Source: Helicobacteraceae bacterium (lineage in GTDB: Bacteria; Campylobacterota; Campylobacteria; Campylobacterales; Sulfurimonadaceae). From it: a DNA stretch of 64,000 nt. Positions 1-64,000 of the stretch are shown here, one piece after another; position 1 is the first letter of the stretch; the number at the start of each line of letters is the position of its first letter. The DNA is taken from NCBI GenBank assembly GCA_027038835.1, contig JALWGC010000002.1, forward strand, positions 62,001-126,000. The letters are read 5' to 3'. The notes under the pieces are model-generated. The model did not search any database and was not told the origin of the DNA. It saw only the letters and a program-made list of their open reading frames with translations. The position numbers and the translations under genes were made by a program.

Positions 1-422
1 TAGATAAACCGGCTCACCATCTGCGCTATGGAGTTTTGCTCAAGCGCACCGCTTACTTGCTCTACCACTTGCCCGTTTTTAAACACCATGATCGTCGGGA
101 TGCTTCGAATGCCAAATCGCGCACCCAATTCTTGCGCTTCTTCGGTATTGACCTTGGCGAACACCGCTTTTAATGGGAATTGCGTCGCGGCTGCTTCGAA
201 CGCCGGTGCCATCATTCGACACGGTCCACACCAAGGTGCCCAAAAATCGACGACGACGGGAATGTCGCTGTTGGCTATGAAATGGTCGAAATTCGCACTA
301 TTTAAGTTGACCGGATGGGTATCTAAAAGTGAATTTTTACATTTACCGCAGTTGGCTTTTTTGTAACTCTCTTTTTGTGGAACGTTGTTCACCGCTCCAC
401 AGTGCGGACATACTACTCTCAT
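1..422 (-). CDS. trxC: Thioredoxin with N-terminal zinc ribbon (TrxC/thioredoxin 2 type), 3' end at window edge
   Basis: A disulfide reductase of the cytoplasm. The reading frame starts at an ATG preceded by AGGAG and gives about 140 residues before the window ends, with only the last one or two codons missing (the final bases are TA, which may be the stop itself). The N-terminus carries two CxxC pairs (CPHC and CGKC) forming a probable zinc ribbon, as in thioredoxin 2. The thioredoxin fold follows, with active site WCGPC and the cis-proline region SIPTIMVF. The zinc ribbon separates it from plain TrxA. It stands apart from htrA and has its own ribosome binding site. Family assignment is secure; redox partners cannot be read from the sequence. 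Confidence 0.93.
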   Translation of the reverse strand, partial: MRVVCPHCGAVNNVPQKESYKKANCGKCKNSLLDTHPVNLNSANFDHFIANSDIPVVVDFWAPWCGPCRMMAPAFEAAATQFPLKAVFAKVNTEEAQELGARFGIRSIPTIMVFKNGQVVEQVSGALEQNSIAQMVSRFI

Positions 423-484
423 ACGTTTCTCCTGAAAAATAAATATATTTTCTGCATAATGGTAGCATAAAGAGGGGGAAGAGT

Positions 485-502
485 GTGCCACGCAAGTGGC
501 AC
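485..502 (-). terminator. Hairpin after htrA
   Basis: A perfect 7-bp stem (GTGCCAC/GTGGCAC) with a 4-base loop lies just beyond the htrA stop. On the minus strand it is followed by a pyrimidine-rich stretch rather than a clean T run, so it is a plausible but imperfect intrinsic terminator separating htrA from the thioredoxin gene. Confidence 0.55.
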
Positions 503-511
503 TTGAAGCAG

Positions 512-1912
512 TTAGAGAACGACTGGGAAAATAGCGCCTTGGCGGTATATCCAAACCCGTTTTTTCCCTTTACCTTTCGTTGCGGCTTTGAACTCTTTGA
601 GCGATGTTATCTCTTTATCTTCTATCTGGATAACCACATCCCCTTTCATCACACCCGCTTCGTATGCAGGCGATGAAGGTTTGACTTTTGTAACCACGAC
701 CCCTTTGACGTCGCTTGTAAGGCTTAAACGTCGCTTCATCGCTTCGCTTAACGGCTCGACACTCATCCCTTTGTAGCTGCTGCCCCCTTGCGCACCTACG
801 CTGCTTGCATTGTCGTACGAAGCGAGTTCGACACGGGCGGTATGGACTTTTTTGTCACGGATGTAGGTGATGCTCACGCTCGCTCCGGGTTGGTACTTCC
901 CTATTTCGTTTTTGAGTTCGCTCGCACTCTCGACTTTCTTACCGTTTACGGCGACTATCAAATCGCCCCGTTTGAGTCCCGCTTTTTTCGCAGGGGTATC
1001 ACTACCCACGCTTGCGACAAGTGCTCCGAATTTTCCGTTGTAAAAGTCGCTCATATCGCTGGAGATGTTCGTGATGCTCACACCGAGATACCCCCGTTTG
1101 TACTCCCCTTTTTCTATAAGTTGTTTGGCGATATCGCGTACCATATTCGACGGAATAGCAAAGCCGATTCCCGCACTACTTCCGCTTCGAGTGACGATGG
1201 CGGTGTTGATACCGATGAGCTCTCCGCTGGAGTTAAGAAGCGCTCCCCCGCTGTTACCGGGATTGATAGGCGCGTCGGTTTGGATGAAGTTTTCATACTC
1301 TTCTATCCCCATCGAATTGCGCCCCAATGCGGAAACTATACCGTGTGTTACCGTTTCCCCTACACCAAAGGGGTTACCGATAGCAAACACCAAATCTCCC
1401 ACTTTGACTTTGTTCGAGTCGTAGAAGGTAACGGGATTGAGTCCTTTTTTCTCTATTTTGATAACCGCTATGTCACTTTTTTTGTCATGCCCAATCAGTT
1501 TGGCTTCGTACTCTTTTTTATCTCCGGGAATGGTGACGGTTATCTTGTCCGCGCCGTCTATAACATGGTTGTTTGTTATAATGTAACCGTCTTCGCTAAC
1601 GATAACACCGCTACCAAGTGCGCGTTGAATCCTCTCTTGCGGAACTTGCTGCGGGATACGATTGCCGAAGAACTGCCGAAAAAACGGATCGTTGAAAAAC
1701 GGATTGGCGTGGGGGTCGATTTTGACGTTTTTTTGGATAGAGATGTTCACCACCGAGTTTCTCACATCTTTCAAAACGTTGTTATAAGAAAGTATGTACT
1801 CCTTGTCGGTAGGGTATTTTCTCGTTTTTCCATCGCCGGCGTAGTGAAAATCTATACTTTTTGCATAGATAAAACTTGTTAGAACCATGAAAACAAATAC
1901 GATTTTTTTCAT
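512..1912 (-). CDS. htrA: Periplasmic serine protease, HtrA/DegP (Do) family
   Basis: A periplasmic chaperone-protease that degrades misfolded envelope proteins. The 466-residue product begins with a short signal peptide (about residues 1-18, cleavage near YAK). The trypsin-like domain shows the catalytic triad H116 (NNHVIDG), D147 (KSDIAV) and S221 (GNSGGAL), and two PDZ domains follow (roughly 265-355 and 375-460). Length and architecture are those of campylobacterial HtrA. An upstream in-frame GTG at 1918 is less likely because AAGGAG sits five bases before the ATG used here and would overlap the GTG. The gene appears monocistronic. Confidence 0.95.
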   Translation of the reverse strand: MKKIVFVFMVLTSFIYAKSIDFHYAGDGKTRKYPTDKEYILSYNNVLKDVRNSVVNISIQKNVKIDPHANPFFNDPFFRQFFGNRIPQQVPQERIQRALGSGVIVSEDGYIITNNHVIDGADKITVTIPGDKKEYEAKLIGHDKKSDIAVIKIEKKGLNPVTFYDSNKVKVGDLVFAIGNPFGVGETVTHGIVSALGRNSMGIEEYENFIQTDAPINPGNSGGALLNSSGELIGINTAIVTRSGSSAGIGFAIPSNMVRDIAKQLIEKGEYKRGYLGVSITNISSDMSDFYNGKFGALVASVGSDTPAKKAGLKRGDLIVAVNGKKVESASELKNEIGKYQPGASVSITYIRDKKVHTARVELASYDNASSVGAQGGSSYKGMSVEPLSEAMKRRLSLTSDVKGVVVTKVKPSSPAYEAGVMKGDVVIQIEDKEITSLKEFKAATKGKGKKRVWIYRQGAIFPVVL

Positions 1913-2030
1913 TTTCACTCCTTAAGATTTATTTCAGAAAATTGTAAAGCTTAAAAGTAAATAAAAAGTTTATGAATGGATAACGAATAGTTAATGGGAG
2001 TGATTGAAGAAAGTTTAGTTAAGTAGTGTC

Positions 2031-2064
2031 AACTTTATAAAAGATGTTACTCTTTTATAAAGTT
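2031..2064. terminator. Perfect 14-bp inverted repeat overlapping the fliW stop
   Basis: AACTTTATAAAAGA (2031-2044) and its exact reverse complement (2051-2064) flank a 6-base loop, and the right arm lies inside the last codons of fliW. On the plus strand T residues follow; on the minus strand, the direction of fliW, no T tract follows. It is probably the fliW terminator or an RNA 3'-end stabiliser. Confidence 0.5.
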
Positions 2065-2433
2065 TTTGATGGGTGCTGCCATCTCGAAATCGGGGTAGCT
2101 TTTCGGGTCAAGTACCACTTGAGCCAAGGTTTTGTTCTCTTCATTCACGACGATGGGCGCCAAAAAGTTCACAAGCGACTCTTCAAGCGGTTTTTGGATA
2201 ACCACGATGTTGTAAACCTTCACTTTCGAGTCCTCTTTCAGCTCCAAAAGCGCTTGAGTCGCCTTCGGCACATCGAAAGAATACTCTCTGAGCATATACG
2301 GATTGACCAAAGTGAAAGAGATGCCGTCGTTGTCGATATCTTTCATCGTAGCGAAAAGTTCGTCTATCTCCGTTATTTCCACTTCATGCGTGTTTTCGAA
2401 CCCTAATATGTGACTTTTGACCTTGTAGCTCAT
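2047..2433 (-). CDS. fliW: Flagellar assembly factor FliW
   Basis: FliW binds flagellin and the RNA-binding regulator CsrA, linking flagellin synthesis to flagellar assembly. The 128-residue protein matches FliW in length and in its hallmark features: the N-terminal strand ending in GFENTHEVEI, the central ISFTLVNPY segment, and a C-terminal half with VYNIVVIQ and VNFLAPIVVN. The ATG was chosen because AAAGG lies upstream; a TTG two codons earlier is the alternative. The gene follows an unknown 124-residue gene on the same strand with a 13-base gap, probably in one transcript starting at or before nrdA. Confidence 0.9.
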   Translation of the reverse strand: MSYKVKSHILGFENTHEVEITEIDELFATMKDIDNDGISFTLVNPYMLREYSFDVPKATQALLELKEDSKVKVYNIVVIQKPLEESLVNFLAPIVVNEENKTLAQVVLDPKSYPDFEMAAPIKNFIKE

Positions 2434-2446
2434 TTTCAACCTTTCG

Positions 2447-2818
2447 TTATAGTCTCGCTTGCGCCTCTTGGAACTTCAAGCTTTTCGATATTATGTAGCA
2501 TAAAGCACTTTTCGTTCCACTTGCCGTTTTATAATCTCCCAACATAAAATAAAACAGTCCGTTTTCATGGATGATGCTGATTCCCTCATCCATATCGATT
2601 AGTTTGAGCTTCTCGTTTTCTACAAGCCGGGCTTCGACGACCTCTTCGAACAAAAAGTCCAGACCTATCCAGTCGAACGAACGGTGTCTGTCTTGGACGC
2701 TTAGTTCCACTTTGATCGATGTCGGGGTTATAATGTCTATATTGGAGAGCTCCGAAGAGGTAAAACTCTCGAAGCGGTAGAGGAAATCCTCAAGCGAGTT
2801 CAAGGTCAAAGGTTTCAT
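2447..2818 (-). CDS. Conserved hypothetical protein, 124 residues
   Basis: I do not recognise this family. The predicted protein is acidic, soluble, with no signal peptide, membrane segment or cysteine cluster. Its middle (DWIGLDFLFEEVVEARLV) and the segment ISIIHENGLFYFMLGDY suggest a small alpha/beta protein. The start is an ATG with a strong AAGGAGG-type ribosome binding site overlapping the end of nrdA. It sits between nrdA and fliW, with short gaps, which implies co-transcription but does not establish a role. Confidence 0.7.
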   Translation of the reverse strand: MKPLTLNSLEDFLYRFESFTSSELSNIDIITPTSIKVELSVQDRHRSFDWIGLDFLFEEVVEARLVENEKLKLIDMDEGISIIHENGLFYFMLGDYKTASGTKSALCYIISKSLKFQEAQARL

Positions 2819-2828
2819 GTGCTCCTCC

Positions 2829-5195
2829 TTATTGGCAGCCGACACACTCCATGCTTCTGTCTTCGACGTCGTTGGTCATCTCTGGTGATTGACTTCGCAG
2901 ATAGTAAGTCGATTTGAGTCCGAGTTGCCAAGCGAGCGTGTAGATTTCATGTAGGTATCTCCCGCTTGCTTTGTCAAGCGTTATGAAGATGTTGAGGCTT
3001 TGCCCTTGGTCTATCCACTTCTGGCGTATCGCCGCGGCTTTGATGAGAATACGCTGGTCAAGGTCGTACGCCGGGGTGTAGTACGCCCACGTTTCGGGTG
3101 AGAGCTTCGGTACGACGACCGGTATGAGTCCGCTTAGGTTCTCTTCGAACCATTTTCGCTTATATACCGGCTCTATCGCTTGGGTCGTACCGGTAAGGAT
3201 GGAGATGGAGCTCGTTGGAGCGACCGCCATCAAATAACCGTTTCGCATCCCTTGCGTTTTGACCTTTTCGCGAAGCGACTCCCAATCATAGGAAGATGCG
3301 AACAGCCCTCCTCTATCGACAAGGTTTTGCACCTCCGCTTTTGCATGGTCATGTGGGAAAATCCCCTTGCTCCATTTACTCCCTTCAAATTCGGGGTAAA
3401 TCCCTTTTTCCACCGCCAAATCGCTCGAAGCGTTGATGGCGTTGTAACTTACCGCTTCCATCACTTCGTCGATTTTATCGAAATGTTCCTGACTTCCCCA
3501 GCTAATACCCGCTTCTGCGAGCATCTGCGCTTCGCCCATCACGCCAAGCCCGATGGAGCGACTTCGCATGTTGGTCTTTTTCACTTTGCCAAGCGGATAG
3601 AAGTTGAGGTCGATGACGTTATCAAGCGCGCGAACGGCTATAGGGACGACTCGCTCTATATCCTCTTTCGTGTTGATTTTGGAAAGGTTGATAGAAGCGA
3701 GGTTACAAACCGCCGTCGCACCGTCTATACGCTCTTTTTCGACGACGAAAATCTCTTTACCGTCAAGCGTATCGAGTGCGGTTATTTTCTTGGCGGGTTT
3801 TTCGATGCCGCTATCGACTTTGACTATCTCTTCCTCTTCGAACGTTACGTAGGTCTCATCGGCAAATACCACTTTGATTTTGTAGTGGTTTGGTTGTGTA
3901 TTTTGGAAAATTTCGGTACAAAGGTTCGAGCTGCGAATCACTCCGTAATGGTCGTTGGGGTTGACACGGTTTGCGTTGTCTTTGAAACACAAAAACGGGT
4001 TGCCGGTTTCGAAGTAGCTCGTTAGAATCTTTTTCCACAAATCTTTCGCTTTGACACGCTCTTTGAGGATGTTTTCGTCTTGTTCATACTCCAAGTAGCG
4101 TTTCTCGAACGCTTCGCCGTAAAGTTCGGTCAAATCTTTCGTATCGTACGGATCGAAAAGCGTCCAGATGCCATCTTCGAGTACACGCTTCATGAACAAG
4201 TCGTTGATCCACAATGCCGGGAAAAGGTCATGTGCTCGTCGGCGCTCCTCTCCGGAGTTTTTCTTCAAGTCCAAAAAGTCGTTGATATCTATGTGCCACG
4301 GCTCAAGATAAACCGCGATAGCCCCTTTACGTGTTCCAAGCTGATCGACCGCTATGGCGATGTCGTTGGTGATTTTCAAAAATGGAATCGTACCGCCCGC
4401 GGCGTTTTTGTGTCCGTCGATGAAACTCCCCATCGATCGCACCTGTGTCCAGTCCCAGCCGATACCGCCACCGAACTTCGAAAGAAGCGCCATCTCTTGG
4501 TAGGCATCGAAAATCCCTTCGATATTGTCAGGTGTAGAACCGATGTAGCAAGAGCTAAGCTGGTGGCGCGGCGTTCTGGCGTTCGAGAGTGTCGGAGTCG
4601 CCATCATCACTTCGAATTTGCTTATCATGTCGTAGAACTTGATAGCCCACTCCATTCTGTTCTCTTCACGCTGTGCTAGGAACATCGCTACGGCCATGAA
4701 CATATGCTGCGGCAGCTCTATTGGGTTGGAATTTCGGTCTTTGATGATGTAGCGGTCGTACAACGTTTTGATACCAAGATACGTAAACTGTAAGTCGCGC
4801 TCCGGTTTTATGTGTTTATCGAGTTCATCGAGGTCGTAAAGGTCTTTGAGACCGGGGATGATGCGCCCCTCTTTCTCCCCTTTTTCGAAATACTTCCTCA
4901 AAGAGCAGTATCCGGTAAAACCGTTGACTTGGTGGTAAAGGTTGAACAAAAACAGTCTTGCCGCCACGAACGTCCAGTTGGGCGTGTCGATGTCTATTTT
5001 GTCCACCGCGGTTTTGATAAGCGTTTCTTGAATCTCTTTGGTCGTAATACCGTCGCGAAACTGAATCTGCGCGTCCACTTCAAGCTCGCTTTGGCTGACC
5101 CCATCAAGCCCTTTGACGGAAGCGGAAGTGTATTTTTGAATCTTCGTTATATCGAGCGGTTCGGTTCGACCGTTTCTTTTAATGACTGTTATCAT
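2829..5195 (-). CDS. nrdA: Ribonucleoside-diphosphate reductase, alpha subunit (class I)
   Basis: The large subunit of class I ribonucleotide reductase converts ribonucleotides to deoxyribonucleotides using a radical from NrdB. The 788-residue protein has an N-terminal ATP-cone (IKRNGRTEPLDITKIQ) for allosteric control, the catalytic cluster NLCTEI (the family's N-x-C-x-E), the redox cysteines in LSSCYIG and VCNLASINLSK, and the C-terminal CVGC pair that takes electrons from thioredoxin or glutaredoxin. Its partner nrdB lies 44 kb away, the usual split in this phylum. AGGA lies seven bases before the ATG. An inverted repeat upstream may be regulatory. Confidence 0.96.
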   Translation of the reverse strand: MITVIKRNGRTEPLDITKIQKYTSASVKGLDGVSQSELEVDAQIQFRDGITTKEIQETLIKTAVDKIDIDTPNWTFVAARLFLFNLYHQVNGFTGYCSLRKYFEKGEKEGRIIPGLKDLYDLDELDKHIKPERDLQFTYLGIKTLYDRYIIKDRNSNPIELPQHMFMAVAMFLAQREENRMEWAIKFYDMISKFEVMMATPTLSNARTPRHQLSSCYIGSTPDNIEGIFDAYQEMALLSKFGGGIGWDWTQVRSMGSFIDGHKNAAGGTIPFLKITNDIAIAVDQLGTRKGAIAVYLEPWHIDINDFLDLKKNSGEERRRAHDLFPALWINDLFMKRVLEDGIWTLFDPYDTKDLTELYGEAFEKRYLEYEQDENILKERVKAKDLWKKILTSYFETGNPFLCFKDNANRVNPNDHYGVIRSSNLCTEIFQNTQPNHYKIKVVFADETYVTFEEEEIVKVDSGIEKPAKKITALDTLDGKEIFVVEKERIDGATAVCNLASINLSKINTKEDIERVVPIAVRALDNVIDLNFYPLGKVKKTNMRSRSIGLGVMGEAQMLAEAGISWGSQEHFDKIDEVMEAVSYNAINASSDLAVEKGIYPEFEGSKWSKGIFPHDHAKAEVQNLVDRGGLFASSYDWESLREKVKTQGMRNGYLMAVAPTSSISILTGTTQAIEPVYKRKWFEENLSGLIPVVVPKLSPETWAYYTPAYDLDQRILIKAAAIRQKWIDQGQSLNIFITLDKASGRYLHEIYTLAWQLGLKSTYYLRSQSPEMTNDVEDRSMECVGCQ

Positions 5196-5249
5196 CCATC
5201 TATCCTAAGGTAATGTGAAATATGTATGCCTTATTTTATGCAAATCGGT

Positions 5250-5269
5250 TAGCGAAACTAAGTTCGCTA
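5250..5269. promoter_or_regulatory. Inverted repeat in the nrdA upstream region
   Basis: TAGCGAA (5250-5256) and TTCGCTA (5263-5269) form a perfect 7-bp inverted repeat with a 6-base spacer about 55-75 bases before the nrdA ATG. This position suits an operator. The binding protein is unknown, and a match to the NrdR box was not evident. Confidence 0.35.
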
Positions 5270-5311
5270 GAAGTTATTGGATTCTATCTAAATTTACCAA
5301 AAAGATTGATT

Positions 5312-5340
5312 AAAAAAAACTCCAAAAAAGGAGTTTTTTT
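5312..5340. terminator. Strong intrinsic terminator (bidirectional)
   Basis: A run of A, the stem ACTCC/GGAGT with an A-rich loop, then a run of T: a classic symmetric rho-independent terminator. It serves the lipoprotein gene on the minus strand and would also stop plus-strand readthrough before nrdA. Confidence 0.85.
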
Positions 5341-5358
5341 CAAAGTGTTACCGCTTGG

Positions 5359-5799
5359 TCATGGAAGGTATGTCGTAGTGATGTTTTCTCTGGGTTCTTT
5401 GCACTTGTCCGCCATTTCGGTGATGTTTTTCGCCGCTATCATGCAGTCGATGTAGCGCTGATTTTGTTCTATAACTTCAAGTACTTCTTCTTTTTCCTCC
5501 AAGTCCCATTCGTCGAAATCTTCGATATCTTCGAAGTTCGGATTTCTCGTAAGAACCCCTTTGTTGCAGTTGTTGGCATCTGCTACATCTTTTGCCGCGG
5601 TGAAACACCTTTTGGCATACTCGAGCACCTCTTTGTCTTTCAATGCCTGTGCATGCACGCTTGGATAGTACTTTTTCGTCCAGTGAGCAAAAAGCGGTCC
5701 TTCCTTGTATGTGCCGTCAGGTTGTTTGTACGTACATCCCCCTAACGACAAAACCGCAAAAGCGGTTATCGTCAAAACCGTTTTACGCTTCATCTCCAA
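5359..5799 (-). CDS. Small lipoprotein of unknown function
   Basis: An exported lipoprotein of about 146 residues. The N-terminus has basic residues (KRK), a hydrophobic stretch and the lipobox LGGC, after which the protein is acidic and has several cysteines (AKRC, NNCN, IDCM, DKCK). I do not recognise the family. The start is ambiguous: ATG at 5793 has GGAG directly abutting it, too close for a ribosome binding site, whereas TTG at 5799 has AAAAGGG upstream; both lie inside the purB 3' end. It is the last gene of a purB-lipoprotein transcript, followed by a strong terminator. Confidence 0.72.
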   Translation of the reverse strand: MEMKRKTVLTITAFAVLSLGGCTYKQPDGTYKEGPLFAHWTKKYYPSVHAQALKDKEVLEYAKRCFTAAKDVADANNCNKGVLTRNPNFEDIEDFDEWDLEEKEEVLEVIEQNQRYIDCMIAAKNITEMADKCKEPRENITTTYLP

Positions 5800-7120
5800 A
5801 AACCCTTTTAAAGATAGCATCGACGTTTTTGGTGTAGTAGTCGTAGTTGAAACACTCGCGAATCTGCTCTTCGCTAAGCTTACTTCTAAGCTCTTCGTCG
5901 GCCAAAAGATGGTTGAGATACAACGACTCCCCTTTTTCGTTCACGGTCGGTTTCCCTTGCTGAATCTCCTCCCATACTTTCATGGCGTTTCTTTGGACGA
6001 TTCTATACGCATCTTCGCGGCTCACACCCTGCTTAGGCAATTCAAGCAGTACCCTTTGCGAGAATACGAGACCACCCGTTAGGTTGAGGTTTTTCATCAT
6101 GTTTTCCGGATACACCACGAGCTTGCTTATAACGCCGTTCATGCGGTGAAGCATAAAGTCGGTAGTTATGAACGCATCAGGCAACCAGAAACGCTCCGTC
6201 GAACTGTGAGAGATGTCGCGTTCATGCCAAAGCGCTACGTTTTCCATCGCCGGTGTCGCGTACGCTCTGATAATGCGCGCAAGCCCGGTAATGTTTTCGG
6301 TCAAGATAGGGTTTCGTTTATGTGGCATCGCCGAGCTTCCCTTTTGCCCTTTTGCGAAAAACTCTTCCGCTTCATACACTTCGGTTCTTTGAAAGTGGCG
6401 GATGTTGACCGCGAATTTTTCGACACTCGAAGCCAAAAGTGCGAGTGCCGTCGCAAGGCGTGCGTATCTGTCTCTTTGGATAACTTGGTTCGAAACGGGT
6501 GCCGGTTTTAGCCCCAAGTACTCACAAGTGAGCTCTTCAAGCTCTAGCGGTGCGTGAGCGAAGTTCCCCATAGCGCCACTTACCTGCCCTACGCTGATAA
6601 CTTCTAACGTTTGTTCCAAGTTTTCGAGATGGCGTCTAAGTTCATCGTACCAAACGGCTAACACCAAACCAAACGTTATAGGCTCCCCATGAATACCGTG
6701 GCTTCTCCCCACCATCAAAGTCATTTTATGCTCTTGTGCTCTTTTTTTCACCGACTCCATAAGCATTTTGACATCTTCGATGATGAGTTGGAGGCTATCG
6801 CGCATTTGTAGCGCTACGGCGGTATCGATAGTGTCCGAACTTGTCATACCGTAGTGGAACCATCTACTTTCATCTCCAAGGCTTTCTGCTACGCTTGTAG
6901 TGAACGCTATGAGGTCGTGTCTGGTTACCGCTTCTATTTCGTCGATTCGCTCGACACTGAATGTCGCGTTTTCCACAATCTTTTTGGCGTCTTCATCGGG
7001 AATGAGCCCCAATTTGTTCCAAGCTTTCACAACCGCTTTTTCCACATCGAGCCAAGCTTGGTATTTCGCTTGCATCGTCCATTTGTTCTTCATCTCTTCA
7101 CGAGCGTATCTTTCAACCAT
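5783..7120 (-). CDS. purB: Adenylosuccinate lyase
   Basis: This enzyme acts twice in purine synthesis: it releases fumarate from SAICAR and from adenylosuccinate. The 445-residue protein has the fumarase/aspartase superfamily signature SSAMPHKRNP (the flexible catalytic loop), the upstream TSSDTIDTA and GRSHGIHGEP motifs, and the expected length. AAAGG lies ahead of the ATG. The gene is divergent from the RluA-type gene, and its 3' end overlaps the downstream lipoprotein gene. Confidence 0.96.
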   Translation of the reverse strand: MVERYAREEMKNKWTMQAKYQAWLDVEKAVVKAWNKLGLIPDEDAKKIVENATFSVERIDEIEAVTRHDLIAFTTSVAESLGDESRWFHYGMTSSDTIDTAVALQMRDSLQLIIEDVKMLMESVKKRAQEHKMTLMVGRSHGIHGEPITFGLVLAVWYDELRRHLENLEQTLEVISVGQVSGAMGNFAHAPLELEELTCEYLGLKPAPVSNQVIQRDRYARLATALALLASSVEKFAVNIRHFQRTEVYEAEEFFAKGQKGSSAMPHKRNPILTENITGLARIIRAYATPAMENVALWHERDISHSSTERFWLPDAFITTDFMLHRMNGVISKLVVYPENMMKNLNLTGGLVFSQRVLLELPKQGVSREDAYRIVQRNAMKVWEEIQQGKPTVNEKGESLYLNHLLADEELRSKLSEEQIRECFNYDYYTKNVDAIFKRVFGDEA

Positions 7121-7136
7121 CTAACAACCTTTGTAT

Positions 7137-7160
7137 GATATTCTTTCATAAAAGAATATC
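7137..7160. promoter_or_regulatory. Perfect 10-bp inverted repeat in the purB / pseudouridine synthase divergent region
   Basis: GATATTCTTT (7137-7146) and AAAGAATATC (7151-7160), separated by CATA, lie in the 76-base gap between two divergent genes. The symmetry and location fit a shared operator, though an RNA hairpin in either leader is equally possible. Confidence 0.4.
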
Positions 7161-7196
7161 GAAATTCAATTTACAAATCGGTTAAAGGAGTTCACT

Positions 7197-8126
7197 TTGC
7201 CATTTATGCTAAAAAAACATTTCGCCAAAGAAAAAACCAAACTTTTTCTCTACCTTATGAAAGAGCTTGGTTGTACACAAAAAGAAGCCCAGCGTATGAT
7301 TGCCAAAGGGAGAGTTTTTGTCGATGGCGAAGCGTTTGTAAAAACCGGAGGGTACGTCGAAGGAGCGTTCGAGGTCGTCGAGTTCGTTCCCGCTACTCGC
7401 GGTTTGGAGCCGATTATCGAAGAGCAACATTTTGTCGCGTACGACAAACCGACGGGAGTTCTGGTACATCCTCAAAACCGCCATACCGAATACACCATAA
7501 TCGACGAGCTCAAACACCGCTACGGTAAAGATGCCAACATCACCCACCGTATCGACCAAGAAACAAGCGGCATCATCCTCTGTGCTACAAACAAACAAGC
7601 CGAGCGTGATATCAAGTCGCTTTTTGAAAATAGACAAATAGACAAATCCTACCTTGCCGTCGTGGCGGGCAAGCTCCAAAACCCTCTAATCATAGAAGAA
7701 CCACTCCTTGTAACCAAACACCAAGCGACAAACCTCAAAACATTGGTTGTCGTCGATAAAAAAGGAAAACCCTCCAAAACCGAAATCGTTCCACTACGAT
7801 ATTTCGAACACATAGATGCTACACTGGTCGAAGCGAAGCCCCATACCGGTCGCCAACATCAAATACGTGTCCATTTGTTCCACGTGAAACACCCTATCAT
7901 CGGTGATCCGGTTTATGGTCAGAGTGTTGAAAATATGGTCAAGTACTTCGATAGAAATTTAACGAAAGAAGAGCGGTTGAAAAACACACGCTCTACCCGC
8001 TTGCTTCTTCATGCCAATACCCTCTCTTTCGAACTCTACGGCAAAAACTACCATATTCAAAGTAAAGTCGATTTTGTGAACGAAGCTTTGAAAAGTATAG
8101 ATTATGTTTCATGTGAAACACGGTAA
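7197..8126 (+). CDS. RluA-family pseudouridine synthase with S4 domain
   Basis: It isomerises specific uridines to pseudouridine in rRNA. An N-terminal S4 RNA-binding domain (about residues 10-65, including KEAQRMIAKGRVFVDGE) precedes the catalytic domain, whose motif HRIDQETSG contains the catalytic aspartate; a typical GRQHQIRVHL motif follows near residue 220. The 309-residue length fits the RluA/RluD group, but the exact target uridine cannot be assigned. The start is a TTG six bases after AAAGGAG; the next ATG, three codons in, is too far away. A perfect parS site lies inside the gene and a second parS-like site at its very end. Confidence 0.9.
   Translation: MPFMLKKHFAKEKTKLFLYLMKELGCTQKEAQRMIAKGRVFVDGEAFVKTGGYVEGAFEVVEFVPATRGLEPIIEEQHFVAYDKPTGVLVHPQNRHTEYTIIDELKHRYGKDANITHRIDQETSGIILCATNKQAERDIKSLFENRQIDKSYLAVVAGKLQNPLIIEEPLLVTKHQATNLKTLVVVDKKGKPSKTEIVPLRYFEHIDATLVEAKPHTGRQHQIRVHLFHVKHPIIGDPVYGQSVENMVKYFDRNLTKEERLKNTRSTRLLLHANTLSFELYGKNYHIQSKVDFVNEALKSIDYVSCETR
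7876..7891. promoter_or_regulatory. parS: parS chromosome-partitioning site (perfect consensus), within coding sequence
   Basis: The 16-mer TGTTCCACGTGAAACA matches the universal bacterial parS consensus (TGTTNCACGTGAAACA) at every fixed position. It lies in codons for LFHVKH of the pseudouridine synthase, about 6 kb from dnaA, and ParB is expected to load here. parA and parB themselves are not in the window. Confidence 0.85.
8105..8120. promoter_or_regulatory. parS: parS-like site, one mismatch
   Basis: TGTTTCATGTGAAACA differs from the parS consensus at one central position. It overlaps the last codons of the pseudouridine synthase, 214 bases from the perfect site and close to a DnaA-box cluster. 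Confidence 0.65.
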
Positions 8127-8184
8127 AACTATCAAATGTGAATAAGTTGATACAACAAGAAAAAACATAGTCATAAATCACTTC

Positions 8185-8208
8185 AAACCCCTATATTAGG
8201 GGCTTTGT
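8185..8208 (+). terminator. Terminator of the pseudouridine synthase gene
   Basis: CCCCTA/TAGGGG pair around a 3-base loop; the stem extends through CAAA/TTTG with one bulged base, and a short T-rich segment follows about 10 bases later. It is a plausible intrinsic terminator 60 bases after the stop codon. Confidence 0.5.
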
Positions 8209-8443
8209 GAACTTTTTGATTAAGCGCGAATTTATATAAAAAAACTCTTAAATAGTAAAGAAATTTCAAACTTTTTTTCAATATATTCACAGTTAATATC
8301 AATGTGTGAATAAATAAGTAATGACGCATAAATAGTTTCATTTTTGGAATGGCTAAAGCCTATACTCTTGTTGAGCGTATTTAATCTGTGCCTTGAATAC
8401 TCTAAAGATTTTTGTAAGAAAAGTAAGGTATGATTTCATTCAT

Positions 8444-8472
8444 AGACGACCTCCCTGGAGTGTTGGTCGTCT
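8444..8472. terminator. Strong hairpin downstream of the 30-codon membrane-peptide ORF
   Basis: AGACGACC (8444-8451) pairs perfectly with GGTCGTCT (8465-8472), with an internal CTCC/GGAG stem near the loop. It starts seven bases beyond the stop of the small minus-strand ORF. The following T-rich bases (TTGTTTG) are on the plus strand, so it would better terminate a plus-strand RNA; a shared bidirectional terminator or an antisense RNA is possible. Confidence 0.5.
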
Positions 8473-8478
8473 TGTTTG

Positions 8479-8571
8479 TCAATCTTTCAACGCAGCCCAA
8501 ATGAATCCACCGACACCGACAACCAATACGGCCAATATCAGTCCAACTTCAAATAAATCGACACCACTCAT
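8479..8571 (-). CDS. Putative 30-residue single-pass membrane peptide
   Basis: An ATG with AAGG six bases upstream opens a 30-codon frame ending in TGA. The peptide has a short acidic head (MSGVDLFE), a strongly hydrophobic core (VGLILAVLVVGVGGFIWAAL) long enough to span the membrane once, and a KD tail. Nothing else fills this stretch. Size, hydrophobicity and the adjacent strong hairpin recall type I toxin peptides, but subunit-type microproteins (for example KdpF- or CydX-like) are an alternative. No homology is claimed. Confidence 0.5.
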   Translation of the reverse strand: MSGVDLFEVGLILAVLVVGVGGFIWAALKD

Positions 8572-8598
8572 ATACAACCTTGTATTTTTTTGCAATTA

Positions 8599-8764
8599 TC
8601 CCGGATTTTGCATTAGAGTTTGATAAAAGATACGCCGATGCTTTGTGCAAGGGGCGTTTAGAGAATTTGCAGTGGCTACCTTTTTGGTAGTCCAAAAATT
8701 CTATGAATGTCCATTGTGCAAATGATCGATGTAGATTTACAAATTTCTAATGCAAAATCCGGGA
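8599..8764. mobile_element. 166-bp MITE-like element with terminal inverted repeats
   Basis: The ends are 19-bp perfect inverted repeats: the left starts TCCCGGATTTTGCATTAGA and the right (from 8746) is its reverse complement. The trinucleotide TTA flanks both sides and could be a target-site duplication. The interior has no coding frame and contains a long imperfect hairpin around GGCTACC/GGTAGTCC. It is non-autonomous; the parent transposase is not in the window, and no second copy was noticed. Confidence 0.55.
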
Positions 8765-8781
8765 TTATACTCCTAAAGTCG

Positions 8782-9843
8782 TTACTTGTTCGTTTTCTCT
8801 TTGAGCTGACCGCATGCCGCGCTGATGTCTATCCCTTTGGAGTCGCGTATGGTGCATAAAACGCCATGCTTGGTCAAATACTCTTGAAAACGGTGCATAT
8901 CTTCGTATGAGGGGCGTTTATAGTCGGTTCCGGGGTACGGATTGAAGTAGATAAGATTTACCTTCGCTTTGATACCGTGAAGGAGTTTTACAAGCTTTTT
9001 CGCGCTCTTTAAGTCATCGTTTTTATCTTTGATGACCAAATACTCGAACATCACCCTTTTTCTCGTATCTATCGGGTAGCGTTTCACCGCTTCGATGATA
9101 GAGTCGATATTGTGCGCTTTGTTCATGGGGATAAGCTCGGTTCTAAGCTCGTCATCGACCGCGTGCAACGAAATGGCTATGTGAACACCGAGATTCATCT
9201 CTCCAAGCTTGACTATTTTGTTCGAAAGCCCGCTTGTAGAGACGGTTTGTCGTTTTGCAGAAATGGCAAGACCGTCTTGATCTTTGAAAATCTCTATCGC
9301 TTTAGCGAGATTTTCCAGATTGTCAAGCGGTTCTCCCATCCCCATATAAACGATGTTAGTAACTCTGTTATGGGCGTGATTGTTGTCTTTTTTCAAACTA
9401 ACGACTTGCGCGACGATTTCGCCGGGAGTCAAATCTCTTGTAAATCCCCCCTTTGCGGTCAAACAAAACGAGCATCCAACCTTGCACCCTACTTGTGTGG
9501 AAACGCAAACGGAATATTTCGCCTCATGCAGAAGCTTCCCTTCTTCGTCATACTCTTCATCTTTCATCTTCAACCAGACCGACTCCACCGTCTTGCCGTC
9601 TTGAAGCTCGAAAAGGTACTTGATAGTTCCGTCTTTCGAAACCTCTTTGTTGACGATTTTTAAAGGATTCACCACATAATCTCGGCTCAACTCCTCTTTA
9701 AGCGCTTTTGGCAGGTTCGCCATCTCTTCGAAACTTTCGACATAATGGTGATACACCCAGCCAAAAATCTGCTTCGCTCTAAACGGAGGCTTGACCACTT
9801 GTGCAAGCTCCTCCTTCGTCAAATCCATAATCGAGGGTTTCAT
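8782..9843 (-). CDS. rlmN: 23S rRNA (adenine-2503-C2)-methyltransferase, radical SAM
   Basis: It methylates C2 of A2503 in 23S rRNA (and A37 of some tRNAs). The 353-residue protein has the radical-SAM cluster CxxxCxxC at C120/C124/C127 (GCKVGCSFC), the MGMGEP motif, and a conserved C-terminal cysteine (ISAACGQL) that carries the covalent RNA intermediate. It directly follows the nucleoside phosphorylase gene with a one-base gap, making a hisF-phosphorylase-rlmN operon. Confidence 0.96.
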
Positions 9844-9844
9844 A

Positions 9845-10369
9845 TCATGTCCTTTTAGCCATGTAGGTTTCTAACAGCTCTTTGGCTTTTTTCGAGTTTT
9901 TCAAAAAATCTTCATGTGCGTTTTCGTCGGTGTAGTTCGTTACGCAAAACACCCCGCCGGCAGGTATGCCAAACTCTTTGGCAACCGAAAGAAAAGAGAA
10001 AAATTCCATATTCTCAAGCCCTATTCCAAAACGCAAAAAACGCTGTGAAAGCTGTTTGTTAGTCGTTATGTAGTTCGAAGAGTTGACGATAATCTCTTTT
10101 TTGTTTTGTGTGTTAGTCGTTACGACATTGTCGATGGGGGTGTAACACCCTTTTTCCAAAAAACAAAGTTCGATGTTAGCCGCGGTTTTACTCTCGACAA
10201 TGTCGAAGATTTTCGCTTCACCGTAACTTCCGGCTGTTCCGACAAAAAGTAAAAATTCAGGGGGGTTCATCAAACATGCTCGAGTAAGATTGATGGCCAT
10301 CTCCACCAATCCCACACCCATTGGAGTAGCGAAACTGAATGTTTCGTTATTACCGGCGCAAACTATCAT
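9845..10369 (-). CDS. Nucleoside phosphorylase superfamily protein (PNP/UDP type), short form
   Basis: Probably a purine-nucleoside phosphorylase or hydrolase. At 174 residues it is shorter than typical PNP or MTA/SAH nucleosidase, but it retains the superfamily's glycine-rich strand ([11 protein letters not shown]), the [11 protein letters not shown] ligand-binding helix with the Met-Glu pair, and a late [15 protein letters not shown] segment with the expected acidic residue. Substrate cannot be set from sequence. Its ATG overlaps the hisF stop (ATGA) and rlmN follows immediately, so all three are co-transcribed. Confidence 0.75.
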
Positions 10370-11127
10370 AGTCGAACCGGTATGGAGTTTTCATGCAAAT
10401 AATGTTTCAACTCCATGATGTCTATTTCTCTATAGTGAAAGATGCTCGCCGCAAGCGCTGCATCGGCACCCGCTTCGAAAGCTTCTTTTATATGTTCCAT
10501 CGTTCCAGCACCTCCACTGGCGATTACCGGGACGTTCACCGCTTCGCTTATCTGCTTGGTTATATCGAGTTCGAATCCCGCTTTCGTTCCGTCGGTATCC
10601 ATCGAGGTTAGCAGTATCTCCCCGCTTCCTCTATCGACTACCTCTTTCGCCCATTCAAGCGCATCTATGCCGGTATCGACCCGTCCTCCGTTTAAATAGA
10701 CGTGATATTTCTCACCATGTTTTTTGACATCGATCGCGGTAACGATACACTGACTACCAAAGCGTTTCGCACCCTCGTCTATAAGTTCGGGTCGTTTTAC
10801 CGCTGCCGAATTCACGCTCACTTTATCACACCCGACATTGAGTAGTTTGTAGATATCCTCGAGCTTACGGATACCACCGCCCACGGTAAGCGGTATGAAC
10901 ACCTCTTTTGCCACCTGCGCGACGATATCGACTATGGTATCTCGATTGTCACTCGAAGCGGTAATGTCCAAAAACGTCAATTCGTCCGCACCCTCTTCGT
11001 TGTATCTGCGCGCAACCTCTACCGGATCACCCGCATCGCGAAGCCCGACAAAATTCACACCCTTCACCACTCGCCCATCTTTTACATCCAAGCAAGGGAT
11101 TATCCGTTTTGCGAAATAGTTTTTCAT
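10366..11127 (-). CDS. hisF: Imidazole glycerol phosphate synthase, cyclase subunit
   Basis: HisF, with the glutaminase HisH, forms imidazole-glycerol phosphate and AICAR in histidine synthesis. The (beta/alpha)8 barrel shows the paired phosphate sites and catalytic aspartates: [15 protein letters not shown] at the N-terminus and [11 protein letters not shown] mid-protein, plus [12 protein letters not shown]. About 253 residues from the ATG; a GTG two codons upstream is an alternative start. The ribosome binding site is weak. No hisH or other his gene is next to it. Confidence 0.96.
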
Positions 11128-11195
11128 CCACACTCTCGATTTTTCTTTTTATTGTATCTGTTTTTCACTTATGATTCCATTTATACCTCCACCAA

Positions 11196-11211
11196 TGTTT
11201 CACATGAAACA
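11196..11211. promoter_or_regulatory. parS: parS-like site, one mismatch
   Basis: TGTTTCACATGAAACA is identical, read on the other strand, to the 8105 site and differs from consensus parS at one central base. It sits in the gap between hisF and the LVIVD lipoprotein gene, 2.8 kb from dnaA. Confidence 0.65.
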
Positions 11212-11213
11212 TA

Positions 11214-13799
11214 CTATTCAAAAAGAGACAGATCTATCACGACCAATCCACCTTTTCTATCCGCGACATAAGCTTTTGTGCCGTCACTCGAAAGGGTTAC
11301 ATCAAGAGCGTAACTTTCAGTGTCGAAATATGCATTTTGTTTAATATCGGAAGGATCGCTTACATCAAGTACTCGTAACCCATCCGTTTTATCCGCTATG
11401 TAGGCTTTCGCACCGTCTTTCGAGAGAGTGATGGCATAAGCATAACCTGTTGTATCGTAAGAACCTAACTCTTTTATATTAGCGGAATCGTTAACATCGA
11501 GTACGACCAAACCGTTGTTTCCATCCGCTACATACGCTTTCGTCTCGTCGTTCGAAAGAGCGACGTCGTATGCATATCCATATTCAAGAGGAAAGGAACC
11601 CAACTTGACTATATTTGTAGGAACACTTACATCAAGCACCAACAAACCGTTGTCATAATCAGCTATATAAGCTTTTTTACCATCCTTTGAGAGCGTAACA
11701 CCGGTAGCGAAACTATCGCTATAGGAGCCAAGTTCCGTTATGTTTGTAGGATCATTCACATCCAAAACCACTAAACCTTTTTTGAAGTTTATAACATAAG
11801 CACGTTTCCCATCGTTTGAAAGAGCGACATCGTACGCATCCGTTACATCGAAAGAAAATGAAGAAATAGTACTTGGTTTTGCCGGCTCGCTGATATCTAT
11901 AGCGACCAAACCGTTTTTGAAATCCGCCACATAAGCTACCGGCTCTTTATTTGAAAGAGCGACAGCACGTGCATAACCCTCGGTATCCAAAGAACCAAGC
12001 AAAGTCGGTTTTGCCGGATTGGTTACATCTATAGCTTTCAGTCCTCTACTGTAATCCGCTACATACGCTATTTTGTCGTCGTTCGATAGAGTAACACCAT
12101 AAGCATACCCCTTCGTATCGTAAGTACTTAGTGTATTAGATTGCAGACGGCTTTTTATATCGACGATAACCAAACCGTTTCTATATCCTGCGACATAGGC
12201 TCTTTTTTCGTATTTCGAAAGAAGCACACCATATGCATACCCCCCAACATCGTATGAATATATTTTTGTCAAATTTTTAGAATCTTGCACATCTACAATC
12301 ACAAGCCCGTTGCTATAATCCGCTACATATGCTTTTTTCCCATCTTGAGAGAGTACTACTGCATAAGCTTTTCCTGCCGTATTGTACAAACCGATCTTTT
12401 TTGGGTTTTTCACATCACTAACATCGACAGCCAGCAATCCGCTAAGAGAATTCGCTACATAAACCGTTTTGCCGTCTTTGGAGAGAACGATATCGGCTGC
12501 CGTATCGTTGGTATCGTACGAGCTTAGCTCCTTTATATCGGAAGTATCATTGATATCGAGTATCGTTATACCTTTTTTCCCGTTTGCCACATAAGCTTTT
12601 TTCCCATCTGTTGAAAGAATGATACTATGTACCGTTCCGTTCGTATCGTAAGCAGCCAGTTTCGTCATATTTTTCGGATCTTCGATATTGACTATTTCAA
12701 ATCCTTCTTCACAATTTGGAATATATGCAATTTTTTGATCGCTCGATAGCGCTATCTTGTAACCAAAACGTGAATTGACGCATCCGTTGTTTGGAGCACT
12801 CATGCTGTATGTGCCTATAATATTTGGATTTTCGCTATCGTTGATATCGACTATCACCAAACTGTTATTGTTTTTTTGCATGTCGTATATGTATGCTTTC
12901 GAACCATCGGATGAAAGGGTGATACCGCTTGGAACACCCTCTTCAATAGAAAGTGAAGCAAGTTCTTTCGGATTTTCCAAATCATTGATATCCACTATCT
13001 TCAAACCAGTTTTGTCATCTAGAACATACGCTTTTTTCTCATCATCGGATACAGCGACACTGTAACAGTGGCCGCGAACGTCAAATGACGAGAAAATAGA
13101 TGAAATATTCAAAGCGGGTATCCCTCCTCGATGCAAAACATCTCTTATCGATCGTATTCGGGAAAGATAAAAATATCTCAAATTAGACTGATCTTTTTGT
13201 GGATCGAAAGTAAGCATATCGTTTTGATCTATGACGGCATCGCCGTCGATATCCCCGATAACTTCTTTAATAGCTTTTTGCAACGTCGATTCGAAAGTAC
13301 TTTTGTTGAAATCGTACTTCAATGCACGAGCCACTTTTTCATACACAAGTTCCGTCTCGTAAGATACGACAAAATTCTCTCCTGCACTTTTGAATGCACT
13401 CCCTTTTGCTATCGCCTTGATAGTACCGGTATTTTTTGTAGGAGCAAGGTCACGCTTGCCGTCATCGTCGGCATCCCAATCATCTCCACCTTTCACTTTG
13501 AAAAGATAGAAAGTATCGTCATCCAACGCACTAAAATGCATATCGAATTTTCCGGTCGTATCGAGCGTGAAACCACGTGTTGTCTTCTCCGTATATAAAA
13601 GAGTGGAAGTACCGTTGTCTTCTATCTTGTATATCGATACGTTCGCATCGGCAAGATTACCAAGCTTTGCAGTGGCATTCACCACTTTTTTCTCAGGTAA
13701 AGGGTTTCGATCCTCATTCGAAGAACCACCTCCGCCACCACATCCAACAAGAGCGAAAAGCACAAAAACTCCAACAAAATATCTAAAGTAAGACACCAT
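11214..13799 (-). CDS. Large LVIVD-repeat lipoprotein, predicted double beta-propeller
   Basis: A predicted surface or periplasmic lipoprotein of 861 residues. The signal peptide ends in the lipobox LVGC (Cys20), followed by a poly-Gly/Ser linker. Residues about 40-150 form a beta-rich domain with an Asp-rich segment (DDWDADDDGKRD), and near 190 is an EF-hand/dockerin-like loop (DIDGDAVIDQND). From about residue 240 to the end I count 14 tandem repeats of about 44 residues with the pattern V.LS.DGKKAYVAD..NGLVIVD, the LVIVD family of propeller blades. Fourteen blades fit two seven-bladed propellers. It starts just upstream of the origin, divergent from dnaA. Function unknown; adhesion or ligand binding is a guess. 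Confidence 0.85.
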   Translation of the reverse strand: MVSYFRYFVGVFVLFALVGCGGGGGSSNEDRNPLPEKKVVNATAKLGNLADANVSIYKIEDNGTSTLLYTEKTTRGFTLDTTGKFDMHFSALDDDTFYLFKVKGGDDWDADDDGKRDLAPTKNTGTIKAIAKGSAFKSAGENFVVSYETELVYEKVARALKYDFNKSTFESTLQKAIKEVIGDIDGDAVIDQNDMLTFDPQKDQSNLRYFYLSRIRSIRDVLHRGGIPALNISSIFSSFDVRGHCYSVAVSDDEKKAYVLDDKTGLKIVDINDLENPKELASLSIEEGVPSGITLSSDGSKAYIYDMQKNNNSLVIVDINDSENPNIIGTYSMSAPNNGCVNSRFGYKIALSSDQKIAYIPNCEEGFEIVNIEDPKNMTKLAAYDTNGTVHSIILSTDGKKAYVANGKKGITILDINDTSDIKELSSYDTNDTAADIVLSKDGKTVYVANSLSGLLAVDVSDVKNPKKIGLYNTAGKAYAVVLSQDGKKAYVADYSNGLVIVDVQDSKNLTKIYSYDVGGYAYGVLLSKYEKRAYVAGYRNGLVIVDIKSRLQSNTLSTYDTKGYAYGVTLSNDDKIAYVADYSRGLKAIDVTNPAKPTLLGSLDTEGYARAVALSNKEPVAYVADFKNGLVAIDISEPAKPSTISSFSFDVTDAYDVALSNDGKRAYVINFKKGLVVLDVNDPTNITELGSYSDSFATGVTLSKDGKKAYIADYDNGLLVLDVSVPTNIVKLGSFPLEYGYAYDVALSNDETKAYVADGNNGLVVLDVNDSANIKELGSYDTTGYAYAITLSKDGAKAYIADKTDGLRVLDVSDPSDIKQNAYFDTESYALDVTLSSDGTKAYVADRKGGLVVIDLSLFE

Positions 13800-13800
13800 T

Positions 13801-13968
13801 TTCCAGCCTTTATTATTTTTTGATAAAAAATAATATCAAAACAAAACTTAAAAATTATTCACATCGATTTCATTCACATGACAAAAGCCCCTATTATCAC
13901 TATATATTTAACCTCGGTTTATGTATAACTTTAGTATTATTCACATAAAAAAGAGGTGCGAACAAAAT
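13801..13968. other. oriC: Putative oriC, part 1 (upstream of dnaA)
   Basis: This 168-base A/T-rich gap carries two exact DnaA boxes of the H. pylori type, TTATTCACA at 13855-13863 and 13937-13945, plus TCATTCACA at 13870-13878. A perfect 11-bp A/T inverted repeat occupies 13811-13835 (loop GAT). A 23-base sequence at 13868-13890 recurs downstream of dnaA. The arrangement resembles the bipartite origin of H. pylori (oriC1 and oriC2). The dnaA promoter must also lie here. Confidence 0.75.
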
Positions 13969-15285
13969 ATGAAAATAGCCAGTGAAGTTCTCGATATGCT
14001 CAAACAAGAGATACCCGATATCGAATACAACCGGTATGTCAAACAACTTCGGTACGACGCTAAATACTCAAACGACATGACTGCACTTTTTATCGCACCC
14101 AATCCTCTTGTAGCGAATTGGATAAAAAACAAATACACCAAAAAAATAGAGCACCTTTTCGAGGTCAAAGGGAAAAAAGTCGATGTGAAAATCATCGCCA
14201 AAAACGCCAAAGAAACCAAAGGGAAAACAAAAAAGAGTGAACAACCAAAAAAGGTGATCAACTCGATGCTCAACCCTTCCCATACGTTCGATAACTTCAT
14301 GGTAGGAGGCTCCAACCAGTTCGCTTACGCCGCGGCAAAAAGCGTAAGTGAAAAGCCCGGAGAGGTCTATAATCCTCTTTTTATCTACGGCGGAGTGGGT
14401 CTGGGAAAAACCCACCTTATGCAAGCAGCGGGTAACGTACTGCAAAACCAAGGCAAAAACGTCATCTACACCACCGTCGAGCAGTTTCTCAACGACTTCT
14501 TGCGCCATGTCAGAAACCAGACGATGGAGCGGTTCAAGGAGAAATACCGCAACTGCGACGTTCTACTCATAGACGACATCCAGTTTCTCAGTAACAAAGA
14601 CACCATCCAAGAGGAGTTTTTCCACACGTTCGAAGCGCTCAAAAACGACAAAAAGCAAATCATCCTCACAGCCGACAAACACCCAAAACAAATAGGCGGT
14701 CTTGAAAAAAGGCTCCAAAGCCGCTTCGAATGGGGACTCGTTGCCGACATTCAACCCCCTGAACTCGAAACCAAAATCGCCATTATCAAAAAGAAATGTG
14801 AAATCAACAAAGTCAAACTCAGCGACGATATAGTCAACTACATCGCTACCGTCATAGAGAGCAACGTACGGGAAATAGAAGGGATCCTCTCCAAACTCCA
14901 TGCCTATTCGCAACTGATGCATGTCGATATAACGTTGGAATTCACCAAACAGATTCTCAAAGACCAAATCCAAGAAAACCGAGCCAACCTCACTCTCGAT
15001 ACCATCACCAAAACCGTCGCCAAAGAGCTCAACATCAAACCAAGCGAAATAAAAAGTAAAAGCAGAAGCAAAAACATCGTTTACGCCCGCCGCATCGCCA
15101 TTTACCTTTGCCGAGAACTCACCCAAAACACCATGCCCCAACTCGCACAGTATTTCGGCATGAAAGACCACACCGCCATCAGCCATATGCTCAAAAAGAT
15201 CAACGAGCTCATCCAAAACGACGAAGATTTCAAAACAAAAATCGAAGAACTGACAAATAAACTCACATCCTCTTCGCAAATATAG
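13969..15285 (+). CDS. dnaA: Chromosomal replication initiator protein DnaA
   Basis: DnaA opens the origin. The 438-residue product has the N-terminal oligomerisation domain I, a short Lys-rich linker (about 85-100), the AAA+ domain with Walker A GGVGLGKTHL and Walker B VLLIDDIQFL, and the C-terminal helix-turn-helix DNA-binding domain ending in MKDHTAISHMLKKI. The earlier in-frame ATG at 13921 would add a non-homologous 16-residue tail overlapping a DnaA box, so the ATG giving MKIASEVL was chosen, although its AGAGG is rather distant. Confidence 0.97.
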   Translation: MKIASEVLDMLKQEIPDIEYNRYVKQLRYDAKYSNDMTALFIAPNPLVANWIKNKYTKKIEHLFEVKGKKVDVKIIAKNAKETKGKTKKSEQPKKVINSMLNPSHTFDNFMVGGSNQFAYAAAKSVSEKPGEVYNPLFIYGGVGLGKTHLMQAAGNVLQNQGKNVIYTTVEQFLNDFLRHVRNQTMERFKEKYRNCDVLLIDDIQFLSNKDTIQEEFFHTFEALKNDKKQIILTADKHPKQIGGLEKRLQSRFEWGLVADIQPPELETKIAIIKKKCEINKVKLSDDIVNYIATVIESNVREIEGILSKLHAYSQLMHVDITLEFTKQILKDQIQENRANLTLDTITKTVAKELNIKPSEIKSKSRSKNIVYARRIAIYLCRELTQNTMPQLAQYFGMKDHTAISHMLKKINELIQNDEDFKTKIEELTNKLTSSSQI

Positions 15286-15446
15286 AAAAAAAAGATATAA
15301 TTTCCAAAGTGAATAGGTGTGAACGGGGAAAAAGGTTTCATTCACATGCCAAAAGCCCGCTTGTCGGGTACTTGGATGAACATTTCACATATTCAACTCC
15401 CCCTACTACTACCTACTAAAAATATAATATATAAACGGGGTTCGAA
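15286..15446. other. oriC: Putative oriC, part 2 (dnaA-dnaN gap)
   Basis: A 161-base non-coding gap. Its bases 15336-15358 match 13868-13890 upstream of dnaA at 22 of 23 positions, including the box TCATTCACA (15338-15346). Additional GTGAATAG- and TTTCACAT-like elements surround it. It also has to carry the dnaN promoter and leader. Confidence 0.55.
15336..15358. repeat. Direct repeat flanking dnaA, downstream copy (upstream copy 13868-13890)
   Basis: The two 23-base copies differ at a single base and both contain TTTCATTCACATG followed by CAAAAGCCC. They flank dnaA 1.47 kb apart in the same orientation. Each includes a DnaA-box variant, so origin function is the likely reason for conservation. 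Confidence 0.7.
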
Positions 15447-16517
15447 ATGAAAGCGACCATTGAAAAAAGTGTACTCGAAAACATCCTCATCCATGCAATA
15501 CCTTTTTTGGAGAAAAAAGACACTTCCCAAATCACCTCCCACATCTATCTTGAAGCGACATCCAACACACTGCTTCTCAAAGCCACCGACTACGACATAG
15601 GCTTCAAAGTGGAGATACAAAACGTCCAGATAGAAGAGGAGGGAAAAGCTACCGCAAACGGAAGAAAACTACTCGATATTATCAAAATACTCAAAAACAC
15701 CACCCTTACACTCGAACTACACAACGACACCCTTTATATAAAACAAGGAAATTCCAAATTCAAACTCCCCTCTTTTACTCCGGAAGAGTTCCCGAGTTTC
15801 CCTTCACACGAAAACAAACCAAGTCTTACTATCAATTCGCAACAACTTATAGATTCGCTTAAAAAAATAACCCCATCGATAGATACCAACAACCCGAAAT
15901 TCGAACTAAACGGCGCTTTGATAGATATCAAAGAACAAAGTATCAATTTCGTCTCCACCGACACGAGACGTTTGGCTATAGTCACACTCCAAAACGACCG
16001 GCACAACGAAACCCTCTCCGTTATCATCCCTAAAAAAGCGATAGTCGAAATACAAAAACTCTTTTTTGACGATATCTCCATCTATTACGATGAAACCTAT
16101 TTGATGATCCTCTCATCCCAGTACACTTTCTTTACCAAACTCATCAACGGTAAATTTCCCGAATATGGCCGTATCATCCCAAAAGAGACGAAAAACAACC
16201 TCCTTTTACCCAAAAAAGAGATTATCGAAGCGCTCAAACAGATAACCACCGTTTCCAATGACGTCAAGCTTACCTTCCTACCGCAAACGATTCTGTTCGA
16301 ATCTCTAAGCGATGACAACAACGAAGCCAAAACGGAGCTTCCTTACATGACCGATTTCGACGACGAATTCGTTTTGGCGGTAAACAGCAGATACATTCTC
16401 GATTTTCTCGCCAATATCGACACGCCGGAATTTGTCATGGGGCTTAACGACTCCAATCAACCTTTCATTTTAGAAGAAACGAATTTCAAAACGGTGATTA
16501 TGCCTATTGTTATCTAA
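15447..16517 (+). CDS. dnaN: DNA polymerase III beta subunit (sliding clamp)
   Basis: The processivity clamp of the replicative polymerase. The 356-residue protein shows the three-domain clamp pattern: N-terminal LLKATDYDIGF (cf. LxATDLExG), middle NGALIDIKEQSINFVSTDTRRLAI, and a C-terminal domain ending PIVI after NDSNQPFIL. It lies in the canonical dnaA-dnaN order. Its stop overlaps the TTG start of the following gene by 11 bases. Confidence 0.97.
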   Translation: MKATIEKSVLENILIHAIPFLEKKDTSQITSHIYLEATSNTLLLKATDYDIGFKVEIQNVQIEEEGKATANGRKLLDIIKILKNTTLTLELHNDTLYIKQGNSKFKLPSFTPEEFPSFPSHENKPSLTINSQQLIDSLKKITPSIDTNNPKFELNGALIDIKEQSINFVSTDTRRLAIVTLQNDRHNETLSVIIPKKAIVEIQKLFFDDISIYYDETYLMILSSQYTFFTKLINGKFPEYGRIIPKETKNNLLLPKKEIIEALKQITTVSNDVKLTFLPQTILFESLSDDNNEAKTELPYMTDFDDEFVLAVNSRYILDFLANIDTPEFVMGLNDSNQPFILEETNFKTVIMPIVI

Positions 16518-17349
16518 ACTACGTATAGTGTCGTTCATTGTCGTATTTTCCCTCGATTTATGGGGATACGACGTTTTAAAACCGATAGAAGAAGATATTT
16601 TCAAAGAGTATAAAACCTACTCTTTGACAAGAAACTACCACCCTCTATGCACTTTAAACAATGTCGATTACAAAAAAGAAAACGTTTTTCTCAATGCTAA
16701 ACTCGACCAAAGAGAAAGAAAGCTTTTTGAAGATACCGCTTATTTGCAAGTGTTCATGGTAGGCACTATCGGTGTGCTTTACATGATGCCAAAATCGGTA
16801 ACGAACTGGGAAGATGAAGATATCTCTTTACAGGAAAAGTGGAAACAACACATAAAAAACGGGCCGGTTTGGGACGAAGATGATTTCGCTATCAACTACA
16901 TCGGTCATCCCGTTTCGGGTGCGTGGTACTACATGATCGCCAGAGAAGACGGCTTTAACCCCTTGGAGTCGTTTGCCTACTCTTTCGTGCTTTCAACTTT
17001 CTTTTGGGAGTACGGCTACGAAGCGGTAGCGGAAATCCCCTCTATCCAAGACCTTATTTTCACCCCTACGCTTGGAGCGGTCATGGGGGAGGGGTTTTGG
17101 TATTTACAATGCAGTCTGGATAAAAACGGAGGAGTTATCTTGGGTTCGAAGATTTTAGGAAACGTAGCGTATTTTTTTCTCAATCCCATCAAACGGATAA
17201 CCTCTTCTCTTGATAGCTATTTCGATGTTTCCATGCGGTTTCGTTACGAGGTATTCACCTCCCCTGCTTTAACACAGGTAAGCCCGATGCTTAAAAATAT
17301 CGACTATGTCCCATCACACTACGGTTTCATACTAGATATAGATTTTTAG
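16507..17349 (+). CDS. DUF3943 domain protein, exported
   Basis: A predicted envelope protein of 280 residues and unknown activity. A short hydrophobic N-terminal segment (residues 5-19) looks like a signal peptide. The diagnostic block of DUF3943 spans about residues 125-200: NYIGHPVSGAWYYMIAR, SFVLSTFFWEYGYEA, EIPSIQDLIFTPTLGA and GEGFWYL. The only start compatible with the signal peptide is TTG, inside the end of dnaN; a GTG seven codons later is the alternative. It is convergent with the LpxR-like gene (4-base overlap), and the pair interrupts the usual dnaN-gyrB adjacency. Confidence 0.75.
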   Translation: MLSKLRIVSFIVVFSLDLWGYDVLKPIEEDIFKEYKTYSLTRNYHPLCTLNNVDYKKENVFLNAKLDQRERKLFEDTAYLQVFMVGTIGVLYMMPKSVTNWEDEDISLQEKWKQHIKNGPVWDEDDFAINYIGHPVSGAWYYMIAREDGFNPLESFAYSFVLSTFFWEYGYEAVAEIPSIQDLIFTPTLGAVMGEGFWYLQCSLDKNGGVILGSKILGNVAYFFLNPIKRITSSLDSYFDVSMRFRYEVFTSPALTQVSPMLKNIDYVPSHYGFILDIDF

Positions 17350-18266
17350 AATCTGTAAGAAAAATACAACGAGCCGTAATGGTGGTAGTAGCTTTGGGTT
17401 TTGAACTTTTTGGTCGAAAAAGTGCGCAGATAATCGATGCTAAATCTTTTGTAACGGCAACTTGCACTAAAACCCCCTTTTGCCACTATTGTGTTCTTTT
17501 TTACGCTAACGCTATCTTTGAGAGTGTTTCCATCTAAAAATATATCGCGCAGTACGACCGAAGTTTCCATCCACACTCCAAAAGTGAGAGCGTATTTCTG
17601 TTTTAGATGGGTGTCGCTTATGGGTAGATTCGGATAACCCCTGTAGTCGATTCTTCTTTGGGCGAAATCCTTTGGTGTATTCCACCCTACTCTATAATAC
17701 ACCCCTGTAACCCCTTTTACCGAGGCATTACCGAGGTTCGCCCCGGCATAACGAACCAAACTCGAGCGATTTCCAAACCAAGGTCGTATCGGGGTGTAAT
17801 CTCTGCGTTCATAGTTGAGCTGAAGAATCGGTTCGTCTCTTATCTGTTTATCCCATCCTAAAGGTTCATGTGCACCGATGAGGGAGTGGATGAACTTTTG
17901 TACCTGTTCCATCTTCGCAGAAGGCCCGACGATACCAAGTTGAAGATTGAAAGAATCGAGAGTATCGCCTCGAACTACATGATACCCCGCTCCTGCGTAC
18001 ATATATCCGGCATAGGGGCGCTCTTTAGAAAAATCTTTATCTTCTTCGTCGAAATCGTTTGGAGTGAACATTTGATGTGCGAAACTAAAAGAGACGTAAC
18101 TGTTTTTTTCATACACGAAAAGTGCTCCGATTTCACTACCGTAGGTGTAGTCCCTGTCGGTTCTCCAGTCCGCATCGTTTTCGATCACGTAATAAAAATC
18201 TTTCATGTCCCATTGTTTTGCAATGAGCGCGCCGCAAAACGTCAGCAGAAGGAGAAAAAATCTCAT
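17346..18266 (-). CDS. LpxR-like lipid A deacylase family (DUF2219) outer-membrane protein
   Basis: LpxR removes the 3'-acyloxyacyl chain of lipid A at the outer membrane. The 306-residue protein has a signal peptide (MRFFLLLLTFCGALIAK), then the family's N-terminal motif IENDADWRTDRDYTYG, corresponding to the Asn-Asp and Thr/Ser residues that bind calcium and substrate in LpxR, and a beta-barrel pattern ending in aromatic YFSYRF. Start ATG follows AAAGGG; the frame is open 13 codons further up. Activity is inferred from family membership only. Confidence 0.78.
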   Translation of the reverse strand: MRFFLLLLTFCGALIAKQWDMKDFYYVIENDADWRTDRDYTYGSEIGALFVYEKNSYVSFSFAHQMFTPNDFDEEDKDFSKERPYAGYMYAGAGYHVVRGDTLDSFNLQLGIVGPSAKMEQVQKFIHSLIGAHEPLGWDKQIRDEPILQLNYERRDYTPIRPWFGNRSSLVRYAGANLGNASVKGVTGVYYRVGWNTPKDFAQRRIDYRGYPNLPISDTHLKQKYALTFGVWMETSVVLRDIFLDGNTLKDSVSVKKNTIVAKGGFSASCRYKRFSIDYLRTFSTKKFKTQSYYHHYGSLYFSYRF

Positions 18267-18374
18267 ATTTACCCTTTTTTCATAGATTGTGAGATAATAC
18301 CACAAAAAATTTTAAATCCTCTTTGTGCAAAATGACACAAAAAGCCTTTTTTTATCAAAAATTGGATAAAATAA

Positions 18375-20717
<2,343 letters not shown>

Positions 20718-20720
20718 CAT

Positions 20721-22124
20721 ATGCTGCTTCCAGAAAAAAAAGAAAGAGAGTATCGGTTTCGGTTGGCCCTGCGGATGGGGCTACCCATCTTCGGGCTAAT
20801 TTTGGTGCTTGTTTTTACGACACTAATCAACAATCACGAAAATCTCACACTGGCATTTTATATCGAATCGCTTCTTTTGTTGTTTGTCAGTGTCTATTTC
20901 ATTCTCTTTCTTATCTATAAAGGTTTTGACGTAGCTATAACCGATCCGGTCAGTAAAACGTTTACTAGGGAGTATTTGAAGAGCTATATAAATGAGGAGA
21001 TAAAGAGGAAAAAACGCTGCAGCCTTATTCTTATCGGTATCGACAATATTTCCGATATCAATACCCTCTACGGGATTAAAAACGGAGATAAAGTGCTTCG
21101 TCGCGTAGCACAATGGATAAGTGATTATATTCAAGAACAGGGTTTTAGCGATTTTCCGATAGGGCGGATAAAAGGGGGCGATTTTATCATCTGCCTCGAG
21201 GGGGATATGCAGGAATACAAAACCATCATTGAGCTTTTGTGTCTTAAAGGGGACGAATTCAAAGTCGATAATATCGAAGTGAGTCTTTCATGTGCTATCG
21301 TCGATACTTCGCTGACGAAAAATCTCGACCACCTCTACGATATGCTTTTTGAACAGCAAGAGCGTAACAGATACAAGAAAGGGTTCGATATAGAATCGAT
21401 AGACCCTAACGAACTCGAAACACTCGTTATAGATGCCATAGAGAACCGTTCACTGGCGATAGCCTCCCAAAAGGTGTACGACAAAGAGAGAAACGAAGCG
21501 TTTGCGGAACTCTTCGTGCGCATCAAAGCGAGCAACGGACGTTTTATCCATCAGAAAAAGTACATAAAAGTGATCAACAAACTAGGTCTTACCATCAAGT
21601 TCGACACCGTACTAGTAGAGATGATAGTGGAGAACATCGAAAAGTTCTCCTGCAAAAAAGTCGCCGTTTTGATAAACTCCACCTCTTTAAGAGAACACGA
21701 TTTTTTCAAAAAATTGGAACTTTTGCTCGGTGGGAAAAAAGAGATCGCCAATCGGCTCGTTTTTCTTTTTAGCGAAAACGAATTCTATGCAAAAACACAA
21801 CGTTTCAACGCTATCTTGCAATCATACAGAAAACTCGGCATAGAGCTGTGCATCGACAGGCTTGGGGGGATACACAGCAGTTTTTTGTACCTGCGCGACC
21901 TCGATGTCGATATGGTGCGTTTTGAGAGTTCCTATACAAAAGAGGAGTATTTCAAAATACGCAAGGAGATTGTCAAAGGGTGTGGATACATAGCGCATAC
22001 CAAAGGTGTCAAAACTTGGGTGAAAATGATAGAAACGAAAGAGCAGTACGAACTCGCAAAAGCGATAGATATCGATTATATACAGGGTAAATACCTATCA
22101 CAATTACAAGAGGAGCATTTATGA
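20721..22124 (+). CDS. Membrane protein with degenerate GGDEF and EAL domains
   Basis: Two transmembrane helices (about 18-37 and 43-66) anchor cytoplasmic GGDEF (about 75-220) and EAL (about 230-465) domains. Both look catalytically inactive: the GGDEF site reads KGGDF (residues 151-155), and the EAL motif reads AELF with IDRLGG where active enzymes have IDDFG, although a few residues (the Asn of LINST, the Gln of IQGKYL) persist. It is therefore more likely a cyclic-di-GMP-sensing or scaffolding protein than an enzyme. It lies directly between gyrB and queF and overlaps queF (ATGA). Confidence 0.82.
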   Translation: MLLPEKKEREYRFRLALRMGLPIFGLILVLVFTTLINNHENLTLAFYIESLLLLFVSVYFILFLIYKGFDVAITDPVSKTFTREYLKSYINEEIKRKKRCSLILIGIDNISDINTLYGIKNGDKVLRRVAQWISDYIQEQGFSDFPIGRIKGGDFIICLEGDMQEYKTIIELLCLKGDEFKVDNIEVSLSCAIVDTSLTKNLDHLYDMLFEQQERNRYKKGFDIESIDPNELETLVIDAIENRSLAIASQKVYDKERNEAFAELFVRIKASNGRFIHQKKYIKVINKLGLTIKFDTVLVEMIVENIEKFSCKKVAVLINSTSLREHDFFKKLELLLGGKKEIANRLVFLFSENEFYAKTQRFNAILQSYRKLGIELCIDRLGGIHSSFLYLRDLDVDMVRFESSYTKEEYFKIRKEIVKGCGYIAHTKGVKTWVKMIETKEQYELAKAIDIDYIQGKYLSQLQEEHL

Positions 22125-22510
22125 GATACGGAGAAAAAGAGATAGCCGAATTCGATATCGAGAAAGACCTCGAGATATGGCCCAACAAGTTCGAAAGGGA
22201 TTACGTTATCAAAATCACCTTGCCGGAGTTTAGTTGTTTGTGCCCAAGAAGCGGGTATCCCGACTTCGCGACGATATACCTCGAATATACTCCAGACAAA
22301 TGGGTCGTCGAACTCAAAGCGATAAAACTCTACATCAACAGCTTTCGAGATAAACACATATCACATGAAGAGAGTGCCAATGTGATCTACGAAACGCTGC
22401 AAAACAAATTAAAACCTAAATATATGAAAATAATTGCCGATTTTAATCCACGCGGAAACGTTCATACCGTTATCGAAATCGATAGCGAAAAAGTGGAGAA
22501 AAAAGGGTAG
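22121..22510 (+). CDS. queF: NADPH-dependent 7-cyano-7-deazaguanine reductase
   Basis: QueF reduces preQ0 to preQ1 in queuosine synthesis. The 129-residue protein is the short, single-domain type. The motif FSCLCPRSGYPDFA holds the nucleophilic Cys41 and the catalytic Asp48, and ELKAIKLYINSFRDKHISHE is the substrate and NADPH binding motif. The start overlaps the stop of the upstream gene and a three-base gap follows, so it is translated as part of the gyrB operon. Confidence 0.95.
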   Translation: MRYGEKEIAEFDIEKDLEIWPNKFERDYVIKITLPEFSCLCPRSGYPDFATIYLEYTPDKWVVELKAIKLYINSFRDKHISHEESANVIYETLQNKLKPKYMKIIADFNPRGNVHTVIEIDSEKVEKKG

Positions 22511-22512
22511 AG

Positions 22513-22962
22513 ATGTTAGGAAAACTTTTCGGTGAGAAAACGAAAGAGGAGACGGACCCTCTCAAAGAGAAAATCTCCCAGATGAATCTTACCGATTTGA
22601 CTTTGTACGTCAAAGAGAGATACCAAGGGTTGGAGTTTAGCGAAGAGGGGCTTGTGGAGGTTTTACGAAGAATACTTTCGAAAGTCAACGACAAACGCTA
22701 TTTTCTCGATAAAAGCGACAACGACGCCAAACTCAAAAAAGGGTTCGAGCTCGTACTTGCATGTGCTAAAAGCAACAAGATAACGATGAAAGGGATAGAA
22801 CTTATAGCCGAGTTCATCAAGTTATACGAATCGCTTATCAAAGAGTACGACAAAAAACACAAAGATATCTATTATGATCGTTTGCTCAAGTCGATAGACA
22901 CGGCGATGGGAATCGTCGAAGCCAAAGTGGCGCTCAAGAACAAAATGAGCATTCTCGATTAG
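22513..22962 (+). CDS. Conserved hypothetical protein, 149 residues
   Basis: I do not recognise the family. The product is charged and almost wholly alpha-helical by inspection, with no signal peptide or membrane helix; a helix-rich core runs from LTDLTLYVKERYQG to the end (SIDTAMGIVEAKVALKNKM). AAAGGG precedes the ATG, which starts three bases after queF, so it closes the gyrB-queF transcript. It overlaps the cca 3' end by four bases on the opposite strand. Confidence 0.7.
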   Translation: MLGKLFGEKTKEETDPLKEKISQMNLTDLTLYVKERYQGLEFSEEGLVEVLRRILSKVNDKRYFLDKSDNDAKLKKGFELVLACAKSNKITMKGIELIAEFIKLYESLIKEYDKKHKDIYYDRLLKSIDTAMGIVEAKVALKNKMSILD

Positions 22963-24242
22963 AGGTTTTTGGCTGTTTTTAAGATGATAACGTCGTCTAT
23001 CTTTTCCCCTTTTAGCTGCATTTCATAAAGGGTTTCGAGGATTTTTTTGAATTTTTTACTTGGCTCAAACCCCAAAGCCAACAGCTTTTTCCCATCTACA
23101 AGAGGCTTTATACCGGCTTCTAAAACACCTAAACGTTTCGCTTTGTCCGCAAACGTTTTGCATTTGGCATCGTTTGAAAAACAATCTACAAGTATGAGCG
23201 CATCGCTTATTTTCACCTCCGTAGCGAGAACTTTCACATCGAAATCCTCGTATCCGTTTTGACAAAGTGTTATGATGCGCTTTGAACCCTTTAGAAGAGT
23301 TTCTGCTTTTTGCAAAAGTTTCTTATCGTGTGTGAAACGCCGTAGATACGAAATCGGCTCATTCAAGTGAAATACGAGCGCGGCGAAATAAAAAACCGGC
23401 TTGTCGATACTTTTTTTCGCAAGGGTATCGAGCGCGTTTAGAGTTTGTTCGAAGCGGTTTTGTGGAAGTAAAAAGAGTTCTTTGAAGAAAAACTCCTCTT
23501 GGAGCTTTTGCAAGAGTCTAAACGCTATGGATGGTTTTTTCGCTTTATGGAAGAGTTTTTCCATCTCACCGTAGATTCGCTCTTTTGGCAATTCGTTTAA
23601 CATTCCATCAGCTACCATCGAAGCGCAAAGGGAGAAAAGCTCCTTGTCAAAACGCATCTCAAAACGTGCCGCGAACACGACTCCCCGTAAAACCCGAAGG
23701 GGGTCTTGTGTGAATGTCGTCGCATCGACGGCGCGAAGGGTTTTTGTTTGTAAATCTTCCAAACCGCCGAAGCAATCGAGCAGCTTTCTTTCCATTACAT
23801 CAAGACCGAGTGCGTTTATGCTAAAATCTCTACGCCTTGCGGCTTCTTTGAACGTTATATTTTTTTTATGAGAGACGGCAAACCCTTTATGACCGCTATC
23901 TATCTTGGTTTCTGTGCGGGGCAATGAGAAGTCGCATTCGAAGCCGTCGACGGTTATTTTACATACACCGAAGCTTTTTCCCACTTCCACCGTTTTTCCA
24001 AAAGGGGAGAGAAGATTTTTTAGCTTTTCGTAAGAGTCTATGTTGTACACTTCCACGTCGATATCTTTGAGATGTTCTATCGATAGAAGCGTATCGCGTA
24101 CAAAACCGCCGACAACGATCGGTTTGACCCCATTTTTATTTAGGTATTCAAATATTTTCATCAAATTATTTGGAAAATCAAATTTTACCTTTTTTCCATC
24201 GTATCGTGTAAAAGTGAAATCGTTATTTATTTGGATTTCCAA
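22959..24242 (-). CDS. cca: tRNA nucleotidyltransferase (CCA-adding enzyme family)
   Basis: It adds or repairs the 3' CCA of tRNAs. The 427-residue protein is a class II nucleotidyltransferase: GGFVRDTLL nucleotide-binding signature, the metal-binding DIDVEVY pair, RRDFSINALGLD, and DPLRVLRGVVFAARF in the neck region. The helical C-terminal part is long but lacks a clear HD motif. The start is a TTG six bases after GGAGG; the first ATG would delete the beginning of the fold. Whether it adds CC, A or CCA cannot be told here. Confidence 0.9.
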   Translation of the reverse strand: MEIQINNDFTFTRYDGKKVKFDFPNNLMKIFEYLNKNGVKPIVVGGFVRDTLLSIEHLKDIDVEVYNIDSYEKLKNLLSPFGKTVEVGKSFGVCKITVDGFECDFSLPRTETKIDSGHKGFAVSHKKNITFKEAARRRDFSINALGLDVMERKLLDCFGGLEDLQTKTLRAVDATTFTQDPLRVLRGVVFAARFEMRFDKELFSLCASMVADGMLNELPKERIYGEMEKLFHKAKKPSIAFRLLQKLQEEFFFKELFLLPQNRFEQTLNALDTLAKKSIDKPVFYFAALVFHLNEPISYLRRFTHDKKLLQKAETLLKGSKRIITLCQNGYEDFDVKVLATEVKISDALILVDCFSNDAKCKTFADKAKRLGVLEAGIKPLVDGKKLLALGFEPSKKFKKILETLYEMQLKGEKIDDVIILKTAKNL

Positions 24243-24336
24243 ATAATTCCTCCACGTATATTTGATTTTTAATCATTTTGGTTTTATGCCTTCGCTTACC
24301 ATTCGAACACAAATAGGATTATAACCATAATTTAGA

Positions 24337-24342
24337 TATAAT
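24337..24342 (+). promoter_or_regulatory. -10 box of typA
   Basis: A TATAAT hexamer in A/T-rich sequence about 50 bases before the typA start. No good -35 is seen, which is usual in this phylum. Confidence 0.6.
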
Positions 24343-24390
24343 TCCAAAAAAATTTCTCCCGTAATTTTGGAGAAGAGTCAAGGAAACACA

Positions 24391-26193
24391 TTGCAAAAGA
24401 TCAGAAATATAGCCGTTATCGCTCACGTTGACCACGGGAAAACGACACTCGTTGACGGTTTGTTGGAGCAATCAGGTACGTTTGGAGAGCATGAACAGCA
24501 CGATGAGCGTGCTATGGACTCCAATGCACTTGAAAAAGAAAGAGGGATCACCATCCTTTCCAAAAACACCGCCATTCGCTACAAAGATTACAAAATCAAC
24601 ATCATAGACACTCCGGGGCACGCCGATTTCGGTGGAGAAGTGGAACGGGTACTCAAGATGGTTGACGGCGTATTGGTACTTGTCGATGCGTACGAAGGGG
24701 TTATGCCGCAAACGAAATTCGTCGTCAAAAAGATGCTGCAGCTTGGTAAAAAGCCGATTGTCGTCGTGAACAAGATAGACAAACCTTCAGCGGAACCCGA
24801 TCGCGTGGTGGATGAGATGTTCGACCTTTTCGCGGCGATGGACGCCGATGAAGACCAACTCGATTTTCCCGTTATCTACGCCGCGGCGCGCGATGGGATA
24901 GCGAAGATGGACATGGCGGACGAAGACGGTAATTTCGAGTGTATTTTCGAAACTATTATTAACGAAGTTCCAGAGCCCGAAGGCTCGAGTGAAAATCCGT
25001 TCCAAGCGCAGATATTCACACTCGATTACGACAACTACGTCGGAAAGATAGGGATTGCGAGAATCTTCAACGGAAAAGTGAAAAAAGGGGAGCAAGTGAT
25101 GCTCGCCAAAGCCGACGGCGAGATGGTCAAAGGGAAAATCTCCAAACTTATCGGTTTTCACGGTCTAAACAGAATGGAGATCGACGAAGCGGAAGCGGGG
25201 GATATCGTCGCGTTTGCGGGTTTTGAGACAATCGATGTTGGAGACACCCTTTGTGATCCAGAACACCCTGAAGCGCTCGATCCGCTCCATATAGAAGAGC
25301 CGACTTTGACGGTCGTTTTTAGCGTCAACGACTCGCCGCTTGCCGGACAAGAAGGAAAACACGTAACTGCCAACAAGCTCAAAGACCGCCTCGAAGCGGA
25401 GATGCAGACAAACGTCGCTATGAAACTGGAAACGATAGGCGAGGGGAAATTCAAAGTCTCAGGTCGCGGCGAGCTGCAAATCACCGTTTTGGCAGAGAAC
25501 ATGCGCCGCGAGGGGTATGAGTTCGGTATCAGCCGTCCTGAAGTTATCGTCAAAGAGATCGAGGGTGTGAAGTGTGAACCGTTTGAGCACCTCGTCATCG
25601 ACGTTCCCGAAGAATTAAGCGGTACGGTTATCGAGCGACTCGGTAAACGTAAAGCGGAGATGAAGTCGATGGTACCGATGGGGCAAGGGTTTCAGCGAAT
25701 CGAATTTGAAATCCCGGCTCGCGCGCTTATAGGGTTTAGAGGGCAGTTTTTGACCGATACCAAAGGGGAGGGGGTGATGAACCACTCCTTTTTGGAGTTC
25801 CGTCCATACAGTGGTAGTGTCGAGAGCAGAAGTTACGGTGCGCTTATCTCCATGGCGGACGGTGAAGCACTCGCATATGCACTTTACAACCTGCAAGACC
25901 GCGGGGTGCTCTTTATCAAGCCGCAGACGAAAGTTTATGAGGGGATGATAGTAGGGGAGCATTCACGTAGCAACGACCTTGTCGTCAACCCTATTAAAGG
26001 GAAACAACAAAGCAACGTCAGAAGTTCCGGTGCGGACGATGCCATCAAACTTGTTCCGCCGCGCGATATGAGTTTGGAACGTGCACTGGAGTGGATAGAA
26101 GACGACGAGCTTTTGGAAGTAACGCCTGAAAATATCCGAATCCGTAAAAAATTCCTCAAAGAACACGAAAGAAAAAGAGCCTCACGCAAGTAG
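24391..26193 (+). CDS. typA: Ribosome-associated GTPase TypA/BipA
   Basis: A translational GTPase needed for ribosome assembly and stress growth. From the TTG start the 600-residue product begins [19 protein letters not shown] (G1), then RGITI (G2), DTPGHADF (G3) and NKIDKP (G4). EF-G-like domains III and V and the TypA-specific C-terminal domain follow. The TTG has AAGGA at the right distance; an earlier in-frame TTG at 24367 lacks support and would add residues absent from the family. Confidence 0.95.
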
Positions 26194-26201
26194 GGCTTTT
26201 T
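26172..26201 (+). terminator. Terminator at the typA 3' end
   Basis: An A-run and GAGCC pair imperfectly with GGGC followed by a T run, the hairpin enclosing the typA stop codon. One bulge makes it less than ideal, but the layout is that of an intrinsic terminator. Confidence 0.5.
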
Positions 26202-26211
26202 AAAATCCGGG

Positions 26212-28047
26212 TTAAAAGTAGTAGTTCAGATTCACTTTGTAGAGATTCTCGGACGAATCTCTACGAAACTCCTCTTGATACCTTTGTTTGTAACTATAGC
26301 TCAATTTACACGCGATATTTTGTCGTAACCGAAACGTTTGGGTAAAACGAACGATATTTTGCACTTTGTTGTTGTCGTAGTAACGTAAGTTATATTCCGC
26401 AAAAGTGTTCCAAGACTCGCTCCATTTCTCCAAAGAAGCGCCAAGACTCACTTCCGCTCCGAATTTTCCCTCTTTGGAATCGTAGATGAAAAGATTGGTG
26501 AGCAAATACGCAAAACCGTAGTCGTTGCCTACACTGCTTCCTATGCCTCCATGGAGTAGAAACCGGCTTTTGTTCTCTTGGCTGTCGGTGTCCCATCCAA
26601 GAGAAAGATTCCATGAAAACGGCGTGAAAAAGCGGTCTATGGGAGTGATCGATACGGCGCGAAAAAGGTAGGCTTTTTCGAAACGGAACCGTTTTTGGCT
26701 CAAAGAAAGCTCGAAACTGCCAAACTCTATTTGCGTTCCTTGTAAAAAACCGTAAGAAGAATCGGTAACGTCGTGGTAAGCGGGGCGAAAATCGACAAAT
26801 ACCGCTTTATCACCCGTTATCGTTCCTACACCTGCGCCGATGCGCGCGGCTCTGTGCCCATCAAGCGGGTTTGGCGGCCGTTTTGGGAGGACTCTGTCTT
26901 TTTTTCCGAGTTTGGCACGCGCAGAGGTCAGGGCATGAAAAAGTTCCAAATAGCGTTTTTTTCCAACCTCTTTGCTTTGGTAGCGGTATTGCAACAGTTC
27001 GACGGCTGCTTGGAGGATATAGCGTTTTTGTTTCGGTGGTAATGTAGTTTTTGCAAGCTCTTTGGCATCGATCTCCCCTTTTGCGAGTTTTTTGACAAGA
27101 GCGCTTTCTTCGTAGCCAAGAACACTCTCGTAGGCTAAAATCTTGCTTCTTCGCGAGGGGCGGTAGGAACAACTCTTTATCATCCCCGCTTCTTTGACCG
27201 CCTCGACACTCTCAAGAGGAATGACCTGATAGGTGAAATAATCGCGTATATGTGCCGATGGGCGCGCGGCTTCGAGCAACCACAACATTTCGTATGAACA
27301 GTTGTTCGTAAAGAAATAGTAGGTGATGTCGGCGTCTTTTATCTCCCATGCGTGCTCCAAAAGTCGAATGCTCTCCTCCTTGGTAAGATTAAGGTCGTAT
27401 TCCCAGATATCTCTGTTTTCGACCTCTCTGTACTCTTTGAGTTTGTCGTAGTAGGGAAGGAGGGAGTATTTGCCGCTATAACCCCCAAAAAGCCCCTTGA
27501 TGGCGAAAACGAGACCGTTCTCTTTGGTTTGGTCGGCGGAGGCGGCGTAGTTTATCGCGTAGGAGAGGAGCTTGGAGTCGTATGAAGAGTTGATACGCAA
27601 AAAAGTATGCCCGAACATCGAAGCGGGGGAGTTGATGTGGGCGGAGGGAAAAACGAGCGTTACGGAGGTGGGATCGAGCCGCTTGAAGACCTTTTGGTAG
27701 TTTTTGCAAGTCGCTTTTGGGAGGTTTTGAAGACCAAGCTCTTTTTTCAAAAAACGCACTCTAGCGGGATAGCGGCAAATAGCCGATTTCGAGTCGGGTG
27801 GAGTTTTTTCATAAAGCGCTTTTATTGTAGCTACAAGCTCTTTTTTTGGGGAGTGATACCCCTCTTTTGAGAGAAAGAACGGGTCGGTCTTGGTGATTTC
27901 GCTTTTGCTACCCTCATAATGGAGTAGAATTTTCCAATATCTTGTTTCGTAGAGTTTTTTCTTCTCGGCTTTTGCGATGTAGTCATCGACCGTATCTGCA
28001 AACAAAAAACTATAAGAAAGAAGAATAGGTAGAAGTAAACTTTTTAT
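26212..28047 (-). CDS. DUF4105 (Lnb N-terminal periplasmic domain) protein with C-terminal beta-barrel-like region; ATA start suspected
   Basis: A predicted envelope protein of about 611 residues. The middle shows the DUF4105 pattern: VFPSAHINSPASMFGHTFLRI, SYAINYAA, and YYFFTNNCSYEMLWLLE, whose His and Cys suit a papain/NlpC-like fold. The last about 200 residues alternate aromatic and polar residues like an outer-membrane barrel and end in NLNYYF. The first canonical start, TTG at 28005, would destroy a good signal peptide (KSLLLPILLSYSFLFA); that peptide is reached only from ATA at 28047, six bases after AAGGGA. Either ATA is used or an ATG was lost. The substrate is unknown. Confidence 0.78.
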   Translation of the reverse strand: MKSLLLPILLSYSFLFADTVDDYIAKAEKKKLYETRYWKILLHYEGSKSEITKTDPFFLSKEGYHSPKKELVATIKALYEKTPPDSKSAICRYPARVRFLKKELGLQNLPKATCKNYQKVFKRLDPTSVTLVFPSAHINSPASMFGHTFLRINSSYDSKLLSYAINYAASADQTKENGLVFAIKGLFGGYSGKYSLLPYYDKLKEYREVENRDIWEYDLNLTKEESIRLLEHAWEIKDADITYYFFTNNCSYEMLWLLEAARPSAHIRDYFTYQVIPLESVEAVKEAGMIKSCSYRPSRRSKILAYESVLGYEESALVKKLAKGEIDAKELAKTTLPPKQKRYILQAAVELLQYRYQSKEVGKKRYLELFHALTSARAKLGKKDRVLPKRPPNPLDGHRAARIGAGVGTITGDKAVFVDFRPAYHDVTDSSYGFLQGTQIEFGSFELSLSQKRFRFEKAYLFRAVSITPIDRFFTPFSWNLSLGWDTDSQENKSRFLLHGGIGSSVGNDYGFAYLLTNLFIYDSKEGKFGAEVSLGASLEKWSESWNTFAEYNLRYYDNNKVQNIVRFTQTFRLRQNIACKLSYSYKQRYQEEFRRDSSENLYKVNLNYYF

Positions 28048-28092
28048 GAAAAGTCCCTTGGAGTGCGGTTGCGTACCGGGAAAATCCCGATA

Positions 28093-28539
28093 CTACAGCG
28101 CCGTTTTGGCGACATTGTCCAAAACGTCGTTCATCTCTACGTTTTGGCTTGTGTAGATTTTGTTGTAGTTGGCTTGCAGTGCACTTGCGAAAGCCTCTTT
28201 ATCCTCTATCTTGAGAAGTTCTGCGAGCGTATCGACCGATTCACCGCCTCCCATGGCTATCTCTTTTGCAAGGGTGTCCATATTTGCCGCTACGAACTCC
28301 GCCGCTCTTTCGTTAAGGACGAGTTTGGTTTTCTTACATCCCGAAGTCCCGGAAGTGATACCGAACGTCTGGTTCCAAAACGTCATATTCGTCGTTGTTT
28401 GGAGTGCGAGCATCACCGCCGTCGAGTCGTCTTTGATGATAACCGATCCAAGACCACAACCTGTTTGGTTGTTTGGAGTCGCCGATGCGACCAAAGAGAG
28501 TGTAGCGACTGCCGCCAAGCTGATAAGTAGTTTTTTCAT
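28093..28539 (-). CDS. DUF3015 family exported protein
   Basis: A 148-residue protein with a cleavable signal peptide (MKKLLISLAAVATLSLVASA). The mature part has the family's GCGLGSVI and FGITSGTSGCKK motifs with two cysteines that may pair. The C-terminal half is helical (NERAAEFVAANMDTLAKEIAMGGGE). AAGGAAG lies before the ATG. It precedes the DUF4105 gene by about 45 bases on the same strand, probably co-transcribed. Its role is unknown. Confidence 0.82.
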   Translation of the reverse strand: MKKLLISLAAVATLSLVASATPNNQTGCGLGSVIIKDDSTAVMLALQTTTNMTFWNQTFGITSGTSGCKKTKLVLNERAAEFVAANMDTLAKEIAMGGGESVDTLAELLKIEDKEAFASALQANYNKIYTSQNVEMNDVLDNVAKTAL

Positions 28540-28657
28540 ATCCGCTTCCTTTTGTTGAAATTATTTATGCCTCATTACTTAATTATATGGGAAGTTTTCT
28601 TAATATGGACTAAAAAGATGGTATAATCGGAAGTTATTTGCCTTAAAGGAAACAGGG

Positions 28658-29281
28658 ATGGAGTTGCAATACGTTGGACCAAAACCGATAGTCGATCGAT
28701 ACGGTGTGAGCTTCGATAAGAACGAACCCGATCGTTATGTTTATCTCTATGCGACGATGGAGCTTATCTATTTCATTCAAGAGTGTCATCAAGAGCGTTG
28801 CGACGGCGTCGTTGACTTGACGGGTTACGAGCGTAAAAAAATAGACGATGGGAAACTCAACGAATATGTCGTGAAATTCTGCTCCGACAAGATGGAAACG
28901 CTTTTGGAGAAAAACGACGAAAACCTTCAAGAGCTTATAGAAAATTATAGATCCGATGTCAAGAACAACGATTCGCTCGAAGCGGACGAAAAAGCGGCTT
29001 GGCTTGGAAATATCGATATCATGCGCGATTATTATCGGCAGTTCGTTAAAAACGAGCTTGTTTACGAGTGCCTTTTGGAAAAACTCGCCGACGAGATAGC
29101 CAAGCGCAAAATCGAAGAGATACGCTTTCCTCTTGGAAACAACTACGGGTATGTGTTTTCCTACCTCAGACAGGTACTCTTAGAGCATAAACCGCCGCTC
29201 GATGCGACTTTGCAAGTAGAAGCCAAAGAGGGAAGAACGCTTGGGCACTTTAGCGTTTACCACCCCAAAAAGCTTATGTAG
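28658..29281 (+). CDS. Conserved hypothetical protein, 207 residues
   Basis: I do not recognise this gene. The product is acidic and soluble, rich in helix (ENLQELIENYRSDVKNND, LEKLADEIAKRK) with no signal peptide or metal motif. AAAGGAAACAGG stands before the ATG. It is transcribed alone, divergent from the DUF3015 gene and convergent with fliI (8-base overlap of the 3' ends). Confidence 0.72.
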   Translation: MELQYVGPKPIVDRYGVSFDKNEPDRYVYLYATMELIYFIQECHQERCDGVVDLTGYERKKIDDGKLNEYVVKFCSDKMETLLEKNDENLQELIENYRSDVKNNDSLEADEKAAWLGNIDIMRDYYRQFVKNELVYECLLEKLADEIAKRKIEEIRFPLGNNYGYVFSYLRQVLLEHKPPLDATLQVEAKEGRTLGHFSVYHPKKLM

Positions 29282-30590
29282 TTTCTATCTCCATAAGTGA
29301 AACGAGCGCTTCGACGCTTTTTTTGAATTCGACGCTTTCGTTGGCGTCTTGCATCAAGAACGCTTCCATTTTCTCTTTTTTCTCTATCGCTTCGTCGAGT
29401 TCGCTGTCGCTTCCTTTGATGTAAGCTCCTATGCGAATAAGCATTTCGTTCTCTTTCAAGAGTGTGTAGAGGCGGCGGAACTTCCTTGCGGCTTTTTCGT
29501 GTTCTTTGGAGATGATGTCGTTCATAACACGTGATGCGGAGTTGAGAATGTGTACGGGCGGATAGATACCAAAATCGGTCAGCTCGCGTGAGAGCACGAT
29601 GTGCCCATCGAGGATGGAGCGGGACTGGTCGGCGATAGGATCGCTCATATCGTCGCCTTCTATAAGGACGGTGAAAAACGCCGTTATGCTCCCTTTTCCC
29701 TCCTCTTTTCCGGCACGCTCCATCAGTTGCGGTAAGAGAGTGAGCGAGCTTGGCGGGTAACCCTTGGAAGTAGGGGGTTCGCCAAGTGCCAGCCCTATTT
29801 CACGTTGTGCCATCGCGAAACGGGTAACGGAATCCATGATAAAAAGCACGTCTTTGCCTTGGTCTTTGAAATACTCCGCAACGCTCATGGCACTAAAAGC
29901 ACCGTATTTGCGCATAAGCGGACTGTCGTCGCTTGTCGCTACGACGATGACGGTATTTGTCAAATCTCCCCCGAGGTTCTTTTCTATGAACTCCGGTACT
30001 TCACGCCCCCGCTCACCTATGAGCGCGACCACTTTGATAGGTGCTTGGCTACCGCGAACGATCATCCCCATCAATGTCGATTTCCCAACACCGCTTCCGG
30101 CAAAAATGCCGAGTTTTTGCCCTTTGCCGCATGTGAGCAAACCGTCGATACTCTTTACGCCTACGGAGAACACTTCGTCTATCATCCCCCGTTTCATCGC
30201 TTCGATGGGGGGTTTGATGATGGGCTGTTTTTGGGTTGTTTCTATAACCCCTTTGCCGTCAACAGCTCGCATGAACGGATCGACCACGCGCCCAAGGAGC
30301 GCTTTGCCTACGGGTATGGTCAGTCCGCTTTGATCCAAAAAGACGTTATCGCCCGTTTTTAGCCCTTCGACGAAACTAAAAGGGGTGATGTAGAACTCGC
30401 GTCCGACAAGTTCGGTTACCATACCCACGGTTTCTTGCTCGGTGTCTTTGGAGACTATGCGCACCATATCTCCGATCCCTACTTTCAGTCCGCTGGCGAT
30501 GATGAGAGTGGCGTTTATCTTCGTAATCTCCCCAAAGGGGATGGAGAGCTGTTTCTTGGAGAGTTTTTTGGAGATGTCAAGAAGGCTAAT
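29274..30590 (-). CDS. fliI: Flagellum-specific ATPase FliI, ATT start suspected
   Basis: FliI energises export through the flagellar type III apparatus. The F1-beta-like protein has Walker A GSGVGKS (165-171), [13 protein letters not shown], and Walker [20 protein letters not shown]. From the first ATG (30467) it is only 397 residues and lacks about 40 residues of the N-terminal barrel. The missing part ([20 protein letters not shown]...) is encoded in frame directly upstream, but no ATG, GTG or TTG occurs before the stop. ATT at 30590 has CAGGAG six bases before it, overlaps the folE stop, and yields 438 residues, the normal FliI length. Confidence 0.9.
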
Positions 30591-31164
30591 ATCTCGCTCC
30601 TGATGGGGAGTTTATAAGGGAGAAAAACTCCGCTCTGGTTTTTTCGTCTTTTTTGAAAAGGCCGCGTAGAGCCGATGAGGTAGTTGTGGAGTTGATCTTC
30701 TCCACACCGCGCATCTCCATACACATATGGCGCGCTTGAAGGACGACTGCGACCCCTTTTGGGGTAATCGTTTCCATTATCGCATCGGCGATCTGTTCGG
30801 TGAGCTGCTCTTGAATCTGCATCCGTCTGGCGAACACGTCCACTACGCGCGGGATTTTCGAAAGACCGACAACTTTGCCATCGGGGATGTAGGCTACATG
30901 CGCGCGTCCGATGATCGGCAAAAGGTGGTGCTCGCAAGTGGAATAGAACTCTATATCTTTGATAAGCACCATTTCGTCGTTACTGCTGGTAAAAAGAGCC
31001 GATTCCAAGATCGCTTTTGGGTCTTGCTCGTAACCGCCGAAGATGAACTCGTACGCCTTTCTCACCCTTTGGGGAGTTTTTAAAAGCCCCTCTCTGTTTG
31101 GGTCTTCTCCGACATAGCGCATCATCTTCTTCACCGCGTCTTCGAACTCTTTAGAATCTTTCAT
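30586..31164 (-). CDS. folE: GTP cyclohydrolase I
   Basis: It makes 7,8-dihydroneopterin triphosphate from GTP, the first step of tetrahydrofolate synthesis. From the ATG at 31164 the protein is 192 residues, the usual length. It has the zinc-binding Cys and His of [14 protein letters not shown] and the later Cys of [11 protein letters not shown], with [15 protein letters not shown] between. An upstream in-frame TTG lacks a ribosome binding site. It is followed with a 5-base overlap by fliI. Confidence 0.95.
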
Positions 31165-31284
31165 GACTTGTCCGTTTTTTACTGACAATATACCTATTGG
31201 TTGCTTTAAGTTCAATATAACGGTATGAAAAAGGAAGATTTTATTTCCGCGCCGCGGATGCGGCGGGAAGGATGGTGAGATATT

Positions 31285-32616
31285 TTAGAATTTGATAGTC
31301 ATTGCCAATGAAATAGCTTGCTGTGAATGTTTTACAGTTGCACTACTTCTATAGTTTGCTGCATTCGGGTCATTTTTTAGTGCCATTGCTGCTCTAGTTA
31401 AATCTGAAGTATCGTATGTTTTTGTAACTTCAGGAGCATAAGTATAAGCAAAATCTAAACCTACTTTATCGCTTATTTGGTAACTTCCACCTATAGCATA
31501 GTGGGATTCAGTCGTTGCTGGGAAACCCATAGCATTGAAGTAGTTAATAACAGCACCTTCATAATTTGTTGGTCCTTGTGCTGTCATTGTTCCCAATGCC
31601 GCCTGTTCTTGGATAGGGTTTGAAGCGTAATTATAACCAACTCTAAATGCCCAGTCTTTCACGTCATATTGGTAACCTATAGCGATTACATTTTGGTCAT
31701 CCCATTTAAAGTCTTTATACCCTTTTGCATCGCTCCAAGCAATATTTTTATAATCGAGTGCAATAGTGTGTTCACCAAATGAATAGCTTACACCTATTCC
31801 ATATTCTGCTGGTTGTTCAAGATTATCTGAAAGTCCTTTTCCTTGATTAAGACCAAATTGTTTTGTAGCTTCGGAAATTTGGTGTTTGTATTCCATATCT
31901 ATAGATGATGTGTAAACAGCACCAATGGTAAATCCATTGATTTCATACCCTAAACCTATATTAAATCCAAAACCGAAATCTTGACTGACGCCTCTGCCCG
32001 TCATTGTATTGTGTAAATTTTGTTGGCCATCTTTGTATGTTTGACCTGCATTGTAAGCAATTGAAAGAGATCCGTATTGAAGAATAGGTGAAACGGCTAT
32101 ACTAAGTCCATTCGTTTTATATACTAATGGTACGGCAAATCTCATCAACTGAAGATTGGTCAACATTTGATTCGTGCCACTTTTCGTTCCCAAGTAATCA
32201 CCTGAGGTTGGATCAAGTTTTGTAGTATCGTCTCTATAGTCAACCCCCATACCGGCGACACCATACATACCGATACCCCAAGCGAAATTATCATTAACTT
32301 CCATAGAAACTGCTACTTCAGGGATTACAGAAAGATCAGCCTCGCTAGACGCTAAACTGTTTGGCATACCTTTTACTTCATTTTTTGCATCAACACTTGG
32401 CATAAATAGTGTACCACCAAAAGTAATTTCATTTCCTTTGATCAATGCTGGGTTTGCCAGTCCGCTTTCTGCACCATGACTCATACCGATTCCAACTCCA
32501 GCCATACCGCGTGTTTTTGCTCCAAGACCTATTAGATTATCACCGTTAGTAGCGAATGCCGAAGTGGCACCAAGAACCATTGAAGCCGCAAGAGCCAATT
32601 TGATCGTTTTTTTCAT
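31285..32616 (-). CDS. FadL/OmpP1/TodX-family outer-membrane channel
   Basis: A predicted 14-strand outer-membrane channel for hydrophobic compounds. The 443-residue protein has a signal peptide (MKKTIKLALAASMVLGATSAFA) and the family's N-terminal plug segment TNGDNLIGLGAKTRGMAGVGIG, followed by GLANPALI and repeated amphipathic strands, ending in LAMTIKF. Base use is noticeably more A/T-rich than neighbouring genes, which may mean recent acquisition or different expression. AAAGGGG precedes the ATG and a near-consensus promoter lies upstream. The substrate, long-chain fatty acids or hydrocarbons, is not evident. Confidence 0.9.
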   Translation of the reverse strand: MKKTIKLALAASMVLGATSAFATNGDNLIGLGAKTRGMAGVGIGMSHGAESGLANPALIKGNEITFGGTLFMPSVDAKNEVKGMPNSLASSEADLSVIPEVAVSMEVNDNFAWGIGMYGVAGMGVDYRDDTTKLDPTSGDYLGTKSGTNQMLTNLQLMRFAVPLVYKTNGLSIAVSPILQYGSLSIAYNAGQTYKDGQQNLHNTMTGRGVSQDFGFGFNIGLGYEINGFTIGAVYTSSIDMEYKHQISEATKQFGLNQGKGLSDNLEQPAEYGIGVSYSFGEHTIALDYKNIAWSDAKGYKDFKWDDQNVIAIGYQYDVKDWAFRVGYNYASNPIQEQAALGTMTAQGPTNYEGAVINYFNAMGFPATTESHYAIGGSYQISDKVGLDFAYTYAPEVTKTYDTSDLTRAAMALKNDPNAANYRSSATVKHSQQAISLAMTIKF

Positions 32617-32692
32617 GTCTATCCCCTTTGAGAGTAGTTGTAAATTTCAAAAACGTTCCACCCGATTTCGGGTTTTCGTTTTCACTGAGGTT

Positions 32693-32722
32693 ATTATAGG
32701 TAAATCTCTTCGAATATATCAA
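32693..32722 (-). promoter_or_regulatory. Sigma-70 promoter of the FadL-family gene
   Basis: On the minus strand TTGATA (32717-32722) and TATAAT (32693-32698) are separated by 18 bases, the best -35/-10 pair noticed in the window. It lies about 77-106 bases before the ATG. The gap from 32617 to 32910 otherwise holds a CCCGA/TCGGG mini-hairpin and A/T-rich sequence leading to the divergent transporter gene. Confidence 0.65.
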
Positions 32723-32910
32723 CACCTTTTTTTATGAATCTTTTGGCGTTTTTCGCTCTTTGGCTCCTTTTTTTTGCCTTGAACTTATAATAGTTGTATA
32801 AAATATAAATATATCTTATGATTATAGCGTTTTTTCACCGAATTAACTATTAGTTTTTATAATTTTTATAAATTCTCGAAAAATCACTAAAATATCAAAA
32901 AAAGGGTTTT

Positions 32911-34089
32911 ATGAGAAGATTCGTAACACATTTATATCAAAAAAGGGGATTCCCCGCAAAATTATATGTTACAATGCCGCCTATGTTTTTTCAGATTTCA
33001 GCATTTTATTTTTTCTATTTCGCGATTGTCGGTGTGTATGTGATTTTTTTGCCAAAAGTGTTGGAGATGCTTGGATACGGCGCTTCGGAGATAGGCATCA
33101 TCTTCGCAGCCGCTCCACTAGTGCGTTTTTTGGTTCCTTTGCTTTTTATCAAAGGGTTCAAGCTCGATAGAACGTCGTTTTACATAGCGCTGGTTATCCT
33201 TTTTTTCAGCGGTATCTCTTTTTTCTTCACTATCGAAAATTTCTATGCGCTTTTGGTTTCGAACATCCTTTTTGGGGTGGGGCTTAGTCTTGTGCTTCCC
33301 TATATAGAGCTTATCTCTTTGCAAACTATCGGCAAGGAGCGTTACGGTAGAAGCCGCCTTTTTGGTTCCATAGGGTTTATGGCCGTAGCACTTGTTTTGG
33401 TTCGTTTCCTCAGCTCTGCCGACGTTGCGCTTTCGTATCTGTTTGGGATGATTGTCGCGACCATATTTTTTGGATATTTTGTTGTGAAGAACTCTCACGC
33501 TCGGCGAACCGAAACCGATTCGCAACAAAAATCGAGCGGCGTTTCGTTGTTGCATGATTGGCGGCTGTGGGTTGGGTTTATGTTGATGCAGATGAGTTTC
33601 GGGGCGTTTTACAACTTCTTCACCATCTACGAAACCGCACATGGAATCGATATGAAGATGACTATTAACCTATGGAGTTTCGGAGTGCTCATAGAGATAG
33701 CGATGCTGTATTTTCAAGGTAGAATCCTCAAAGAGCACAAACTGCTTTCACTCATTCAGCTTGGGATATTTTCCGCGATTGTGCGCTGGGTGATGTTGTT
33801 TTTGTTCCCCGATGCCTTGTTGCTCGTTTTTGCCGCACAAGCGCTTCATGCGCTCAGCTTCGCCCTTTTTCACAGCGCTTCTATCAGCTATCTTTTCCAT
33901 CGCTACGAAAACAAAGCGCTTGCGCAACAGCTTTTTTTGGGGGTGAGCTACGGTTTAGGTGCGCTTTTTGGCGCGCTTGTCGCCGGATTTGTCTATGAGC
34001 ATTTCGCTGCGTACCTTTTCTTGGTCTCTGCCGCGCTTGCGGCACTCTCTTTTTTGTTCGTGCGCAGTTTTTCGGCTCAAAATTTATAA
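32911..34089 (+). CDS. Major facilitator superfamily transporter (PPP/NupG-like)
   Basis: An inner-membrane transporter with about 12 predicted helices in 392 residues. The N-terminal ISAFYFFYFAIVGVYVIFLPKVLEMLGYGASEIG is the pattern of the MFS_1-like family (phenylpropionate permease group), and GKERYGRSRLFGSIGF is the conserved loop between helices 4 and 5. The central loop around residue 200 is cytoplasmic and polar. Start is uncertain: the first ATG has AAAAAGGG nearby; an ATG at 32983 begins right at the first helix. The substrate is not predictable. Confidence 0.82.
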   Translation: MRRFVTHLYQKRGFPAKLYVTMPPMFFQISAFYFFYFAIVGVYVIFLPKVLEMLGYGASEIGIIFAAAPLVRFLVPLLFIKGFKLDRTSFYIALVILFFSGISFFFTIENFYALLVSNILFGVGLSLVLPYIELISLQTIGKERYGRSRLFGSIGFMAVALVLVRFLSSADVALSYLFGMIVATIFFGYFVVKNSHARRTETDSQQKSSGVSLLHDWRLWVGFMLMQMSFGAFYNFFTIYETAHGIDMKMTINLWSFGVLIEIAMLYFQGRILKEHKLLSLIQLGIFSAIVRWVMLFLFPDALLLVFAAQALHALSFALFHSASISYLFHRYENKALAQQLFLGVSYGLGALFGALVAGFVYEHFAAYLFLVSAALAALSFLFVRSFSAQNL

Positions 34090-34844
34090 ACGAACGAGGT
34101 GTTTTGGGAGAAGTCGTATTTGCTGGCTATCCCAAGGGGCGGTTTGGCGTCGTAGGTGTATTTCAGCGAGAAAAGCAAAAACAGCTCTTTTACAATGTTG
34201 AAGCGTAGCTCGAGTTCGTTTAGGGTTACGAAGTCGCCAAAGTCGTCGAACTTCGGTTGCATGTAGGAGATGAACCCAAGGGTGGTGTCTTTTTTGAATG
34301 CGTAGGAGAGGGAAGCGTAAGCGCTGATTCTACCGTTGTGTTCCGAGGGGTTTTGTAAGGCTGTATCGTCGCTTTCGAGGTAGTCGATGTATTCGTACAT
34401 CGCCCCGATTCCCACATACGCTTTGAGCTCTGGAGATGTCGGGAAAAACCGTTGTCTATACCCAAGCGCTACGAGGCGTCTTCGGTTGATGAGGCGAAAC
34501 TCGTCCTCTTGGGTTTGCAGTGCCGCTTCCCATACATGATAGCGGTCTGTGATGTTGTGGATGTAACGCAGGTGCGCATAGAGGTTTTGGACGTTTTTTT
34601 CTTTGTTGGCTTCGCCGTATTCTCCGGCAACTTGAAACCATGTAACATAAGAGACGTTGTTATCGTAGGTGACTCTCCCTGCGGCTTTGTAGGACTCCAC
34701 ATCGGAGTTCCCTTTTTTCGTTGCCAGCGAAAGCCCCACTTTCGCACTCAAACCCGGGTCTTCTCCCAGTTCGACGGGGGTGATGGTAACGACTCCGTAA
34801 AGGGAGTGAAGCAGTAATGTTGTGAGTAGTAGCAGCTTTTTCAT
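34077..34844 (-). CDS. DUF481 outer-membrane beta-barrel protein (short)
   Basis: A 255-residue exported protein (signal peptide MKKLLLLTTLLLHSLYG). Its mature part shows the DUF481 pattern: LSLATKKGNSDVESYKAAG, alternating strands such as YGEANKEKNVQNLYAHLRY, ALGYRQRF and a barrel-like C-terminus ending FVYKF. A second, longer DUF481 protein is at 44274-45518. The ATG overlaps the end of the DUF309 gene; AAAGG precedes it. It is the last gene of a rhodanese-DUF309-DUF481 operon. Role unknown. Confidence 0.8.
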   Translation of the reverse strand: MKKLLLLTTLLLHSLYGVVTITPVELGEDPGLSAKVGLSLATKKGNSDVESYKAAGRVTYDNNVSYVTWFQVAGEYGEANKEKNVQNLYAHLRYIHNITDRYHVWEAALQTQEDEFRLINRRRLVALGYRQRFFPTSPELKAYVGIGAMYEYIDYLESDDTALQNPSEHNGRISAYASLSYAFKKDTTLGFISYMQPKFDDFGDFVTLNELELRFNIVKELFLLFSLKYTYDAKPPLGIASKYDFSQNTSFVYKF

Positions 34845-35158
34845 GCAAGTACCTTTTGTAAATAAAGTTTGTCCACTTCTCGCACCGCTTTGTGGTAGAG
34901 GTTGTAGTGGGGCGATGCGGTTTTGTACAGGAGGGTGCGATATTTGAGATAGTTCCTCCATACCTGCGCGCTTCGTTTTTCTCTGCCTCTTTTGGCAAGC
35001 TCGAAACTTACCGCGGCGTTTATGAGCCCTTTTAGGAGTTTGACTTCGTTGTGCTCTTCGAATCGGCGGGGAAACCACGCTTCCTCGAGCGCTTCATGCG
35101 CTTCGAAGTAACGCTCTTGCGACAATAGTTGCAAATAGCTTTCTATTTTATGCTTCAT
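34841..35158 (-). CDS. DUF309 domain protein
   Basis: A 105-residue helical protein with the DUF309 signature: LSQERYFEAHEALEEAW, then LLKGLINAAVSFELAKRG. The conserved Glu/His of FEAHEALEE suggests a metal- or ligand-binding bundle, but no activity is established. ATG chosen to start before the conserved core; it overlaps the upstream gene by 11 bases and the downstream gene by four, indicating translational coupling. Confidence 0.8.
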   Translation of the reverse strand: MKHKIESYLQLLSQERYFEAHEALEEAWFPRRFEEHNEVKLLKGLINAAVSFELAKRGREKRSAQVWRNYLKYRTLLYKTASPHYNLYHKAVREVDKLYLQKVLA

Positions 35159-35465
35159 CGAGTATCTGCATGTTCTTTCTCCAGTACCCTCTGCCCCCTT
35201 TGAGGGAGATGCAGACGTGGTCTGGAAATCTGTTTTTGAATTCACTCAAACGCTCTTTCGTCTCTTTGCCGGTGTCGCAGTAAAAAACGAAAATACTCCC
35301 TTTTGGGTAGTTTTTCAGCTCATACGGGTTGTACACGACGCTGTTTTCTTTTTCGATGGGGGAGAGGATGGTATCGACGAGTACGACGGCTCTTCCCTCT
35401 TTTTCATACTCTTTTTTCGCGCGCAAAAACTCTTCTTGCGTCCATTCGTCTTTTATCTCTGTCAT
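35148..35465 (-). CDS. Rhodanese-like domain protein
   Basis: A 105-residue cytoplasmic protein. The region GRAVVLVDTILSPIEKEN ... GSIFVFYCDTGKETKERLSEF resembles a compact rhodanese homology domain, with YCDTGKET in the position of the active-site loop CxxGxx. It probably handles sulfane sulfur or is an inactive relative. No clear ribosome binding site is seen before the ATG. It is divergent from rsmA, which begins 57 bases away. Confidence 0.65.
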   Translation of the reverse strand: MTEIKDEWTQEEFLRAKKEYEKEGRAVVLVDTILSPIEKENSVVYNPYELKNYPKGSIFVFYCDTGKETKERLSEFKNRFPDHVCISLKGGRGYWRKNMQILDEA

Positions 35466-35522
35466 GGCGGTATTGTAACACGTGTTATCTAAACGTAAGC
35501 AAAAACCTGCTACACTACTGCG

Positions 35523-36284
35523 ATGGTAAAAGCAAAGAAAAAGTTTGGTCAGAATTTTCTGCAAGACCAAACGGTACTCGAGAAGATCATCGAATCGATG
35601 CCCAAGAACGAAAACAAGATTGTCGAAATTGGGCCTGGGTTAGGTGATTTAACTAAGTTTTTAGTTAAAGTCAAAAGCGTAGAGGCTTTTGAGGTAGATA
35701 CCGACTTGTGTGAGCTGTTGCAAGAGAAGTTCGAAGAACATCTAAAGACGGGCACTCTGACACTCCATTGCGGCGACGTTTTGGAAAAGTGGGAGGGGAG
35801 TCTTGTCGATGAACGTTACGACTTGGTGGCGAATCTGCCTTACTATGTCGCGACGAATATCGTCCTAAAAGCGTTAGCGGACGAGATGTGCGAGAACATT
35901 CTTGTAATGGTACAGCTCGAAGTGGCGAAGAAATTTTGCGCCACACCGGGCGAGAGAGAGTTTGGAGCTTTGAGCGTTATCGCCAGTAGCGTTGCCAGAT
36001 GCGAGATAACGCAGATCGTTCCGCCAAGCGCGTTCGATCCGGCTCCGAAAGTGGATTCTGCGGTGATGTCGCTTCGCAAGTTCGAAAACCGAAGCGACGA
36101 AGGGTTCGAGCGGTTTTTGCGGGTTTGTTTCAAACAGCCGCGAAAGACGCTTATGAAGAATCTCTCAAGCGAATTCGACAAACAAAAAGTAAGCGAAATA
36201 TTCGACGCCCTCTCGTTTTCACACACTATCAGGCCTCATCAACTCTCTACGGATGACTATCACCAACTCTATAAAAATTTATAA
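35523..36284 (+). CDS. rsmA: 16S rRNA dimethyladenosine transferase
   Basis: RsmA (KsgA) dimethylates two adjacent adenosines near the 3' end of 16S rRNA during small-subunit assembly. The 253-residue protein has KKKFGQNFL, the SAM-binding EIGPGLGDLTKFL, and the catalytic NLPYYVATN. It is followed after 32 bases by the RNase J gene, a conserved arrangement in this phylum. Confidence 0.96.
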   Translation: MVKAKKKFGQNFLQDQTVLEKIIESMPKNENKIVEIGPGLGDLTKFLVKVKSVEAFEVDTDLCELLQEKFEEHLKTGTLTLHCGDVLEKWEGSLVDERYDLVANLPYYVATNIVLKALADEMCENILVMVQLEVAKKFCATPGEREFGALSVIASSVARCEITQIVPPSAFDPAPKVDSAVMSLRKFENRSDEGFERFLRVCFKQPRKTLMKNLSSEFDKQKVSEIFDALSFSHTIRPHQLSTDDYHQLYKNL

Positions 36285-36316
36285 CTTCATTCGAAGTTAC
36301 CCAAAGGAGAGTTTGG

Positions 36317-38254
36317 ATGGCAGAAGAAAATCAAAACGCGCAAGAGGCACAAAAAGCCCAAAACAGCGCCAACAAGGGTGCTCAAAACTCACAACAAAGA
36401 CGTCCTCAAAACAACAGAAGACCAAACAATAAAAACAATCAGAATAAAAATGCCCAAAACAAGAGCCAAGGGGGCAAAAACAGACGCAGACGCAGTCACA
36501 ACGCGCCTACCGATGCGGTACTAAAAGAGTTCGTGGACAAAAACCACGAAATCCAAAAACGGCGTCTTAATCCCCACCACAAACTCGACCTTGCCACAAA
36601 AGCCAAAGTGCGCATCACGCCTCTTGGCGGTCTTGGCGAGATAGGCGGCAACATCACCGTTTTCGAGACGGAGAACGAAGCGATCGTTGTCGATGTAGGG
36701 ATGAGTTTCCCCGATGAAGAGATGCACGGAGTCGATATTTTGGTTCCCGATTTTAGTTACTTGCGCCAGATAAAAGACAAAATCGTCGCTATCGTCATCA
36801 CTCACGCACACGAAGACCACATAGGTGCGGTTCCATACCTCTTTAGAGAGATGCAGTTTCCTATCTACGGTACGCCGCTTCCGCTTGCGATGATAGGCAA
36901 CAAGTTCGACGAACACCACATGAAAGAGTATCGCAAATATTTCGAACCTATCGAAAAACGTAAAGTCTATAAAATAGGGAACGACTTCGAAGTGGAGTGG
37001 ATGCATATGACCCACTCCATTATCGACTCTTCTTCCCTTGCTATCACTACCGAAGCGGGAACGATCATCCATACGGGCGATTTCAAGATCGACCATACGC
37101 CGGTGGATGGGTACCCTGCCGATTTGCATCGCTTGGCGCATTACGGTGAAAAAGGGGTGTTGTGTATGCTTAGTGATTCCACAAACTCCTACAACTGGGA
37201 GCCGACACCGAGTGAAACACGCGTCGGGCCGGCGCTTGAGCGAGTTTTCTACAAAGCCGAAGGGCGTGTTATCCTCTCTACTTTTAGTTCCAACATCCAC
37301 CGTATCTACCAAGCTATTCAGCAAGGGATCAAGTTCGGTAGAAAAGTGTGTGTGATCGGGCGAAGTATGGAGCGCAACCTCGAAGTGGCGATGCAGTACG
37401 ACTATATCCGTCTGCCAAAGAACATCTTCGTCGATCCCGAAGAAGTAGCGCACATGAACGACAAAGAGGTGCTCATCGTAACGACGGGAAGCCAAGGGGA
37501 GCCAAGCTCGGCACTTTTTAGGATGGCGATAGGGGAGCACAGACACATCAAGATAAAACCGACCGACCTCGTTGTGCTTAGTTCCCGTGCGATTCCGGGG
37601 AACGAAGCGAGTATTTCGCAGATGCTCAACTATTTGCAGCGATGCGGTGCGAAAGTGGAAAACTCTCGCGATATCCACGTCTCGGGGCACGCTTCCATAG
37701 GCGAACAGCAATTGATGCTTCGCCTTGTCAATCCGAAGTTCTTCTTGCCGGTGCATGGTGAATACAACCATATCATGCGACACAAACAAACGGCTGTGGA
37801 GTGTGGCATACCGGAGCGCAACATCTACTTGATGACAGATGGTGAAAGTGTCGAAGTGACACCGAAATACATGAGAAAAGTCAAAACGGTCAAAGTCGGT
37901 AAAACCTACATCGACAACCAAAACAACAACGAAATCGAAAACGACATCGTTATAGATAGACAAAAACTCGCAACAGACGGGGTTGTCATCATCGTCGCGC
38001 AAATCTCTCAAGAGACTGCGAAAATGCTTGACAAACCGCGTGTTACGTCGTTTGGTATCGTTCCGGATAAACGCGACAGAGCGTTTGCCAAAGAGATAGA
38101 AGCCATAATCGAGCAGTTCTTGCTCAACATGAAAGAAGGGCTCATCCTCAACCATAAAGCCTTCGAAGCGGAACTTCGACAGGTGGTGAGAAAACACATT
38201 TTCAAAAAACTCAAAAAATACCCGCTTATCGTTCCAAACATCTTCATCCACTAA
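36317..38254 (+). CDS. rnj: Ribonuclease J
   Basis: A metallo-beta-lactamase-fold exo/endoribonuclease of RNA decay. The 645-residue protein has an 85-90 residue N-terminal extension rich in Asn, Gln and Arg, as in H. pylori RNase J, then a beta-lactamase domain with zinc motif THAHEDH (162-168), a beta-CASP domain (SDSTNS, TTGSQGEP, SGHAS), and a C-terminal domain ending in IFIH. AAAGGAGAG precedes the ATG. An intrinsic terminator follows the stop. Confidence 0.96.
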   Translation: MAEENQNAQEAQKAQNSANKGAQNSQQRRPQNNRRPNNKNNQNKNAQNKSQGGKNRRRRSHNAPTDAVLKEFVDKNHEIQKRRLNPHHKLDLATKAKVRITPLGGLGEIGGNITVFETENEAIVVDVGMSFPDEEMHGVDILVPDFSYLRQIKDKIVAIVITHAHEDHIGAVPYLFREMQFPIYGTPLPLAMIGNKFDEHHMKEYRKYFEPIEKRKVYKIGNDFEVEWMHMTHSIIDSSSLAITTEAGTIIHTGDFKIDHTPVDGYPADLHRLAHYGEKGVLCMLSDSTNSYNWEPTPSETRVGPALERVFYKAEGRVILSTFSSNIHRIYQAIQQGIKFGRKVCVIGRSMERNLEVAMQYDYIRLPKNIFVDPEEVAHMNDKEVLIVTTGSQGEPSSALFRMAIGEHRHIKIKPTDLVVLSSRAIPGNEASISQMLNYLQRCGAKVENSRDIHVSGHASIGEQQLMLRLVNPKFFLPVHGEYNHIMRHKQTAVECGIPERNIYLMTDGESVEVTPKYMRKVKTVKVGKTYIDNQNNNEIENDIVIDRQKLATDGVVIIVAQISQETAKMLDKPRVTSFGIVPDKRDRAFAKEIEAIIEQFLLNMKEGLILNHKAFEAELRQVVRKHIFKKLKKYPLIVPNIFIH

Positions 38255-38277
38255 AACTCGCGTTTTCGCGGGTTTTT
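38254..38277 (+). terminator. Terminator of rnj
   Basis: A stem CTCGCG/CGCGGG with one G-T pair and a TTTT loop is followed by five T residues just after the stop codon: a good intrinsic terminator. Confidence 0.8.
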
Positions 38278-38299
38278 CTCCCATTAAGTATTGATATGT

Positions 38300-39925
38300 T
38301 TACGAGACTTCTTCACAACTGTCGTGTGCGGCTTTTGCAACGGCTTTTGGGGAAGATGCGTTTTTCAGGTGTTTGGAGATTGTATATTTTTTCGCGCTGA
38401 TTTCTAAACTATTGCCGATAACGATAATTTTCGGTTTGGACAAAATGGCGTTATGATAATAATCGAGAAATCTTTTTGCGTTCGTGTTGTTGATATATTC
38501 TTCGATGACGATTATTTTGACGGGTTTGGACATTGCCCATTTGAATGCCGCAACCTCATCGATAAAAGCTTTGATTTTCATATCTTTACAGTGTTGCTGG
38601 AGCTCTTTTTCATACTCCATTGCATCTTGCGCGGACTCGACCAGTATCAAAATACAATCTTTTTGCACTTCTTGGAGGTATTCATAAAGTTCGAAGAGCT
38701 CTTTGGCGTTTTGGCTCGATTTCCCTTCGTCTATGGAGTTTAGATAGTATTTGAGGTATCCTTTTGTATTGAGTTCGACATCGACGGGGAGGTTGTTGAA
38801 ATAAGCGAGAATCGTTTTGGATGTTTTGGCTTCTTTCCATAAAACCGAATCGAGCAAAAAGGCTTGAGCGTCGAGTATATCTGTCAGTGTCGCTTTGTAT
38901 TTGTTCGACTCTTTTTTGAAATTTTCGTAAAACTCCGTTTTGTAAGTGTTTTCGAATTTGTCGAGTTTTTCATGGTTTTGTGTGTATTGCTCTTGGAGCT
39001 TGGCTATCATGTGGACTATATCCGCGTATGTGCCGTTGATGGTTTTGAGCTCTTTAAGGGCTTTTTTGTATGTTTCGCTTTTTTTGTTGCCGATTTTGTG
39101 AAGTTCTTTTTGTTTCGATTTTTTCAATGCGGCGATATTTTCCTCTTTCGATTTGAGTTGATTGAGTTTTTCTTTTATTTTTTTATTGAGCTGCGACAAG
39201 ATGCTGTACTCTTTTTGGTTCGATAAAAATATATCTTCAAAGGCAAGAAAAGGGTAGTGGATTTTGCGTTTGAAATCGCTGCATAGCGCATCCATAGCTT
39301 TTAGGTCTTCGCTGATGGATTTGATGCGAAGTGTAATTATGTGAGGATCCATCTCTCGGAGATTATTGAACGTCGTCCACAAAAAACGCTTGGCAAGCAG
39401 ATAGTTCAGTCGACCTTGAACTTTTTTGTATCCTTGTCTTTTTTCTATATTCTTTTGTATTTTTTCGAAGTAGCGTTTCATCGTTTCGTCTATCGAAACG
39501 CTTAGTTTGATATTTTCTCCAATAGTTTCGATGCTTCGCTCGAAGCTCGAGATTTTATCTACGGTGTCTGCTTCGGCTTTTGTCAGCTCTTCGTTTTTGT
39601 AGTGCATAGCTTGGGTTTTCGTATCTTTTTTCGGTGGGTGCTCTTTGTGTATCGCTTGAGGATTTTTGCTAAATTCGAGACTCTTTTCTTGTGGAGTGTT
39701 CGTTTTTTGCATTGGGCTTTGTGGTTTTTTTTCTTTTATGTAACGGATGTTTTTGGCATTTTTCCCATCTTCTCCGAAGAAGACGTCAAGCCCTTTTTGC
39801 GGCATGGTTTCAAAGTCGTCCCAATCCATTACATCGAAACGGTATTTTTCCCTTTTGTCGGAAATGATAATCCCTTCACCTTTTTTTTCGTTGTAAAAAA
39901 GTATCTTGCCTCGCTCTTGTTTCAT
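38300..39925 (-). CDS. Cold-shock-like domain, long coiled coil and receiver-like C-terminal domain (unknown function)
   Basis: The 541-residue protein starts with a cold-shock/OB-like segment (GKILFYNEKKGEGIIISDKREKYRFD, residues 6-60), then a charged linker (65-110) and about 240 residues of predominantly helical, heptad-like sequence. Residues about 415-530 alternate hydrophobic strands and helices (CILILVESAQDAMEYEKEL, PVKIIVIEEY, PKIIVIGNS) like a response-regulator receiver, but without a clear phospho-acceptor Asp. No signal peptide. It could be an RNA-associated scaffold; this is inference. It is the only gene in its transcription unit, and its ribosome binding site is weak. Confidence 0.72.
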   Translation of the reverse strand: MKQERGKILFYNEKKGEGIIISDKREKYRFDVMDWDDFETMPQKGLDVFFGEDGKNAKNIRYIKEKKPQSPMQKTNTPQEKSLEFSKNPQAIHKEHPPKKDTKTQAMHYKNEELTKAEADTVDKISSFERSIETIGENIKLSVSIDETMKRYFEKIQKNIEKRQGYKKVQGRLNYLLAKRFLWTTFNNLREMDPHIITLRIKSISEDLKAMDALCSDFKRKIHYPFLAFEDIFLSNQKEYSILSQLNKKIKEKLNQLKSKEENIAALKKSKQKELHKIGNKKSETYKKALKELKTINGTYADIVHMIAKLQEQYTQNHEKLDKFENTYKTEFYENFKKESNKYKATLTDILDAQAFLLDSVLWKEAKTSKTILAYFNNLPVDVELNTKGYLKYYLNSIDEGKSSQNAKELFELYEYLQEVQKDCILILVESAQDAMEYEKELQQHCKDMKIKAFIDEVAAFKWAMSKPVKIIVIEEYINNTNAKRFLDYYHNAILSKPKIIVIGNSLEISAKKYTISKHLKNASSPKAVAKAAHDSCEEVS

Positions 39926-39996
39926 GTGTATTTAACTTTGATGTAGATTCGGTACAAGGATTATAAAGAAACAATGTCAAATAATCGTAAGTTTTT

Positions 39997-41802
39997 TCAG
40001 CGCTTTTTCCAGGTATAACTAAAGATATTTCTCCCTTCGTTATAGGAGAGTTTGTAGGAGATATCATATTTTTCGCAGATGATTTTGACCATGTTCAAAC
40101 CAAGCCCCAAGCCCCGTTTGGAGCCGTTTTCTCTATAGTTTTTTTCAAACAGCATCTCTTTGTTCGTTATTTCGCTTCCGAAACTTCCAAATTCCAAAAC
40201 GATGCCGGTTTTTTCTTTTGTTAGCGTTATTGTTATAGGTTTGTTAGGAGTTGCGTATTTGATGGCGTTAGCGATGTTGTTGTCTATGAGCCGTTCGCAC
40301 TCTATGGGATTGATCGTCACTACGACGTCTTCTTCTATTTTCGCTTGAAGAGATTTTAGATTCACTTTCGAGATGGTCTGAAAGAACTTCACCCGCTCTG
40401 TAAGCAGATGTGTCAGGGAGATCGTAGCCGGTTCGTACTCGATAGAATCGTAGGAGAGTATGTACGCCAAATCCTCGTAGGAGTTCGTCAGCATATTGAT
40501 AGAAGCGTTGATCTGGTCTGTGAAGTTGCTTAGCGTGTCGTCTTTTAGGTTTCGCTCTATCATTTCGGAGTTCATCATTATGTTTGTTAGCGGCGTTCGG
40601 ATTTGATGAACGGTATCGGCGATAAAACGCTTGTTTTCCTCTAAAAGTTTCTTGTTCGTTTCTATCTCTTTTTTGAGAGAATCAAAAAGGGTGTTGTACT
40701 CTTTGGCGATAAAAGAAAATTCGTCGTTTGCAAGGAGAATGGTCGTATCTTCGATTTTCGATTTGTTCTTGATGCTTTTTGCTATGGTTTCGACTTTTTT
40801 TGTAAAACCGTTTCGTATAAAAAAGAAAATCAAAAGAAGCAAACTCGACAAAACGACAAGAGAGGTGTAGAAAACTTGTTCCGTTTTTTCCAAAACCGCC
40901 AATTTATCCGATATGTCGAGAGTCAGCTTCATTACGATATCGACATATCCTATCTTGTCGAACATATCTTTTTTGTACAAAGGGGTGATAACTTCTACGG
41001 TGTCGTTTTTGTAGTTTATGAAAGTTTTTTGCAATACATGGGAAGCGATGACCACATCATCGTACTTTTTGGCATCGATGGGGAATCGCTCGATATTTTT
41101 GAAAAAGCTCACTTTCGATGGGATATCGCTTTTTTTTATTTCGTAGTAGTTCCAAAACCCGTTCCCTTTTTCGATAGCGTACAATCTTGTTTTCGTTTTT
41201 TTGGTGTTGAGTTTCGATATAAGATGGGACATGGAGTTTTGTATGTTGTCGTCTTTGAATCCAATCTCTAAAAACAAACCCTCTTTGAGATAGCCGTAGG
41301 AGTATATTCTATACCCGACATCGAGTGCGTCTATGGAGACGTTTTTGGCGATTTGTATGTTTTTCTCTTTTTGCGCTTTGTCCAAAAAAGCTTTCGCATC
41401 GGTTATGACGGATAGATTAAGACCCAAATCTTTCAAATAGGTTGTTTGGAAAATCGTGTAGGTTTTATCGATAAGATACAATTCTATGGAGATATGCCGC
41501 AAATCGAACTCTTTGATAAGTTTTTTCTTGAGTCGTTCCAAGTTCGTATAACCGTTTTTGTATAGTGTTATCGCTTTTCTATGGATATAGAGATAGATTC
41601 GCCTTTTTCTCTCCTGTCTTTGGCTTGCAGAGGTTATAGCTTCGTAAATCTCCTGTTTTTTCGTTCGTGTCGTTTCTTGGACATACCGATTGATGTCGTT
41701 TTTATAGTAGTTTTCATAAGTTGTGTAGGTAAAACTTAAAAATCCAAACAACACCAACGAAAGAAAAAGTTCCAAGAGATAAATTTTATGTGAGAGTTTC
41801 AA
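39997..41802 (-). CDS. Membrane sensor histidine kinase
   Basis: The 601-residue kinase has transmembrane helices at about 8-26 and 312-330, enclosing a periplasmic sensor of about 280 residues; the sensor's strand LFLEIGFKDDNIQ resembles double-Cache folds. A HAMP-like stretch follows, then the phospho-acceptor motif DTVHQIRTP (His399) and an ATPase domain with NIANAIKYATP (N box) and GLGLGLNMVK. It starts with TTG inside the end of the response regulator gene, preceded by AGGG, so the two are coupled. The stimulus is unknown. Confidence 0.92.
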   Translation of the reverse strand: MKLSHKIYLLELFLSLVLFGFLSFTYTTYENYYKNDINRYVQETTRTKKQEIYEAITSASQRQERKRRIYLYIHRKAITLYKNGYTNLERLKKKLIKEFDLRHISIELYLIDKTYTIFQTTYLKDLGLNLSVITDAKAFLDKAQKEKNIQIAKNVSIDALDVGYRIYSYGYLKEGLFLEIGFKDDNIQNSMSHLISKLNTKKTKTRLYAIEKGNGFWNYYEIKKSDIPSKVSFFKNIERFPIDAKKYDDVVIASHVLQKTFINYKNDTVEVITPLYKKDMFDKIGYVDIVMKLTLDISDKLAVLEKTEQVFYTSLVVLSSLLLLIFFFIRNGFTKKVETIAKSIKNKSKIEDTTILLANDEFSFIAKEYNTLFDSLKKEIETNKKLLEENKRFIADTVHQIRTPLTNIMMNSEMIERNLKDDTLSNFTDQINASINMLTNSYEDLAYILSYDSIEYEPATISLTHLLTERVKFFQTISKVNLKSLQAKIEEDVVVTINPIECERLIDNNIANAIKYATPNKPITITLTKEKTGIVLEFGSFGSEITNKEMLFEKNYRENGSKRGLGLGLNMVKIICEKYDISYKLSYNEGRNIFSYTWKKR

Positions 41803-42445
41803 ATCTGTACCCTATACCTTTCTCCGCAACGATAAACCTTTCACCATCGACAAGCTTCTTTCGTAGATCGCTGACTAATTGCCGCAACGGATAGGATTCT
41901 TTTATATCGTTTTCCCATACGTAGTTCTCTATCTCCTGTGTAGTTACGGTGTGGTTTATGTTTTGGAGCAGTAGTGTAAGAAGCCTCCGCTCTTTTTTTC
42001 TCAGTCGTACTGTTTTGCCGTGCACGGAGAGTTCTTCATGCTCCATATCGTAACCGATATCGTTGCTTATCGAAACGATGTTTGGCGTTTTCTTTGCAAA
42101 AAGTTTCTCTATGCGAAGTTGCAGTTCTTCCAAAAAGAACGGTTTTTTTATGTATTCGCTGCAGCCAAGCTCGAAAGCGTCCAGAAAGTTCGCGAGCTCG
42201 AGCGATGCGGTAATGATGATGACGGGACTTGTGGTGTCTTTTTGGCGAATGTATCTTAAAAGTTCCAAACCGTCGATATGGGGAATGTTGATGTCGATGA
42301 TATAAAGTTCGAAGGATTCTTTTTCGATCAGTTCTATCGCGTCCTCCCCGTCGAAACTGTTTTTGACTTCGTTATTGGAAGATCGCAGAAAATTCGTGAT
42401 GGTGGTATTGAGTGGAATGTCATCCTCGATGAGCAAAACTTTCAT
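41786..42445 (-). CDS. OmpR-family response regulator
   Basis: Receiver domain (residues 1-115) with acidic pair ED(8-9) and phospho-acceptor Asp51 in IIDINIP, the Thr of IIITAS and the Lys of IKKPF, followed by a winged-helix DNA-binding domain (about 125-219; QLVSDLRKKL, GIGYRFE). AAGGA precedes the ATG. The partner kinase overlaps downstream. Target genes are not evident; none of the neighbours on the same strand beyond the kinase is co-transcribed. Confidence 0.93.
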   Translation of the reverse strand: MKVLLIEDDIPLNTTITNFLRSSNNEVKNSFDGEDAIELIEKESFELYIIDINIPHIDGLELLRYIRQKDTTSPVIIITASLELANFLDAFELGCSEYIKKPFFLEELQLRIEKLFAKKTPNIVSISNDIGYDMEHEELSVHGKTVRLRKKERRLLTLLLQNINHTVTTQEIENYVWENDIKESYPLRQLVSDLRKKLVDGERFIVAEKGIGYRFETLT

Positions 42446-42665
42446 CTTTGTCCTTAAGAAGTTTGTCTATTTGTTCGATGTGTTTTCTGTTTGTTTTAAA
42501 AAAATTTTTTATTTTATCATTACTTAAGCCAAAATCTAAAATCGTCTCGATTTTGGACAATACCGTTTCTATCTCCGTGGGTGCAATGTATGAGTGAAGA
42601 TACTCCATCTCTTGTTTTATACTCTCTTCCAATTCCACCAGTTGCATTCTTGTCATAACGGTCAT
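42420..42665 (-). CDS. Small helical protein at the head of the two-component operon
   Basis: An 81-residue soluble, highly charged protein predicted to be all helix (MQLVELEESIKQEMEYLH, NDKIKNFFKTNRKHIEQIDKLLKDK). I do not recognise a family. It overlaps the response regulator gene by 26 bases, so translation is coupled. Several Met codons near the start make the exact start uncertain. It might be an accessory of the signalling pair. Confidence 0.55.
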   Translation of the reverse strand: MTVMTRMQLVELEESIKQEMEYLHSYIAPTEIETVLSKIETILDFGLSNDKIKNFFKTNRKHIEQIDKLLKDKDESFAHRG

Positions 42666-42747
42666 AACGAAAGTATAACGCCGCTATGTCAGATAAGTGT
42701 CATATTCGTGATTTTAAGGGATATTTGCAAAAATGACCTTTTTTAGC

Positions 42748-42753
42748 TATAAT
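42748..42753 (+). promoter_or_regulatory. -10 box of rpsU
   Basis: A TATAAT hexamer 40 bases before the rpsU ATG, preceded by a T-rich stretch typical of campylobacterial promoters. Confidence 0.65.
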
Positions 42754-42792
42754 TCCGGCTCAACAAAATTTTACAGAAAGTGGGTGATGTGA

Positions 42793-43005
42793 ATGCCGGG
42801 CATTATCGTTAGACCTGACGACAATTTTGAAGCAGCGTACAGACGTTTCAAAAAGCAAGTGGATCGCAACTTGATCGTAACGGAAGCAAGAGCGAGAAGA
42901 TTCCACGAAACTGAAACCGAAAAACGCAAAAAATTCAAAATTGCGGCTCGTAAGAAGATGCTTAAGCGCCTCTACATGATGAGACGCTACGAATCACGAC
43001 TCTAA
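42793..43005 (+). CDS. rpsU: 30S ribosomal protein S21
   Basis: A 70-residue, strongly basic small-subunit protein. It begins [25 protein letters not shown] and ends in a basic [16 protein letters not shown] tail, as in S21 of this phylum. A GTG-rich leader precedes the ATG. It is monocistronic, with its own -10 box and a perfect terminator. Confidence 0.96.
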
Positions 43006-43032
43006 TAAGCGAAGCCGATTCGGCTTCGCTTA
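43006..43032 (+). terminator. Terminator of rpsU
   Basis: A perfect 12-bp stem TAAGCGAAGCCG/CGGCTTCGCTTA around ATT begins at the base after the rpsU stop. The T tract behind it is short, but the stem is the strongest in the window. Confidence 0.8.
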
Positions 43033-43098
43033 TACTCTTCCATCATTAAAAAATAGTTTTTTCTTATCTATTTAAAGTTTCTTCCCTTATCTTTTCGA

Positions 43099-43104
43099 TA
43101 TAAT
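43099..43104 (+). promoter_or_regulatory. -10 box of the chemoreceptor gene
   Basis: A TATAAT hexamer about 30 bases before the chemoreceptor start; a T/C-rich region lies upstream and no convincing -35 is seen. Confidence 0.55.
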
Positions 43105-43133
43105 ACTTTCAAACCTGTTAAATGGAGTGTTTC

Positions 43134-44267
43134 ATGCAGTCGCTTTTTTTACGAATGAGAGTCGTTCATTGGGTGGGTATCGCGCTTTTGATACTCAATG
43201 CTTTGTTTTTGACACAAAACCTCTTTTCACAGATTATCCAGATAGTTATTGCCGTGGTAATACTTGTTCACGATATAGATGAAAAAGTCAACGGTGTCGA
43301 TGCGGCAAAAAGGATAATTGCGAGTTTGGAGAACTTCAAAGTCGGCACCAGAATAGATTTGAAGCTTAATTTTTCGAGTGAATACGCCAAAATGATAAAG
43401 CTTTTCAACGATTTTAGCGAACGCATATCGCATGCGGTCGAATTGAGCAAAGATTCCGGTGAACTCTACAACAAGCTTAAAAAGCTTGAACAAAGTCTCG
43501 ATCGCCTCAATGCCGATTTCAACTCCAATGTGGAAATAGGAGATGCGGTTGTACAAAAGCTTTCCGTTATAACGCAAGAATCGGAAAGTAACCTCGAATT
43601 TAGCCAAAAAGTTCTCCAAAGTCTTGAAAACTCTACGAAGAAAATAGACGAAGCGATTACGAAAATGTCCAACCTCAAAGAGTTCATCAGCCATACGCAT
43701 GAAGCCGAAATCCAGCTAAGTGGAGATTTGCAATCTCTTACTCAAAACGCCGAGGAGATCAAAGGGGTACTGACCATCATAGCCGATATTTCCGACAAAA
43801 CCAACCTTTTGGCGCTCAATGCCGCCATCGAAGCCGCACGTGCCGGTGAGCACGGGCGCGGATTCGCCGTTGTTGCGGACGAGGTGCGAAAACTGGCAGA
43901 AAGTACGCAAAAATCGCTTACGGAGATAAACGCAAGCGTGAACGTCATCGTTCAGAGTATTTCCGACGCCAGCGATGCGGTCGAGAAAAACGCCGAGTCG
44001 GCTTTGAGGCTTGTAGATATCTCCGACGATGTGCAAGAGAGTCTTTTGGATGTAAACAGCGCCATAGCCACAACCCATGAAGAAAGCTTAGCAGATACTC
44101 AAAATTCACAGATAATCAAACAAGAAGCATACGCATCCAAAACGCTTGCGACGAAACAAACCGAAGATATGCAGCAAACCAGACGGGTTATAGAGGATAT
44201 GAAACAAGACATTTCTCAAGTCGATATGACGACCAGAGCGCTTGTGGAGAAAATATCGAATATATAA
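43134..44267 (+). CDS. Methyl-accepting chemotaxis protein without a periplasmic sensor
   Basis: A 377-residue chemoreceptor. The N-terminus forms a tight hairpin of two membrane helices (about 12-28 and 33-46) with almost no periplasmic loop, then a cytoplasmic helical segment and the signalling hairpin [33 protein letters not shown], which binds CheA/CheW. It may sense internal or membrane-related signals. GGAG precedes the chosen ATG; an ATG four codons earlier overlaps that ribosome binding site. Confidence 0.92.
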
Positions 44268-44273
44268 ACTTGA

Positions 44274-45518
44274 TTAAAAGCGCAATCCTCCACCCACAAG
44301 AAGTTGATAGTCGCTTTTAAAAGGGATTTTTTCTCCTGTCGGTTGCGGCTTGTGGATGTAGTCCCAGATGAAGCTGGTGTTGATGAAAATGCGGTCTTTG
44401 ACGATGTCGTTTTCGAGTGTGATTTCCGCATGGTGTTTGTAGAGCCCGGAGTCTTTTTGGGTGAGGGTTAGTTGGTAGTTCGTTTTTAGCGTGTTGTGTT
44501 TGTTGAATTTGTATTCGTACTTCGTATAAGCCTCGAACGAGATCGAATCCTCATACGCTTTTTCCTTTTCGCTTTGTACATACCTTGTGTGGAGGTAACC
44601 GGGACCGGCAGCTACTTCCCAAGTGATTTTGCCATCATCGAAAACGGTATAACCCACTCCCAGACCGACGGTGTATTGGTGTTTGATGTTTTGGAACTCG
44701 TTTGCGTAGTATTCGGCGATGATCGGAGTGAAGTAGATTTTTTTGGTGTAGAAAATATCGTATTTGATATTGAAACGGCTATCGTTCGCGGTTGTGATGC
44801 CGGCAGCCTTGGTGTAGCGCCCGAGGTATTCCATAGCGAAACGCCGTTTGGGTGTTCTGCGCTCCAAATCACCCTTGAGTGCGATATCCTCTTGCTCGTT
44901 GTTCCCTTTTCTGAAGTTGACGTTGAGAGAAAAGTCTCCCGCCCATCGCCTCCACTCGCTCTCCTCGCCGGAGGTGATGGAGATGATCATGTTTTTATGG
45001 AACTTGTAGGTGTGGTCTCCGCTTATGATAGTGATTTCACCGTTTTTGTAGCGGATAACCCCTTTGAAGATAGCGACGTTGTCGATGTTGACTTGCAAGG
45101 GGGCGTAACTTTTCATCTCGACGATATCTTTGAGCTTGAAAGTGTAGATGCCGAACTCTTTGCTGTCGAATTCGAGCTCTTTTTCGTACAAAGAGCGGAT
45201 GCGCCCTATGAGCCAATCGCCGTATTTCGTTTTTATCCAGTCGTATCCCTCTTTCGGTTCGGGGGAGAAAACACGCTCTTTTGTCAGTTTCGTAATATCG
45301 ACCGTACCGTTTTCGTCTATCGATTCGACGACATCTTTGATTTTGAGCCGTTTTTTCTCTTTGTCGATCTCTTTGGCTCTTTGGGTTATCTCCTCTTTGG
45401 AAAGCCCCGAGTTGTCTTTGACGGTGATAGGTTCGTTCGTTTGCGAGGTGCTTTCTTGCGCTTGCAACAGCGACGAAACAAGCAAAATGGCAAGACTAAA
45501 TTTTGCCGTAAAGCTCAT
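44274..45518 (-). CDS. DUF481 outer-membrane protein (long)
   Basis: A 414-residue exported protein: signal peptide MSFTAKFSLAILLVSSLLQA, an N-terminal acidic, helical part (25-75), a small beta domain (YDWIKTKYGDWLIGRIRSLYEKELEFDS, about 90-185), then a beta-barrel region matching DUF481 (DFSLNVNFRKGNNEQEDIALKG onward) ending LLVGGGLRF. It is the last gene of the nrdB operon, overlapping dgt by 23 bases. Why an outer-membrane protein is coupled to nucleotide genes is unclear. Confidence 0.8.
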   Translation of the reverse strand: MSFTAKFSLAILLVSSLLQAQESTSQTNEPITVKDNSGLSKEEITQRAKEIDKEKKRLKIKDVVESIDENGTVDITKLTKERVFSPEPKEGYDWIKTKYGDWLIGRIRSLYEKELEFDSKEFGIYTFKLKDIVEMKSYAPLQVNIDNVAIFKGVIRYKNGEITIISGDHTYKFHKNMIISITSGEESEWRRWAGDFSLNVNFRKGNNEQEDIALKGDLERRTPKRRFAMEYLGRYTKAAGITTANDSRFNIKYDIFYTKKIYFTPIIAEYYANEFQNIKHQYTVGLGVGYTVFDDGKITWEVAAGPGYLHTRYVQSEKEKAYEDSISFEAYTKYEYKFNKHNTLKTNYQLTLTQKDSGLYKHHAEITLENDIVKDRIFINTSFIWDYIHKPQPTGEKIPFKSDYQLLVGGGLRF

Positions 45519-46593
45519 TGTACAGCTCCATAGCGTATCTATCGCTCATAGAGGCGATGAAATCCGCCACGACCCGATGTCGATTGCGATTTTGGAGTTG
45601 TTTGTAGTAAAACGGCGGCAACATCTTCGTCTCCTCCATCATCGCTTTGTAAAGCCCCTCTATCGCCTGAGCGCCCGCATGCATTTTCCGTACTATCTTG
45701 TGGTGGGAATAGAGTTTTGTAAAAAGGAGCTTTTTGAGTCTTTTTATTTGTGTTTCGAGTTCTTTGCTAAACCCTACAGGCAGCGCCGAAGCGGCGTCCC
45801 TTTTAGCACATTCCACCTCTTTTGCGTTTATGCGCTCTTTGGAAAAATCGAGCAAGGCATAAACAAGATGGTTGATAAGATGGGAGCTGAATCGGTAGCG
45901 AAACATCTCCATTTCGTTTTCCTCTATCCCTTCGTCATGTACTTTTTGCAAAATCGTTCGAACGAGTTCGCTCTCTTCCAAATCCGCAAACGTTATAAGC
46001 CCCGAATGGATTCCATCATCTATGTCATGGCTGATGTAGGCTATTTCGTCGGCTCTATCGACTATCATCGCTTCGATGCTTGGATGGGTGGAGAGGTCGA
46101 AACGTTCCTCTATCCATTTGGGTAGAAAGCTTTTTTTGTATGGGTAGGAGTGTTTGAGGATACCTTCGAGTGTCGCGAAGGTAAGATTGAGACCGTCGAA
46201 ATGCTTGTAGCGCTTTTCCAGTTTGCTAACGACTCGAAAGCTTTGAAAATTGTGCTCGAATCCGTTGCTAAAACCGTCGTTTTTCAGACATTCGTCAAGT
46301 TTGTCGCCGCCGATATGCCCAAACGGGGTGTGTCCCAAGTCATGGGAGAGCGCTATGGCTTCTGCCAGACTTTCTCTAAGCCCAAGCGAGCCGGCTATGC
46401 TTCTTGCAATCTGTGCTACCTCGATGGAGTGGGTGAGTCTGGTTCTGAAAAAATCGCCGTCGTGATTGAGAAACACTTGTGTCTTGTACTCGAGACGGCG
46501 AAAACTCCCGCTGTGGATCACTCTGTCCCTATCGCGTGCGAAAGGGTCTCGAAAATCGTCTTCATGCGGGTAGAACCGTTTGGAGCACTCCAT
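45496..46593 (-). CDS. dgt: Deoxyguanosinetriphosphate triphosphohydrolase-like HD protein
   Basis: It hydrolyses dNTPs to deoxynucleosides and triphosphate. The 365-residue HD-domain protein starts with the dGTPase signature (DPFARDRDRVIHSGSFRRLEYKTQVF), followed by TRLTHSIEVAQIARSI and the metal motif LSHDLGHTPFGHIG, then FEHNFQSFR. Start: GTG-ATG occur in tandem, and ATG is used here, directly overlapping the upstream stop (TGATG). It is in the same operon as nrdB and thyX, which suggests joint control of dNTP pools. Confidence 0.92.
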   Translation of the reverse strand: MECSKRFYPHEDDFRDPFARDRDRVIHSGSFRRLEYKTQVFLNHDGDFFRTRLTHSIEVAQIARSIAGSLGLRESLAEAIALSHDLGHTPFGHIGGDKLDECLKNDGFSNGFEHNFQSFRVVSKLEKRYKHFDGLNLTFATLEGILKHSYPYKKSFLPKWIEERFDLSTHPSIEAMIVDRADEIAYISHDIDDGIHSGLITFADLEESELVRTILQKVHDEGIEENEMEMFRYRFSSHLINHLVYALLDFSKERINAKEVECAKRDAASALPVGFSKELETQIKRLKKLLFTKLYSHHKIVRKMHAGAQAIEGLYKAMMEETKMLPPFYYKQLQNRNRHRVVADFIASMSDRYAMELYNELYGKI

Positions 46594-47096
46594 CACGCTT
46601 TTTTCAAAAACTCCGTTTTGAGGTATATCTTCGTTCCGTTGACTCGCCCTTCTATGTGTCCCTCGACATCTTGCGGTATCGAGATGTTTCGAACCGTCGT
46701 TCCCCTTTTTGCGGTAAATCCTGCGCCTTTTACATCGAGGTCTTTAAGGATGACGACGCTATCGCCCGCTTTGAGTTCCACGCCGTTTGCATCTTTGACA
46801 ACCACTTTGTTCGCTTCGGCATCGAGTACGCTTTGGGCGACGTTTCGTTCATCCTCTTCAAGGTAGATCATATCGCACATATCGCTGCGTCCAAGCTTGT
46901 TCCAAAGGATGTAGCTTAGTATCTTCACATCGCTTTCTTCACTCCACATCGCATCATTCAGGCAGTTGAAGTGGGTTTCGTCCAGTTCCCCGCTTTGGAT
47001 TTGTTCTTTACAAGTTTGACACAACATAACGCTGTGCTCGGGCGCGAACTCGTAATTTTCTACGTTGTCATCACTCCCGCATAATTGGCAATTCAT
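46593..47096 (-). CDS. PhnA/YjdM-like zinc-ribbon protein
   Basis: A 167-residue cytoplasmic protein. The N-terminal zinc ribbon has two Cys pairs (CQLC and CQTC); the C-terminal domain (about 95-165) has DANGVELKAGDSVVILKDLDVKG and KRGTTVRNI, the SH3-like fold typical of the family once named PhnA. Despite the name, these proteins are not enzymes of phosphonate cleavage. It begins right after the lipoprotein gene stop and overlaps dgt. Confidence 0.88.
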   Translation of the reverse strand: MNCQLCGSDDNVENYEFAPEHSVMLCQTCKEQIQSGELDETHFNCLNDAMWSEESDVKILSYILWNKLGRSDMCDMIYLEEDERNVAQSVLDAEANKVVVKDANGVELKAGDSVVILKDLDVKGAGFTAKRGTTVRNISIPQDVEGHIEGRVNGTKIYLKTEFLKKA

Positions 47097-47336
47097 CTAT
47101 TTTTCCTCCTGTGTGTTCTTTTCGAATTCTATGATACTATCGACATCCGCCTTTTTACCGTTTTTGTTCTTATGAAACGCTTTATCGGCCTCTTTTTCGT
47201 TGTATTTACGGCACTCTTTGGGGATGTTTTGAGTGTTTGGCTCGGTGTTTATCTCCTCGCAAATCGTACCGTTTAGAGTAAAATTCGCACAACCGCCAAG
47301 CGAAGCGGCGAGTGCGAGCAGTAAAATTCCTCTCAT
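47097..47336 (-). CDS. Small lipoprotein
   Basis: A 79-residue predicted lipoprotein: MRGILLLALAASLGGC has a lipobox with lipidated Cys16. The mature part is polar, has two more cysteines and a charged, Lys/Glu-rich tail. I do not recognise a family. Its ATG overlaps the thyX stop by one base (TAATG), and the PhnA-like gene follows without a gap. Confidence 0.72.
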   Translation of the reverse strand: MRGILLLALAASLGGCANFTLNGTICEEINTEPNTQNIPKECRKYNEKEADKAFHKNKNGKKADVDSIIEFEKNTQEEK

Positions 47337-48190
47337 TATTTTTCCTTCACTATCAGTTTGAGGTATTTTTTGGGTGTAACCGCTTTCATCGCTTGGGCGA
47401 GCCAGCGTATCTGGAAGTACGCCGCGCCGCTGTCTCGAAGCGAGAAATAGTTTTTCAAGCTTCTTAGGTTGAACGTTACCACCATATCGACCTTCCAGTT
47501 GTCGGTTACGATGTGTTTGAACGCATCACCGACGTTGCGTTTTTTCTTGCCGTTTTGGAGCGCTTCGAAGAGCGCTTCGCTTCTGCCTCGAAACTCGTCG
47601 AGATACGGTAGCGAGCTTTTGGCGACCGCTTTGGAAAAAAAATCTTCCATTTTCGCTCTTTGGTACTCCAGTTTGGCAAACATCGTTTCTATCTCGATGC
47701 GATTGTAGGCTTCGTCCGCGGTAACGAGCATCTCCAAAGCGTTGACTTTTTCGAAGAAAAACCGCTTTGGCTCGAGGTCTTCAAGACTTGCGACATATGC
47801 GTTGATGATACCACTCATGGTGTAGCGGGTAGAACGCACGCTTATAGCTTGGATGCGGTGTCTTGCGTGCTCTTGGAGTACGCCGCGTGACGTGCCGCGA
47901 ACAAGGTAGCTTAAGTTGGTGTGTTCCAAAATGGAATGGTGAAAATAGGTCCACGCCAAATCATCGAGCAGTTGCGATTCGTCGATGGCGTTTAGCTCTT
48001 TGAGTGCTTCTTCCGTTGGGAGCGTTTTTTCAAGCTCCTTGACCACCTCGTTTTCGCTGTTGCAAAAAGAGTCGTAGCAGGTGCGCGCGGCAACCTCGCT
48101 GACTCCTATGCCGCTTTGGGAAAGAAGAATGACGGTCGGTTTTTGGTAGCGTATCCCTTCGATCGTTTCGAATTCACCTTGGTTGTTCAC
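47336..48190 (-). CDS. thyX: Flavin-dependent thymidylate synthase
   Basis: ThyX makes dTMP from dUMP using FAD, NADPH and methylene-tetrahydrofolate. The 284-residue protein has the diagnostic RHRx7S motif at residues 110-120 (RHRIQAISVRS, followed by TRY), plus LLDDLAWTYFHHSILEHTNLSYLVRG for FAD binding. No thyA was seen in the window. Thirty-four bases separate it from pcm upstream. Confidence 0.95.
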   Translation of the reverse strand: MNNQGEFETIEGIRYQKPTVILLSQSGIGVSEVAARTCYDSFCNSENEVVKELEKTLPTEEALKELNAIDESQLLDDLAWTYFHHSILEHTNLSYLVRGTSRGVLQEHARHRIQAISVRSTRYTMSGIINAYVASLEDLEPKRFFFEKVNALEMLVTADEAYNRIEIETMFAKLEYQRAKMEDFFSKAVAKSSLPYLDEFRGRSEALFEALQNGKKKRNVGDAFKHIVTDNWKVDMVVTFNLRSLKNYFSLRDSGAAYFQIRWLAQAMKAVTPKKYLKLIVKEK

Positions 48191-48224
48191 ACACCGCTCC
48201 TTACTCGTTTTTTACAATTATACC

Positions 48225-48863
48225 CTATTTTTCGACCCCGTCAAGTATAGGAACGAAGTCGCACTCCTCGAGCTCCTCTTGAACGATGGAGTCTCCTTTT
48301 TTGGTAAAACGGCAAATGATTTGCTCCCCTTGCATAAGCATAGGTGCTACGAGCATCCCGTCTTGACTCAACTGGTCAAAAAGTTTTTGGGGTATCTCTT
48401 TGGCGGTAGCGGAAAAAAGGATACGGTCAAACGGAGCGTAGCTTCGCCAGCCGTTTTGTCCGTCGTCGGTACGTACATGGATGTTTTCAAGCTTTAAACG
48501 TCTAAAACGTTCTTTGGCTTCGAGGACGAGCCGTTCTATGCGCTCTATGGTAAAAACGCCTCGAAAAAGGTGGCTCAAAACCGCCGCTTGGTAGCCGCTG
48601 CCACATCCGACTTCAAGAACTCTGTCAGCTCCTATGGGAGCGAGGTATTCGGTCATTTTCGCTACCGTCAACGGGGAGCTTATCCACTGTTTACCGGCGA
48701 TGGGGAGGGCGTCTATTTTGTACGCCAAAGGTTCGAACCCTTTTGGTACGAACAGCTCGCGAGGGGTTTTGGCGATCGCTTCTTTGACGTTTGGGCTAAG
48801 TGGGAAGATTTTGTCTATCTCTTCGGCGAGTTTTTGCGATTTTCTCAAATGTATGTGTGTCAT
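48225..48863 (-). CDS. pcm: Protein-L-isoaspartate O-methyltransferase
   Basis: It methylates isoaspartyl residues in damaged proteins so that they can revert to aspartate. The 212-residue protein has ISSPLTVAKMTEYL, the SAM motif VLEVGCGSGYQAAVL, and the TDDGQNGW and FDRILFSATAKEIP segments. ATG overlaps the upstream stop by four bases. Confidence 0.94.
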   Translation of the reverse strand: MTHIHLRKSQKLAEEIDKIFPLSPNVKEAIAKTPRELFVPKGFEPLAYKIDALPIAGKQWISSPLTVAKMTEYLAPIGADRVLEVGCGSGYQAAVLSHLFRGVFTIERIERLVLEAKERFRRLKLENIHVRTDDGQNGWRSYAPFDRILFSATAKEIPQKLFDQLSQDGMLVAPMLMQGEQIICRFTKKGDSIVQEELEECDFVPILDGVEK

Positions 48864-49588
48864 GCTATCCCCACGTCCATATATCGACGCATTTTCTTGA
48901 TCTCTTTTTTGTCGAACTTTTGCACCAAAACCGTTGCATCACCGTTTCGCTTTTCCGTGCCAAAAGGGGTGATGATGCCGCTTTGGGCGTTGCATTCGGC
49001 ATTGAGGTTGTCGCTACAAACGACATAACATTGGTTCATAACGGCAAGTGCGTTCGTTAGTGTCAGGTAGTTTTGTTCTCTGAGTTTTCCCCACCAGCTT
49101 GGAACGGCTATGACATCAGCTCCCTCGAGTGCCGTCCAAAACCGCTTGAAGCGTAGTTCGAAACAGATAAGAATCCCCATCTTCACGCCACCGACTTCGA
49201 AGAGAACAACCTCGTCTTCGCTACCTGCTTGGAGGTACTTGTGTTCATCGCCAAACTTGAACAGTTGCGCTTTTGCCTGCTTTCTCACAACCTTACCGTC
49301 GCTAAAAACATATGCGAAGTTCTTCGCTCCCTCGTTATCACGTTCGAGTAACGTTACTATAACGGTTTTGTTTTTGGACGCTTCTTGGATGCGCGGTAGC
49401 GCGACAGGGGCGAAATCGAGCATCGCTTCGAAGTTCTCCCAGTCGTATCCGGTTAAACACACCTCGCCCGCAACGACGAGCGAATCTTTCGGGCAGCGAT
49501 TTATAAGCTCCAAAAGGGTCTGCAGGTTCGTTTCGTACGAAGAGACGGTTTCAAAAAGGAGTGAGCAAAGATTAGAAATCGTCGTCAA
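48860..49588 (-). CDS. Carbon-nitrogen hydrolase (nitrilase superfamily)
   Basis: An amidase-like enzyme of 242 residues with the Glu-Lys-Cys triad E42 ([11 protein letters not shown]), K106 (KAQLF) and C142 ([10 protein letters not shown]). Substrate unknown; omega-amidase or N-carbamoyl hydrolase are options. It starts with TTG within the last codons of nrdB, no strong ribosome binding site being visible, so coupling to nrdB translation is likely. Confidence 0.85.
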
Positions 49589-50597
49589 AACTAAGACTAC
49601 CTTTGGAGTAGTTCGCTACCGTACCTTCGAAGAAGTTGGTTTTTTGGTCGTTGAATTTCGAGAAATCGTCCACCCATTTGATGGGATGTTTGACGTTGTA
49701 AAGCGGTTCGAAACCGACCGCTTTGAGTCGGTCGTCGGCAAGATACTGGATGTATTGCTCGATGATTTCGTCGGTAAGCCCGAGAATCTGCCCTTGGGTG
49801 ATGTATTTGCCCCATTGGGTTTCAAGATCGACCGCACGTTTGAACATCTCGATAACCTCTTCTTTGAGCTTGCTTGTAAAGAGGTCGGGACGCTCTTTTT
49901 GCAACGTGTTGATGATGTTTTGAAAAAGAACGAGGTGGGTTACCTCATCGCGCTGGATGAAGCGGATCATCTGTGCGCTTCCAAGCATCTTGCCGCTTCT
50001 TGCAAGCGTGTAGATGTAAGTGAAGCCGCTGTAGAAGTAGATCCCCTCTAGGATTTGGTTGGCAAAACACGCTTTGACGAAGTTGTGTTCGTTGGGATCG
50101 CGCGCGAGCTCTTCATATACCGCCGCGATAGCGTCGTTTTTGTGTTTGAGCATCATATCTCTACGCCATAGTTCGTATATCTCTTCGGTATTGGTCGAGA
50201 TGGAGTCCACCATAACGGCGTAGCTTTGCGAGTGGAGCGCTTCTTCGAAACTTTGGCGTACCAAGATGAGGTTGATTTCGGGTGATGTGATGTATGGGTT
50301 GACGTTGTCGATGAGGTTGTTGGTTTGGAGCGAGTCCATGAAAATCAGCTGCGAAAGCGCTTTGTCGTATGCCGTTTTCTCCGCATCGGTGAGGTTTTTG
50401 TAGTCTATGACGTCTCGCGTCATATCGACCTCTTTTGGAAACCAAGTGTTGTTTAGCATCATCTCCCACAGATTGTACGCCCATTGATACTTGATATCGT
50501 TGAGTTCGAAAATACCGGTAGGGTTCCCTCCAAATATTTTCCGCTCGTTGGCGGTTTCTTTCGTATTTGGATTGTAGATTTTTTTTCGCTCTAACAT
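49572..50597 (-). CDS. nrdB: Ribonucleoside-diphosphate reductase, beta subunit (class I)
   Basis: The radical-generating subunit. The 341-residue protein keeps diiron ligands and the radical tyrosine in EEALHSQSY (E-x-x-H-x-x-x-Y spacing as in E. coli), further Glu/His ligands in [10 protein letters not shown], and a C-terminal tail (SLSFDDDF) that docks into NrdA. A strong GGAGGGG site precedes the ATG. It heads an eight-gene run (nrdB, nitrilase, pcm, thyX, lipoprotein, PhnA-like, dgt, DUF481), mostly with overlapping ends. Confidence 0.96.
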
Positions 50598-50710
50598 TTT
50601 CCCCTCCGATTTTTCAACATCTCTTTAAGTGTATAGAGTTTTTTGCGGATTATAGCATTTCAATGCTGAGAATTTTTTTTCGATTCGATAGGTTGTTGAC
50701 AATTTTCGCT

Positions 50711-50748
50711 ATAATACTCTTAAAAGTACTCCAAAGGATACTCTTATG
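50711..50748 (+). promoter_or_regulatory. Promoter and possible operator of the first toxin-antitoxin pair
   Basis: A TATAAT -10 box at 50710-50715 is followed by two direct copies of ATACTCTTA (50714-50722 and 50738-50746) 24 bases apart; the second overlaps the antitoxin ATG. Repeats at this spot fit autoregulation by the antitoxin. Confidence 0.45.
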
Positions 50749-51000
50749 ACCGTCAGTGCAAGCGAAGTGAAAACAAAAGGGGTTTCGTTGTTCGATAAAC
50801 TGTGCAGCGCTTTCGAAGAGGTCGTCATCAGTGTGAGAGGAAAAGACAAATATGTCGTTTTACCCTTTGAAGAGTATGAACAATACAGAGCGTACAAGCT
50901 GGAAAAAGCGTACAAAGAGGTGATGCAGGACAAAAAAAACGCCAAAACACATACCGACATGCAAAGCCACTTGGACAAAATCGAGGCGGAACTTGAATGA
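50746..51000 (+). CDS. Phd/YefM-type antitoxin
   Basis: An 84-residue protein. The N-terminal half (TVSASEVKTKGVSLFDKLCSAFEEVVISVRGKDKYVVLPFEEYE) is the Phd/YefM DNA-binding fold; the C-terminal tail is a charged helix that would wrap the toxin. AAAGGA precedes the ATG. It overlaps the toxin gene by four bases (ATGA). Confidence 0.85.
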   Translation: MTVSASEVKTKGVSLFDKLCSAFEEVVISVRGKDKYVVLPFEEYEQYRAYKLEKAYKEVMQDKKNAKTHTDMQSHLDKIEAELE

Positions 51001-51269
51001 TAACGATCGAATTCGCTCAAAGCTACGAGAAAAAAGCGATCAAATTTTTTAAAAAACACAAAGAACTTTACCCGCAATACAAAAAAATACTGCAAATTCT
51101 TCAACACGACCCATACCATCCTTCGCTTCGGCTTCACAAACTCAAAGGGAAGTTGGAGCATCTCCATTTCGTCTCTATCAACATGAAATACCGCATAACA
51201 CTCGAGTTTATCATTCAAGAGGAACATATAACGCTTATAGATATAGGCAGTCATCAAGACGTGTATTGA
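50997..51269 (+). CDS. RelE/ParE-superfamily toxin
   Basis: A 90-residue basic protein with the RelE-type fold: EFAQSYEKKAIKFFKKHKEL, a strand-rich SLRLHKLKGKLEHLHFVSINMKYRITLEF and ITLIDIGSHQDVY. The GSHxDVY end is that of mRNA-interferase-like plasmid-stabilisation toxins. It probably cleaves mRNA at the ribosome; pairing with the upstream antitoxin is clear from the overlap. Confidence 0.83.
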   Translation: MITIEFAQSYEKKAIKFFKKHKELYPQYKKILQILQHDPYHPSLRLHKLKGKLEHLHFVSINMKYRITLEFIIQEEHITLIDIGSHQDVY

Positions 51270-51275
51270 TTTTGG

Positions 51276-51281
51276 TATAAT
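51276..51281 (+). promoter_or_regulatory. -10 box of purT
   Basis: TATAAT in the sequence between the toxin stop and purT, 37 bases before the purT ATG, so purT can be transcribed independently of the toxin-antitoxin pair. Confidence 0.55.
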
Positions 51282-51317
51282 TTTACACAAAGAGAAAAGA
51301 GACGAAAAAGGGAAACA

Positions 51318-52481
51318 ATGGAATTTAGCGCACCACTAAAGAGTAATTCTAAAAAAATCATGCTTTTGGGTTCTGGGGAGCTGGGAAAAGAGGTCGCCAT
51401 CGAAGCGCAGAGACTCGGTCTTGAAGTCGTAGCGGTAGATAGATACCAAAACGCGCCGGCACATCACGTCGCTCACCGAAGTTACGTTGTCAACATGCAA
51501 GACAAAGAAGCGGTTTTGGAGATAATCAGACGCGAAAAACCCGACTATATTCTACCGGAGATCGAAGCTATCAGTATCGATGCGCTTTTTGAAGCGGAAA
51601 AAGAAGGGTTTTGCGTCATCCCTAACGCCGAAGCGGTCAACAAAACGATGAATAGAAAGAACATCCGTGTTTTCGCCGCGGAGGAGCTGGGTCTTAAAAC
51701 AAGTCCTTACGTGTTTGTTAGCAGTTATGAAGCGTTAGTCGAAGCGGGTAAGAAAGTGGGGTATCCTTGTGTTATCAAACCGGTTATGAGCTCTTCGGGT
51801 CATGGGCAGAGTGTCGCAAGAAGCGAAGCGGATATGGCTGCATCTTGGGAGATAGCCAAAGAAGCAAGAGGGGATGCCAGCGAGCTTATCGTCGAAGGGT
51901 TCGTCGATTTCGATTACGAGATCACCTTGCTTACCGCACGTAACGAAACCGGTACCGTTTTTTGCGAGCCTATCGGGCATGAGCAGCGTGATGGGGATTA
52001 CGTGTTTTCATGGCAGCCGATGCAGATGAGCGAAGTTGCCAAACAAAAAGCGCAGGAAATCGCCAAGAAGATAACCGATGGTCTAGGTGGGCGCGGTATT
52101 TTCGGCGTGGAGTTGTTCATCAAAGGGGATGAAGTGTATTTTAGCGAAGTCTCTCCAAGACCGCATGATACCGGTATGGTAACGCTGATTACTCAAAGTC
52201 AAAGTGAATTCGCCTTGCATCTTAGAGCCGTTCTCGGGCTTCCCCTTGGCTTTGCTTTCTATGGCGATGGAGCGAGTGCCGCGTACAAAGCGACAAACGA
52301 GAGTTACGCACCTGTCGTGGAGGTAGATGAAAGTGTGTTCGATGAGAAAAGTTTCGTTCGTGTCTTCTCCAAACCCGAATCGCACAAAGGGCGCAGAATG
52401 GCGGTTGTCTTGGTGTACGACAAGGTTGAAAACGCACTTGAAAAAGCAAGAGAGCTTATAGAGAAACTAAGCGATAGATAG
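51318..52481 (+). CDS. purT: Formate-dependent phosphoribosylglycinamide formyltransferase
   Basis: PurT forms formyl-GAR from GAR, formate and ATP in purine synthesis. The 387-residue ATP-grasp protein has the N-terminal [21 protein letters not shown] dinucleotide-like motif, [15 protein letters not shown] in the ATP-grasp lid, and [14 protein letters not shown] with the metal ligands. It lies between two toxin-antitoxin pairs. Confidence 0.95.
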
Positions 52482-52489
52482 GAGAGAAG

Positions 52490-52693
52490 ATGGATCTCGA
52501 AGCTATAATCGAAGAAGCTTTGGAGCTGAAGCCGCAAGAGCGTTATATCGTTATCGAAAACTTGGTAGAAAGTTTGAACACACGCGATAGAGAAATCGAT
52601 GCGATATGGAGAAAAGAAAGTAAAAAAAGGTTGCAGGCATACAAAGAAGGAAAAGTGCAAACGCTTACTTACGAACAGGTGTTTCATGGATGA
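52490..52693 (+). CDS. Putative addiction-module antitoxin (short, PF09720-like)
   Basis: A 67-residue acidic protein with ALELKPQERYIVIENLVESLN and the spacing of the short addiction-module component family (commonly found before ParE toxins). GGAGAG lies ahead of the ATG. It overlaps the following toxin gene by four bases. Confidence 0.8.
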   Translation: MDLEAIIEEALELKPQERYIVIENLVESLNTRDREIDAIWRKESKKRLQAYKEGKVQTLTYEQVFHG

Positions 52694-52995
52694 AGCTTCG
52701 GATTTTATCGCTTGCGGCTTTGGAAATAGAAGACGCAAAAGAGTATTACAATCTGCAACAACCCTTGCTTGGAGATAGTTTCAAAAAAGATGTGCAAAAA
52801 GCGGTGGATAGTATCGTGTCTTTTGCGCAACTGTATCCTTTGGTCGATGAAGATTTAAGAAGATGTGTTTTACATAGATTTCCCTATAGCATCTATTATA
52901 CTATCGATACCGATACGGTTGTAGTGCTTAGTGTCGCTCATCAAAGAAGAAAGCCGTATTATTGGGTAGATACTTACAAAGAAGGTGAAAATTGA
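52690..52995 (+). CDS. ParE-type toxin
   Basis: A 101-residue RelE/ParE-superfamily protein: EIEDAKEYYNLQQPLLGDSFKKDVQKAVDSI, then RRCVLHRFPYSIYYTIDTDTVVVLSVAHQRRKPYYW, the typical ParE strand pattern. ParE toxins poison gyrase, though some relatives cleave RNA. It pairs with the overlapping antitoxin upstream. Confidence 0.85.
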   Translation: MKLRILSLAALEIEDAKEYYNLQQPLLGDSFKKDVQKAVDSIVSFAQLYPLVDEDLRRCVLHRFPYSIYYTIDTDTVVVLSVAHQRRKPYYWVDTYKEGEN

Positions 52996-53924
52996 AAATG
53001 AAAATAGTTATTCTCGATGCGATCACGTTTGGCGATACCGACTTAAGCGGTTTTAGCGAACTTGGAGAGGTGGAAATTTTTGAAAAAACGCTTCGCGAGG
53101 AAACTTCGAAGCGCATAGAAGATGCCGATGTCGTGGTAACGAACAAGGTGGTCATCACCGAAGAGATGATGCGAAATGCCAAAAAACTCAAGCTTGTCGC
53201 TATCGCCGCGACGGGGATGAACAATGTCGATTTGGCGGCTGCCGAGAAACTCGGTATAGAGGTCAAAAACGTCGCGGGTTATTCCACCGACTCGGTCGTA
53301 CAGCATACCTTTTCGATGCTTTTGTATCTGCTGGAGCATTCACACTACTACGACGAGAGGGTCAAAAGCGGAACATATGCAAAAAGCGGCATCTTTACCG
53401 ATGTAAGCCGACCTTTTTGGGAGATAAAAAACAAAAAATGGGGAATCGTAGGGCTTGGAGCCATAGGGAAGCAAGTCGCGGAAGTCGCCTCGGCTTTCGG
53501 AGCGGAGGTGCTTTACTACTCCACAAGCGGTAAAAATAGTTTCGCGAAGTACAAACAAGTTTCGCTGACAACTCTTTTGGAAGAGTGCGACATCGTAACC
53601 ATCCACGCACCCCTGAACGAAAACACCCAAAACCTCATCGGTTATGACGAACTATCGCGACTCAAAGAGGGTAGCATCCTTTTGAATCTCGGTCGAGGCG
53701 GCATAGTGGATGAAGCGGCGGTTGCGAAAATCGTCGATGAAAAAGAGCTCTATGTCGGTTTGGATGTTTTTGAAAAAGAACCTTTGGCGCTTGATTCGCC
53801 GCTTTTGCAAGTCAAACATAAAGAGCGCCTCCACCTCACACCCCACATAGCGTGGACGAGCAAAGAAGCAAGAGAAAAACTCATAGAGGGTGTTTTGACA
53901 AACATCCGTGAAACCTGCTGTTAG
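52992..53924 (+). CDS. D-isomer-specific 2-hydroxyacid dehydrogenase
   Basis: An NAD-dependent oxidoreductase of 310 residues from the TTG or 308 from the ATG two codons on. It has the substrate-binding N-terminal domain, the GLGAIGKQVA nucleotide motif, the catalytic Arg in LGRGGIVDE, the Glu region and the His in TPHIAWTSKEA. Hydroxypyruvate/glycerate or another 2-keto acid is the likely substrate. Either start is possible; TTG sits at a better distance from AAGG and overlaps the toxin stop. Confidence 0.9.
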   Translation: MKMKIVILDAITFGDTDLSGFSELGEVEIFEKTLREETSKRIEDADVVVTNKVVITEEMMRNAKKLKLVAIAATGMNNVDLAAAEKLGIEVKNVAGYSTDSVVQHTFSMLLYLLEHSHYYDERVKSGTYAKSGIFTDVSRPFWEIKNKKWGIVGLGAIGKQVAEVASAFGAEVLYYSTSGKNSFAKYKQVSLTTLLEECDIVTIHAPLNENTQNLIGYDELSRLKEGSILLNLGRGGIVDEAAVAKIVDEKELYVGLDVFEKEPLALDSPLLQVKHKERLHLTPHIAWTSKEAREKLIEGVLTNIRETCC

Positions 53925-54328
53925 TGATATACGCTTCTTTATTCGTCACTTCTTTTTTAGCCGCGACGATACTCCCTTTTAGTAGCGAGGCGGCACTTTT
54001 TGCCGCACTTCAAAGCGATGCGAACCAAACGCTGCTTTTGGTTTTCGCTTCTTGCGGCAACGTCTTGGCGATAATACTCAACTACTATCTTGGCTATTTT
54101 CTGTACGAAAAAACAAAACGCAAGCTGCTATCTTCCAAAACGGGAAAAAAGGCGTATGTTTTAGGGCATCGTTACGGATACGGCGCGCTTTTGCTTTCTT
54201 GGTTGCCCGTTATCGGTGATCCTATTACCCTCGTTGCCGGCGCGCTTCGTTTGCGGTTTTGCATCTTTTTACTTATAGCCGGAGGGCTTAGGATTTTACG
54301 CTATTATGTTATAGTTGTGTCTACCTAA
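53924..54328 (+). CDS. YqaA-like small membrane protein (DedA/VTT superfamily)
   Basis: A 134-residue inner-membrane protein with about four hydrophobic segments. The sequence LPFSSEAALFAAL near the N-terminus and the GNVLAIILNYYLGYF and WLPVIGDPITLVAGALR segments match YqaA/DedA-type VTT proteins, which handle lipid translocation. It starts with GTG overlapping the preceding stop, and the SprT-like gene follows, its start lying 11 bases after this stop. Confidence 0.8.
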   Translation: MIYASLFVTSFLAATILPFSSEAALFAALQSDANQTLLLVFASCGNVLAIILNYYLGYFLYEKTKRKLLSSKTGKKAYVLGHRYGYGALLLSWLPVIGDPITLVAGALRLRFCIFLLIAGGLRILRYYVIVVST

Positions 54329-54338
54329 GGAAAAAGCG

Positions 54339-54848
54339 ATGCAAAAAACCCTAAAAAGAAAACTCGAACTCTCTTTCCTTGTTTTGATCCTTTTTGCCGC
54401 TGCTTTTTTGGGTGTGAATTATTATAAATCCTACTCTTTCAAGCACAACCCGCTCCCGCGTGCCTACATCGAGAGAATCGAAAACAAAGAACGCGATATT
54501 TTGAAACATATGCGAAAGAACTTCGGATTTGTCGTGAAGTTTCCCATCGTCGTAACCAAGAAGATTCCCGGCAGGCTCTATGGTCTAACCGCTTATCAAA
54601 ACGGGAAAATCACTATCTATTTGAACAAAAAAGTGATGCAAGAGAGTATGGACTATATGGTAAAGAGCGTCATTCCCCATGAATACGCGCATGCACTTTT
54701 GTTCTACCTACACAAAAACACCCATGAAAAACAAGGGCATTCGAAGTTGTGGAAAGAGACGTGTGTCGCCCTTGGAGGAATAGACTGCAGGCAGTACGTG
54801 AACCAAAAAGAGGTGATACTTGCAAAACTCCCTTGGATAGAAAAATAA
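54339..54848 (+). CDS. SprT-like zinc metalloprotease, membrane-anchored
   Basis: A 169-residue protein with one N-terminal membrane helix (about 11-27) and a SprT-type domain: HEYAH (114-118, catalytic Glu115) and a third His in GHSKLW (134). The mature domain would sit outside the cytoplasm, unlike eukaryotic SPRTN. Substrate unknown. AAGGA precedes the ATG. Confidence 0.83.
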   Translation: MQKTLKRKLELSFLVLILFAAAFLGVNYYKSYSFKHNPLPRAYIERIENKERDILKHMRKNFGFVVKFPIVVTKKIPGRLYGLTAYQNGKITIYLNKKVMQESMDYMVKSVIPHEYAHALLFYLHKNTHEKQGHSKLWKETCVALGGIDCRQYVNQKEVILAKLPWIEK

Positions 54849-54860
54849 AAAGGATACCCT

Positions 54861-55280
54861 ATGCCATTTGTACCGAAAACTCCATATCTTACGACTGATG
54901 GAATCGTTGAAATATACGACAATAACGAAACGTTTTTAGGAATCGTGCTTATAAAACGGAAAAATCCGCCTATCGGCTGGGCACTGCCGGGAGGGTTTGT
55001 TGATGTCGGCGAGCGAGTCGAAGAAGCATGTGTCAGAGAGATGAAAGAGGAACTTTCTCTCGATGTAGAAATAAAATCACTCCTTGGAGTCTACTCCGAC
55101 CCGGCACGTGACGAGCGGTTTCATACCGTAAGCGTAGCGTATGTATGCAAAGCGCACGGCATCCCCAAAGCCGCCGATGACGCGAAAGAAGCGGTAGTGG
55201 TAAAATTAGAAGATTTAGATACGAAACGACTCGTATTCGATCATGGAGAGATTGTAAAAGATTATATGAAGCGACTATAA
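54861..55280 (+). CDS. Nudix hydrolase
   Basis: A 139-residue pyrophosphohydrolase with a complete Nudix box at residues 45-66 (GFVDVG, E51, REMKEEL). The YDNNETFLGIVLIKRKNPPIGWALPGG approach resembles ADP-ribose or dinucleotide-cleaving members. It is the last gene before the A/T-rich defence island. Confidence 0.92.
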   Translation: MPFVPKTPYLTTDGIVEIYDNNETFLGIVLIKRKNPPIGWALPGGFVDVGERVEEACVREMKEELSLDVEIKSLLGVYSDPARDERFHTVSVAYVCKAHGIPKAADDAKEAVVVKLEDLDTKRLVFDHGEIVKDYMKRL

Positions 55281-55414
55281 TCTGCTTATCTCTTTATTGT
55301 TTTTACATTTTTTATATCGTATTTCCATAAAGATACAAGGGAAAAGGAAAACATTTCAACTCAATTTGATGGTCAAAATTGTAAATAATTTTAACTGACA
55401 AATTTAAATTTGAA

Positions 55415-55499
55415 ATTCCTATAGGAATATTATTCGCAACTGCGAAAAAAAACTTAATAGTTTTAATCTTAATATCGCTAAAATTAATGAATCTATAAT
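55415..55499 (+). promoter_or_regulatory. Control region of the dpt operon: two palindromes and a -10 box
   Basis: The 243-base gap is much more A/T-rich than sequence to its left. It contains the perfect palindrome ATTCCTATAGGAAT (55415-55428), a second inverted repeat TTCGCA-AC-TGCGAA (55433-55446) and a TATAAT at 55494-55499, 25 bases before the dptF start. The two palindromes, 4 bases apart and 48-79 bases upstream of the -10 box, look like operators. The binding protein is not known; no regulator gene is visible here. Confidence 0.5.
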
Positions 55500-55523
55500 T
55501 TATAGCGTTAAAAGGTTGAAATC

Positions 55524-57119
55524 TTGTCAAAATTATTACCTTTGATCGATCAACTTTCAAAATCATCTCCACAAGCAGTATATACGCCTAAGACTCTTTT
55601 TGATAGTGAACCAATTTCTATTTTTGATTACCTTTATATTGAAACACCGATCGAAAAAGCTTATAAGAAACTTTTAGGAGAAAAACGAAACACAAAGTCA
55701 ATTGTCTTTTTATGCGGCAGCAGCGGTGATGGCAAGTCAGCTATCATAGGGAGAAATCAAAAGTTTTTCGATAAATATTTCGATGTGCATATCGATGCGA
55801 CTCATAGTTTTCGGCCGAATCAAACGGCGATCGAAGCTTTGGATGATGTTTTTGATCGTTTTAAAGAGGGGTCAAAAGGGTTGGTTGTCGGTATCAATAT
55901 GGGGATAATGTTAAACTATGCGCGTTATGGAAAAAGTGCACATGATGATATCAAAACCGCTATACGCAACTACGATGCGAACGGGAGATCTTCGGAGAAT
56001 ATCTATTTTATAAACTTTGAAGACTATCCAAAATTTGAAATGACAGACGGTGCTATCGGCTCCTCGTTTATTTTAGAACTTATAAAAAAGATAGTAGCGC
56101 GGGATGATGCCAATCCGTTTTATACCGCATACAAAGAGGACTTGCAAAACAATATCCGCAAGATAGATCATCAAAATTATTATCTTTTGGGATTGGAAGC
56201 TATACAAAATCGTATCATCGAACTACTGGTTACCGTGCACCTAAAATATGACCAGTTTTTGACTGCTCGTTCTTTGTTGGATCTGATATATGTTCTTTTG
56301 CGAGATCCTCGCTCGCTTATAGATCAGCTTTTTGAACATGATTCCAATCCAATATTGGAAAATATCTACAAAGAGGATCCCATTTTAAAGAGAACTAAGC
56401 GTTTGGACATATTTGTGCTGGAGCGTTCCAACCATAAACCTGATAAAGAGTTAGAGGCATTTGTCAAAGAGTTCAATCATCAAAGCGGTTATCAGATTTT
56501 AAACATAAGCGACGTGCATACATTGGTAAGATTTTTTTATCTGTTTCGAGGGTATGATTGTGCAAACAATTACCACCGAAGATTTGAAGATGATTTTTCA
56601 GATACTTCAACGTTTGAATTTGTTCAACTAATCGCTGCGCATCGAAACTACGATAAAGAGAAAAAAACGATAATAAAAGCATTTTACGATAAATTGCGCG
56701 AAGCGGTTTTCGCCTATGCAAACAAAGAATATCCTTCTATGAGTAAAGAATATCTTTTCCATTGTGATACGATCAATGGGTATAGTGTGTATGCTCCTTT
56801 GGAACTCTCTGCTGCATGGGATGAAATAAAAACCGATCACACACATACAATCAATAGTTTTCGTTGCTTTTTACAAGTTGAAGAGAAACTCCTACTACCC
56901 ATCGATATCTCGTTAAATTTCTATAAGCTTATCTTAGCAATAAATCAGGGGTATAGACCAAACAAACATGATAGAAATACGATCATTTTATTTGAAGAGC
57001 TGTTAGAGAGGATCGCCTCGATAGTCCGACTTTCAAAGAGGCTTGTTTTTGTCAAACAAAAGCAGCGATATACATTCATCAAGCGAAATGAAGAGATAGA
57101 GGTAAGGGAAAATGATTGA
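55524..57119 (+). CDS. dptF: DNA phosphorothioation-dependent restriction protein DptF
   Basis: DptF is an NTPase of the restriction arm that attacks DNA lacking phosphorothioate marks. The 531-residue protein has the family-specific DYLYIETPIEKAYKKLL followed by the P-loop FLCGSSGDGKSAI (65-72), and DVHIDATHSFRPNQTAIEALD in the strand/sensor region. Length agrees with the family (about 530-560). It begins with TTG eight bases after AAAGG. The gene is first of an operon with dptG and dptH; the ends overlap by eight bases. Confidence 0.93.
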   Translation: MSKLLPLIDQLSKSSPQAVYTPKTLFDSEPISIFDYLYIETPIEKAYKKLLGEKRNTKSIVFLCGSSGDGKSAIIGRNQKFFDKYFDVHIDATHSFRPNQTAIEALDDVFDRFKEGSKGLVVGINMGIMLNYARYGKSAHDDIKTAIRNYDANGRSSENIYFINFEDYPKFEMTDGAIGSSFILELIKKIVARDDANPFYTAYKEDLQNNIRKIDHQNYYLLGLEAIQNRIIELLVTVHLKYDQFLTARSLLDLIYVLLRDPRSLIDQLFEHDSNPILENIYKEDPILKRTKRLDIFVLERSNHKPDKELEAFVKEFNHQSGYQILNISDVHTLVRFFYLFRGYDCANNYHRRFEDDFSDTSTFEFVQLIAAHRNYDKEKKTIIKAFYDKLREAVFAYANKEYPSMSKEYLFHCDTINGYSVYAPLELSAAWDEIKTDHTHTINSFRCFLQVEEKLLLPIDISLNFYKLILAINQGYRPNKHDRNTIILFEELLERIASIVRLSKRLVFVKQKQRYTFIKRNEEIEVREND

Positions 57120-58425
57120 AAAATTAAAAACTGTGACAGAAGAAAATATCCCTAAAAACAATCCGACCCTTGAAACTTACTTTCCTTTAAGCACGAACGA
57201 AAAAAAGAACGCTGATAAGGCATTTGAGAGTAGTGCTATAGCCGGTCAACTTATAGGCTTTCAACTAAAAAAGCAGCTTGAAGTCAATTTCGATGCAGCA
57301 AGTTTTATAGATACAGTGTTAGAAGAGTTCAAAGAGAGTATCACTTCTCCTGAGGCTTTGGATATTATTAAAAAGATATACTTTCAAGGTGACGAACTCC
57401 CGATAATAACACCGCTGATGTATATGTCCAGACCTTTTCAATCGTTAGACAAAAAAACGAAAAAAAGTTTAAAAATCTTTCTTCAAATGTTGCAACCAAG
57501 TGATACTGCAGAAACATCCTCAAATAAGCTCAACTTTATAGAAAAGAAAATTTTTGAAATATTTCAAAAACATATCGTTGCGCATCCCTTGGTAAAAGAC
57601 TCGCATTCTTATGTGCGCTATTTGGATAGCTACTTCACTCAAGATTTCAACTATCTTCTTACCAATCCAAAATTTTTCCACACTTCTATCGATATGTTTT
57701 TAAAGTTTTATTTTTTTACATACTCGGCGCAATTGGCACTCAACATTCAAGAAGCTCCGCTACAAAAGCCTTCACTTAAAGAGTTGTATTTTATACTAAA
57801 TTATGAGCAAGCAAGTTCTGAGCGTAAAAAGATAGTAAATAACGGATACAAAACTCTCATACAGAAGATGCGATATCTCTACCCTTATCTATCGTTACTT
57901 GAGATTTTATCCGATATCATTGAAGACAAAAATTTCAAACTGTATGATCTCTCTAACATAGAGGACTCGACAGAAAACATTGAGGCAGTCGTGAACTTTA
58001 CAAATCTTTTGAGAAAAAAGCGAGGATTGTCAGCAAATTCACTTCAGTTTTTTCAAACACTTAATGATGCGTTGAAGTATCTATTTGAAAGCGCCTTTGA
58101 GCAGTTTAAAAAAAGTGACAAAAAAGCGGTTATCGATCGTTTTGTTGCTGCTTTTGAGAAGCAAGTCTCTCGCCCGTTTATACAATCAAGAGGAAGATTT
58201 GGCAAAGTTTTGGTGCTTGATCAAGATATGGTTTTGATGCTAACGAATATGTCTATAAATACCAGAGGAAAACTTCGTTTTCAGGATTTATTATGGGAGT
58301 TTCAACAGCGAGGGCTCTTCTTTGATCCGAAATCGGAAGATGCCTTGTTGGAGCTCTATGAAAGAGTTGGAAATATAGAGAGAAAAAGTGATAGTGGAGA
58401 TGCCGTATATGTACACACGATTTAG
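57112..58425 (+). CDS. dptG: DNA phosphorothioation-dependent restriction protein DptG
   Basis: DptG is the middle component of the DptFGH complex. The 437-residue protein is mostly helical and lacks recognisable catalytic motifs; its identity rests on length, position between dptF and dptH, and family-like segments such as the C-terminal GRFGKVLVLDQDMVLMLTN and KLRFQDLLWEFQQRGLFFDPKS, which resemble a winged helix. AAGGG precedes the ATG inside the end of dptF. Confidence 0.88.
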   Translation: MIEKLKTVTEENIPKNNPTLETYFPLSTNEKKNADKAFESSAIAGQLIGFQLKKQLEVNFDAASFIDTVLEEFKESITSPEALDIIKKIYFQGDELPIITPLMYMSRPFQSLDKKTKKSLKIFLQMLQPSDTAETSSNKLNFIEKKIFEIFQKHIVAHPLVKDSHSYVRYLDSYFTQDFNYLLTNPKFFHTSIDMFLKFYFFTYSAQLALNIQEAPLQKPSLKELYFILNYEQASSERKKIVNNGYKTLIQKMRYLYPYLSLLEILSDIIEDKNFKLYDLSNIEDSTENIEAVVNFTNLLRKKRGLSANSLQFFQTLNDALKYLFESAFEQFKKSDKKAVIDRFVAAFEKQVSRPFIQSRGRFGKVLVLDQDMVLMLTNMSINTRGKLRFQDLLWEFQQRGLFFDPKSEDALLELYERVGNIERKSDSGDAVYVHTI

Positions 58426-61400
58426 TGAGTTTTTAGTTCAAAATATATTCGATTGGTTAGCTCAAAGGATAGCGCAGGGGCATCGATATCGTTTTCATTC
58501 TGATGATGAAGATAATATCAAAGAGCTTGTCGAAGCACTACAAGAGAGAAAAACAGGTGAGATTATTTATAAAGAAACTCCACTTCCTTATATTGAAATA
58601 AAAGGGGTAAAACTTCTCTATGTCAATGATGTTACTGGGGTTATGAACGAGAACTTTATCTCAAATCTACGAGATGCCGTCTCCGCTCCTTATGAAGAGT
58701 TTTCGATGTGCTCATTACTGGTGCTACATAAAAGTCGTTTAGATACGGTTTTGAACTCCGCTATCGATTTGGCCGCTTTGGATGCTCCCCTTAATGCCGC
58801 TTATGTAAAAAAAGATCTGCAGCATCTCATCCATGAAACGAAAATCTCAAAACATCTCAAAGCGTTGATGAAACTACAAGCAGAGATCGTCGAGTCGGAA
58901 AGACAATCGGCTTTTGGATACAAAACACTGTTTCACTCAATCATCGATGAGACCATATACTTCAAAGAGCTTTCTTTGTTTGAAGATGCAGACCTATTAA
59001 AAGAGCATGATGGGAAAAAGATAGAAAAAAGGTTTTTAGATAACAGAAAGCTTTACGATGAGATCGAAAATATCATGATAAACTTCCCATCGGAGATAGA
59101 AGAGCGTCTTGCTAATCGTTATTCCGAAGATTTTATCAACAAATATCTCACACTCGATACATGGAAAGAAGTAACTTACGATCAGTTGATCAAAGAGATC
59201 AACAAACCTCGTGATACGATCGAGTTTGATAATTTTGAGGTAGATAACGGCGAGTGTATCCTACGAAATGAAAGTGCTACAGCTGCAGGGAAAAGAACGA
59301 AGAATATTATCGTTTTTGCTGAAGAGAAGAGAGTGCGATTTTTTATAAAATTCAAAGGCAAAGGTTTAACAAAAGATCACTTGCAGCTTTTAGATAACAA
59401 AGCGATAAAAAACGATATAGAGTGGGATTATATCGGACTTTCACGCACTTTTGAAGTCAGCCTAACATACGATCAAAATCCACTTTACTTTTCTTTAAGA
59501 CTCAATGGTGGAAAGGCATCTTCTATATTTAAATTCAAAATACTTGTTTTACAAAAAGGGGCGTTTGATTTACAAGCTATCTATAACTTTTTCATTGTCA
59601 AACCCAAAGAGAAACTACTACTCCTTCAAACAAGCGAGATGGAGATCAATTTTTCTCAAAACAAAACAGAAGAACCCTATAGAGTAAACGATGGTGAAAC
59701 TGTGGATATCCGCCGTTATCCACGTATCAACTATGAAGATCTTTATAACAACCAAGATGTTGTCGCGTTTGCTATCACAAACGGGGTTGATACGATTTCA
59801 CTGCAAATCGAAGGGGAAAAGATAAGAGAGGTTATCTCCATCCCTTTGCTCTACAATCAAGAGCGGTTAGATAGAATGTTTCATAACGGAATCAACGTGG
59901 AACTGAACTACGCCGGGAAAAAAGCGATTTTGGAGTATCAAGAGATCCCTCTCATCGCCAATCGCTTTACCTATATCGATTTGGAGCATCAAATCATCTC
60001 TAATGAGCTTATGCATTTCGGTTTTGATAAGGATGCCGCACAAGAGTTGGCAAGTGCAAGTGATGATATCTTCACATCTTATACCGCTCTTTTGCGTTGC
60101 TTTAGAGATAAAAAGACAACACCATCACTGTGTGCTTGGGATGATGAGATATGTAAATATGCACAAAAGTTTTGCGATGATGTTAAAGAGTATCTGCAAA
60201 GCATCCCCGACAATACATCGCTGAGCCCTTCACATAAATTGGTTTTAAAGATAGGGAGAGTAAGGCACGATGGCAAAGAGTATCTCTCTCCTTTTTCTCC
60301 TCTTATACTCTCTTATATCCTTTACTTAAGAGATAAAAGCGATGAAAGTCTTCCCAAACTTTCCGAAGTAACGCTAAAGCGATTGAATCCTAAGGGTCTT
60401 TTTCCATATCTTTACAAAGGCACGCAGCACTACAGCTACACCTCTTTGGTGCAAGATGATCCTTTATGGCTGGAGTTTGTCGATAATGAAGAGAACGAAT
60501 TTAGCTATGTTTCCAAATTGGTTTCAGAAAAGATTGTAGAGTTTTCCAAAGCTTTTGAGAAACTTTTTGAGTTTCGACACGATGCGCCGCTTATCATCAA
60601 CAGTATCAACAATGCAAGCAACAAAGAGATTTTCAAAGGTTTGGTCAAATACTATAAAGATAACTTCGAGAAAAAACCAAAACATATCATCGTAAATATT
60701 TACGACCAATCTTACCATGAAACCTATTTTGATATCTTTGCCGATACAGACTCTTATGAAGAGATCAAACAGCGATACAATCTCAAAGAAAATGCTGAAA
60801 CGATCATCGATATCATGCGCACCCACATCACATACTCGAAACATCTTATCGATAAATCGCAATCGTATGCACACTTGAGCTTCTTTAAAAACAACGAAAA
60901 GGTTCAAATCCAACAAAACAAAGTGGACCTTGTCAAATCCGGTTTGGTGTGTTCCGGTCTTATTTCCGGTGAGAGTTCAGAAGAGAAAAACGGATACTAC
61001 TACAGCGGCTTTGGGTTACGCAATGTCGCCATAGAGGATAAACCGCATCTGCAAATGGCAAAACTCTACAATGCCCTGCAGCGTCCGGCTTTTGAGAGCG
61101 GTGCATTGTATGATGCAAAAGAGAGCATCACACTTATGATAAGTGAAAATTTTAAAACACTTCTGCATCAATCTTACGAAAACTCTTTATGGACAGTTAT
61201 AATCGATCCGAAAGTAACATTGGACTTTTTTGACAACGAAAAAGATCTGATCTTGATCCACTACTCCGATCAGTATAGCTCTTCTGCCAATTACGACGCC
61301 ATAACCGTTACGGCACAAAAAGAGATCTATGCCGATGTGGTCGGGAGCGAAAATATCATCCGTGAGTTCAATGCCTTTAACGGCGAATGGCTTATCAAAA

Positions 61401-63427
61401 TGATAGCCGAAAAAGATAAGCGGATAAAACGGGAGAAAAAAGGGATTATCGCCGCATATAAATACATAACCGCTTTTGTAGATCGACCCGATATAACTTG
61501 GGTGCCGCTTTCTATCGCTGAACTGCTTCGTGTAGCGGGAAATGTCGGGTTAGAGATGAGCAAGAGTGATTTTAGTCGCTACAACGAGATGCATACCAAC
61601 AGCAATCTCCAAGGTGGCGCGATCTCCGATGATATTTTGCTTGTTGGATACTGTAAAGAGGGGATAATCCTCTACCCCGTCGAAGTAAAATCGGGTAGTG
61701 CCGATCTATCCAAAGCGATCAGGCAAGCTATCTCTTTGAAAAGATTTTTCAAAGATTACCTTTTCCAAGGTGATGGGATCAAAGCACAACTACTCAAGGG
61801 ACTCTTTATTAGACAGATTTTTATGCAGATAGATAAGTTCAAACTTTATGATGTCTTTGAAGAGGACTATTTTCAACCGATTATAAAAGAGAGAGAAAAG
61901 CTGCTTGAGGGTAGATACAAGATTGTAGAGTTGGATGGGTATTATGAAGGTGTGGTCGTTTACTTCAACGACTCGCCGGCACAATTTAACACCGAGTTCG
62001 ATACGCAAAATACGGAAAATATTCTCGTATGCAAACTCCCCTCATCCTATCAACAAGAGATGCTTGAGAAGTGCTACAGCGATCTAAAAGCAGAGATCCG
62101 CAACGGTAGCTTCGGTACGGATACACACTATCTTTTGGATGATGTGCAGTGCAACGGTGACCATGTCATAGAGCCAAATGAAGAATCTCCAAAACAAGAT
62201 GAACAGATCGCAAAAGAAGAGGAAGAGAAAGAGGTAGAAAAAGCTACCGAAGATAAAAGTAGCAACAAAACAGAAGATGGCTCAAAAGAGCCGATGCAGA
62301 TCATCTTTGGTACCAATGTTCTAAACGGCGAGCAGGTTATATGGTACCCAACCGATACCACAAAAACGCTCAATACCAACACAGGGATCATCGGAACGAT
62401 GGGAACAGGTAAAACCCAGTTTACTAAATCTCTTATAACTCAGATGATGCAAAATGTAGATCACAATGTCCATGCAACACCTATCGGTATCTTGATATTT
62501 GATTATAAGGGTGATTATATCAAAGAGAATTTTACCACGCCCACAGGTGCCAAAGTGCTTGATCCATACCATCTACCCTATAATCCACTTGCTCTTTTTG
62601 GAGAAAGACCACTGCTTCCGGTACACACGACAAACCTTTTTAAAACAACGCTGGCAAAAGCGTTTGGATTAGGCACGGTGCAGCAAGCCAATTTAAATCG
62701 CATCATTTTAGAGGCATATGAAAAACGAGGCATCAGCCGCGCAGACAGATCCACTTGGACGAAGTTGGCACCAACCATCCAAGATATATGGGAGATCTAT
62801 ACAAATGAGGAGAAAATCTCTTACGATTCGCTCTATGCAGCATTGAAAAAACTTATCGACTTTGAGATATTCGAGCCTGATCCCCAAAAGACAACCTCTT
62901 TGTATGACCTTATAGACGGTATCACCGTTATCAATCTCTCAGGCTATGATACAGATATCCAAAACCTTATCGTCGCTATCACATTGGATATCTTCTATAC
63001 TCAGATGCACATACAAGGTTCATCACGACTCGATGGAGATTTCAGAGAGATCACGAAGATGATCTTAGTGGATGAAGCGGACAACTTTATGTCCCAAGAC
63101 TTTGAAAGTCTCAAAAAGATCTTAAAAGAGGGGCGAGAATTCGGCGTAGGAACCATCCTCTCTACTCAACAACTCACCCACTTCAAAACATCCGAAAACA
63201 ATTATGCAGATTACCTGCAAACATGGGTGATCCATCAAGTATCCAACATCAAAACCCAAGACATCACCTCCATTTTTAACATCAGCAATAAACACGACGC
63301 AGAGACGCTTATGGAGCAAATACGCCGCCTAGAGAAGCACTATAGCATCTATGTAGATGGGAAGAAAAATATGATTAAAATGCGGGATTTGGCATTTTGG
63401 GAACTTATTAAGGAGAAAGAAAAATGA
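58409..63427 (+). CDS. dptH: DNA phosphorothioation-dependent restriction protein DptH
   Basis: The large component (about 1,672 residues). The C-terminal third is a HerA/FtsK/VirB4-type ATPase with Walker A GTMGTGKTQ (1329-1337), Walker B MILVDEAD (D1555/E1556) and the QLTHF sensor region, suggesting DNA translocation. Before it, DDILLVGY followed by PVEVKSGS (D1074/D1075, E1092, K1094) has the spacing of a PD-(D/E)XK nuclease core. The N-terminal 1,000 residues are not assignable. The GTG at 58388 gives seven more residues; ATG was chosen because GGAG lies nine bases before it. Confidence 0.9.
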   Translation: MYTRFSEFLVQNIFDWLAQRIAQGHRYRFHSDDEDNIKELVEALQERKTGEIIYKETPLPYIEIKGVKLLYVNDVTGVMNENFISNLRDAVSAPYEEFSMCSLLVLHKSRLDTVLNSAIDLAALDAPLNAAYVKKDLQHLIHETKISKHLKALMKLQAEIVESERQSAFGYKTLFHSIIDETIYFKELSLFEDADLLKEHDGKKIEKRFLDNRKLYDEIENIMINFPSEIEERLANRYSEDFINKYLTLDTWKEVTYDQLIKEINKPRDTIEFDNFEVDNGECILRNESATAAGKRTKNIIVFAEEKRVRFFIKFKGKGLTKDHLQLLDNKAIKNDIEWDYIGLSRTFEVSLTYDQNPLYFSLRLNGGKASSIFKFKILVLQKGAFDLQAIYNFFIVKPKEKLLLLQTSEMEINFSQNKTEEPYRVNDGETVDIRRYPRINYEDLYNNQDVVAFAITNGVDTISLQIEGEKIREVISIPLLYNQERLDRMFHNGINVELNYAGKKAILEYQEIPLIANRFTYIDLEHQIISNELMHFGFDKDAAQELASASDDIFTSYTALLRCFRDKKTTPSLCAWDDEICKYAQKFCDDVKEYLQSIPDNTSLSPSHKLVLKIGRVRHDGKEYLSPFSPLILSYILYLRDKSDESLPKLSEVTLKRLNPKGLFPYLYKGTQHYSYTSLVQDDPLWLEFVDNEENEFSYVSKLVSEKIVEFSKAFEKLFEFRHDAPLIINSINNASNKEIFKGLVKYYKDNFEKKPKHIIVNIYDQSYHETYFDIFADTDSYEEIKQRYNLKENAETIIDIMRTHITYSKHLIDKSQSYAHLSFFKNNEKVQIQQNKVDLVKSGLVCSGLISGESSEEKNGYYYSGFGLRNVAIEDKPHLQMAKLYNALQRPAFESGALYDAKESITLMISENFKTLLHQSYENSLWTVIIDPKVTLDFFDNEKDLILIHYSDQYSSSANYDAITVTAQKEIYADVVGSENIIREFNAFNGEWLIKMIAEKDKRIKREKKGIIAAYKYITAFVDRPDITWVPLSIAELLRVAGNVGLEMSKSDFSRYNEMHTNSNLQGGAISDDILLVGYCKEGIILYPVEVKSGSADLSKAIRQAISLKRFFKDYLFQGDGIKAQLLKGLFIRQIFMQIDKFKLYDVFEEDYFQPIIKEREKLLEGRYKIVELDGYYEGVVVYFNDSPAQFNTEFDTQNTENILVCKLPSSYQQEMLEKCYSDLKAEIRNGSFGTDTHYLLDDVQCNGDHVIEPNEESPKQDEQIAKEEEEKEVEKATEDKSSNKTEDGSKEPMQIIFGTNVLNGEQVIWYPTDTTKTLNTNTGIIGTMGTGKTQFTKSLITQMMQNVDHNVHATPIGILIFDYKGDYIKENFTTPTGAKVLDPYHLPYNPLALFGERPLLPVHTTNLFKTTLAKAFGLGTVQQANLNRIILEAYEKRGISRADRSTWTKLAPTIQDIWEIYTNEEKISYDSLYAALKKLIDFEIFEPDPQKTTSLYDLIDGITVINLSGYDTDIQNLIVAITLDIFYTQMHIQGSSRLDGDFREITKMILVDEADNFMSQDFESLKKILKEGREFGVGTILSTQQLTHFKTSENNYADYLQTWVIHQVSNIKTQDITSIFNISNKHDAETLMEQIRRLEKHYSIYVDGKKNMIKMRDLAFWELIKEKEK

Positions 63428-64000
63428 ATTTTAAAGAAAACTATGTGAATGAAATAAAAAAAAGAATTAATGATGGCTTGTCACCATCAAGAGCTTTTAT
63501 TTCATATTACCTATGTTTATTCTTCAGACTTGATTATGGTGATGAAAGAGATTTCATTTGTGATAAACCAAACGATAAAGGTATTGATGCGATTTATGTA
63601 AATGATGAAACTGAAGAAATTTATTTTATTCAATCAAAATTTGGTGATAGCACACCAGAAAAATATTATAAGAGTGATAAGAGCATTGGAGATAAAGATC
63701 CTTCTCAGTTTTTAGGCAGCGTAGAAAAATTTAAAACAAAAGAGGGAATAGATACTATTTTAAATAGCTCTAAAACGGCTAAAGAATTAAAAGACTTGAT
63801 TACAGACTTACAATTGAAAAACAAGACTCATTATGATTTTAGAAAAATATTTATTACTAATGGGAAGCACAATCAAGACTCTTTAGATATTAAAGAAAGC
63901 ACAAGCATTGAGTTTGTTTTACTTAATGATTTTGAGCAAGAGTATAATAGATATATGAGTATAATTAATTCTACTAAACCTTCGCCTATCAATTTTGAGT
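63424..64000 (+). CDS. AIPR-family (abortive phage infection) protein, 5' part
   Basis: The frame is open to the window edge (about 192 codons). The ATG overlaps the dptH stop (ATGA), so it belongs to the same operon. The N-terminal domain shows KGIDAIYVNDETEEIYFIQSKFG: D55 and Q70-S71-K72 have the arrangement of a (D/E/Q)xK restriction-nuclease core as in Mrr-like enzymes, and this block is typical of AIPR proteins. The characteristic C-terminal AIPR domain is not in view, so identification is by the N-terminus and context. Confidence 0.72.
   Translation, partial: MNFKENYVNEIKKRINDGLSPSRAFISYYLCLFFRLDYGDERDFICDKPNDKGIDAIYVNDETEEIYFIQSKFGDSTPEKYYKSDKSIGDKDPSQFLGSVEKFKTKEGIDTILNSSKTAKELKDLITDLQLKNKTHYDFRKIFITNGKHNQDSLDIKESTSIEFVLLNDFEQEYNRYMSIINSTKPSPINFE

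Follow-up and report, generated by a model that had tools for sequence, protein, structure and literature searches.

Layout of the locus

The genes considered here lie at the right-hand end of the window, by which we mean the whole 64,000-nucleotide stretch of DNA that was analysed, and continue past its edge. Positions beyond the edge are given as window equivalents, with the matching positions in locus L002.

55416-55427, upstream of dptF: palindrome TTCCTATAGGAA, a candidate operator; second copy at L002:15872-15883, between dndC and the Xre gene, past the window edge
55524-57119, plus strand: dptF, TTG start (TIGR03238, 437.5 bits; PADLOC DndF, 523 bits)
57112-58425, plus strand: dptG (TIGR03236, 231.5 bits)
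58409-63427, plus strand: dptH (TIGR03237, 1046.8 bits), with a C-terminal HerA/FtsK-type ATPase
63424-65121 (L002:10425-12122), plus strand: AIPR gene, 565 aa, of which 63424-64000 lies inside the window
65118-65519 (L002:12119-12520), minus strand: dndE, beyond the window edge (PF08870, 59.7 bits)
65516-67582 (L002:12517-14583), minus strand: dndD, beyond the window edge (PADLOC PbeC, 743 bits; DndD, 266 bits)
67482-68801 (L002:14483-15802), minus strand: dndC, beyond the window edge (TIGR03183, 389.7 bits)
L002:15940-16173, plus strand: Xre-type HTH gene, 77 aa, beyond the window edge (PF01381)

The first-pass annotation described a chain of overlapping genes from dptF to AIPR, and both the ORF coordinates and the family profiles bear this out. 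The dptF, dptG and dptH genes are intact, and all three exceed the NCBI cut-offs for TIGR03238, TIGR03236 and TIGR03237. The overlap is 8 nt between dptF and dptG, 17 nt between dptG and dptH (counting from the dptH ATG at 58409), and 4 nt (ATGA) between dptH and the AIPR gene, whose ATG lies at 63424. The longest ORF for dptH begins at a GTG at 58388, and the conserved start is the ATG at 58409, as the residue coded there is an invariant column in an alignment of five DptH proteins. The overlap of dptH with the AIPR gene probably leads to translational coupling of the two. At its other end, the last 4 bases of the AIPR gene are also the 3′ terminus of dndE, which is encoded on the opposite strand.

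Since dndE, dndD and dndC adjoin the AIPR gene on the opposite strand, the locus is a dptFGH-AIPR operon convergent with dndCDE, i.e., a complete phosphorothioate (PT) defence locus without dndB. The earlier suggestion of a solitary restriction arm is thus set aside by genes just past the window edge. The other suggestion, that modification genes lie further right, holds for dndC, dndD and dndE but not for dndB, of which a genome-wide search of the host found none. DndB is not obligate, having been reported in only about half of the taxa that carry Dnd modification genes (PMC10853773). The dndD and dndE products score below the NCBIfam equivalog cut-offs and match PADLOC DndD/PbeC and PF08870, respectively. 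Elsewhere the genome has four frames of the aminotransferase class V type, one of them strong, as candidates for the cysteine desulfurase (DndA or IscS). The locus thus resembles DndABCDE-DndFGH in having dptFGH and dndCDE present and adjacent, but it differs in lacking dndB and in carrying an extra AIPR cassette between two convergent operons. A flavoprotein gene follows the Xre gene past the window edge. When relatives were compared for an empty site of the whole island, the NUDIX and flavoprotein genes that neighbour it were found on separate contigs or at a long distance from each other.

The palindrome TTCCTATAGGAA occurs three times in the genome (1.97 Mb): once in each of the dptF and dndC/Xre promoter regions and once inside a coding frame. 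The upstream regions of dptF and dndC/Xre have a 15-bp identity around it. The palindrome is a candidate operator for the 77-aa Xre protein, which may join both arms of the system; it was sought in relatives and not found there.

The complete AIPR protein matches PF10592 at 79.4 bits against a cut-off of 25 (E 4.9e-22, model positions 1-301 of 308), and its frame is unbroken to 65121, so the identity first proposed from the part inside the window stands. PADLOC assigns the protein to AbiU (E 1.4e-30). PF10592 is the only family that it matches, and the GmrSD_N/DGQQR/GmrSD_C architecture of DndI is absent. The GC content of the gene is 0.253, far below that of both flanks (0.35-0.40 for dptF, dptG and dptH; 0.39-0.445 for dndE, dndD and dndC) and of the window (0.434), which suggests that the AIPR gene probably has a history separate from that of its neighbours despite overlapping both. 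AIPR genes are also present on viral contigs (IMG/VR; L099-L110), and the family therefore also travels on phage-like DNA.

Occupants of the slot between dptH and dndE

We surveyed the interval between dptH and dndE, here called the slot, using five DptH sequences as queries against 84,980 species genomes. This gave 80 loci, to which five loci from other searches were added, for a total of 85; these are the best-scoring loci, with simple ORF calling, rather than a random sample. DptH is rare, being present in 3 of 397 genomes of the class and 4 of 228 of the family. The fourth DptH of the family (L161, genome G490) lies within a 2,400-aa open frame.

In 70 of the 85 loci, dndD/E lie downstream of the dpt genes, and 68 of those 70 are convergent. 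The slot contents of the 70 loci were a DGQHR protein (30), DndI (8), a ParB-like 365-aa protein (8), AIPR (7, window included), a GHKL ATPase (5), DUF262 with an ATPase (2), other genes (5) or nothing (5). Occupants with a GmrSD_N domain, DndI counted in, number 10 of 70. A 411-aa protein of L098 that clusters with AIPR was left out of these counts. The seven slot AIPRs come from the window genome, Halomonas, Larsenimonas, two Vibrio, Xenorhabdus and an Oceanospirillaceae MAG; all seven match PF10592, and the Halomonas locus has the same 4-base dptH/AIPR overlap as the window. The pairing of dptH with AIPR proposed from the window therefore recurs: 6 further loci of the survey and 5 E. coli genomes have it. 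Given that AIPR is found in 42 of 397 Campylobacteria genomes, an AIPR gene would be expected in a slot of ~2.5 kb about 0.01 times in 70 loci, so chance is excluded.

Two relatives of the same family have the convergent layout with other slot contents. In G142 the slot holds a gene for a GmrSD_N+GmrSD_C protein (the DndI architecture), and its ATG lies in a 4-base overlap (ATGA) with the dptH stop; in G175 it holds a 111-aa small protein (TM) and a DGQHR protein. In a Sulfurovum locus (L021:14998-15007) the slot is empty, and the ends of dptH and dndE are 9 bp apart. The ParB-like cassette of ~365 aa (L097:15129-17181 and other loci) is usually followed by a 327-aa uncharacterised protein with a GGVDI motif, possibly a nuclease, and the two are a candidate for another PT-associated effector pair. 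GHKL (HATPase_c_3) cassettes occur with a GIY-YIG nuclease or a Methyltransf_35 protein (L037:15165-17263, L039:8366-10518, L071:15554-17840 and L095:15143-17412).

E. coli allows the slot to be compared among strains of one species. One dptH type is present in 176 of 5,426 genomes, and in the records compared, flanks that are 94-99.9% identical surround three different cassettes: a small TM protein with a DGQHR protein, AIPR (WP_001577775.1), and DUF262 with an ATP-dependent nuclease. Queries with these cassettes matched 123 (DGQHR), 31 (DUF262 with nuclease) and 5 (AIPR) genomes, more than one locus per genome being possible, and all five AIPR copies are in the slot. DNA identity ends in the last codons of dptH and restarts 15-33 nt within the end of dndE. 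The AIPR loci have an AT-rich slot, as do the E. coli loci compared. In E. coli GMF065 (L142:9718-10742), AIPR and dndE are separated by ~1 kb of AT-rich DNA that lacks long ORFs and is perhaps the remnant of an earlier cassette.

The relationships of AIPR and DptH disagree. The Halomonas AIPR locus has a DptH 73% identical to one from a locus with DndI in the slot. The AIPR of Larsenimonas shares 53% identity with the Xenorhabdus protein and 31% with the Halomonas one. We infer that cassettes were acquired several times independently. Judged by the varied contents of the 70 loci and by the exchange in E. coli between near-identical flanks, AIPR is thus a recurrent, exchangeable cassette at the position of the characterised nickase DndI. 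The first-pass idea of a composite defence system was therefore sound in that the AIPR gene belongs physically to the Dnd/Dpt locus, but the gene is one of several slot cassettes and not a fixed extension of the operon.

Features of the AIPR protein

The window AIPR has a nuclease-like motif, GIDA...FIQSK, at residues 53-72 and NGCQ at 290-293. All eight slot AIPRs (8/8) have G[IVM]DA followed by [QN]xK within the N-terminal 105 residues, and all eight likewise have NG[CG]Q inside the AIPR domain. The predicted model of the window protein is poor (pLDDT 60), and a fold search with it was uninformative. In the model of the Xenorhabdus slot AIPR (pLDDT 84), the N-terminal order is helix-strand-strand-helix-strand-helix-strand, which would fit a PD-(D/E)XK core. 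Weak fold matches of the Xenorhabdus model include FokI, restriction endonucleases, DUF262, GmrSD_N and DndB-type proteins; in a viral fold library the weak matches were a DUF262 protein (E 9e-4), GmrSD_N (3.9e-3) and a DndB-type protein (0.07). No PDB match of the AIPR models reached E 0.001, and profile comparison (hhalign) was not significant with either DGQHR (E 0.066, placing NGCQ near DGQH) or DndI (E 0.47). The nuclease and ParB/Srx assignments are therefore putative. Searches found neither solved structures among AIPR relatives nor an experiment on an AIPR protein, and an earlier paper gives AIPR an N-terminal HEPN RNase domain, not a DNase (PMC3506569).

Discussion

The closest parallel is the IscS-DndBCDE-DndI / dndFGHI system of Salmonella enterica Cerro 87, in which a fourth gene is co-transcribed with dndFGH and has the same slot as in G142. 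This gene encodes DndI, a ParB-like/HNH nickase that restricts phage jointly with the PT modification genes; its ATPase is stimulated by PT, and PT has been proposed to release DndI from self DNA (PMC11662687). The two systems differ in that DndI combines DUF262/GmrSD_N with HNH (GmrSD_C), whereas the AIPR of the present locus carries NGCQ together with a PD-(D/E)XK-like motif, and dndB is missing. The DndI nuclease is coupled to the PT mark, and for AIPR such coupling is proposed by analogy. The position between dptH and dndE was already occupied in earlier descriptions: a DGQHR protein encoded there was named a PT "satellite" in 2011 (PMC3226654), and in E. coli the presence of 1-3 hypothetical proteins between dpt and dnd was pointed out in 2015 (PMC4373003). 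The satellites (TIGR04172 and others) share with AIPR the slot and their association with the PT system, but they have a DndB-like DGQHR domain, a small TM-like partner and no recognised nuclease domain. As for the AbiU/AIPR family (PF10592), to which the window protein belongs by the curated cut-off, its known context is Abi and restriction-modification loci, and an association with PT loci was not found in the literature searched. Nor did that literature, which consisted of open-licence papers, describe AIPR after dptH or cassette exchange between dptH and dndE. DndFGH with a fourth effector is known; AIPR in that place and the exchange slot appear to be new.

The slot is filled with different nuclease-like genes, even among strains of one species, so the AIPR gene is most likely an additional weapon that a known defence system can exchange. 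By analogy with DndI, we think it rather probable that AIPR sits in an exchangeable effector slot of a PT locus as an alternative fourth effector using the PT mark of DndCDE. It would read this mark and act beside DndFGH. Cutting of DNA would fall to its N-terminal PD-(D/E)XK-like domain, and the NGxQ domain may bind nucleotide and/or PT DNA, as the DGQQR domain does in DndI, and would thereby keep the nuclease off modified self DNA. Swapping cassettes could let the locus change its mode of attack or escape phage inhibitors while the PT mark is kept. We put forward more tentatively, as a possibility, that the convergent operons enclose a dedicated effector-exchange slot, in which recombination within the conserved ends of the genes exchanges entire PT-reading effectors, and that AIPR would represent an unrecognised class of PT-sensing nuclease, a DndI analogue on a different scaffold. 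PT sensing is not a property of every slot gene, since the occupants include members of families (GHKL, HNH, Mrr) in which no ParB-type domain is recognised.

Alternatively, AIPR could be a back-up suicide effector, an abortive-infection toxin (DNase or RNase) restrained by the intact Dnd/Dpt complex and freed when phage inhibitors disable DndFGH. The first-pass annotation also considered a back-up function, and the AbiU/AIPR family context and the overlap with dptH fit such a role. Makarova et al. (2012) linked AIPR to DndB and restriction loci and proposed a suicide role, within their hypothesis of suicide genes in immunity loci (PMC3506569). Rakesh et al. (2024), in a reappraisal of Dnd whose text names neither AIPR nor DndI, described nucleases at locus boundaries and proposed suicide roles for them (PMC10853773). 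However, the slot's characterised occupant, DndI, acts in restriction as a PT-coupled nuclease and is no suicide toxin (PMC11662687), and AIPR is found in many genomes outside dpt loci; we therefore consider a suicide role unlikely.

The varied contents, AT-rich cassettes and empty slots could also mean that the convergent 3′ ends offer a permissive site for insertion within a defence island, AIPR being a passenger with no functional tie to PT. This seems very improbable, as most occupants belong to nuclease- or DNA-modification-linked families (30 DndB/DGQHR-type and 10 GmrSD_N including DndI) instead of being random genes, across genomes the slot's DGQHR proteins are found together with the PT system (PMC3226654), and the overlaps with dptH and dndE are both kept. 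That AIPR regulates PT modification in place of the missing dndB, as the dndB-less genome, the published link of AIPR to the DndB N-terminus (PMC3506569) and the non-significant placement of NGCQ near DGQH might suggest, is weakened to the point of being hardly credible by the gammaproteobacterial AIPR loci that retain dndB (L024, L035, L043, L081 and L092), by Campylobacterota loci that lack it whether the slot holds DndI, DGQHR or nothing, and by the 77-aa Xre protein and shared palindrome, which are better candidates for regulation.

PT defence has so far been treated as a fixed DndFGH restriction arm, sometimes with DndI. A swappable slot, seen even between E. coli strains with near-identical flanks, would explain how many effectors come to use one DNA mark. 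A gene between dptH and dndE would be a simple pointer to new PT-dependent nucleases. AIPR is a large abortive-infection family that has received little study, and the E. coli strain pairs allow a direct test of its function.
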